Shown here: positions 1-25,950 of the stretch, piece after piece
Position numbering within the stretch: the stretch's first letter is position 1
Layout: each line of letters begins with the position of its first letter
Origin: a virus
Strand: one strand, 5' to 3'
Virus record (IMG/VR): IMGVR_UViG_3300007734_000522
Coordinates: 1 to 25,950 of that record
DNA length: 25,950 nt
Notes under the pieces: generated by a model
Seen by the model: only the letters and a program-made list of their open reading frames with translations
Database searches by the model: none
Told to the model about the DNA's origin: nothing
Translations under genes and position numbers: made by a program

Positions 1-37
1 TATATATATCTTTTAATTTATTTATTTGTTCTTCCAT
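1..37 (-). CDS. Partial gene after the portal (first 12 residues only)
   Basis: A start codon at 37 on the minus strand opens a frame reading MEEQINKLKDIY and runs off the left edge. The start is supported by an AAGGAA ribosome-binding site about 7 bases upstream and by its position 18 bases after the portal stop, in the same direction. In T7-like podoviruses the gene after the portal usually encodes the scaffolding protein, followed by the capsid. That makes scaffold a reasonable guess here, but the visible part is too short to show it. Confidence 0.55.
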   Translation of the reverse strand, partial: MEEQINKLKDIY

Positions 38-55
38 GTATTTTCCTTGCTGTTG

Positions 56-1684
56 TTATTCTTGTGGTGCTACTAAAGCCTTAGCCTCCTCAGGTAATGC
101 TTTTGCTAAAGGTGCAATTTGTCCACCAGCTTTTGCTATTTGTTGCATTTGAGCAAATTGCTGTGCTTGTTGAGCTTGTTGTTGTTTTTGTTGTCTAATT
201 GCATTAACTTCACCTCTAGAATTTAAAACTTTAGCAGGAACTCCAACAATATCGGCTAAGTGAATAATTAAATTATCTATATTAATATAATCAAATACTG
301 GAGCAACATTTGATAATGATCCAAGTATTTCTATTGCTCTCATAATAGATTGTAATTCAGAAGTCTTCTGAGCTTTAGCTAATGGTGATACATATTCAAT
401 TTGAATATCTTGACCATTTAAAAAATCAGGAACTGGTCTAAATAATTTTTTTCTAAGTAATATTGCAAATGTTCTATCAATCATTGGTCTAAGTAATTCC
501 GATTGTAATCTTCCAAGAACTGGACCCAATAATCTCATCTTCTCTTCGTTACGCTGAACAACTTCTGTTGCAGTCATTTGTGGACCATTCTGCATCATTA
601 ATTGATTTACATAGAATGTATCTCTAATTGCATTTCTTCTTTGCTCTTCCATATTTAATCCGAGTGGATTATTTGCACCAATGTTTAATGGTTCAATTCT
701 ATCTCTTGTTCCAGCTCTATAAAAATTTAATCCACCTGGAATTGTTCTTACTGGTAATATAAATCCATCATCAGGAACTAATAGTGGAGGATCAACTTGT
801 TTTTGTGCAGCTTTAATCGTTGTCTTAGACATTTCATTTAACATCTTAACATCTGGCAATGCAGTCATTGCAGGAGATCTTCCATATATTTCAAATGATG
901 CTTTTAAATAACGTGGCACAACATAAGGGAACTCGTTAAATCCTGATTGAGATATTTCATGTTTAGTTTCTGGTTCAATATAGCAAGAAGCAAATGGCAT
1001 ATTCTTGTTATCTTTTTTTCTAGGATCATAATTTTCTCTTGGATAAACAACATGTAGGATTGTAACTTCTTCGTATGGATCTTTTAATGCTATGCCTATT
1101 GTTGTTTTAGAAACATTTTTTTCACCAAACTGTTGAATACAAGCACGAGCTGTTAATTTAAACTTTCTAAATACTGTATCTACTTTTCCTTTATTGTTTT
1201 CTGAAATATAAATTTCACCAATATGTCTTGTTGAAAATCTAACTACATCATCTTCATCTTCTTCAATGAACATCGCTGCTGTACCAAAAGTAATTAGATC
1301 GTGATACAGTTCAAATATTTCTTGTTGGAAGTTTGATCTATTAAATGCTTCATACATTTTTTCAGTTGAATCTTCTAACCATTCTTTAGCAACATCTTCA
1401 TCTGGCAAATCTGTATTTTTAAATTTTAATGAAAACCATGGTGTAGATGGATTAGTAAGCATACCATGAAGGGATGCTGCTAATAATTCAACAGCATGTA
1501 AAGGTGATGAATCAAATATTAATTCAGATCTTTTATCTCCTGGTGATCTTCTTTTCGTTACATCTGCTTTTCTTGGCATCATGTAATCTGATACTTCTTG
1601 CCAATGCGATTCCCACGTTTGTCTTTGTGTTACTAATTTTCCAAATCTCTTTAAGAGATCTTTTACTAAATCTGTTTCACCCAT
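56..1684 (-). CDS. Portal (head-to-tail connector) protein
   Basis: The 542-residue protein matches podovirus head-to-tail connecting proteins (gp8-like family) in length and pattern. The N-terminus carries the typical W-x-E-(V/I)-S-x-Y-x-P region (residues about 24-38), then a D-S-x-x-x-x-A-(V/I) helix and the TNPSTPWF motif near residue 80. As a dodecamer it would form the DNA channel at the unique capsid vertex and hold the tail. The last 50 residues are Gln/Ala-rich, as is common in connectors of this group. It is downstream of the large terminase in the same minus-strand unit, and an AGGA ribosome site precedes the ATG at 1684. Family assignment is strong; the oligomeric role is family knowledge. 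Confidence 0.93.
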   Translation of the reverse strand: MGETDLVKDLLKRFGKLVTQRQTWESHWQEVSDYMMPRKADVTKRRSPGDKRSELIFDSSPLHAVELLAASLHGMLTNPSTPWFSLKFKNTDLPDEDVAKEWLEDSTEKMYEAFNRSNFQQEIFELYHDLITFGTAAMFIEEDEDDVVRFSTRHIGEIYISENNKGKVDTVFRKFKLTARACIQQFGEKNVSKTTIGIALKDPYEEVTILHVVYPRENYDPRKKDNKNMPFASCYIEPETKHEISQSGFNEFPYVVPRYLKASFEIYGRSPAMTALPDVKMLNEMSKTTIKAAQKQVDPPLLVPDDGFILPVRTIPGGLNFYRAGTRDRIEPLNIGANNPLGLNMEEQRRNAIRDTFYVNQLMMQNGPQMTATEVVQRNEEKMRLLGPVLGRLQSELLRPMIDRTFAILLRKKLFRPVPDFLNGQDIQIEYVSPLAKAQKTSELQSIMRAIEILGSLSNVAPVFDYINIDNLIIHLADIVGVPAKVLNSRGEVNAIRQQKQQQAQQAQQFAQMQQIAKAGGQIAPLAKALPEEAKALVAPQE

Positions 1685-1687
1685 TAA

Positions 1688-1930
1688 TTATCCTAGTAAG
1701 GTTGGTGTGCCTAAAGTTGCACCTTGTTCAACACCTGCTGCACCAGTTAATATTGTAGCTGATCTTCCACGTCTTCTTCTTTTTAATCCTGTAGCATCAG
1801 TTGCTGTTGCTTGAGAAACTTCTGCAGTTGTTGGTGCAGATGAAACAGCTTGTGATGTAACTTGTTGTGCAACAGCTTGTTGATTAGATGGTGATACAAA
1901 ACTAGCTATTGGTCTAACGACTGCTCCCAT
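1688..1930 (-). CDS. Small protein with RGRSATILT / TLLG tail, paralogue of the next gene
   Basis: An 80-residue protein between terminase and portal. The first half is Ala/Gln/Ser/Thr-rich and probably disordered. The second half has an arginine cluster (KRRRRGRSATILT) and ends in PTLLG. The neighbouring 70-residue protein has the same basic-cluster, ATIL/STIL and TLLG order, so the two look like a tandem duplication. Small proteins with an RGRASTIL...TLLG ending are common beside portals in marine podoviruses and are assumed to be head-completion or virion accessory proteins. Their function is unknown to me. Only 3 bases separate it from the portal start. Confidence 0.8.
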   Translation of the reverse strand: MGAVVRPIASFVSPSNQQAVAQQVTSQAVSSAPTTAEVSQATATDATGLKRRRRGRSATILTGAAGVEQGATLGTPTLLG

Positions 1931-1931
1931 A

Positions 1932-2144
1932 TTATGATCCTAATAAAGTTTTTTTCTCTGTAGTAGCTTCTTCAGCTAATGGAGAAGTTAATATTGTAGA
2001 TGCTCTACCTTTACGTCTTCTTTCAATAGCATCTTGTTCAGCTTTTATTTTTGCTTCTTCTTCTGCAGTAAGTTTATTTGTTGGTGCAGGTGGCAAAGGT
2101 TGCACAGGTGGCAAACTTGGCATCTTTGGCATTAAAAATCCCAT
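1932..2144 (-). CDS. Small proline-rich protein with RGRASTILT / TLLG tail
   Basis: A 70-residue protein with a Pro-rich N-terminus (PSLPPVQPLPPAP), a charged helix, the basic motif ERRRKGRASTILT and a C-terminal KTLLGS. It is a paralogue of the adjacent 80-residue protein, with the same C-terminal motif order but an unrelated N-terminal half. It lies 2 bases after the large terminase stop and 1 base before the next gene, so it is translated as part of the packaging/portal unit. The C-terminal TLLG may be a docking peptide; that is inference. Confidence 0.8.
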   Translation of the reverse strand: MGFLMPKMPSLPPVQPLPPAPTNKLTAEEEAKIKAEQDAIERRRKGRASTILTSPLAEEATTEKKTLLGS

Positions 2145-2146
2145 AA

Positions 2147-3460
2147 TTATAAAATCCTATATTCGTTATCAGCTACACTTTGTGGTGCAGATTGTCTAGT
2201 ATTTATTTCTTGGATTCCAACTGCAAGGTAACGCATTGCATCACAAGCGTGAGAACTCCAATCATGTACAGGCTTAGATCTAAACATTCTGTTTTTATCT
2301 ATAAACTTCCTATGGTAGTGTCTTAACGCATCTATTAGTTTTTTGCAACTGTCTGTATCAATCCAACATCTAGGTAATAACATTGTGGTTGCATGGATAC
2401 CATCTTCAAATGGAATCTTAGGTACAACTTTAAAATTAATACCCAATTGATAAGCCACCTCACGTCTTGTTTTACCATTACTAAAATCAGTAACTTCAAT
2501 ATCATGGGGTGCATAATGATCTTTATAAACGTAATCTTTGCTTTGTAGCATTTGAATATAGTGAGGTAATCCTTGACCACGTTCTTCGTAATAATCAATA
2601 ATATTTATGGCTCTTCCCATTTGTTGAAAGAATATAACTGCTGAATGATCGGATACACCTAGATCCCAAGCTGTAGAAACAGGTAAGGATGGATCATAAG
2701 GAACTCTTGTTAGTTGCTTAGCATCTTCCATTTTAGCAACTACATCTCCATAAACCGCACCTTCAATATTTGCGATCCAATCACATTCAAACTCTTGTTG
2801 GTATTTCTTTTCACCCATGACTTTCTTTGCAGCCGCTAATTCTGCATCATCTACTATTTTAGTTTCAGATGCTTTGGCTTTATAGTTAAACCATTCTTTA
2901 TCGCCTTGTGCATGTTGGTAGAGTTCATAGAAGTTATTATTTGTTCCTTGTGGTGTACCTATAAATACGCACCATCCTTTTCTATCGGAGAGTGCTGGTC
3001 TTATAATTTCAGTAAATAGTTTTCCTTGTACATTGGCATACTCATCAATGACACAGCCATCTAGATAGATACCTCTTAATCCATCTGAGTTCTCTGAACC
3101 TAATAATGTTATTCTTGAACCATTAGGTAGATCACAACGTAATTCTGTTTCATTGAATTTAACATCAGGAATTAATGAGGTGTATTGTTTAATATAATCC
3201 CAAGCAATAGATTTAGCTTGTTTAAAGGTAGGTGCAATATAAGCATATCTTGGATTAATGTTTGTAGATCTTAATGCTGACATTAATAGATGGTTAATCA
3301 TACATACTGTTTTGCCAAACCTTCTATGGCAGACTAATACAGACCACCTTTTTTTCATTAGTTTAAAATGTAATCTGGTCTGTTCTCTTCTTGGTGTGTA
3401 AGGAATTTTATATTCTGCGTTAGTTGATTTTATAATTGTTTCGGTTATTGGCGTTAGCAT
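2147..3460 (-). CDS. terL: Terminase large subunit
   Basis: A 437-residue packaging motor. ATPase motifs are visible in order: Walker A HRRFGKT (45-51), Walker B CVIDE (136-140) and the coupling motif FIGTPQG (about 166-172). The RNase H-like nuclease follows with D256 in AWDLG, D261, and D407 in HACDAMRYL. It cuts concatemeric DNA and pumps it through the portal using ATP. It begins the packaging/portal gene run, preceded only by a 69-residue protein. The small subunit is not adjacent: it lies 2.8 kb away behind a block of opposite-strand genes. Confidence 0.97.
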   Translation of the reverse strand: MLTPITETIIKSTNAEYKIPYTPRREQTRLHFKLMKKRWSVLVCHRRFGKTVCMINHLLMSALRSTNINPRYAYIAPTFKQAKSIAWDYIKQYTSLIPDVKFNETELRCDLPNGSRITLLGSENSDGLRGIYLDGCVIDEYANVQGKLFTEIIRPALSDRKGWCVFIGTPQGTNNNFYELYQHAQGDKEWFNYKAKASETKIVDDAELAAAKKVMGEKKYQQEFECDWIANIEGAVYGDVVAKMEDAKQLTRVPYDPSLPVSTAWDLGVSDHSAVIFFQQMGRAINIIDYYEERGQGLPHYIQMLQSKDYVYKDHYAPHDIEVTDFSNGKTRREVAYQLGINFKVVPKIPFEDGIHATTMLLPRCWIDTDSCKKLIDALRHYHRKFIDKNRMFRSKPVHDWSSHACDAMRYLAVGIQEINTRQSAPQSVADNEYRIL

Positions 3461-3462
3461 AA

Positions 3463-3672
3463 CTAATGGATTGCCTTAGACTTGGCATCATTAATGATAG
3501 CGTTTTCAATATTGAGTAACATCATTAACCAAGAACTAAATATGGCTGAATGCTCTTTGTTTTCAAAGCCTGTGAACTTAACTGTTATTGAATTATCTTT
3601 CTCAATAAAGACAACAGCCTTTACATTTGTATTATAAAAATCTTCATCATCTTGGTGCATGATACTGTTCAT
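3463..3672 (-). CDS. Hypothetical 69-residue protein, first gene of the terminase unit
   Basis: The protein has an acidic start (MHQDDEDF), a likely two-stranded beta segment (VVFIEKDNSITVKFTGF) and a C-terminal helix. I do not recognise the family. It ends 2 bases before the terminase start. There is no Shine-Dalgarno sequence upstream of ATG 3672. Instead an 18-nt element ending at this ATG is nearly identical to one ending at the gene start at 16243 (see the promoter entry). An alternative start at residue 5 has no better ribosome site. Confidence 0.75.
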   Translation of the reverse strand: MNSIMHQDDEDFYNTNVKAVVFIEKDNSITVKFTGFENKEHSAIFSSWLMMLLNIENAIINDAKSKAIH

Positions 3673-3687
3673 ATACTATCTATAGTG
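3670..3687 (-). promoter_or_regulatory. CACTATAG element ending at the gene start (candidate phage late promoter)
   Basis: On the minus strand the 18 bases read CACTATAGATAGTATATG, the last three being the start codon. A copy at 16241-16258 differs at only 3 positions, all A/G. CACTATAG is the core of T7-family RNA polymerase promoters. If initiation is at the G after TATA, the leader would be only 8 bases. No phage RNA polymerase gene is in the window, so promoter function is an inference. Confidence 0.5.
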
Positions 3688-4300
3688 TTTTACTAATATA
3701 TAAAAAGGTGGGTCAGGCAAAGGAAAAGGTGGTGGGTTGTTTTTGGGATATACCCATTGTGCGTTTTGGAATTTGACTGTGGTGGGATTGGCGGCAAACT
3801 GACTATGTGGCTACAATGCTGTGGAAGGCTATGTGGCTAAGGGTATCCTAATAAGTCCCATTATAACGTAATTGCGTTGTGCGAGTGGTTTTTGGGTGCT
3901 ATGGGTTATACGTAATTTAAAATTAGCCGAGCTTATAGATATATAGATCGTTTAGTCTGATAACTTTTTATTATCACTGTAAATTAAATAGCAACCTATA
4001 CGATAAACTGTTGCATTAATATCACAGTGTTGCATATCCGCTACAAATACACACAATGCAAATGAGCTGGTTGTATTAATAAATAGGAACATTATTTGAT
4101 CTTTATTTCATTTAATCTTTAATACTTACCCACACAATTAAAGGTTTTGTTTCTATTATTGTTTTTAATTGGTTTATATTTAATTCTATTTATTCAATCT
4201 TTAAGTTAGTCTGTTGATAATCTGGTCCAATGTTCCAGGATATATTCTTGGATCTTTTCTTTTCTATTAATCTTTTCTATTTGTCTTATTTTTCTTTTTG

Positions 4301-4330
4301 GCGATTTTATTAGGTTTAAAAATAAATCGC
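4301..4330. repeat. Inverted repeat (GCGATTT hairpin)
   Basis: GCGATTTTATT (4301-4311) pairs with AATAAATCGC (4321-4330) with one bulged T and a 9-base loop. It lies in the leader region of the plus-strand early genes. There is no upstream plus-strand gene to terminate, so an operator or leader structure is more likely than a terminator. Confidence 0.45.
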
Positions 4331-4397
4331 TTTAAATTCAATAGCTTAATATTTTTATTCATTTTATATATTTACATTAATATTATTATATCCTAAA

Positions 4398-4411
4398 TGG
4401 TTATTAAACAA
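4398..4411 (+). promoter_or_regulatory. TGGTTATTAAACAA leader repeat, copy 1
   Basis: The exact 14-mer TGGTTATTAAACAA recurs at 9965-9978. In both places it lies 13 to 15 bases before the start codon of the first gene of a plus-strand unit and just after a run of alternating A/T. Shorter TGGTTAT matches occur at 4972 and 9912, both in promoter regions. It may be an operator or a shared transcription start region. Confidence 0.45.
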
Positions 4412-4425
4412 CTTAAGGAGTAAAT

Positions 4426-4593
4426 ATGAATAGAGAAATGTTAAGTGAAGCATCTACTAACTGGGATGTTTATATTAAGGAATGTTTAGAAGTGGCAACT
4501 TCAAGTATAACACCTTATAAAATAATACCTTATAAAAATGGTAAAGGTATTAAACAAGCAATAGTTGAAAAACAAATTAAGGAGGTTGCTTAA
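4426..4593 (+). CDS. Hypothetical 55-residue protein, first early gene
   Basis: The frame begins MNREMLSEAS and ends KQIKEVA, with a strong TAAGGAG ribosome site 5 bases before the ATG. Its stop overlaps the next start (TAATG), which supports it as the first gene of the rightward unit. It is a soluble, mixed-charge small protein of no recognisable family. Position next to the divergent regulatory region suggests an early host-takeover gene. Confidence 0.8.
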   Translation: MNREMLSEASTNWDVYIKECLEVATSSITPYKIIPYKNGKGIKQAIVEKQIKEVA

Positions 4594-4889
4594 TGTTTAA
4601 AGTTGGAGATAAGTACACAAAAAAAGATGGCACAGTTAAAACTATAACATTGTTTGATCAGATAGCTGCTTTAGGTGGTGTTGATTTAAAAAAAGCATCT
4701 TCTAATCAAATTGGAGATATTAAACAGTGGAATAGATTTGACAGGTTTGTTCATGGCTTTATGGTTTGTACTAGAATGTTAAGAACTAAAGCTGGTAAGA
4801 AATTATTAAAGGAATGTAATATTGAAATTAATAATCTTACTATGGAACAAATTTTAGAAGATTATAAAACAGTTAATAATATTGCATAA
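4593..4889 (+). CDS. Hypothetical 98-residue early protein
   Basis: The protein starts with VGDKYTKKDGTVKTITLFDQI, suggesting a small beta hairpin, followed by mostly helical sequence with a basic patch (RMLRTKAGKKLLKE, about residues 61-74). No family is recognised. It is translationally coupled to the preceding gene through TAATG, and its upstream GGAGG lies inside that gene. It is the last gene before a pair of hairpins at 4899-4951, so 4426-4889 may be a two-gene transcript. Confidence 0.85.
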   Translation: MFKVGDKYTKKDGTVKTITLFDQIAALGGVDLKKASSNQIGDIKQWNRFDRFVHGFMVCTRMLRTKAGKKLLKECNIEINNLTMEQILEDYKTVNNIA

Positions 4890-4898
4890 CTTTAGGAA

Positions 4899-4930
4899 CT
4901 TATAACCCTGGAATTATCTAGGGTTATAGG
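4899..4930. terminator. Strong hairpin between early units
   Basis: TATAACCCT (4901-4909) pairs with AGGGTTATA (4920-4928), and the pairing extends inward and outward with two G-U pairs to about 14 bp around an ATTA loop. It lies 10 bases after the stop of the gene ending at 4889. No T-run follows, so termination is uncertain; it could also block read-through or protect an mRNA end. Confidence 0.45.
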
Positions 4931-4951
4931 ATCTTAAAATAAATTAAGATC
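4930..4951. repeat. Second perfect hairpin, directly upstream of a promoter
   Basis: GATCTTAA (4930-4937) and TTAAGATC (4944-4951) form a perfect 8-bp inverted repeat around a 6-base loop. It abuts the first hairpin and ends 5 bases before the -35 box at 4957, so it could be an operator as well as part of a terminator. Confidence 0.5.
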
Positions 4952-4956
4952 TATAC

Positions 4957-4986
4957 TTGACATAACTTTATTGGTTATGATAGTAT
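4957..4986 (+). promoter_or_regulatory. Sigma70-type promoter for the 5016 unit
   Basis: A perfect -35 TTGACA (4957-4962), an 18-base spacer and a -10-like TAGTAT (4981-4986) precede the gene at 5016. The spacer contains TGGTTAT, shared with other promoter regions in this window. The leader then carries ACAACTGAAAGGG (4996-5008), which recurs exactly at 13059-13071. Confidence 0.65.
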
Positions 4987-5015
4987 ATAAATATAACAAC
5001 TGAAAGGGTTATAAA

Positions 5016-5255
5016 ATGACAAACATTGTACAAGTAAACTTAGAAGCATTTGGTTTTAGAGAGCTTGATATTGCAAGTAAACTATTATCAGCTGTTTCAA
5101 AATATGGTTATCCAGAAGATTTTTCAGATTCTGGAATATCTTTAGCGTTTAATACAAACTCAGGTTATGTATTTTTAACAAACGATGACTATCAAGTTTT
5201 GTTGTTAGAGAATGGTAAGCTAACAATATTAAACGAAGACGAGGAGGCTGCATAA
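5016..5255 (+). CDS. Conserved small phage protein with NSGYVFLTNDDYQV motif
   Basis: A 79-residue protein with a helical N-terminal half and the motif NTNSGYVFLTNDDYQVLLL, followed by an acidic tail (NEDEEAA). From memory, small proteins with an N-S-G-x-V-F-L-T-(D/N)-x-D-Y signature are widespread in phages and proteobacteria without a known function. It is the first gene after a strong host-type promoter with a GAAAGGG ribosome site, which fits high early expression. Confidence 0.88.
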   Translation: MTNIVQVNLEAFGFRELDIASKLLSAVSKYGYPEDFSDSGISLAFNTNSGYVFLTNDDYQVLLLENGKLTILNEDEEAA

Positions 5256-5374
5256 TGTTTAATAGATCCGACTTAAAAGCATTATTGGCAACAGCTATAA
5301 TTATTCTTCTTGGCTATGCTTCAATTCATTTGATTGTGTATCTAGGTGAATATTTTAAATTAACAACATACTAA
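5255..5374 (+). CDS. Single-span membrane protein, 39 residues
   Basis: The frame reads MFNRSDLKAL and then a hydrophobic segment of about 20 residues (LATAIIILLGYASIHLIVYL) with a short polar tail. It starts inside a TAATG overlap with the previous gene and has GAGGAGG upstream. It is probably an inner-membrane micro-protein; no family is recognised. Confidence 0.75.
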   Translation: MFNRSDLKALLATAIIILLGYASIHLIVYLGEYFKLTTY

Positions 5375-5388
5375 TGAAAGGGAAAACA

Positions 5389-5553
5389 ATGAATAAAGAA
5401 TATAAATCTGAACACATGTTAAAAGATAAACTATGTCATAATTGTTTATCTAATCTCTATGTAGAAATACATAAAGACATAGACTATCCTTATGTATGCT
5501 TAACTTGTGATGAAAATATGTATGAGTTTGAAACAATAAAGGAGGTAGCATAA
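5389..5553 (+). CDS. Small zinc-ribbon-like protein, 54 residues
   Basis: Two CxxC pairs are visible, CHNC (about residues 16-19) and CLTC (37-40), separated by 17 residues, as in a zinc ribbon or rubredoxin-like knuckle. Such small proteins often bind nucleic acid or host polymerase; that role is inference. The start has AAAGGG 9 bases upstream, and the stop overlaps the next ATG (TAATG). Confidence 0.78.
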   Translation: MNKEYKSEHMLKDKLCHNCLSNLYVEIHKDIDYPYVCLTCDENMYEFETIKEVA

Positions 5554-5756
5554 TGACTAAATATAAAATAGCAATCACTCAATATGATAACGAAGTCATA
5601 TTGTTTAAAAATATTAAAGGCGTAGATCATGAAATTGAAAATTTCAAATCTTTAAATGCTTGTACTAGATACCTAAACAAAAACTATAAAAGAATTGATG
5701 CCTATTCTATTAATAAAGATTATGGCATTTATATCAAACAACAGGAGGTACAATAA
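5553..5756 (+). CDS. Hypothetical 67-residue early protein
   Basis: An alternating hydrophobic start (KYKIAITQYDNEVILFKNI) suggests a beta hairpin, followed by a helix and a further strand (YGIYIKQQEVQ). Asn/Lys/Tyr content is high. No family is recognised. It is coupled on both sides by TAATG overlaps, with AGGAGG before the ATG, inside the early plus-strand string. Confidence 0.8.
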   Translation: MTKYKIAITQYDNEVILFKNIKGVDHEIENFKSLNACTRYLNKNYKRIDAYSINKDYGIYIKQQEVQ

Positions 5757-5956
5757 TGATCACAATCCAACAGCTCAAAGAGAAAGTGGCTTTGTTAAAT
5801 GATGAAAAGTTATTAGATCAATTTGATTTATACAATCAGTTTCAATTAAATCAAATTAATGAAATCATTTACAAAAGAATAATTGAATGTGAATTGCAGA
5901 ACAGAAATCTATTGGCACATAAAATAATGGAGGATCAATTTGAATATGCACAATAA
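5756..5956 (+). CDS. Hypothetical 66-residue helical early protein
   Basis: Almost entirely predicted helix, Leu/Gln/Asn-rich (QLKEKVALLNDEKLLDQ, then QFQLNQINEIIYKRI). It could form a small helical bundle or dimer. No family is recognised. The start overlaps the previous stop (ATAATG, with GGAGG upstream), and its 3' end overlaps the following gene by 17 bases. Confidence 0.78.
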   Translation: MITIQQLKEKVALLNDEKLLDQFDLYNQFQLNQINEIIYKRIIECELQNRNLLAHKIMEDQFEYAQ

Positions 5957-6233
5957 AAAAAAGATAATCTTGAATGCAAGTGATGTTGTAAGCAACAGAA
6001 AAATGTTGAGTATTAAACTTAATGTATGGAAGAAATTAATTACTTGCTCAACTCATGAACAAATAACAATCTCAAAACTTATTGGGAAATTAATTGATCA
6101 ATATGTTCAAGATAATAACTATAACATAGATGAAATGTTTAATAATAACCTTGAAATAAATAGATCAGTATTTAAAGAAGATAAACTTATTGAAATACCT
6201 TACAATTTTACAGAAGATAAAATTAATATTTAA
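5940..6233 (+). CDS. Likely ribbon-helix-helix DNA-binding protein
   Basis: The pattern fits an Arc/CopG-type ribbon-helix-helix fold: a short strand KMLSIKLNVWKKLI (residues about 21-34), a first helix, then TISKLIGKLIDQYVQ (about 43-57) as the second helix. Such proteins dimerise and insert the strand into the DNA major groove as repressors. A TTG start at 5940 has GGAGG at ideal spacing, whereas ATG 5946 is too far (12 bases), so TTG is preferred. It is the last gene of the early unit and ends one base from the convergent small terminase gene. The fold is inferred from the pattern only. Confidence 0.62.
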   Translation: MNMHNKKKIILNASDVVSNRKMLSIKLNVWKKLITCSTHEQITISKLIGKLIDQYVQDNNYNIDEMFNNNLEINRSVFKEDKLIEIPYNFTEDKINI

Positions 6234-6234
6234 T

Positions 6235-6744
6235 TTATTTGTCTAAAGGTATTGGCTTTGTTTCATTAAGCTCTTCGGCTTCTAGATCTAGGTATTGCTT
6301 TTGAATTTCTGGACTATCCAACCAAGATACAGTGATATGCTTATTAATATTTTTATTTAATGTTAAATCTTTTTTATCTGAATATAAATCTGAAGTCTTA
6401 CCTGCTAACCAAGTAATGAATTTTGTTTTTTCTCTTATCCAACTAATAAGATTTGGATCTAAAGTATCTTGGTTTATATCGGCTTGGTATATATCGAGCA
6501 ATTTATCGACAATATTCTGGACCCCAATCTTACGAGCTTGTTCAATCTTTGCCTTGATTTCCTTGTTGTTTTCTTGATTCAAGTATTGATAAAACTTGTT
6601 CAAGCTGATCGGTAATGTTCCTTCCTTCTTTATACTTGCTAGTGTTTTTCCTTCGGATAGCTGCTCTAGTACTGTATTTAGAATTGTATCTTCCAAGACT
6701 ATCAACTCTTGGCTTTGCTTTTTGGTAGTAATATTGTCTGACAT
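6235..6744 (-). CDS. terS: Terminase small subunit
   Basis: A 169-residue protein with the order of P22/Sf6-type small terminases: an N-terminal helix-turn-helix region (VLEQLSEGKTLASIKKEG...SLNKFYQYL, residues about 28-57), an oligomerisation helix (EIKAKIEQARKIGVQNIVDKLLDI), the W-I-R-E-K-x-K core (103-109) and a C-terminal beta segment (HITVSWL). It recognises the packaging site and regulates the large subunit. AAGGAT precedes the ATG. Its first 203 bases overlap, in another frame, the end of the upstream 157-residue gene. It is separated from terL by oppositely oriented early genes. Confidence 0.85.
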   Translation of the reverse strand: MSDNITTKKQSQELIVLEDTILNTVLEQLSEGKTLASIKKEGTLPISLNKFYQYLNQENNKEIKAKIEQARKIGVQNIVDKLLDIYQADINQDTLDPNLISWIREKTKFITWLAGKTSDLYSDKKDLTLNKNINKHITVSWLDSPEIQKQYLDLEAEELNETKPIPLDK

Positions 6745-7015
6745 AATCTAAATCCTTATCTCTAAATTGTTTTAAACTTGCAAGTGATTTAATCTTTTTC
6801 TCATCTGAATAACCTGGCTTGTTAAACCCTCCTCTATTGGCTCTATCTCTAAAGCCATAGAAGTTTGTGTTCTGAGCTCCATGAAACCTACATTTATAAA
6901 TTTGAAATCCATTCTTGTTAAACTTATTTGTGGGAAATCCTTTAGCTTGACATGGCTTACCACTCAACCTTGATATATCCATACAGAATATTTTTTTACT
7001 TGGTCTTCCTGCCAT
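6542..7015 (-). CDS. HGG-type cysteine/histidine protein overlapping terS
   Basis: The 157-residue protein begins MAGRPSKKIFC and contains GKPCQAKGFPTN...KCRFHGAQN (about residues 19-49). This resembles the C-x-A-K...C-x-x-H-G-G motif of HGGxSTG-type phage proteins found beside terminase or replication genes; it is probably zinc-binding. The C-terminal 67 residues are very basic and fully overlap the start of terS in a different frame. Either this is genuine dual coding or translation of one product is limited. The start is supported by an AAGAAG site and by the previous stop 2 bases away. Function unknown. Confidence 0.68.
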   Translation of the reverse strand: MAGRPSKKIFCMDISRLSGKPCQAKGFPTNKFNKNGFQIYKCRFHGAQNTNFYGFRDRANRGGFNKPGYSDEKKIKSLASLKQFRDKDLDYVRQYYYQKAKPRVDSLGRYNSKYSTRAAIRRKNTSKYKEGRNITDQLEQVLSILESRKQQGNQGKD

Positions 7016-7016
7016 G

Positions 7017-7769
7017 CTACTTCTTTGGTTTGCCTTGCCAGTCTAGGTTATTCCTTTTGTTATATTCAACCTTTGCTTTGTATGCTGCTGATCTATTCTT
7101 TAATGTCTTTGATACCGCTGCTGTTATGGCTTGATCAACTACATGCTTTGGTAGTATCTTTTTTGCACGCAGCTCTTGCTCTTGGTGTTCAATGGCTTTT
7201 TGTACATAGTAAGGATGATATGAAATACATTCTTTTAATTCTCGCAAGGGTAGAGTAGCCAGTTTAATAATCTTATTTTCCTTATTCAAATTTTTATTAT
7301 TAACAATACTATCTATTGTATTTTTATACCTAGTTCTTATTAAACTAGTTTCTATTAAATTAGTTTTATTAATAGAGTCTAAGTTAGACTGTCTGATAGG
7401 TGAACTTAGACTGTCGCCAGTCTGATTTAACCTATCACTATTGCTTATGACAGGTGAAGTTAGACTATCACTAGATAACAACTCTGGGTTGATTTGATAT
7501 AGATTTGTTGAGGATAATCGCTTTTTATTAATCATTCTGTGCTTAAACATTAGGTTAATAATAACCTTTAATTTAGATTCAGAGTAGCCAACAATCTCCT
7601 TTAGCTTAGCATAGCGAGGATAACAAGTGCCACTTTTAGCATTCGTAAAGCGAATAAGTGCCGCAAGTACAGCCAAACAATCGCCTTTCCTACCCTCTGG
7701 CAAGCCTAAATAACTACGATGTGTGAATACAGACACAGGTATTCTAATATGTGCTTTATTTTTTGGCAT
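7017..7769 (-). CDS. Winged-helix replication initiator-like protein
   Basis: A 250-residue protein. Residues 1-95 resemble the N-terminal winged helix of phage replication proteins (lambda O/HTH_36 type): IRIPVSVF, then LAVLAALIRFTNAKSGTCYPRYAKL, then an SESKLKVIINLMFKHRMI recognition region. Residues about 100-150 are low-complexity and are encoded by iteron-like DNA repeats, as in lambda O, where the origin lies within the gene. The C-terminal third is helical and basic. It likely binds origin DNA and recruits a helicase; this is family-based inference. No Shine-Dalgarno sequence is visible, and it overlaps the upstream gene by 14 bases, so translation is probably coupled. Confidence 0.7.
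   Translation of the reverse strand: MPKNKAHIRIPVSVFTHRSYLGLPEGRKGDCLAVLAALIRFTNAKSGTCYPRYAKLKEIVGYSESKLKVIINLMFKHRMINKKRLSSTNLYQINPELLSSDSLTSPVISNSDRLNQTGDSLSSPIRQSNLDSINKTNLIETSLIRTRYKNTIDSIVNNKNLNKENKIIKLATLPLRELKECISYHPYYVQKAIEHQEQELRAKKILPKHVVDQAITAAVSKTLKNRSAAYKAKVEYNKRNNLDWQGKPKK
7320..7470. repeat. Iteron-like repeats plus AT-rich segment (candidate replication origin)
   Basis: Three copies of AA(G/C)TTAGACT(G/A)TC start at 7381, 7403 and 7457. Two are extended as AGGTGAA-(C/G)-TTAGACT-(G/A)-TC at 7398-7415 and 7452-7469 (16 of 18 identical). TGATAGGT (7394-7401) is inverted as ACCTATCA (7430-7437), and AGACTG/CAGTCT forms a hairpin at 7408-7423. Immediately to the left is an AT-rich stretch with a 15-base-period direct repeat TATTAAA(C/T)TAGTTT (7338, 7353). 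This is the layout of a lambda-type origin inside its initiator gene. Confidence 0.55.
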
Positions 7770-8151
7770 ATTTACAGTGTTTATTGTGTTCTATCTGCAG
7801 ATTAAGCAAAAGCTGATACCATTCCCCCTCAGGAATAGGGTTTAAATCAGTTTTAAATGGGTATTTTTGAGCATATACGAACTCTAGGCTATCCGAGCTA
7901 GGTATAGGTTTATAGTACAGCAAAAAACAGGGTATATTTAAGGATTTGGCTATGTGTTCTACGATAGTTGTATATTTCTTCTTATAAGTACCAACATCAA
8001 AGACAGTTTCTACTATTGCTAATGGTTGCCAACACCCTTTATGAATACAGCAAGGTACTGAATCAATATCTATATAAGCAATACCATCGCACTTGTTTCT
8101 ATGCCACTGCGAATAGTGATCTCCACCATTAAAATAATTATGTCGTGCCAT
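7756..8151 (-). CDS. Conserved phage protein with IDIDSV and AIVET motifs, nuclease-like
   Basis: A 131-residue protein. It starts with an aromatic and His-rich segment (GGDHYSQWHRNKCDGIAY), then IDIDSVPCC, a C-x3-C pair (CCIHKGC), LAIVETVFDVG, and the beta strand IPCFLLYYK. The acidic pair spaced ahead of a second acidic strand recalls small PD-(D/E)XK-type nuclease folds, but no clear E-x-K is present, so I do not assign an activity. Similar W-H-R...D-x-D-x-V-E proteins occur in phages and actinobacteria from memory. It starts within a TAATG overlap with the coiled-coil gene upstream. Confidence 0.72.
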   Translation of the reverse strand: MARHNYFNGGDHYSQWHRNKCDGIAYIDIDSVPCCIHKGCWQPLAIVETVFDVGTYKKKYTTIVEHIAKSLNIPCFLLYYKPIPSSDSLEFVYAQKYPFKTDLNPIPEGEWYQLLLNLQIEHNKHCKYAKK

Positions 8152-8312
8152 TAATTTTCAGATTCAATATGCTTATTAGATCTAGCCTTTAGTAATTCAA
8201 TGTTAAGACATTCAATCTCTAAGTTTAATCTATCTATTTCTTTTTGAAGAATTAATATTTTTTCGTTGTACATTTCTATTACATCTTCAACATGCAGTTC
8301 TTTATCAATCAT
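8151..8312 (-). CDS. Small coiled-coil protein, 53 residues
   Basis: The frame from ATG 8312 reads MIDKELHVEDVIEMYNEKI and continues as a clear Leu/Ile heptad helix (ILQKEIDRLNLEIECLNIELL). It ends with a polar tail. The stop overlaps the ATG of the next gene (TAATG). No family is recognised; a dimeric coiled coil is likely. Confidence 0.75.
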   Translation of the reverse strand: MIDKELHVEDVIEMYNEKILILQKEIDRLNLEIECLNIELLKARSNKHIESEN

Positions 8313-8313
8313 T

Positions 8314-8523
8314 TTATTCTTTCATTTTATTAAAGACTAATCTCCAAAACCAAGATCTAATAATAGATACAAAAGTAAATATTAATGCGATCTTAATTCC
8401 TACTGAAATAGTAGGGTATAGATTAAACATTGGAAATATATAAAACTGAATTAATAATGCTATTACAAATCCAGTACCTATATCTATTATAGATTCAATT
8501 AAACTCCGCACATTCCCTCGCAT
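8314..8523 (-). CDS. Two-span membrane protein (DUF7220-like)
   Basis: A 69-residue protein with two hydrophobic segments (about 15-34 and 43-57) and the flanking motifs S-L-I-E-S near the start and F-V-S-I-I-R-S-W-F-W-R-L-V-F at the end. This matches from memory the DUF7220 phage family (MR...SLIE...P-x-F...FT-x-V-S-I-x-R-S). Function unknown. It overlaps the end of the PAPS-reductase-like gene by 25 bases, so it is translationally coupled and lacks its own strong ribosome site. Confidence 0.82.
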   Translation of the reverse strand: MRGNVRSLIESIIDIGTGFVIALLIQFYIFPMFNLYPTISVGIKIALIFTFVSIIRSWFWRLVFNKMKE

Positions 8524-9323
8524 TCATTATTAAATCCAAAGTCTTGTTGCTTATCATTTTTAATCTTTTTAAATTCTATCGTATCAAGTGGAGTACAAGA
8601 ACGATGTAAATAAAGTTCATCTTTTATTTTAGTATTACCTTGTCTTATAAACTTGTCATACTCAACTGCTTGTTTAAATTCATTTGGTTTTGTATCTTTC
8701 ATTTCTTGCCAGAAAGAATCACTGTGGTAGGGACAACATATACAAGCTGATTTCTCAGGTAATAAATAATTATTATCTTTCATCCATTTTAAACAATGAT
8801 CTCTTGTCATTTTTAAATCTATTAATGGGTAATGATTAACAAGATATTTTTTATTAGATAATTTCATTCTAACAACTTCATCTAAAGATATTCCAAACCA
8901 CTGTTCAACAAATACATCTTTAGGAAAGTGCATACCTTTTTTTAATCCTATTAATTCTCTGATCTTTCTAGCTACTGGTATAATTTTATAATCATTAGTG
9001 CATTGACGCATTAACATTCCTTTCTTTCCTGTCTGTCTATTCTTTGTAAAAAATGGAGCTGTTGGCATTCTTTTATCTGACTGAATCCATTCCTTAATAT
9101 CTTCTTTAATATTTCCATTATTAACTACATGAATTGGAAATGGTAATTGTTCTTTTAAATATTCTAAATACTTATAAACAAAGTCAGGTTCAAAACCTGT
9201 GTCTGCAAAGATAGCACAATCAACTTTTGGCAACACACCTTTAGCTGACATCAAAGCCATAGTAGATGATTGAACTCCAACACCTAAAGATATTACTGTT
9301 AATACTTTCTTTCTTTCAGTCAT
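8499..9323 (-). CDS. PAPS reductase-like / adenine nucleotide alpha hydrolase protein
   Basis: The protein (274 residues from the preferred start) carries a PP-loop variant SLGVGVQSSTMALMS (about residues 11-25), AIFADTGFEP, CTNDYKI, VEQWFGIS-DE, a WMKDNN region and the Cys cluster CICCPYHSDSFW. This order is typical of the phage branch of the phosphoadenosine phosphosulfate reductase family. Proposed roles include sulfur transfer, nucleotide or tRNA thiolation and DNA modification; none is shown here. A longer frame starts at 9356, but ATG 9323 has GGAG at 5 bases and overlaps the previous stop (TAATG), so 9323 is chosen. Confidence 0.88.
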   Translation of the reverse strand: MTERKKVLTVISLGVGVQSSTMALMSAKGVLPKVDCAIFADTGFEPDFVYKYLEYLKEQLPFPIHVVNNGNIKEDIKEWIQSDKRMPTAPFFTKNRQTGKKGMLMRQCTNDYKIIPVARKIRELIGLKKGMHFPKDVFVEQWFGISLDEVVRMKLSNKKYLVNHYPLIDLKMTRDHCLKWMKDNNYLLPEKSACICCPYHSDSFWQEMKDTKPNEFKQAVEYDKFIRQGNTKIKDELYLHRSCTPLDTIEFKKIKNDKQQDFGFNNECEGMCGV

Positions 9324-9586
9324 TAGTTCTCCAATTTCTTTAGTGATACGATGCAACCTTTAGGAATAACAATGGCATCGCCTACATCTAGTTCTTCTGT
9401 GTTTGGATCTATTGAAAATGTTGCAAACATTTTAATATAGTTTGCATTATCTTCATAAAGATAACCTATGGTATTACACATAGCAGGTTTAAGATTAATT
9501 AAATCATCCTCACTATTCCATGCGTTATCGCAGCTATTAATATCCTGCCAAACTACGATTACTTTTTCATATTTTATACTTTGCAT
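9323..9586 (-). CDS. Hypothetical 87-residue protein upstream of the PAPS-like gene
   Basis: The protein is mixed alpha/beta: KYEKVIVVWQDI, an acidic centre and a C-terminal strand DAIVIPKGCIVSL. No family is recognised. The frame opens at 9598, but the start at 9586 is preferred because GAGG (9593-9596) sits 7 bases before it. It overlaps the end of the HTH gene by 20 bases and ends at a TAATG junction with the PAPS-like gene, so the three are one translation unit. Confidence 0.72.
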   Translation of the reverse strand: MQSIKYEKVIVVWQDINSCDNAWNSEDDLINLKPAMCNTIGYLYEDNANYIKMFATFSIDPNTEELDVGDAIVIPKGCIVSLKKLEN

Positions 9587-9788
9587 AATACGCCTCATAG
9601 AAATCGTTAGGTTGTACTAACTTGTTAGTCTTTTTTGTAATCACATTCATAATTTTAGGATGAGGTATTCGTTCTGATTTTAAATACCTAATCACAGACA
9701 CGATAGGATTTTTTCCTGTCAATCCTATGAGCTTAGCAATGTCTTTATTGGTAAGTTTATTTTCTAATTTGTATTCTTGTAGTGTCAT
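9567..9788 (-). CDS. Cro-like helix-turn-helix regulator
   Basis: A 73-residue protein with the pattern of a small XRE/Cro-type HTH: LTNKDIAKLIGLTGKNPIVSVIRYLKS (residues about 12-38), where the first helix, turn (GLTGKNP) and recognition helix are visible. It is the second gene of the minus-strand unit, which diverges from the recombination genes, a position typical of an early switch regulator that binds the shared intergenic region. GGAAAGG precedes its ATG inside the 28-residue leader gene. Target sites may be the TGGTTATTA repeats at 9912 and 9965; that is inference. Confidence 0.75.
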   Translation of the reverse strand: MTLQEYKLENKLTNKDIAKLIGLTGKNPIVSVIRYLKSERIPHPKIMNVITKKTNKLVQPNDFYEAYYAKYKI

Positions 9789-9871
9789 TTACCTTTCCTT
9801 CTGTTTCCAAAACAATCAAATGTTTTGTGATACTTTTTAAGTAATCGTTTTAGTTGTTGTTTAAGTTTCAT
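9785..9871 (-). CDS. 28-residue basic leader peptide
   Basis: A short frame MKLKQQLKRLLKKYHKTFD...RRKGK starts at 9871 with AAAGGA about 6 bases upstream and ends in an ATGA overlap with the HTH gene. The peptide is strongly basic and could form one amphipathic helix. The good ribosome site and coupling suggest it is translated, either as a product or to control the HTH gene. Confidence 0.55.
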   Translation of the reverse strand: MKLKQQLKRLLKKYHKTFDCFGNRRKGK

Positions 9872-9898
9872 ATTATCCTTTCGTTAAGTTGAAAAATA

Positions 9899-9927
9899 CC
9901 AATAAACTAAATGGTTATTACTGTCAA
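9899..9927 (-). promoter_or_regulatory. Candidate promoter for the leftward regulator/replication unit
   Basis: On the minus strand a perfect TTGACA (9927-9922) is followed after 17 bases by TATTGG (9904-9899), a weak -10. It lies 28 bases before the leader gene start. The spacer contains the complement of TGGTTATTA, so repressor binding there would block it. Confidence 0.4.
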
Positions 9928-9937
9928 ATAATATTTA

Positions 9938-9965
9938 TTGACTTGTGAATACTAATATATATATT
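9938..9965 (+). promoter_or_regulatory. Candidate promoter for the recombination unit
   Basis: TTGACT (9938-9943) followed by TATATT (9960-9965) with a 16-base spacer lies 27 bases before the ATG at 9992. It is back to back with the leftward promoter, and the pair is flanked by TGGTTATTA (9912) and TGGTTATTAAACAA (9965). Confidence 0.5.
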
Positions 9966-9978
9966 GGTTATTAAACAA
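9965..9978 (+). promoter_or_regulatory. TGGTTATTAAACAA leader repeat, copy 2
   Basis: The 14 bases are identical to 4398-4411. They follow the candidate -10 and precede the GAAAGG ribosome site of the nuclease gene, so a bound repressor would sit on the transcription start. Confidence 0.45.
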
Positions 9979-9991
9979 TGAAAGGTTTAAT

Positions 9992-10945
9992 ATGGTTATT
10001 GATTTAACAAAAAATAATTCTACTGCGTCTATAAAAAATATAGATGAAGATATTGCTTTGCAATATTACAAGAAACTTAATCTGGACCACAGTTCACCAT
10101 CACAAGAAGCAATGTCTGATAGTGATTGGTTGATTAGATATTGCCACTTCACTCAGGAAGATAGAAGATTAATGAACATTTCATATCGTATGACTGCTGG
10201 TGTTTCTATTGGTAGAGCATCACAAAAATATGTATCTAAGTATATGTTTGATGCTGAGAAAAAAATATTAAATGAAAAAAAAGATTTAGATACAATCATA
10301 CAAGAAGAATTAAAAGAGTATGATAAGTATCAAGCACACAACGAAGCTGATAAAGAACAGCATCAAGATACTAAAAACTATTTAGTGGATATGATTAAAA
10401 TTACTTGTTCTGCTCTTAAGGATTTAAAATTAGGAGATGAAGTTGCAAGTGAAAGATACTGTACTTATAGATTTAAAGATTTAGTTTTAGATAAGATTGG
10501 CAGAATAGATTATGAACAATTAAATGGAACTAAATTAGTTGAATTAAAAACTAAACATAGATCAAAAAGAAAATCAGATACTAAAGCTGGTTACTCTTGG
10601 GTTAAAGGTTATCTTCCCAAACAACCTGATGTTAATCATGTTAAGCAATGTGCTTTCTATTGGTATGCAACTAAAAAAACACCTCATCTTTTATATGTGA
10701 ACCAAGATAACTTTAATATCTTTACACCTGATACTTGCGAATTATTAACTCCTGAGTATATGGAATTTTTAGTTCAACAAGATTTAATTAAAGCAAAGAT
10801 CAGACAGAATTTAGTTTATATTTGTAAAGGTAATCCTTATGAGATGGCTAAGTTAATTCCACCACCAGATTTTTCTGGCTATATGTGGAAAGATATTCAA
10901 GAAGAATATGTACGCAAAGCAGCAAGTTTGTGGGATAAAATATAA
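9992..10945 (+). CDS. RecB-like PD-(D/E)XK exonuclease
   Basis: A 317-residue protein. The nuclease core is visible as DLVLDKIGRIDYEQLNGTKLVELKTK (about residues 163-188), giving the G-x-x-D strand followed by E-x-K, with a QCAFYWYAT helix (about 218-226) typical of RecB/Cas4-like motif IV (Q-x3-Y). An N-terminal helical extension precedes it. It is probably a DNA exonuclease that makes single strands for the annealing protein encoded downstream at 11338, as in phage exonuclease/SSAP pairs. It is the first gene of the rightward recombination unit, with a GAAAGG ribosome site. Confidence 0.82.
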   Translation: MVIDLTKNNSTASIKNIDEDIALQYYKKLNLDHSSPSQEAMSDSDWLIRYCHFTQEDRRLMNISYRMTAGVSIGRASQKYVSKYMFDAEKKILNEKKDLDTIIQEELKEYDKYQAHNEADKEQHQDTKNYLVDMIKITCSALKDLKLGDEVASERYCTYRFKDLVLDKIGRIDYEQLNGTKLVELKTKHRSKRKSDTKAGYSWVKGYLPKQPDVNHVKQCAFYWYATKKTPHLLYVNQDNFNIFTPDTCELLTPEYMEFLVQQDLIKAKIRQNLVYICKGNPYEMAKLIPPPDFSGYMWKDIQEEYVRKAASLWDKI

Positions 10946-11118
10946 TGGATATAAATTATTATAATAAAGAACACGAAAAGATTAGACAACAATTTAGACA
11001 TGATGCTATAATGCGTCAGTTAAAAAAACGAGAGGATAAATTATTTAGAGATATGTTTATTAAAATGTTTTTAATAATAACAATATTTGTATTGTTAGTT
11101 TATTTAATTGCTAGATGA
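10945..11118 (+). CDS. 57-residue protein with C-terminal membrane anchor
   Basis: The frame starts in a TAATG overlap with the nuclease and ends in an ATGA overlap with the next gene. The N-terminal 37 residues are charged (EHEKIRQQFRHDAIMRQLKKRE), followed by about 18 hydrophobic residues (MFLIITIFVLLVYLIA). A tail-anchored inner-membrane protein is likely. No family is recognised. Confidence 0.75.
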   Translation: MDINYYNKEHEKIRQQFRHDAIMRQLKKREDKLFRDMFIKMFLIITIFVLLVYLIAR

Positions 11119-11363
11119 AAATAATATTAACCATTATTCTTATGAATGGTATGTCGCATTCATATCAATATAAAGTAAATGGAATTGATCCTTACTTGTG
11201 TGATGCTTTGTTTAAGAAACTAACTTACACGCATACAAGTATAATCAGTAAAGAAAAAAACAAGACTGGCGTTTACTATAAATCAAATCAAGTATTTGCA
11301 CACTCTTGCATATATCAACAAACAACAGAGGGTAATAATGAAAGAAAAAATAAAGCAAGTTAA
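11115..11363 (+). CDS. 82-residue protein with hydrophobic start and two cysteines
   Basis: The hydrophobic first 13 residues (MKIILTIILMNGM) resemble a short signal peptide, followed by a polar domain with C29 and C65, which could form a disulfide in the periplasm. The start is in an ATGA overlap, and the end overlaps the annealing-protein gene by 26 bases. It is similar in plan to the 72-residue Cys protein at 16290. No function is known. Confidence 0.65.
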   Translation: MKIILTIILMNGMSHSYQYKVNGIDPYLCDALFKKLTYTHTSIISKEKNKTGVYYKSNQVFAHSCIYQQTTEGNNERKNKAS

Positions 11364-11937
11364 TGAACTATGTGCAGCCAATGGCACATACTTAAATCAA
11401 CATGGTAAAAAAACTGTATCTGCTTGGTCTAAGATAAAATATTTTAGAGAAATATTTGGTACAGAGTTTGGTATCAACTGTGTGATACAAGAACATTCAG
11501 ATCGTTATGTGATTATGAAATGTATTATCACAAAGTCAGATCCTGAACATATTATCAGCACTGGTTTCTCAAAGCAGTACAGAGATAAACCAGGATATTT
11601 AGAGATAGCTGAAACATTTGCTATCACACGAGCTTTATCGTTCTTTGGCATTTGCTTAGAAGATTTGACAAGCAAAGAAGAGTACGAGGAATTAGGTATT
11701 CCAGTACAGCCTATGAATGACAAAGGTATTGGACCAACTAAATTTGATTCCAATACAATTAATGAACTGATGAAGAAAGTTCACTACGCACCGCATACAG
11801 CGAAACTTGATTTCCTTTGGCGTGCCAACAGAGAACTACTTGATCAAATAAAAATAAAAGATCTTGCCACTTACAATTCTATTTTAAATAGATTTAATAG
11901 TAAGCGTGATGAGATCACAACTCAAAATGAGGTATAA
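11338..11937 (+). CDS. Single-strand annealing protein (Rad52/Sak/ERF-like)
   Basis: A 199-residue protein from ATG 11338, which is chosen because GAGGG lies 5 bases upstream; the same frame is open 14 codons further. The core shows strands around FGINCVIQEHSDRYVIMKCIITK, then STGFSKQYRDKPGYLEIAETFAITRALSFFGI (about residues 67-98). The A-E-T-x-A-(I/V)-x-R-A-L-x-F-x-G pattern is the hallmark of Rad52-type phage annealing proteins. It would anneal complementary single strands in recombination or concatemer formation, working with the nuclease at 9992. Confidence 0.78.
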   Translation: MKEKIKQVNELCAANGTYLNQHGKKTVSAWSKIKYFREIFGTEFGINCVIQEHSDRYVIMKCIITKSDPEHIISTGFSKQYRDKPGYLEIAETFAITRALSFFGICLEDLTSKEEYEELGIPVQPMNDKGIGPTKFDSNTINELMKKVHYAPHTAKLDFLWRANRELLDQIKIKDLATYNSILNRFNSKRDEITTQNEV

Positions 11938-11939
11938 TA

Positions 11940-12278
11940 ATGAACGATGCACCAAAGAATAAGATCTATTTGAATCTTGTTCCGAATGTAAATAAAAAAC
12001 AAGGCGACAATCAACCAGTAATGGTTGCACCTAATTCACCTAAAGCTCCAGAAGGAAAGAACTGGAAGATGAATGTGAATATTAATGGTGAGTGGTATGA
12101 CTATTGTGCCTTTGATGGTACAGACATAGAAGGTAATCCAACAGGTGGATACACTGTGATCTTAACTAAGAAAGAAGCACAAGCAAAAACAGGAGTAAGT
12201 CAGCCAGGCTTTAAAGCAGGTGGATTTCAAAAGAAATCATTTGCAAATAACAAGAGCTTTGGTAATAGAAACTACTAA
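11940..12278 (+). CDS. Hypothetical 112-residue protein, possible ssDNA-binding accessory
   Basis: The protein has a beta-rich centre (WKMNVNINGEWYDYCAFDG, then GGYTVILTKKEA) and a Gly/Phe/Asn/Lys-rich tail (GFKAGGFQKKSFANNKSFGNRNY), recalling disordered aromatic tails of single-strand DNA-binding proteins. It follows the annealing-protein gene by 2 bases, which fits such a role. There is no direct family match, so this is a guess from context. Confidence 0.7.
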   Translation: MNDAPKNKIYLNLVPNVNKKQGDNQPVMVAPNSPKAPEGKNWKMNVNINGEWYDYCAFDGTDIEGNPTGGYTVILTKKEAQAKTGVSQPGFKAGGFQKKSFANNKSFGNRNY

Positions 12279-12301
12279 TAGCTACGTAAGTAACTATTAA
12301 T

Positions 12302-12378
12302 TCTACCCATTGGGTTTTCATCGGCTGTTCTCAGCCACCCTTTCGTTGTCCCAGTGGGTAGAGTAAACAACAAAAGGT
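12302..12378 (+). ncRNA. Structured RNA with anti-Shine-Dalgarno loop (candidate cis/trans regulator)
   Basis: TCTACCCATTGGG (12302-12314) pairs with CCCAGTGGGTAGA (12350-12362) over 13 bp with one G-U. The 35-base loop holds an inner hairpin GGCTG-TTCT-CAGCC (12323-12336) and then ACCCTTTCGTTGT (12337-12349). That loop can pair with the leader just downstream: GTTGT with ACAAC (12367-12371) and CCTTT with AAAGG (12373-12377), which would bury the ribosome site of the gene at 12385 in a pseudoknot. With one bulge it also pairs 12 bases of ACAACTGAAAGGG at 4996-5008 and 13059-13071. No T-run follows on either strand, arguing against a terminator. Confidence 0.6.
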
Positions 12379-12384
12379 AACAAT

Positions 12385-12690
12385 ATGATTAACAAAGAAG
12401 ACTTCATCTCTATTGAAGAAAAGATACAAAAAAGAATTATCCAAGAAAGACACCAAGAGTATGGTGATTATGAGGAAAACTTTGCATTACTTGCAGAACT
12501 ATTTTCTATAGTTTTATTTGATAAGATTAAGAAAACATTAGAACCTGAGGATGTGGGACACATTATGATGGCATTGAAACTATATAGATGCACAAAGAAA
12601 TACAAAGCAGATAGCTATGATGATCTAGCAATCTACTGCAAGATGACTAAAAATCTAAGACATAAGGGTATTGCCAAAAAGGATAAATAG
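12385..12690 (+). CDS. DUF6378-like protein, 101 residues
   Basis: The motifs RHQEYGDYEENFALLAELF (about residues 23-41), LEPEDVGHIMMALKLYR (52-68) and DSYDDLAIYCKM match, from memory, the DUF6378 pattern (YGD-x-x-x-N-F...DV-x-x-x-M-x-x-x-K-x-x-R...D-x-x-D-x-A-x-Y). It is an all-helical fold common in phages and distantly MazG-like; nucleotide hydrolysis is possible but not shown. Its ribosome site AAAAGG lies inside the candidate pseudoknot, so its translation may be regulated by the upstream RNA. Confidence 0.8.
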   Translation: MINKEDFISIEEKIQKRIIQERHQEYGDYEENFALLAELFSIVLFDKIKKTLEPEDVGHIMMALKLYRCTKKYKADSYDDLAIYCKMTKNLRHKGIAKKDK

Positions 12691-12929
12691 TGGTAAAGAT
12701 TATTCGTAATAAGAACTGTGAGTGTTCCTTTGTTTATACAGAGGAATTTGATAGTGTAGAAATTGCATCAGATCCAGCTGCCAAAGGTGTAGTGATTGAT
12801 GTTAAGATTGGAAATATCAAAACAGTTTTTACAACGATTAAACAGAAGGATGATTTAGTTGGACAAACTAAAGATTCGTCTGCAAAAGATGAGAGATCTA
12901 CAGGAGATGCGACATCGCAAAGCTCTTGA
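12690..12929 (+). CDS. Hypothetical 79-residue protein, GTG start
   Basis: The GTG at 12690 overlaps the previous stop (TAGTG), and AAGG lies 7 bases upstream. The N-terminal 55 residues look like a small beta domain (IRNKNCECSFVYTEEF, KGVVIDVKIGNIKTVFTTI); the tail is Ser/Asp-rich and disordered (DSSAKDERSTGDATSQSS). No family is recognised. The last 23 bases overlap the next small frame. Confidence 0.65.
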   Translation: MVKIIRNKNCECSFVYTEEFDSVEIASDPAAKGVVIDVKIGNIKTVFTTIKQKDDLVGQTKDSSAKDERSTGDATSQSS

Positions 12930-13017
12930 GTTCTTTCATAAGTATCAAAAGAATCTAAATGATTCTAAAAGATTGATATTTAAAATTGAGCAGACAAAAG
13001 AAAAGATAATGGCATAA
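12907..13017 (+). CDS. 36-residue basic helical peptide
   Basis: MRHRKALEFFHKYQKNLND... is a basic, probably helical peptide ending KEKIMA. AGGAG is directly adjacent to the ATG, which is a poor spacing, so translation is plausible but uncertain. It lies at the end of the recombination unit, before the DnaA-like gene. Confidence 0.45.
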   Translation: MRHRKALEFFHKYQKNLNDSKRLIFKIEQTKEKIMA

Positions 13018-13041
13018 GTCATTATTAAAAAAAAACGAAAG

Positions 13042-13071
13042 ACAACGTGAAGTTGTTTACAACTGAAAGGG
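13042..13071 (+). promoter_or_regulatory. Leader with two mutually exclusive hairpins before the DnaA-like gene
   Basis: ACAAC (13042-13046) can pair with GTTGT (13052-13056); alternatively AGTTG (13051-13055) pairs with CAACT (13060-13064). The second hairpin abuts the GAAAGGG ribosome site. ACAACTGAAAGGG (13059-13071) is an exact copy of 4996-5008. Confidence 0.4.
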
Positions 13072-13077
13072 ATAGCT

Positions 13078-13584
13078 ATGACACCAAAAGACTTTAGAAA
13101 AGAAATTAAATTAAGATATTCATTTAATAGTTTTGCAAACTTAGATGATAGAGAAAAGAAAATCTATCGTACAGGATTTAGAACTGGATATAAATTAGCA
13201 CGAGAATATTTTAAAAGTAATGTTAGACATAAGCAAACAGTTGTTAAGGAAGTAGTTAAGTATGTAACTATCAATGATGTGGTTGTACCTGAGAATGTTA
13301 AAAGTATTTTAGCAATCGTTGCCAATCAATTAGGAATTGATGTTAATGATATTATTGCTCAGACAAGAATACAATCTGCTGTGATTGCACGATCCATATT
13401 AATAAATGTTTTAAGAGATAAGTATGCTATGCCATTCACAAAGATTGGAGTGATCTTAGGTAATAGAGATCATACGACAATGATTCATCATACCAAAATG
13501 AAATTAAAAAAAGAACATTTCTGGAAACCAGAGAATGCTATCTGGAATAAATATAAATATGTGATGGATACTGTTAAGGCTTAG
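13078..13584 (+). CDS. DnaA domain IV-like DNA-binding protein
   Basis: A 168-residue protein whose second half is the DnaA C-terminal DNA-binding domain: VANQLGIDVNDIIAQTR, then AVIARSILINVLRD (about residues 100-113), and the DnaA signature as LGNRDHTTMIHH (about 124-135). The AAA+ ATPase and N-terminal domains of bacterial DnaA are absent; residues 1-70 are a basic, unrelated helical segment. It should bind TTATNCACA boxes. Two perfect boxes lie at 16261 and 16529. It may act in phage origin choice, as a transcription regulator, or to compete with host DnaA. It ends the rightward unit and overlaps the convergent gene by 4 bases. Confidence 0.87.
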   Translation: MTPKDFRKEIKLRYSFNSFANLDDREKKIYRTGFRTGYKLAREYFKSNVRHKQTVVKEVVKYVTINDVVVPENVKSILAIVANQLGIDVNDIIAQTRIQSAVIARSILINVLRDKYAMPFTKIGVILGNRDHTTMIHHTKMKLKKEHFWKPENAIWNKYKYVMDTVKA

Positions 13585-13745
13585 TCTTCAAATCCAGATA
13601 GTAAACTCTTATAGGCTTTCTTAGATATAGTAGAATTTTCTTTTGATCTAGAAGTACCAGCTTTCTTACGTTGATTTATATTGTAGTATAAACCTTTACG
13701 AACTTTCTTTCCTTCTTTTGTTTCGTGGTATTTACTTTCTTTCAT
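13581..13745 (-). CDS. 54-residue GLYYNIN...KKAGTSRS phage protein
   Basis: The frame MKESKYHETKEGKKVRKG continues with LYYNINQRKKAGTSRS and a short acidic end (LLSGFED). Small basic proteins with G-L-Y-x-N-I-N-x-(R/K)-K-K-A-G-T-S-R are common in marine phages and have no known function. The start overlaps the upstream stop (TAATG). Its end overlaps the convergent DnaA-like gene by 4 bases, with no terminator between. Confidence 0.82.
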   Translation of the reverse strand: MKESKYHETKEGKKVRKGLYYNINQRKKAGTSRSKENSTISKKAYKSLLSGFED

Positions 13746-13891
13746 TATGATAGTAGCGACTTACCTTTCTTCTTTACACCTTTAATAGTTCCTTTGTTTT
13801 CTGAAGCATAGAATACAGCTTTACCTTTTTCTTTTCCATATTCCTTTTGCATTGCAGCTAAAATCTTTTTTCCTTTTACATTTAATGGCAT
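13745..13891 (-). CDS. 48-residue KGKKI...VFYAS phage protein
   Basis: MPLNVKGKKILAAMQKEYG is followed by KEKGKAVFYASENKGTIKGV and a Lys-rich end. The pattern K-G-K-K-I-x-x-A-M-x-x-x-Y-G...V-F-Y-A-S is frequent in small proteins next to capsid or lysis genes of marine and other phages; function unknown. GGGAG lies 8 bases before the ATG, and overlaps of one base join it to both neighbours. Confidence 0.82.
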   Translation of the reverse strand: MPLNVKGKKILAAMQKEYGKEKGKAVFYASENKGTIKGVKKKGKSLLS

Positions 13892-14166
13892 TACATTTCT
13901 CCCTGATATTTATGTCTGCATTTTTTAGTCTTTAAGTATTCTATATACATTTGCATACGTTTATCATTTTCATTGTTATTGACAAGACTTTGTTTTTGTT
14001 CTGCTCTTACATTATTAAAGTAAATCTCATAGCAACTATGCTCTAATGAATGACAGAAGTTTAATTTCTCAGCATTAATAACCCATCCACCTTCATTACT
14101 CATGTGTTCTTTATTACAGATATGGCAGAACCCACATGATTTAAGTATGACTTTTTTCTTAACCAT
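13891..14166 (-). CDS. 91-residue zinc-finger-like protein
   Basis: The N-terminus carries CGFCHIC (residues 11-17), with H21 and a later C-H-S-L-E-H-S-C cluster (38-45), giving enough ligands for one or two zinc sites. The rest is polar with a basic C-terminus (KTKKCRHKYQGEM). No family is recognised. Joined by single-base overlaps to both neighbours in the tiny-gene string. Confidence 0.75.
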   Translation of the reverse strand: MVKKKVILKSCGFCHICNKEHMSNEGGWVINAEKLNFCHSLEHSCYEIYFNNVRAEQKQSLVNNNENDKRMQMYIEYLKTKKCRHKYQGEM

Positions 14167-14438
14167 TATTTCTTTTTGTGTCTTGCAGCAAAATTTCTTG
14201 CAGCTTCTTTAGATCCAAAACCCCAGGCTTTAAGTGCTAGTTTCAAACGAGTTGGCTCACCACTCTTGCTTAGTAATGATCCTTTCATCCCTCCAAACCT
14301 TGCAGCAAAAGAAACTCGTCTTGGGTTAGTACCTGATTTGACAGGAGCTTTTAAATTAGATCCTTCTTTACGATTGAAATATTTTCTACCTGCTTCATTC
14401 AATCCACCGCTAGGATTTTGATACATTTTTTTAACCAT
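14166..14438 (-). CDS. 90-residue basic SGGLNEAGRKYFN protein (DUF6321-like)
   Basis: The motifs PSGGLNEAGRKYFN, GSNLKAPVKSG, RRVSFAARFGGMKG and GEPTRLKLALKAWGF are highly typical of a family of small basic marine-phage proteins, which I recall as DUF6321 without certainty. The protein is rich in Arg/Lys/Gly and could be a virion DNA-associated or capsid-bound protein; function unknown. GGAGA precedes the start, and its ATG overlaps the previous stop. Confidence 0.88.
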   Translation of the reverse strand: MVKKMYQNPSGGLNEAGRKYFNRKEGSNLKAPVKSGTNPRRVSFAARFGGMKGSLLSKSGEPTRLKLALKAWGFGSKEAARNFAARHKKK

Positions 14439-14563
14439 TATAATTTCTCCTTAAAAGGATTAAAGTGATCCTCATTTACGTTACCACACTTACAGTCTTT
14501 CAGTAAAGAACAGAATCCTTTCTTTAACCAAAAAATACATTTGCTTATTTTACTTTTAATCAT
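14438..14563 (-). CDS. 41-residue cysteine-containing micro-protein
   Basis: MIKSKISKCIFWLKKGFCSLL is followed by KDCKCGNVNEDHF. Four cysteines (C9, C18, C24, C26) suggest a small metal-binding or disulfide peptide. GGAAG precedes the ATG, and its end overlaps the next gene by one base. Confidence 0.68.
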   Translation of the reverse strand: MIKSKISKCIFWLKKGFCSLLKDCKCGNVNEDHFNPFKEKL

Positions 14564-14670
14564 ATAAACTTTCTTCCTTTTTTTATAACCTTTTTAAATT
14601 TAACCACACGTTTCTTTTTTACTGGACCCACTAACCATTCACTTAGTTTCATTAAAAATAATTGCATCAT
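14560..14670 (-). CDS. 36-residue amphipathic basic micro-protein
   Basis: MMQLFLMKLSEWLVGPV is a hydrophobic/amphipathic helix followed by a strongly basic tail (KKKRVVKFKKVIKKGRK). The layout suggests membrane-surface binding. AAGGAAG precedes the start, and 4-base overlaps join it to both neighbours. Confidence 0.65.
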   Translation of the reverse strand: MMQLFLMKLSEWLVGPVKKKRVVKFKKVIKKGRKFI

Positions 14671-14792
14671 ATTCTTCCTTGACCAACGTATGCTTTATAA
14701 GTTTTATGTTTATTCACACGCTTAGTGTGTCTTCCTTTTCTTTTCTTAGGTGGCTTTCGTATATGTTTATCTTCAAGATTTTTTTTTGCCAT
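14667..14792 (-). CDS. 41-residue very basic micro-protein
   Basis: The sequence is dominated by Lys, Arg and His (DKHIRKPPKKRKGRHTKRVN, then KHKTYKAYVGQG), consistent with nucleic-acid binding. Its start lies inside the upstream gene (20-base overlap), and it ends in an ATGA overlap with the next. A perfect TTATTCACA (DnaA-box type) lies inside it at 14710-14718. Confidence 0.65.
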   Translation of the reverse strand: MAKKNLEDKHIRKPPKKRKGRHTKRVNKHKTYKAYVGQGRI

Positions 14793-14898
14793 TCTTCTTC
14801 TTTAATTTAACTTTAATATTAGATCCTTGCTGTGCAAGTAATGTAGGTTTCTTTTTACTGTATGCTTGTGCAAACATTGTAACTATATCATCACTCAT
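14773..14898 (-). CDS. 41-residue micro-protein with basic tail
   Basis: MSDDIVTMFAQAYSKKKP is followed by a short strand and a Lys-rich C-terminus (KVKLKKKNGKKKS). Third 41-residue frame in this cluster. It begins in an ATGA overlap with the holin gene and overlaps the next gene by 20 bases. Function unknown. Confidence 0.68.
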   Translation of the reverse strand: MSDDIVTMFAQAYSKKKPTLLAQQGSNIKVKLKKKNGKKKS

Positions 14899-15254
14899 TT
14901 TTTATATTTATCTAAAATGTTTACGCCAAAACTACCCATGAATACTATTAATATTGCATAAAGGATTTCAGTAGGTGCTGACTTTAAGATCTCAAAACCT
15001 TTAATCATATAAGGTTGTAATTGTGGAATAAAACAACAAGTAATAATTGCACTAATAAATATTGTAAGCCATTCATCTTTTAAAGATCTCTCACTTGCAT
15101 CTACCTGAGCAATAGATACATCTTTCATTGCTTCTAGTTCTGCAACTCTTTCAAGTTTCTTAACTTCTAAGTAATGATTGATTGAACCAATAGTCTTATC
15201 AGCAATTAAATTAAATACTGGGTTTTTAAAAAACGCACCTATAATATTCCACAT
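14895..15254 (-). CDS. Holin (3-TM type)
   Basis: A 119-residue protein. A basic/charged helix (EVKKLERVAELEAM) and the motif SLKDEWLTIFISAIITCCF are followed by a second hydrophobic segment (ILYAILIVFMGSFGVNIL). This fits the Holin_3TMs family of marine phages and gene transfer agents, where a W-K-D-E-W motif precedes the membrane spans. It would permeabilise the inner membrane at lysis. It lies 1 base after the lysozyme stop, a standard lysis pair. Confidence 0.8.
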   Translation of the reverse strand: MWNIIGAFFKNPVFNLIADKTIGSINHYLEVKKLERVAELEAMKDVSIAQVDASERSLKDEWLTIFISAIITCCFIPQLQPYMIKGFEILKSAPTEILYAILIVFMGSFGVNILDKYKK

Positions 15255-15255
15255 A

Positions 15256-15684
15256 TTAATGACAGCTCTTCATTAGTTCTGACAACTCTTCGCATCTGCT
15301 TGGTGTTTGTCTATACCATGCTGAGTTTAACATTTCACTAGCAGCTCTACTATAATCATTATTCTTTAATGCTTCAAACATTTTTTTAAACTTAGATACT
15401 CCAGTCTTTCCTAATTGAAATACCATTTCAATGATTACTTCTTTAGCCACTAATGCAATATCATAACCTTTAAGTAATTCTTCCGCACCTTGAACAGCTT
15501 TATTAAAGTCTTTATCAAATAAAGATTCTAATATATCTTTGTCATAGATAACACCTTCAACAAAGTCATCTTCTTCTGTAAGCAAATGACCATAGCCAAT
15601 GGTTAATTTACCTAATGAATCTTTATAAACTTTAGCTAAGAAACCTTCGTGCTTCTTTATTCTGTTTTTTAAATCTTCGTACAT
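15256..15684 (-). CDS. Endolysin, T4-type lysozyme (GH24)
   Basis: A 142-residue muramidase with the catalytic triad visible as E13 in KKHEGF, D22 in VYKDSLG and T28 in LTIGYGH, the standard T4-lysozyme spacing. The C-terminal region WYRQTPSRCEELSELM (about residues 122-137) is also typical. It cleaves the glycan of peptidoglycan. There is no signal peptide, so it depends on the adjacent holin for release. AAAGG lies 7 bases before the ATG. Confidence 0.95.
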   Translation of the reverse strand: MYEDLKNRIKKHEGFLAKVYKDSLGKLTIGYGHLLTEEDDFVEGVIYDKDILESLFDKDFNKAVQGAEELLKGYDIALVAKEVIIEMVFQLGKTGVSKFKKMFEALKNNDYSRAASEMLNSAWYRQTPSRCEELSELMKSCH

Positions 15685-15697
15685 AATTACCTTTCAT

Positions 15698-16000
15698 TTA
15701 TTTAATAATTATCTTACCATCTTCATATACATAAACAATCTTAACATTCATATCTTTTTGAATTTTAGATGGAGTTCTATTAATACGATCATTATTCTTA
15801 TGACCATACTTAGTATTTGACTTTCTGTATGATACAGTCTTCACGTCATAGTTGATGTATTCTTTTGTCTTAGTGTTGTATGTAATAATATCTATTGGAC
15901 CAACGCCACCTAGTGCTGTGAATACAATTAAGTTTGGATCTTTAGCAAAGTATGCTTGTGCTAATGCTTCGGATACTAATCCTTTGTCTGCCTTTCGCAA
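15698..16000 (-). CDS. PD-(D/E)XK nuclease-like protein (resolvase type), TTG start
   Basis: A 100-residue protein with E11 in LVSEALAQAYF, D37 in GVGPIDIITYN and D52-V-K54 in YINYDVKTVS. This spacing is that of small Holliday-junction-resolvase-like or restriction-type endonucleases. The C-terminus ends in strands (VKIVYVYEDGKIII). It may resolve branched replicative DNA before packaging. No ATG is available; TTG 16000 has AAGG 8 bases upstream and gives the expected N-terminus. It sits between lysis genes. Confidence 0.72.
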   Translation of the reverse strand: MRKADKGLVSEALAQAYFAKDPNLIVFTALGGVGPIDIITYNTKTKEYINYDVKTVSYRKSNTKYGHKNNDRINRTPSKIQKDMNVKIVYVYEDGKIIIK

Positions 16001-16018
16001 TGTAAAACCTTGTGTTGT

Positions 16019-16243
16019 TTATTTGAATTGAAAGAAACTACCAATCGCTGTTGCAATACCACCTAGGAATATGATGAAATAAATGACACCCTTTCCCTTA
16101 TTCATATCACCACGAAGATCTTTGACTTCTACTTTTAATTCATCAATGGTTTTAATAAGTTGCTGCATCCTTTCAGCACACAGCTTTTCATGTGCTGATA
16201 ATCTTACTGATGTAGCAGAGATAGTATTTTTCTTTCTTTTCAT
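16019..16243 (-). CDS. 74-residue coiled-coil membrane protein (lysis-associated)
   Basis: The N-terminus is basic with SVRLSAHEKLCAERM, followed by a coiled coil (QLIKTIDELKVEVKDLRGDM, residues 28-47) and one C-terminal membrane span (GVIYFIIFLGGIATAIGSFF). This layout resembles XhlA-type haemolysins and phage class III holin-like proteins; similar proteins are found near marine phage lysozymes. The ATG at 16243 is preceded by the conserved CACTATAG element and a DnaA box instead of a normal ribosome site. Confidence 0.75.
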   Translation of the reverse strand: MKRKKNTISATSVRLSAHEKLCAERMQQLIKTIDELKVEVKDLRGDMNKGKGVIYFIIFLGGIATAIGSFFQFK

Positions 16244-16269
16244 ACACCACCTATAGTGGTTGTGGATAA
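16241..16269 (-). promoter_or_regulatory. DnaA box abutting a CACTATAG element
   Basis: On the minus strand TTATCCACA (16269-16261), a perfect DnaA box, is followed by AC and then CACTATAGGTGGTGTATG (16258-16241), where the last three bases are the gene start. The 18-mer matches the element at 3687-3670 in 15 positions. ACCAC/GTGGT also forms a short inverted repeat around TATAG. The phage encodes its own DnaA domain IV protein, so protein binding here could control this gene. Confidence 0.6.
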
Positions 16270-16289
16270 AAAGTCAATTAAGAATTGTA

Positions 16290-16508
16290 TTAAACTGGCT
16301 GATCTTTAAAAGGAATACAGTCAAATAAGAAAGCAGGTAGATCTACTTCATACTTTAAAGGTGGAAATCTATGAGCTTGATCTAGGATCATCTCATATCC
16401 TGCAATAGAACACTCCCTAAAGCTAGTAAATGTTCTGCCTGTACTTAAGGTATCTAGACATTGATTGTTCAGCATTGAGCAAGCTGTAAAGACTAATAAG
16501 TATTTCAT
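16290..16508 (-). CDS. 72-residue small secreted-type cysteine protein
   Basis: MKYLLVFTACSML looks like a short signal or lipoprotein-like start, followed by four cysteines (C10, C17, C33, C64) and FRECSIAGYEMI. Similar short proteins (M-K-Y-L-L-V-x-T...C-x-x-A-G-Y-E) occur in marine phage lysis/tail regions from memory. Disulfide-bonded periplasmic location is likely; function unknown. No strong ribosome site; a DnaA box lies 20 bases upstream of the ATG. Confidence 0.72.
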   Translation of the reverse strand: MKYLLVFTACSMLNNQCLDTLSTGRTFTSFRECSIAGYEMILDQAHRFPPLKYEVDLPAFLFDCIPFKDQPV

Positions 16509-16528
16509 GAAATTGTTCTATACTAAAA

Positions 16529-16537
16529 TGTGGATAA
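16529..16537 (-). promoter_or_regulatory. Perfect DnaA box
   Basis: TTATCCACA on the minus strand, 20 bases before the ATG at 16508, followed by TTTTAGTATAGAAC, which resembles the CACTATAG element. The second perfect copy is at 16261-16269 on the same strand. Confidence 0.6.
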
Positions 16538-16551
16538 GTAAATAATATTTA

Positions 16552-17016
16552 CTATATAAACTTATTAGATTTAGATGAGTTCTCTGATGGAGTAAGATAT
16601 TGTAAATTCCATTCTACATGTAAGCCACAAACATTTTTTCCCTGAAGAGGAACTATGTGATCTACATGATAACCTTTTGGACAATTTTTATATATCTCTT
16701 TTATCTTATTAAGATTGGCAAACTTAGGTGTAGCTTTTAATTTTGATGCGTATCTTTTTGCATTTATAGCGTTTTGAATATGTGGATTTTTTAAACTATA
16801 TTCTTTATTATACTTATTTCTTTTTTCTTTATTTTTTAAAATATATATTTTATTTTTTTCTCTTATTTTATCTGAATTTAATAATTTATATAATCTAACT
16901 TTTTCTTTTATAATTTCTTTATTTATTAAATAATATTCTTTTTTAATTTTTTTTATTTTTTCCTTATTATTTAAACGATATAATTTATTATATTCTTTAT
17001 TTTTTTCTTTATTCAT
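16552..17016 (-). CDS. HNH homing-type endonuclease
   Basis: The protein (154 residues from ATG 17016) has an N-terminal half made of repeated, Lys/Asn/Tyr-rich units of about 18 residues ([18 protein letters not shown] and variants), a feature of free-standing HNH endonucleases. The C-terminal HNH fold follows: [15 protein letters not shown], then H-V-E-W-N-L-Q-Y-L and N-S-S-K-S-N-K. It likely nicks or cuts DNA at a specific site and spreads as a selfish gene. The gene is even more AT-rich than its neighbours. There is no ribosome site; TATAAT lies 10 bases before the ATG, suggesting its own promoter and an almost leaderless mRNA. The frame is open to a TTG at 17052. Confidence 0.85.
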
Positions 17017-17026
17017 TAATAAAAAT

Positions 17027-17057
17027 ATTATACAAAAATTTATAATGATCAAGTAAA
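17027..17057 (-). promoter_or_regulatory. Candidate promoter of the HNH gene
   Basis: On the minus strand TTTACT (17057-17052) and a perfect TATAAT (17032-17027) are separated by 19 bases. Transcription would begin about 3 bases before ATG 17016. Confidence 0.4.
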
Positions 17058-17075
17058 GGTGGCATTTCTGCCACC
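17058..17075 (-). terminator. GGTGGCA hairpin after the acidic-protein gene
   Basis: GGTGGCA-TTTC-TGCCACC is a perfect 7-bp, GC-rich stem with a 4-base loop. It lies 14 bases past the stop of the acidic-protein gene and is followed on the minus strand by TTTACTT, a weak T-run. It separates that gene from the HNH gene and its own promoter. Confidence 0.6.
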
Positions 17076-17088
17076 AATACTATGTGGA

Positions 17089-17253
17089 TTACTCTTCTTC
17101 TGAATCCTCATCATCTAGATCAATGTCATCATCTAGATCTTCGTCTTCATCAGATATATATCCTTCATCTGGATTTACAATCAACTCTAAGTCATCAAGT
17201 AAATCTTTGATTTCGTATATAATATCCTCAGCGGATTTTTTCTTTTTTGCCAT
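17089..17253 (-). CDS. 54-residue acidic protein
   Basis: After a basic start (MAKKKKSAEDIIYEIKDLL) the protein becomes almost wholly acidic (DEDEDLDDDIDLDDEDSEEE). A strong TAGGAG site lies 6 bases before the ATG. An acidic tail of this kind may act as a DNA mimic or as a chaperone for basic proteins; no family function is known to me. The stop codon overlaps a near DnaA box (TAATCCACA). Confidence 0.82.
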   Translation of the reverse strand: MAKKKKSAEDIIYEIKDLLDDLELIVNPDEGYISDEDEDLDDDIDLDDEDSEEE

Positions 17254-17355
17254 GCTAACTCCTATGTTGGTTAGGCAGTGGCGAGATAGAGTTAATTGAA
17301 TAATAAGTAAATAAAATTATTTTTTATAACTCTTTGAATTATAAATATAATTTAT

Positions 17356-17478
17356 TTATTTCTTATATATATTTTGGATAGTTTCTAAATAATTATTCCA
17401 GAAAGACTTAACGTCTGCTGCATAATCATTAATGAACTTGCTCCAGTATGCTTTGATATCTGAATAGTTGTACATCAT
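17356..17478 (-). CDS. 40-residue Trp/Tyr-rich helical protein
   Basis: MMYNYSDIKAYWSKFINDYA continues with a second similar helix (VKSFWNNYLETIQNIYKK). The spacing of W/F/Y is that of an amphipathic helix hairpin, vaguely like phasins. GGAG precedes the ATG at 5 bases (8 to the second Met). Function unknown. Of the 102 bases to the next gene, only a loose inverted repeat AGAGTTA/TAACTCT was noted. Confidence 0.7.
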   Translation of the reverse strand: MMYNYSDIKAYWSKFINDYAADVKSFWNNYLETIQNIYKK

Positions 17479-17514
17479 ATTCTCCATTGGTTAATGAAGC
17501 GTATATGGTACTGA

Positions 17515-17631
17515 CTATTTAATATTCAAGTGTAATTTAACTGATTCAATAATATCATTAACTACATGCTCAAACTTCCAACCTATGAAGATACCAATAG
17601 CTAAGAATAATAATATAATTAATGTTGTCAT
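17515..17631 (-). CDS. 38-residue single-span membrane protein
   Basis: MTTLIILLFLAIGIFIGWKF is a clear N-terminal membrane span, followed by an amphipathic helix (VVNDIIESVKLHLNIK). AGGAG precedes the ATG and overlaps the end of the glycosyltransferase gene, so the two are coupled. Confidence 0.75.
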   Translation of the reverse strand: MTTLIILLFLAIGIFIGWKFEHVVNDIIESVKLHLNIK

Positions 17632-17632
17632 A

Positions 17633-18388
17633 TTATCTCCTGTTTAATTGATCTATAAATTTACCATAATATTCTGTAGATCCCAAATGATTAATAGGAG
17701 TAGAAACATCTGTCCAGATCTCAAAGCCGCACTCTTCAGCTAATCTACAGAAGTAATAATCCTCAGATAAGAATCTATTAACACCATCTTTTTCTTTGTA
17801 TATTCCAACAGGAAAGAAATCATAGGCATTACTTGATCCTTCTATTCCTGTTCTTAAATCTGGTTTGTATTTTAGATTAGGAAACTTATCCATGATTGTA
17901 GTAAATACTTCACGTTTAATCATCATAAAACCTGTGGCACTTTCCTTTACCCTTGCGAATCCGTTTCTAAATTGAGTGTTAGGATATAGATTAACATTGA
18001 ATTGAAGTAGATAATCACGCATCAATTTCTCATCCATATTGTTATCTTTCTTAATACGATCTAATAATTGCTGCCAATAGAAACCTTTAACAGGATAAGT
18101 GCAGGTAACAACATCCCCATTAAAGTCTATGATTCTTTTAAGATTCTCAATATTAAAACCTATGTCAGCATCAATAAATAATAAATGCGTACCATTAAAT
18201 TCTTTATTCTCTAAGAACTTAGTAACGAATTTATTTCTGGCACGAGAGATTAAGGATTCAGTGGGTAAGGTTTCTATTCTGATATTGTGTCCAGAATCAT
18301 TTAACCAACGTAATGTATTTAATATGGAATGGAATGTTAGATTGCTAACGTTACCTCCATAGCATGGAATGGCAATAAGGATGTTCAT
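17633..18388 (-). CDS. GT-A type glycosyltransferase
   Basis: A 251-residue protein with N-terminal strand ILIAIPCYGG, then ESLISRARNKFV, and the metal-binding D-x-D as D73-A-D75 in LLFIDADIGF. GDVVTCTYPVKGFYW, SATGFMMIKREVF and LSEDYYFCRLAEECGFEIW complete the typical family 2-like fold used in phages. It transfers a sugar from a nucleotide donor. Its place beside two 2OG oxygenases and tail genes suggests modification of a tail or capsid protein or of host surface glycans; the target is not visible. Confidence 0.85.
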   Translation of the reverse strand: MNILIAIPCYGGNVSNLTFHSILNTLRWLNDSGHNIRIETLPTESLISRARNKFVTKFLENKEFNGTHLLFIDADIGFNIENLKRIIDFNGDVVTCTYPVKGFYWQQLLDRIKKDNNMDEKLMRDYLLQFNVNLYPNTQFRNGFARVKESATGFMMIKREVFTTIMDKFPNLKYKPDLRTGIEGSSNAYDFFPVGIYKEKDGVNRFLSEDYYFCRLAEECGFEIWTDVSTPINHLGSTEYYGKFIDQLNRR

Positions 18389-18391
18389 TTA

Positions 18392-18892
18392 TTAACTAAA
18401 TATTATATTTCCACTTACTATTAATCTCTTATCATCTTTATTTGGCAAAGCAGTATGAGGTATAGCACCATGAAATACAACGCATCTTCCTATTTGTGGT
18501 TTTATTTTATAACTTTGTGTAAAGAAATAAGGATAACCAACATTATAAAACATTGTTTCTGAAGAATCTTCAGTACAATCTATATATAAAACAAAAGAAA
18601 AACTATTTGGACTATGTATATGACAATCGTGAAAATCATTGTTATTATATTTTTGAATCCATGTATTTTGAATTTTATATTCTTTACAATTTAATTGCTT
18701 TAATATTTCTAATAAATAATCTTTTAATTGATTATTAGTTTGAATAGAAAATAATTCATCATTTTTATCAAAAAAGTTATTTTTATTAAAATCATATTTT
18801 TTTAATGATTTATTTTTGACAATATCAATATAATTATTATTTAAGTTTAAATCTTTAACAAAAATTGGAAAGTTAAAATTTAATATTTTCAT
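18392..18892 (-). CDS. 2OG-Fe(II) oxygenase-like protein
   Basis: A 166-residue protein. The C-terminal half has a WIQKYNNNDFHDCHIH segment (H-x-D/H candidate ligands), FSFVLYID, and KPQIGRCVVFHGAIPHTALPN with a distal H (HTALPN), then DDKRLIVSGNIIF, giving the Arg that would bind 2-oxoglutarate. This is the double-stranded beta-helix order of prolyl-hydroxylase-like enzymes. The N-terminus is Asn/Lys-rich and divergent. It is a distant relative of the next gene and may hydroxylate a virion protein. Confidence 0.7.
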   Translation of the reverse strand: MKILNFNFPIFVKDLNLNNNYIDIVKNKSLKKYDFNKNNFFDKNDELFSIQTNNQLKDYLLEILKQLNCKEYKIQNTWIQKYNNNDFHDCHIHSPNSFSFVLYIDCTEDSSETMFYNVGYPYFFTQSYKIKPQIGRCVVFHGAIPHTALPNKDDKRLIVSGNIIFS

Positions 18893-18895
18893 ATA

Positions 18896-19510
18896 TTACA
18901 AAGTAAGTTCAGTTAAATTTTTATTGTTACCAACTGTACCTTTAATAAAAACATTAAAAGCAAGACTTATTCTAGTATTATCTCCTTGTTTAGTTTCTAC
19001 CATGTGAGTTAATGAAGATGGAAATAATATTATATCTCCAGTCTTAACTGAGAACCACCAAGTTTCAGAATTATATAAATGCCATTCTTTTATTTCTGGT
19101 TTAATAACTGAATAAATATCCTTTTTATAAAATTTAATTTTATCAAATTGTTCATCACAATTAATGTAAAACACTCCTGATACTAAAGAGTTGGGGTGTT
19201 CGTGTTTATGATGATATTGATTTGTTTCAGTATAATTTAACCAAGATTGTGTAATATATGGTGTAATTGCATCTGTTGGAGATATTACTTTTTCAAAGTA
19301 ATCTTGTACTCTTAAATCTAAATCTTCTTTTAAATCTTTAAATTCTTTATGATTTAGAATGTAGTTATCATTTGATGTAATATTACCTTCATTTTTATTA
19401 CAATCAGATTTAGTTTTATCAATAAATGATAATTCTTTATTTGTAAGTTCTCTATCTAATTTAGATATATAAATAGGTGTTGGAAATATTCCATGAATAT
19501 TTGATTCCAT
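18896..19510 (-). CDS. 2OG-Fe(II) oxygenase (PF13759-type)
   Basis: A 204-residue protein starting GIFPTPIY, as usual for this family. Core motifs are QSWLNYTETNQYHHKHEHPNS (Fe ligands H and probably H/E), LVSGVFYIN, GDIILFPSSLTHMVETKQ (distal H) and TRISLAFNVFIKG (2-oxoglutarate Arg). Such enzymes are common in marine cyano- and pelagiphages near tail genes. The substrate is unknown. A poly-purine ribosome site (GGAAGGAAA) precedes the ATG. Confidence 0.88.
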   Translation of the reverse strand: MESNIHGIFPTPIYISKLDRELTNKELSFIDKTKSDCNKNEGNITSNDNYILNHKEFKDLKEDLDLRVQDYFEKVISPTDAITPYITQSWLNYTETNQYHHKHEHPNSLVSGVFYINCDEQFDKIKFYKKDIYSVIKPEIKEWHLYNSETWWFSVKTGDIILFPSSLTHMVETKQGDNTRISLAFNVFIKGTVGNNKNLTELTL

Positions 19511-19536
19511 TTTCCTTCCTTTCGTTTTTTAAAATA

Positions 19537-19887
19537 CTATACTTCTATTATATCCCAAGTCAATGTTGATTCGTTCCAAATATATTTATTTTCATCATTT
19601 GGTTTAGAAACTGGTGCTTCCCATCTACAAGTATCTTCGTTTAATATCCAAGAGTTAAAAGGTTTAGGTGCTATAAAAGCATCTCTTTGTTGGTCATATT
19701 GATAACCTATTCCAGCAAAGTTTTTTCTAATATTGTTATTGTATGAAGTTTGTTTCCAAACATCTCTTGTATTATAAAGTTTATTTATAAAATCTACTCC
19801 AGCTTGTTCAGTAGTTGCAATATCATTAGATATTACAATTACTTGTTCAACTATATTTCCTACTCCTAATTTTGCAAAGTGTGCCAT
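19537..19887 (-). CDS. Tail-fibre-associated structural protein (MAHFAKL family)
   Basis: A 116-residue protein starting MAHFAKLGVGNIVEQVIVISN, then VWKQTSYNNNIRKNFAGIGYQYD and FNSWILNEDTCRWEAPV, ending in a W-rich strand. This is a very common marine-phage protein encoded next to tail fibres or baseplates, usually called a structural or tail protein; its exact place in the virion is not settled. It lies 3 bases after the tail-fibre stop. Confidence 0.85.
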   Translation of the reverse strand: MAHFAKLGVGNIVEQVIVISNDIATTEQAGVDFINKLYNTRDVWKQTSYNNNIRKNFAGIGYQYDQQRDAFIAPKPFNSWILNEDTCRWEAPVSKPNDENKYIWNESTLTWDIIEV

Positions 19888-19890
19888 AAG

Positions 19891-22800
19891 TTATCCTGTT
19901 ATACTTCCTGATGAATTGAATACTATAACTTTATCAGAACCATCTGTTGTTACTGTTGGAGAACCAGTTGTAGTTCCTGAATAATTTGCAGTTGGTATAC
20001 GAAGTATTACAACTCCTGAACCTCCATTACCACCAGTTGCTGATGGAACACCATCACCTCCACCACCTCCTCCTCCTCCTGTATTTGCAGTAGCTTTTGT
20101 TGCAGCTGTTCCTGGTCCAATACCACCAGTACCACCACCACCAGTACCAGCAGGATTTGCTGATCCTGATCTTGAAGAACCTGAACCTCCACCACCTCTA
20201 TCAACAGCAGAACCTGTTATAGAAGATGATAAACCATCTCCACCATGTCCCTGACCATCAGTATTTCCAGCTTCACCTGCACCTCCACCACCTCCTCCAG
20301 TTCTAGGTGATGTTATTCCTGTCCCTCCACCAAAACCTTGATTGGCAGTTCCACTTCCACCAGTAGTGCTATTACCACCACCTCCTGAACCACCACTAAG
20401 ACCAGTAGTTCCAGATGGTCTTGAACCACCACCTCCTCCACCTGAAGATGTAATTGTTGTAATTCCTGTTCCTGAAATTGAACTATCAACTCCATTTGTT
20501 CCTGCCACAGTACCTGTTGCACTACCAGCACCACCTCCTCCTACTGTAACTGTATAAACTGTTCCAACAGAAAATGATAAAGTTGATTCACTACTTCCTC
20601 CACCACCTGAAGTTTCTGTGGAATATGAATTTCTATATCCTCCTGCTCCCCCTCCACCACCATCATCATATCCACCTCCTCCTCCACCAGCTACTACTAA
20701 AAAATCTATTGAATAAGGTGGTGGTGATAAAGAAACTGTTCCTTCATTTACACCAGATGATGCTAACCAACCTTGTGTAGCATCTATATATGTAATTGTT
20801 ACAGCTTCTCTTTCTGTATTTAAAACTCTATTATCTGTTGAACCATTAATTTTATTTCCATTAGGTGATAATGTAATTGCGTTAGTATCAAAAGTTCCTG
20901 CGTAATCTAATAATATAATTGTATCTCCAGCAGATGGAGAAGCAGGTAATGTTACTGTAAATGCAGCTGATGTAGTGTTGCAAGGATAACCATTCCCAGC
21001 AACAGCAGTAAAACCTGTTGTTTGAACTGATTGCCAAGATATTCCACCAGATCCAAAACTTAAATTTCCTGATCCATCTGTTTTTATAAATTGTCCAGAT
21101 GTTCCATCTGCAGTTGGTAATACCCAAATTTTATTTGCTGTTAAGTTTGATGCACCTTTAAATCCTACATAATTAGATCCATTAGCTGTTGCTTCTGCAA
21201 ATCTTATTTCAGCTTGGTTAGCATAAGTTTCAGAAGTATTAATAGTTGGTGATGTTAAAGTTTTATTAGTTAAAGTATCAGTAGTAGCTCTTCCAACTAA
21301 TGTATCTGTAGAAGTAGGTAATGTTAAAGTTCCAGTATTAGAAATACTAGAAATAATAGGAGAAGTTAAAGTCTTATTTGTTAATGTATCTGTAGTTGCT
21401 CTACCTACTAATGTATCTGTTGATGTAGGAAGTGTTAATGTTCCTGTATTAGATATTGAAGATATAATTGGTGTTGTTAATGTTTTATTAGTTAATGTTT
21501 GTGAATCTGTTGTTCCAACAACTGCACCAGATGGAGCTGATAATGTAGCAATAGATCCTAATCCTAAATTAGTTCTTGCAGAAGATGTAGAGTTTAGATC
21601 AGATAAATTATTTGCAACTAATAATGCACCAGATAATGAAGCATAAGCTGCAACCCAAGCAGATCCTGTATAAACTTTCATAGCATTATCTGTTGAATTG
21701 AAATATAATGCTCCACCAACTAAAGCATTACCATCATTATCTAATGTTGGATCAGATGTTTTAGTTCCTAAATATCTATCATCAAAATTATCATAAGCTG
21801 CTAATGCTGAATCTCTTGCACTGTTTGCTGCATTGGCTGCGTTACTAGCATTGTTAGCAAAGTTACTAGAATTATTTGCAAAGTTACTTGAGTTGCTAGC
21901 ATGATTACTAGAATTATTTGCAAAGTTGCTAGAATTAGATGCGTGGTTGCTAGATGTATTTGCAGAGTTTGAAGAGTTGTTTGCAAAGTTACTAGAATTA
22001 CTTGCGTGGTTAGATGAATTGCTTGCATGGTTAGCAGAAGTATTAGCACTATTAGAACTATTGTTTGCAAAGTTTGATGAATTAGAAGCATGGTTAGCTG
22101 AAGCATTTGCTGAATTAGAACTGTTATTAGCAAAGTTACTAGAGTTAGACGCATGATTAGAACTATTAGACGCATGGTTAGATGCGTTGTTAGCAAAGTT
22201 AGAACTGTTAGCAGAATGATTAGCTGCTGAATTTGCTGAGTTGCTAGAATTATTAGCAAAGTTAGAAGCGTTAGATGCAGAGTTTGCTGCAGCGTTGGCA
22301 TTAGCTTGTACTGAACTTAAATAAGTTGAAGCAGTATTAGCAGAGTTAGAAGCATTGTTTGCAAAATTAGAAGAGTTAGACGCATGATTGGCTGCAGTGT
22401 TTGCACTATTAGATGAATTGTTTGCGTAGTTAGAAGAGTTAGAAGCATGATTTGCTGCTGCATTAGCATTGGCAGATGCTGAAGCATTATCAACTATTAA
22501 ATTCCATTTAGCAGAATCAGCATTAGAACTGATTGGTGTTGTACCTGTGGATGTATGATTAGTATTACAAATATAAATATTACCATTAGAAGTATCTTTA
22601 ACTAAATCACGAGCATAGTAAGTTGTAGCAGTTGTCCAGTTGCCAGCATAAGTACCTAATTCTTGTGTAACTGATATTTCTCCAGAACTATCAAATGCTA
22701 GAATTTTATTAGCACGAGAAGATGCACCTACAGTAAACTCAGTAGATGTCATTGTATTTGTTTTAGATAATTTAATAGATCTTGTTACTTCTTCTTGTAA

Positions 22801-23154
22801 TTGCTGAACAGCCATCATTGCTCTGTCTAATCCTTCTTCATGTGATTCAGCTGGGAATGGATCGTTAGCAATATAATCTATAGATTGTGTTTGTGGTAAG
22901 TTACGTCTTAATACAACTGTTTGTGTTGATGTTGGAATATTACCAGTTGTAAATACAACTGATCCACCACCAGCCACACCAGCTCCTGTAACTGTATAGT
23001 GTGTTGTTAATGTTTTAATTGTTTCAGTTCCTGTAGAAGAACGAATGATTACTTGAATATCTGAGTCTTGAAATATTTTAAAGGTATAAGAAAAGGTGGT
23101 AGTTGATCCATCACCACTATAACTGTTCTTAACTGTAGTTGAAGATATTGTCAT
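19891..23154 (-). CDS. Tail fibre protein, T7-like N-terminus, Gly-rich tip
   Basis: A 1087-residue modular fibre. Residues 1-135 match the T7 gp17-type N-terminal domain that attaches to the tail (TFSYTFKIFQDSDIQVI, DYIANDPFPAESHEEGLDRAM). About 165-222 is a small beta domain. About 225-445 is a stalk of some 30 Ala/Asn/Ser heptads. About 455-500 contains the FDDRYLG...LYFNSTDNAMKVYTG linker. About 555-635 has 37-residue LTNKTLTSPIISSISN repeats. About 815-1060 is very Gly-rich with GGGGG runs, resembling polyglycine-sandwich receptor-binding tips. A trimer that recognises the host surface is expected. No strong ribosome site precedes ATG 23154. Confidence 0.93.
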   Translation of the reverse strand: MTISSTTVKNSYSGDGSTTTFSYTFKIFQDSDIQVIIRSSTGTETIKTLTTHYTVTGAGVAGGGSVVFTTGNIPTSTQTVVLRRNLPQTQSIDYIANDPFPAESHEEGLDRAMMAVQQLQEEVTRSIKLSKTNTMTSTEFTVGASSRANKILAFDSSGEISVTQELGTYAGNWTTATTYYARDLVKDTSNGNIYICNTNHTSTGTTPISSNADSAKWNLIVDNASASANANAAANHASNSSNYANNSSNSANTAANHASNSSNFANNASNSANTASTYLSSVQANANAAANSASNASNFANNSSNSANSAANHSANSSNFANNASNHASNSSNHASNSSNFANNSSNSANASANHASNSSNFANNSSNSANTSANHASNSSNHASNSSNFANNSSNSANTSSNHASNSSNFANNSSNHASNSSNFANNSSNFANNASNAANAANSARDSALAAYDNFDDRYLGTKTSDPTLDNDGNALVGGALYFNSTDNAMKVYTGSAWVAAYASLSGALLVANNLSDLNSTSSARTNLGLGSIATLSAPSGAVVGTTDSQTLTNKTLTTPIISSISNTGTLTLPTSTDTLVGRATTDTLTNKTLTSPIISSISNTGTLTLPTSTDTLVGRATTDTLTNKTLTSPTINTSETYANQAEIRFAEATANGSNYVGFKGASNLTANKIWVLPTADGTSGQFIKTDGSGNLSFGSGGISWQSVQTTGFTAVAGNGYPCNTTSAAFTVTLPASPSAGDTIILLDYAGTFDTNAITLSPNGNKINGSTDNRVLNTEREAVTITYIDATQGWLASSGVNEGTVSLSPPPYSIDFLVVAGGGGGGYDDGGGGGAGGYRNSYSTETSGGGGSSESTLSFSVGTVYTVTVGGGGAGSATGTVAGTNGVDSSISGTGITTITSSGGGGGGSRPSGTTGLSGGSGGGGNSTTGGSGTANQGFGGGTGITSPRTGGGGGGAGEAGNTDGQGHGGDGLSSSITGSAVDRGGGGSGSSRSGSANPAGTGGGGTGGIGPGTAATKATANTGGGGGGGGDGVPSATGGNGGSGVVILRIPTANYSGTTTGSPTVTTDGSDKVIVFNSSGSITG
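21251..21580 (-). repeat. 111-base (37-residue) tandem repeats in the tail fibre
   Basis: Three units start at about 21251, 21362 and 21473, a period of exactly 111 bases. Each encodes the D-T-L-T-N-K-T-L-T-(S/T)-P type sequence. The first two are nearly identical in protein but differ at many third codon positions, so the DNA copies are clearly diverged while the protein is kept. Confidence 0.8.
21816..22480 (-). repeat. Ala/Asn/Ser heptad repeat stalk in the tail fibre
   Basis: About 30 units of seven residues follow the pattern A-(N/S)-x-(S/A)-(S/A)-N-(F/H/S), for example ASNSSNF, ANNSSNS, ANTAANH. Alanine at the first position and Ser/Ala at the fourth suggest an alanine-type coiled stalk. 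One interruption (about residues 278-289, STYLSSVQ) breaks the register. Confidence 0.8.
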
Positions 23155-23210
23155 ATATTAGTTCTTTATTATGTTATTTCTATATTAAATGATTTTAATA
23201 AAGTCTATCA

Positions 23211-25950
23211 TTATTTATTTAATTTTTTTTGTTTAACTTCTTCTTGTTTAACGTCCAATAAACTTATTCTTTTTTCAATATTTGTTTGTAAAGCCACCTT
23301 AACTTCAGGATATTTTTTAAGCATATCTTCATAAGCATAGGCTTTAAATTGATCATATATTCTACTAATTGTATATTCCTTGCCACCAACTAAACCCTCT
23401 TCTCCTTCTTGTAATCTTTTATATGTAGTTGAATTTATTTCTAATTCTAATCTATCTTTAAATGTTCTTCCTGCACCATCTTTAGTTTTACCAATTCTTT
23501 CAATCCAATAATCATAAGCTGATTGATTATCTCTTTTTACTTCAGTTAAATCTACTTTTTCTTTTTTTGTAAATGGTTGTCTTAATGGAACTTTAAGTCT
23601 AAATAATTCATATCTAATAGGATCGTCTTTTACATCTATTGATTTACCAACTAAAGCTGGTCCCATCATTATTCCAGAAACAGATAATACTCCATCAGGA
23701 TTAAATATTAATCCAGCAGTTATTTTTTTAATAGGTTCTCCAGTTAATATATCTCTTTTAGGATCTAAATATAAAGACCCTAAAGATGATTTTTGAATAA
23801 CACTATCAACAAATGATCTTGTTTCATAAGATGTTTTTTCAAATTCACCTCTTAATGCTCCAAATGGAATTGCATTACCAACAATCTTTCCAAATAAAGA
23901 TGATATAGTTTGTTCAGTTGGATTAGCAAGAGTTTCTAAAGAATCTGCAATACCACGCATATATGTTTTTCCTAATGTATTTTTATAAATAGATAAAAAC
24001 ATTCCAAGCATTGCGGCTTCTTTATCTTGATCATTTATATTTTCTATATTTTCTTTTATATCTGCAGCTAAACCAAATATGTAAAAACGAGGATCCATTC
24101 TGTTATATTGAACATAAGTTACAGAACCATCTTTATTTACCATTCCTATTGAATAAGGTTGCCATCCATATTCCATCCATCTTTTTTTTACATCTTTATC
24201 TGCTGGACCATTTCCTGTAAGTAATGGTAAAGTTTTTCCATCTTTAGTTTGAATAGAAGACATTGCATAATCTAAAGCAAGTAATGTTGCTGACATACCA
24301 AACATTTGTCTTCCTATAACTTCTGCTCTTGCTCTAGGATCTCCGCTATTCCACATTTCTCTCATTTGTTTTGTATAAATACCCCAAGCAGGAATTCTAT
24401 TTTCAACATGTCTCCAAATATTTGTAGGAGTTTTAATAAATGGTGCAATAAATCTAAAAACTGGATGACTATTTAAAAAATTTTGAATACTAGATCCTAT
24501 ATCTGAATAAGATCCACCTCTAATATCATTTGTTAATGTTGATTCTTGTGCATACTTAAGTGCATCCGCTGCCGTTGGATTATTTTTAATATTTGCTCTT
24601 CCATCTAAATCAAATGCTTCATCCATTATTTTTTTAATATTTGCTTTTCCTTCTTTAGAATAAATATTTAAACCTCTTTCCATTGTATTATTAATAGCAT
24701 TTGCATACATTCTTCCTCTGTAATTCATCTGTTTAAATAATTCATCAGATGTAATCATTAATCTTGATGGAAGATCAATTGCATATCCAATCCAATCAAT
24801 TGCTGTTCCAATCTTTCCATTAAAACCTAAATTTTCTCCAGTAATTGGTTTAACTGCTTTTCCATTTACAATTTGTAAACTGTCTATTGTTCTTTGTTTA
24901 GGATCTAGTACAGGATCAGATTGTTTAAGTGCTAATTTAGTTGCTCTCCATGTTTCTTTAAAATTATTTAACAATCCTTGATACTGTGCAAAACCTAATC
25001 TAATTGCTCTATGATCTCCTCTAACAATACCACCACCAATCATTTCAAGTGGTCTTATTAACATTTCATTTAATGAAGAAAGTATTTGTACTTTTTGTGT
25101 ACCAGTTCCAGATAATAATGAATTAATCATAGCAGAGTTATAAACTTCTATAGCCTTATGATATTTTGTTTTTGCAACAATATTTAAAACTTCTTGAGGT
25201 TTTGCTTTTACAATTTTATTAGCAATAGTAATTGGATCTCCTTCGTATTCTTTTATAATATTTGCAAACTCTTCTGCATCAAATCTTGTTCCTGACTTTC
25301 CAACTTTAATATTACCAGCTTGAGTTGTTCTTGCTGCATTTCTTATTTGATTTTTTAATGAAACTACAGTTTCTCTAATAACATTAGAGTATTTTAATAT
25401 TTCTTGAGATGCTTCTTTAGTCCAAAGATTTTTATCTTTACCAAATTTTTCAACATATTTTTCTGAAATTTTAATAAAGTTTTCTGCTAAATCTTGTAGT
25501 ATTACTTTTGAAGCTAACATTCTAACTACTTGTTGTTCACTTTGAGCTGATATTTGTGGTAATATTTTTAATATTTCTTCTTTATCTCTAGCAAGAAGAT
25601 AAGCAAGTTCTTCTGCAGTTTTATTTGATAATACATCATTTTTTAAAAATGCTCTTTGTTCAGCAGTAAATAATTCAGATATAGTATCTAATGTATGAAT
25701 AACATGTTCTGAACTTAAAAATGATTTAGTATTTAATATTGATTTAATAAAAGATTCTGAATCTTCTTTTGCAGTTTTTTCTCCTATTTTAATTACTTCA
25801 TCTAATTTATTTATATTAATAGCAGGATTACCATCTGCAATTTGTTTTTTAACAATAGGTGCATCTACATTACCAGCTTCTACCTCTTTAATCGCTTGAC
25901 CAGTTTCATTATATACTTTTTGTTTTTCAGTAACATCTGCTATACCATTT
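23211..25950 (-). CDS. Giant ejection/internal virion-type protein, C-terminal 912 residues
   Basis: The frame is open to the right edge, so the start lies outside the window; an internal Met at 25520 has no ribosome site and is not a start. The visible part is mostly helical: a long coiled region, then FRFIAPFIKTPTNIWRHVENR, a segment with GDPRARAEVIGRQMFGMSATLLALDYA, then W-x-x-Y-G-W-Q-P-Y-S and RMDPRFYIFGLAADI. This matches, from memory, the C-terminal parts of very large podovirus internal virion (gp16-like, ejectosome) proteins of marine phages. It would be packed in the capsid and ejected to form a trans-envelope channel. The C-terminus is a Lys-rich coil. Confidence 0.8.
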   Translation of the reverse strand, partial: NGIADVTEKQKVYNETGQAIKEVEAGNVDAPIVKKQIADGNPAININKLDEVIKIGEKTAKEDSESFIKSILNTKSFLSSEHVIHTLDTISELFTAEQRAFLKNDVLSNKTAEELAYLLARDKEEILKILPQISAQSEQQVVRMLASKVILQDLAENFIKISEKYVEKFGKDKNLWTKEASQEILKYSNVIRETVVSLKNQIRNAARTTQAGNIKVGKSGTRFDAEEFANIIKEYEGDPITIANKIVKAKPQEVLNIVAKTKYHKAIEVYNSAMINSLLSGTGTQKVQILSSLNEMLIRPLEMIGGGIVRGDHRAIRLGFAQYQGLLNNFKETWRATKLALKQSDPVLDPKQRTIDSLQIVNGKAVKPITGENLGFNGKIGTAIDWIGYAIDLPSRLMITSDELFKQMNYRGRMYANAINNTMERGLNIYSKEGKANIKKIMDEAFDLDGRANIKNNPTAADALKYAQESTLTNDIRGGSYSDIGSSIQNFLNSHPVFRFIAPFIKTPTNIWRHVENRIPAWGIYTKQMREMWNSGDPRARAEVIGRQMFGMSATLLALDYAMSSIQTKDGKTLPLLTGNGPADKDVKKRWMEYGWQPYSIGMVNKDGSVTYVQYNRMDPRFYIFGLAADIKENIENINDQDKEAAMLGMFLSIYKNTLGKTYMRGIADSLETLANPTEQTISSLFGKIVGNAIPFGALRGEFEKTSYETRSFVDSVIQKSSLGSLYLDPKRDILTGEPIKKITAGLIFNPDGVLSVSGIMMGPALVGKSIDVKDDPIRYELFRLKVPLRQPFTKKEKVDLTEVKRDNQSAYDYWIERIGKTKDGAGRTFKDRLELEINSTTYKRLQEGEEGLVGGKEYTISRIYDQFKAYAYEDMLKKYPEVKVALQTNIEKRISLLDVKQEEVKQKKLNK

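Follow-up and report, generated by a model that had tools for sequence, protein, structure and literature searches.

Where on its genome does a phage of the HTVC010P type begin to replicate, and which protein starts the process? Phages of this type form one of the most abundant groups of pelagiphages (PMC12753301), and the window, by which we mean the whole stretch of DNA that was analysed, is an HTVC010P-type contig of 25,950 bases. Our analysis indicates that the region 7289-7469 is very probably an origin of the lambda/SPP1 type, with a predicted array of iterons and a DNA unwinding element (DUE) lying inside the phage's own initiator gene (Table 1). We base this prediction on the observed repeats and their spacing, an AT-rich tract, selection on the DNA, the layout in relatives, and the matches of the encoded protein to initiator profiles.

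Relatives of the gene in question, 7017-7769 on the minus strand, are present in 18 Pelagibacter phage records, that of HTVC010P among them, with 25-28% identity, and at 42 IMG/VR loci with up to 61% identity over the full length. The neighbours of 7017-7769 are ordered as in HTVC010P, Skadi and others, with exonuclease and annealing-protein genes on one side and a small-terminase-like gene (6235-6744) two genes downstream. Of those window proteins that were scanned, none was recognisable as a phage helicase, primase or DNA polymerase, and the genes at 6542-7015 and 7756-8151, considered as candidates for a P-type loader, match no loader family, which leaves room for a highly diverged one. Upstream of the initiator gene on the same strand (8499-9356) lies a PAPS-reductase-like gene (PHROG 424, E 2.4e-47), and HTVC034P carries such a gene at the same place.

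The contig contains exactly three copies of AASTTAGACTRTC, at 7381, 7403 and 7457, just as the sequence-only reading had them when it placed three iterons in this gene; the copy at 7381 is in a different reading frame from the other two. That reading had also seen extended repeats and an inverted repeat, and both are present, but it understated their extent: the former are not 18 bases long but form a 27-nt pair (7394-7420 and 7448-7474, 81% identity), and the latter is not of 8 bp but a 20-nt pair (7394-7413 and 7418-7437, 85%). The inverted pair is better described as a fourth, reversed iteron standing between the others, since the core 21-mer GAYAGTCTAASTTNACCTRTC, perfect on the minus strand in iterons 1 and 3, recurs between them in the opposite orientation with three mismatches. 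No site of the GAYAGTCTAASTTNACCTRTC type appeared in 100 shuffles of the window. In coordinates of the coding sequence (CDS), GAYAGTCTAASTTNACCTRTC starts at 300 and 354, the reversed copy at 333 and a half-degenerate copy at 376, giving four units of ~21 bp in steps of 33, 21 and 22 bp, or approximately three, two and two helical turns, after which the AT-rich tract begins. Each unit is moreover an imperfect palindrome, with 10 to 16 of its 21 positions agreeing with its reverse complement, where the mean for the gene is 5.6.

Table 1. Features of the predicted origin and its gene, in positions of the window.
Feature	Position	Strand	Basis
Predicted initiator gene, 250-aa winged-helix protein (O-like / DnaD-like)	7017..7769	-	PHROG and Pfam matches
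Winged-helix DNA-binding domain, residues ~25-100, recognition helix around SESKLKVIINLM	7470..7697	-	Pfam/PHROG match and alignment
Iteron 1	7449..7469	-	GATAGTCTAACTTCACCTGTC; perfect match to the core 21-mer
Iteron 2, reversed	7416..7436	+	GCCAGTCTGATTTAACCTATC, 3 mismatches; inverted-pair p 0.002 against synonymous shuffles
Iteron 3	7395..7415	-	GACAGTCTAAGTTCACCTATC; perfect match to the core 21-mer
Iteron 4	7373..7393	-	GACAGTCTAACTTAGACTCTA, left half conserved; lies 22 bp from iteron 3, in another reading frame
AT-rich putative DNA unwinding element	7289..7372		14% GC; stability below that of synonymous shuffles
15-nt AT-rich tandem repeats, 2.9 copies	7330..7372		Repeat search; within the AT-rich tract

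Motif searches found no second iteron cluster, either in the window or in HTVC010P. Repeat clusters do occur elsewhere in the window, at 20.0-22.5 kb (tail fibre) and at 16.8-17.0 kb (45-nt), and we set them aside as low-complexity coding sequence that is not iteron-like. The tail-fibre-like gene at 21801-22467 contains many tandem 21-nt units, each of seven residues, rich in Asn, Ser and Ala.

Because the protein alone may force repeats inside a gene, we shuffled synonymous codons among identical residues, a null model that keeps both the protein and the codon usage fixed. Against 600 such shuffles the window gene has an in-frame repeat pair with p 0.005 and an out-of-frame pair at +22 with p 0.007; for all repeat types combined p is 0.0017, which is the floor of the test at 600 shuffles. 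The lambda O gene, taken as a positive control (the deposited record J02459.1 was used for all comparisons with lambda), reaches the same combined p of 0.0017, with its iteron pair at +20. A combined p below 0.05 was obtained for 26 of 30 genes of the group in the first set, the other four failing the test, compared with 3 of 12 control genes from the window; none of these 12 has its best out-of-frame repeat at +22.

What, then, is conserved among the relatives? The letters of the iterons are not common to all of them, while the address in the gene and the spacing are. The iterons start at CDS positions 303/324/346 in four relatives (L001, L003, L004, L005), at 306/327/349 in HTVC034P, at 310/342/364 in two others (L035, L037), and at 327/349 or 318/340 in most HTVC010P-like phages. 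Steps overall are of 21, 22 or 32 bp and the final one is of 22 bp in most relatives; since a step of 22 bp shifts the reading frame, the repetition is in the DNA and not in the peptide. The letters are specific to clades and include GAYAGTC, GTATC, GTGTACC, AGATAGCC, ATGTATAAAAAAGATCA and GGGTATTAAAGAACA, among others. The 34.9 kb of HTVC010P itself have just two occurrences of AAGATAGCC, which lie 22 bp apart inside the initiator gene.

The +22 spacing was fixed as a prediction before it was tested on 68 held-out genes, namely relatives fetched later, from which we removed any that had half of their 12-mers in common with the first set or with another of the new genes. The strongest out-of-frame repeat lies at exactly +22 in 55 of the 68, where synonymous shuffles lead one to expect ~8.5; of the remaining 13, five have it at 23, 32, 43 or 44. 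These genes are interrelated and so do not amount to 68 independent events, yet the motif differs between clades. Conservation of the layout in the face of protein drift was a check that the sequence-only reading had itself named, and the result bears it out, with peptide and iteron letters varying while the address and the 21/22/32-bp steps stay. Homologues that keep the peptide and lose the DNA repeats, which that reading took as grounds for giving up an origin, are the opposite of what we see.

A comparison of synonymous sites points the same way. Over 11 disjoint pairs of relatives, synonymous differences as a percentage of identical residues come to 20.3 for the winged-helix domain and 23.7 for the C-terminal part, against 9.2 for the iterons and 7.9 for the AT-rich part. 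A permutation test with strata for pair and codon degeneracy finds the reduction significant both for the iteron part (p 0.0006) and for the AT-rich part (p 0.0002). The DNA of the iterons and of the AT-rich tract is under selection beyond protein coding.

The AT-rich tract lies directly 3' of the iterons in the coding sense, on the same side as in lambda, and the 15-base repeats ascribed to it beforehand are indeed there. The stability of 7289-7372 is among the lowest 1-2% of the contig and its instability exceeds that of synonymous shuffles (gene-wide p 0.005, with the peak at CDS 407-482). Excess instability just 3' of the iterons is found in most of the window-clade relatives tested. However, members of the HTVC010P clade mostly fall short of significance and one control gene, terS, shows excess instability too (p 0.0025); we therefore dropped instability as sufficient evidence for an origin in its own right and treat it as supporting evidence only. 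The small terminase gene (6235-6744, minus strand) has an excess AT-rich segment at 6340-6415 and a short in-frame repeat (6468-6496) that exceeds synonymous shuffles, features that might mark a packaging site.

Which protein would act at such a site? For the product of gene 7017-7769 the profile matches are PHROG 391, 'replication initiation O-like', with E 3e-5 and Pfam HTH_36 with E 3.3e-4, and among 27 relatives PHROG 270, 'replication initiation protein', is matched by 21 (best 2.4e-9) and PHROG 186, 'DnaD-like helicase loader', by 17 (best 3.6e-11, in L010 over residues 4-219). No transcription-factor family is the best match: the PHROG matches are to replication initiation families and the Pfam match is to the generic HTH_36. 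In many isolates the gene goes under the name 'putative transcriptional regulator'; since dozens of relatives have the layout at one and the same place in it, it is most likely the replication initiator of the HTVC010P-type group, and the earlier proposal of a winged-helix initiator gene gains support from the profile matches. The description of the locus as lambda-like holds for the arrangement; direct sequence homology to lambda O went undetected (hhalign profile comparison, probability 0.2), and what the two share is profiles, PHROGs 391 and 678 being matched by lambda O and by members of the group. A search of solved-structure profiles returned winged-helix matches at chance level only.

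The recognition helix and the iteron letters go together across the group. Helices of the form SESK.K.II accompany GAYAGTC, SR[ML]T[IL]YRCI accompanies GTATC, SKKTLTNY accompanies GTGTACC, CRTTIK accompanies AGATAGCC, and LSR.TVRR accompanies GTATAAAAAAGATCA or GGTATTAAAGAACA. This pairing fits a protein that reads the iterons of its own gene, but common descent would give the same pattern. The initiator genes are also mosaic: the C-terminal 70 residues are exchanged between clades while the winged helix and the iterons travel together, so that L021 and L014 are 38% identical in the N-terminal part and 100% in the C-terminal part, and L004 and L008 are 100% and 73% identical, respectively.

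Could the repeats have arisen without an origin, as a by-product of a repetitive low-complexity linker in the protein? Two relatives (L009 and L012) do carry in-frame 21-nt units over which the peptide repeats too. However, in most homologues the best out-of-frame repeat is the one at +22 and the peptide does not repeat along with it, shuffles that preserve the peptide fail to give the repeats, and synonymous change is halved over the iterons, so that we consider a linker origin extremely improbable. There is, to our mind, only the slightest chance that the array is instead a packaging (pac) or recombination site, as the nearness of the small-terminase-like gene, only ~0.6 kb off, might lead one to think; the sites sit in the initiator gene and not in the terminase gene, the class of the iterons tracks the recognition helix of the initiator, and the direct terminal repeat of Skadi has been placed around TerL (PMC10504331).

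The sites might also be operators, through which the protein, as a transcriptional regulator, would control its operon from within its own gene. Many isolates carry just such an annotation, and a winged helix suits a regulator or an initiator alike. But the sites are in mid-gene, 300-400 bp from the start codon and not at a promoter, they adjoin an AT-rich tract whose synonymous sites are constrained, and by profile the protein matches replication initiators best; we regard operator sites as improbable. DnaA boxes were considered as a rival origin and rejected, matches to TTATNCACA with at most one mismatch numbering 39 in comparison with 52 expected and hence not being enriched. Cumulative GC skew over the window tracks the strand of the genes, with no turn at the initiator gene. 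Two TTATCCACA sites are found at 16261 and 16529.

How would replication proceed from the predicted iteron origin? The N-terminal winged helix of the 7017-7769 protein would bind the ~21-bp, partly palindromic iterons of its own gene, with initiator dimers probably stacked along the same face of the DNA at intervals of 21-22 bp, or two turns. The bound initiator may then open the AT-rich tract 3' of the iterons and would go on to recruit the host replisome, helicase included. Later on, much as lambda and SPP1 do, the phage would turn from theta replication to concatemer synthesis with its exonuclease and annealing protein.

Since some relatives match the DnaD-like helicase-loader profile over nearly their whole length, one can go further and imagine a single protein that combines the tasks of lambda O and P, its winged helix binding the iterons and its strongly conserved C-terminus loading host DnaB, with a phage protein bearing DnaA domain IV competing with host DnaA at oriC. 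We think this combination unlikely, if conceivable; were it true, it would be a minimal takeover of the host replisome in which the address of the iterons stays fixed while their specificity diversifies. A 168-aa protein with DnaA domain IV (Bac_DnaA_C, E 3.9e-14) and without the AAA+ part is encoded at 13078-13584 on the plus strand, and the named relatives have one too, annotated 'DNA replication initiation (DnaA)'. Two roles are conceivable for it, competition with the host's DnaA at oriC or a part in initiation at the phage's own origin.

Iteron origins with an AT-rich region inside the initiator gene are established for lambda and related phages (PMC7466680), and oriL of SPP1, which lies in gene 38 for the replisome organizer gp38, is of the same type (PMC6316719). 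In lambda O, as in the window, partly palindromic iterons of ~18-21 bp lie in mid-gene past the DNA-binding domain, partly out of frame with one another (starts 348/368/392/415), with the AT-rich side 3'. The differences are that the steps in lambda are 20/24/23 bp rather than the 21/22 of the pelagiphage group, that the iteron letters are unlike, that the window has one inverted iteron, and that no P-type loader gene was recognised beside its initiator. SPP1 resembles the window in being lytic, in its direct repeats and AT-rich DUE within the initiator gene, in its use of the host polymerase, and in having an exonuclease and an annealing protein for the concatemer switch; unlike the window, where no helicase gene was recognised, it has its own helicase and loader, as well as a second origin, oriR. 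In iteron plasmids, too, the iterons are helically phased and adjoin a DUE that contains short AT-rich repeats. These plasmid iterons usually lie outside the rep gene, often together with DnaA boxes, whereas DnaA boxes are not enriched in the window.

The locus had been expected to be an unusual replicon, but the layout turns out to be the rule in HTVC010P-type phages. In the paper on Skadi such genes are taken for transcriptional regulators; the paper also mentions a lambda-like helicase loader and suggests that replication is rolling-circle-like (PMC10504331). Our literature search, which covered few subscription journals, returned no report of an origin for the HTVC010P-type group and none that joins pelagiphages with iterons. 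An embedded origin with its initiator thus appears not to have been described before in this group.

The predicted origin and initiator make the mode of replication testable in a cultured isolate, and reading the gene as an initiator would correct the annotation of many records. Peak-to-trough coverage around the initiator gene could serve as a marker of phage replication in metagenomes. More generally, the different classes of iterons found at one fixed address would offer a natural data set on how an initiator and its sites change together.

Follow-up and report, generated by a model that had tools for sequence, protein, structure and literature searches.

Genes and hairpins at the locus

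The window is a virus record of 25,950 bases (IMGVR_UViG_3300007734_000522), and by the window we mean this whole stretch of DNA. It is from a freshwater virus that is akin to the SAR11 phages of the ocean. At the hairpin locus, its closest named relatives are the Pelagibacter phages HTVC203P and Skadi, followed by HTVC010P, Lederberg, and HTVC034P. Judging from sequence, these relatives place the window among the HTVC010P-type podophages.

The operon that holds the hairpin runs rightward, in the order putative nuclease, annealing protein, a 112-amino-acid gene in the ssb position, the hairpin, a DUF6378 gene, a small gene, and a DnaA_C gene. The 112-amino-acid gene (11940-12278, + strand) is a putative ssb by its position: it follows the gene for the single-strand-annealing protein, and homologous operons are annotated in this way. 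We refer to it as the ssb-position gene. An AF2 model of its protein (pLDDT 73) had no significant match in the PDB, and we do not consider the weak rows for a PC4-like fold in the structure comparison to be evidence for that fold. The gene downstream of the hairpin (12385-12690, + strand) belongs to Pfam DUF6378 (PF19905, E = 2.1e-16). Its relatives are labelled "phosphofructokinase" in PHROGs, which looks like a mis-annotation beside the Pfam assignment. The DUF6378 gene of HTVC010P itself (KC465898, 28139-27908) matches as two segments that lie in different reading frames, and its annotation divides it into several hypothetical proteins; the cause is either a frameshift or a sequencing error. 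The DnaA_C gene starts at 13078 and a small early gene starts at 5016; their ribosome leaders are upstream, at 13059 and 4996. Elsewhere in the window, 19891-23154 encodes a tail-fibre-like protein of 1087 amino acids, which has long SSNFANNSSNSAN repeats and whose C-terminal part is rich in glycine.

The main hairpin spans 12300-12364 on the + strand. Its outer stem (P1) pairs A12300-G12314 with C12350-U12364, so the 13-bp stem that was originally predicted is borne out and extended to 15 bp. The minimum free energy of the hairpin is -31.1 kcal/mol (z = -5.55), and none of 200 shuffled sequences was as stable. Hairpins with at least 13 bp, at least 7 G-C pairs, and a loop of 20-60 nt occurred once in the real window and not at all in 60 dinucleotide shuffles of it. 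Within P1, the minimum-energy fold has a 5' U-tract (UUUU at 12315-12318, with up to seven or eight U in the marine lineages); the inner hairpin P2 (GGCUG-UUCU-CAGCC at 12323-12336, pairing 12323-12327 with 12332-12336), as had been predicted; single-stranded CCCUUUC (12338-12344); and the 3' loop segment GUUGU (12345-12349). The leader ACAACAAAAGG, which is the ribosome site of the DUF6378 gene, follows at 12367-12377. No run of T follows P1 in the window sequence, which agrees with the original prediction, so the hairpin does not look like an intrinsic terminator.

A small AU-rich hairpin (P0, 12276-12299, pairing 12276-12285 with 12290-12299) lies just upstream of P1 and begins at the stop codon of the ssb-position gene (TAA, 12276-12278), as it does in the freshwater lineage. 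P0 is predicted from the fold and from pair-keeping variants in relatives. Its counterpart in the Skadi lineage spans the stop codon and also shows pair-keeping variants, and by eye there are similar stop-spanning hairpins in HTVC034P and Lederberg.

In a scan of five phage genomes for second copies, we found no other long-loop hairpin with CCUUUC, with a stem threshold that the HTVC010P hairpin itself falls under because of mismatches. The window contains another hairpin of 14 bp (CTTATAACCCTGG...CTAGGGTTATAGG, 4899-4930) in an intergenic gap, again with no T-run.

Conservation in HTVC010P-type phages

We collected 80 viral contigs of freshwater relatives via the DUF6378 protein and also with an independent scan for a DNA pattern. 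They show the same element, and two entries from the pattern scan (L099 and L127) lack the hairpin. The stems differ in sequence from contig to contig (for example, CCCACUACG/CGUGGUGGG in L051 and CUAGAGGAGG/CCUCCUCUAG in L058). Across 21 distinct freshwater sequences, 96.6% of the cells in the alignment are paired, and 10 of the 20 pairs in P1 and P2 show double changes, including all five pairs of P2. There were 63 double-change cells, as compared to 20.3 in shuffles, and none of 500 shuffles reached the observed covariation score. If the partner strand was slid along the alignment, then pairing fell to about 50%. Thus, the compensatory changes in the stem that the original prediction had looked for are present.

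Of about 245 sequences from HTVC010P-type phages, the freshwater ones included, all but one have a hairpin in this gap, between the ssb-position gene and the gene after it. We sorted 246 sequences by sequence rules into freshwater (78), Skadi-type (91, including polar relatives with CCCUUC), HTVC010P/034P-type (57), and Lederberg-type (11), with nine others. The stem sequences of the four lineages, which include the isolates HTVC010P, HTVC034P, Skadi, HTVC203P, and Lederberg, are unrelated to each other. All four have an unpaired CCCUUUC beside U-rich joints (CCUUUC in some freshwater members and CCCUUC in the polar relatives). In Skadi and HTVC203P, the gap reads GUCUUGGGGGAG-U6-...UUCCCUUUCGGUAGUUUU-CUUCCCCAAGAC, and Skadi-1 carries GCUUUGGGGGAG/CUUCCCCAAGGC. 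HTVC034P and HTVC010P have a longer hairpin, and the loop of its inner stem contains UUUCCCUUUCU. This inner stem (P3) varies within the HTVC034P lineage (ACUAGA, AUUACC, UUGGCU, GCAGC, or GCUAC); the partner strand follows and the loop CCCUUUC is constant. The Lederberg lineage has a simple hairpin with U7-CCCUUUC and no upper stem.

Eight of the nine unclassed sequences have an inserted gene that separates the hairpin from DUF6378; the element thus stays next to the ssb-position gene. We read the hairpin directly from six of these (L032, L077, L249, L250, L302, and L303), and in L304 and L305 the 95 nt upstream of DUF6378 are identical to those of L302. The inserts are methyltransferase-like genes in L032 and L077, and small ORFs in L249, L250, and L302-L305. 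The methyltransferase-like gene (MKKSSALAYVGFN..., family assigned by eye) is inserted exactly after the hairpin and its leader. The remaining sequence, L047, lacks the hairpin: upstream of 5001, the entire hairpin is cleanly gone between ATTCTA and the start codon, which might be a natural deletion or an assembly artefact.

Among about 1957 pairs that enclose P1 in the predicted folds, about 1666 are Watson-Crick and 291 are G-U, with one A-C mismatch. These counts are biased toward pairing because they come from predicted folds, and the formal test is the covariation in the 21 freshwater sequences. Since G-U pairs are frequent and A-C mismatches are almost absent, the element acts as the + strand RNA. 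Because matching mutations preserve the stem and loop in hundreds of related viruses, the hairpin is a real structured RNA, with + strand sense, a fixed position, and conservation in four lineages. As far as can be read from sequence, its universal features are a long and variable stem, a displayed CCCUUUC, flanking U-rich joints, and a place after the ssb-position gene.

The covariance model built for the element (R1) gave weak scores for the marine forms, and the polar relatives scored 25-28 bits (E = 0.01-0.05). For homology across lineages, we therefore rely on position, the stem, and CCCUUUC and not on the model. In bacterial genomes, 45 sequences matched the pattern and none was a real copy according to the covariance model. 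Within the collections that we searched, the element was found solely in HTVC010P-type phages.

Pairing of the loop with ribosome leaders

The loop in the window is complementary to the leader of the DUF6378 gene: GUUGU (12345-12349) can pair with ACAAC (12367-12371), and CCUUU (12339-12343) can pair with AAAGG (12373-12377). This duplex has 10 pairs and one C/A opposition (-10.1 kcal/mol). A 10-pair match recurs in three lineages, with the Skadi lineage as the exception. In the freshwater lineage, the energy is -8.8 for native combinations, -8.2 for swapped ones, and -4.6 for shuffled leaders (permutation p = 0.0045, which is confounded by relatedness). In Lederberg loops, CCUUUCUUU pairs with AAAGAAAGG (-11.1). 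Complementarity in HTVC010P/034P is through other nucleotides, UUGUUUU with AAAACAA (-3.9). The Skadi/HTVC203P lineage retains P1 and CCCUUUC but has no complementarity to the leader (-2.6, or no better than -3.0 for shuffled leaders), and its loop varies less than its leader (6 versus 17 variants in 35 unique sequences). So, the predicted loop-leader pairing holds up in the freshwater, Lederberg, and HTVC010P/034P lineages but not in the Skadi lineage, and it is not supported as a mechanism for all lineages.

The pairing had also been proposed to form a pseudoknot that hides the start of the gene at 12385. The potential for pairing is there, but in the three lineages that have it, the leader segment begins just 1-4 nt past a stem of 12-15 bp, and the Skadi lineage indicates that such a pseudoknot is not general. 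Given the geometry of pseudoknots, this spacer is too short, so it is sterically unlikely that the full stem and the pseudoknot form simultaneously; P1 and the loop-leader pairing probably compete, and a static pseudoknot is less likely. RNA that lacks the 5' arm of P1 is predicted to refold into a loop:leader hairpin (-10.4 if it starts at 12338, with the 3' arm of P1 in the loop). In the intact RNA, the fold with P1 (-31.1) is favored over the competing fold (-18.8) by about 12 kcal/mol.

The predicted match in trans is confirmed. Exact copies of ACAACTGAAAGGG are present on the + strand at 4996-5008, in the leader of gene 5016, and at 13059-13071, in the leader of the DnaA_C gene. Each can pair with 12 nt of the loop with one bulged base. 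Among the ribosome sites of the window, apart from its own leader, the loop has no better targets than these two (-16.9 and -15.6), so on the basis of pairing energy both are possible trans targets. However, the dnaA leaders of most freshwater relatives lack ACAACTGAAAGGG, and the match is limited to the window and its near relatives, so we rejected trans regulation of dnaA. Of the proposed switch that links the early genes to the DnaA-like gene, the functional structured RNA is supported by covariation in the stem, but the link to dnaA is not conserved.

In several genomes, early leaders that resemble ACAACTGAAAGGG or AGAAAGGGAA recur before genes that differ from one another. The leader (A)ACAACTGAAAGG, or a near variant, is found in the window at 4996, 5376, and 13059, and in other contigs at L325 15764, L326 3124, L327 490, and L330 925. 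It precedes unrelated genes in several freshwater genomes and resembles a strong ribosome leader that is used across the lineage. We also noticed an A tract (at least 7 A, ending in C) at 13028-13036 in the window; most marine members and many freshwater members have such a tract some 30-50 nt before the DnaA_C gene.

In three of five genomes, pairing with the loop is stronger for early genes than for late ones (p = 0.02, 0.002, and 0.01). As a control we used the tail of 16S rRNA, with a typical alphaproteobacterial sequence. The control showed the same tendency toward early genes in two of those three genomes, and its best sites genome-wide were also enriched in ribosome sites.

Proposed function of the element and comparison to known systems

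We propose that this undescribed RNA regulates in cis from its place between two cistrons and that its loop binds a partner in trans, and from the sequences we give this reading a probability of roughly 45%. The element would be transcribed within the nuclease / annealing protein / ssb-position / DUF6378 / dnaA-like operon, at the 3' boundary of the ssb-position gene. P0 would form at the stop codon, and the long P1 would hold open the pyrimidine-rich loop with CCCUUUC. We infer that a trans partner reads the loop, most likely an RNA-binding protein from the phage or the host, and this would set expression across the junction, chiefly the translation of the next gene. Reading in trans is the best-supported mechanism because the loop outlasts both the sequence of the stem and the complementarity to the leader, and because the element is unmoved by inserted genes. 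The loops of the freshwater and Lederberg lineages can additionally pair with the Shine-Dalgarno segment that follows, which would be a lineage-specific layer of gating of the ribosome site. Since this pairing and the full P1 are probably mutually exclusive, the ribosome site would be open when P1 is formed, and the loop would close the site when the 5' arm of P1 is lost or occupied. Given the gap of about 12 kcal/mol between the folds, the partner would act during transcription or on nascent or cut RNA.

Alternatively, the tandem hairpins might fix how much upstream message there is relative to downstream message, as an element for RNA processing, stability, or termination (an RNase site, a barrier to 3' exonucleases, or a leaky terminator). 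The two hairpins lie within a few bases of each other and directly 3' of a stop codon, whatever the next gene is, and clusters of hairpins without U-runs have been proposed to be terminators (PMC8355165). We consider this somewhat unlikely: there is no U-run here, the Lederberg lineage lacks an upper stem and is thus unlike typical RNase III sites, and a conserved CCCUUUC loop amid changing stems would be left unexplained. Another possibility is a trans-acting anti-Shine-Dalgarno RNA, in which a processed hairpin would silence early genes by showing CCCUUUC to their ribosome sites. This motif is single-stranded on a variable stem in every lineage. There are also long matches to early leaders within the same genome (Lederberg 21924 with -17.6, HTVC010P 33400 and 33780, Skadi 1913, and gene 5016 in the window), and among the 14 best sites in the window, 7 look like ribosome sites, versus a background of 5%. 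But the 16S-tail control likewise tends to favor early genes and ribosome sites, and the loops of other lineages score about equally, except in the window. Furthermore, the dnaA match lacks conservation; among the few early genes sampled, no matching GAAGGG sites appear in the polar relatives that have CCCUUC; and a consensus scan found no promoter-like site within about 350 nt upstream and there is no terminator. We view this explanation as unlikely. We think it quite unlikely that the element mimics the 3' end of 16S rRNA, with CCCUUUC on a stem of free sequence binding both the phage's early ribosome sites and that of the next gene, as an RNA-only switch from early to later translation.

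A metabolite riboswitch for the DUF6378 gene would fit with the conserved nucleotides in the loop and with the complementarity to the ribosome site in some lineages. Nevertheless, this is very improbable, as the element also precedes unrelated inserted genes, the conserved nucleotides are almost all pyrimidines, the inner architecture varies by lineage, and there is no match to a riboswitch in Rfam. A hairpin that functions in the DNA, as a replication or single-strand origin, is suggested by its location within a replication/recombination operon and near a DnaA-like gene, but this is hardly credible given the frequent G-U pairs and the near absence of A-C mismatches. We also considered a U-rich triple helix (ENE-like), because the U-tracts face each other and the leaders are A-rich, and set it aside; some leaders in the Skadi lineage are A-poor.

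HTVC010P-type phages are described as the second most abundant known group of pelagiphages (PMC12753301), yet the majority of their genes have no assignment. Marine and freshwater members alike carry the strongly covarying RNA in their replication operon, and it is directly testable with culturable host-phage pairs on the SAR11 strain HTCC1062. Should the loop prove to read ribosome sites or a protein, this would be a rare case of a regulatory RNA that is defined in a virus of streamlined aquatic bacteria.

The element is apparently undescribed. No family in Rfam 15 reached its gathering score in the window, and the freshwater, HTVC034P, Skadi, and Lederberg forms gave only sub-threshold chance matches. 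In the literature, we found no paper on this hairpin element or on RNA regulation in HTVC010P-type phages. Several known systems share some of its features. Translational pseudoknot operators (rpsO/S15 and T4 gene 32) are structures near a ribosome site with competing folds that are read by a protein. In contrast, this element follows the ssb-position gene rather than preceding it, and the protein is hypothetical. The intercistronic RNase III sites of T7 are hairpins with an internal loop between early genes, whereas this element has a conserved loop on a variable stem, and the upper stem is often missing.

The rhizobial sRNAs SmelA075 and SmelA099 have anti-Shine-Dalgarno hairpin loops (CCUCCUCCC) that are thought to shut off ribosome sites (PMC3927594). 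As in our element, the stem is variable and the pyrimidine-rich loop is fixed and complementary to ribosome sites. But those are separate sRNAs with several hairpins, while the phage element is one main hairpin within an operon, and a separate promoter or terminator for this hairpin was not detected.

There is also a likeness in form to the leader motif of rpsB (ribosomal protein S2). This motif has been reported for Candidatus Pelagibacter ubique as well as for most Alphaproteobacteria (PMC2704228), and is thus carried by the SAR11 host group. When our element was compared with an alignment of nine rpsB leaders, it lacked the rpsB signature (CACAC...CYGGUG...GGAGGUUYAACCRG), so the element is not a member of the rpsB motif, and searching with model R1 (cmsearch) did not recover any rpsB leader. 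Also, P1 is longer in the phage element, the spacer is 1-4 nt instead of about 7, and the element precedes DUF6378 or an inserted gene, not rpsB. Still, the rpsB motif has a long P1, an inner stem, and a junction segment that pairs with a 3' extension after P1, near the ribosome site. Judging from sequence, the freshwater element has each part of this topology separately (P1, P2, and the loop-leader pairing). So, the statement that no described class has this form was wrong as to topology, which the phage element shares with the rpsB motif.
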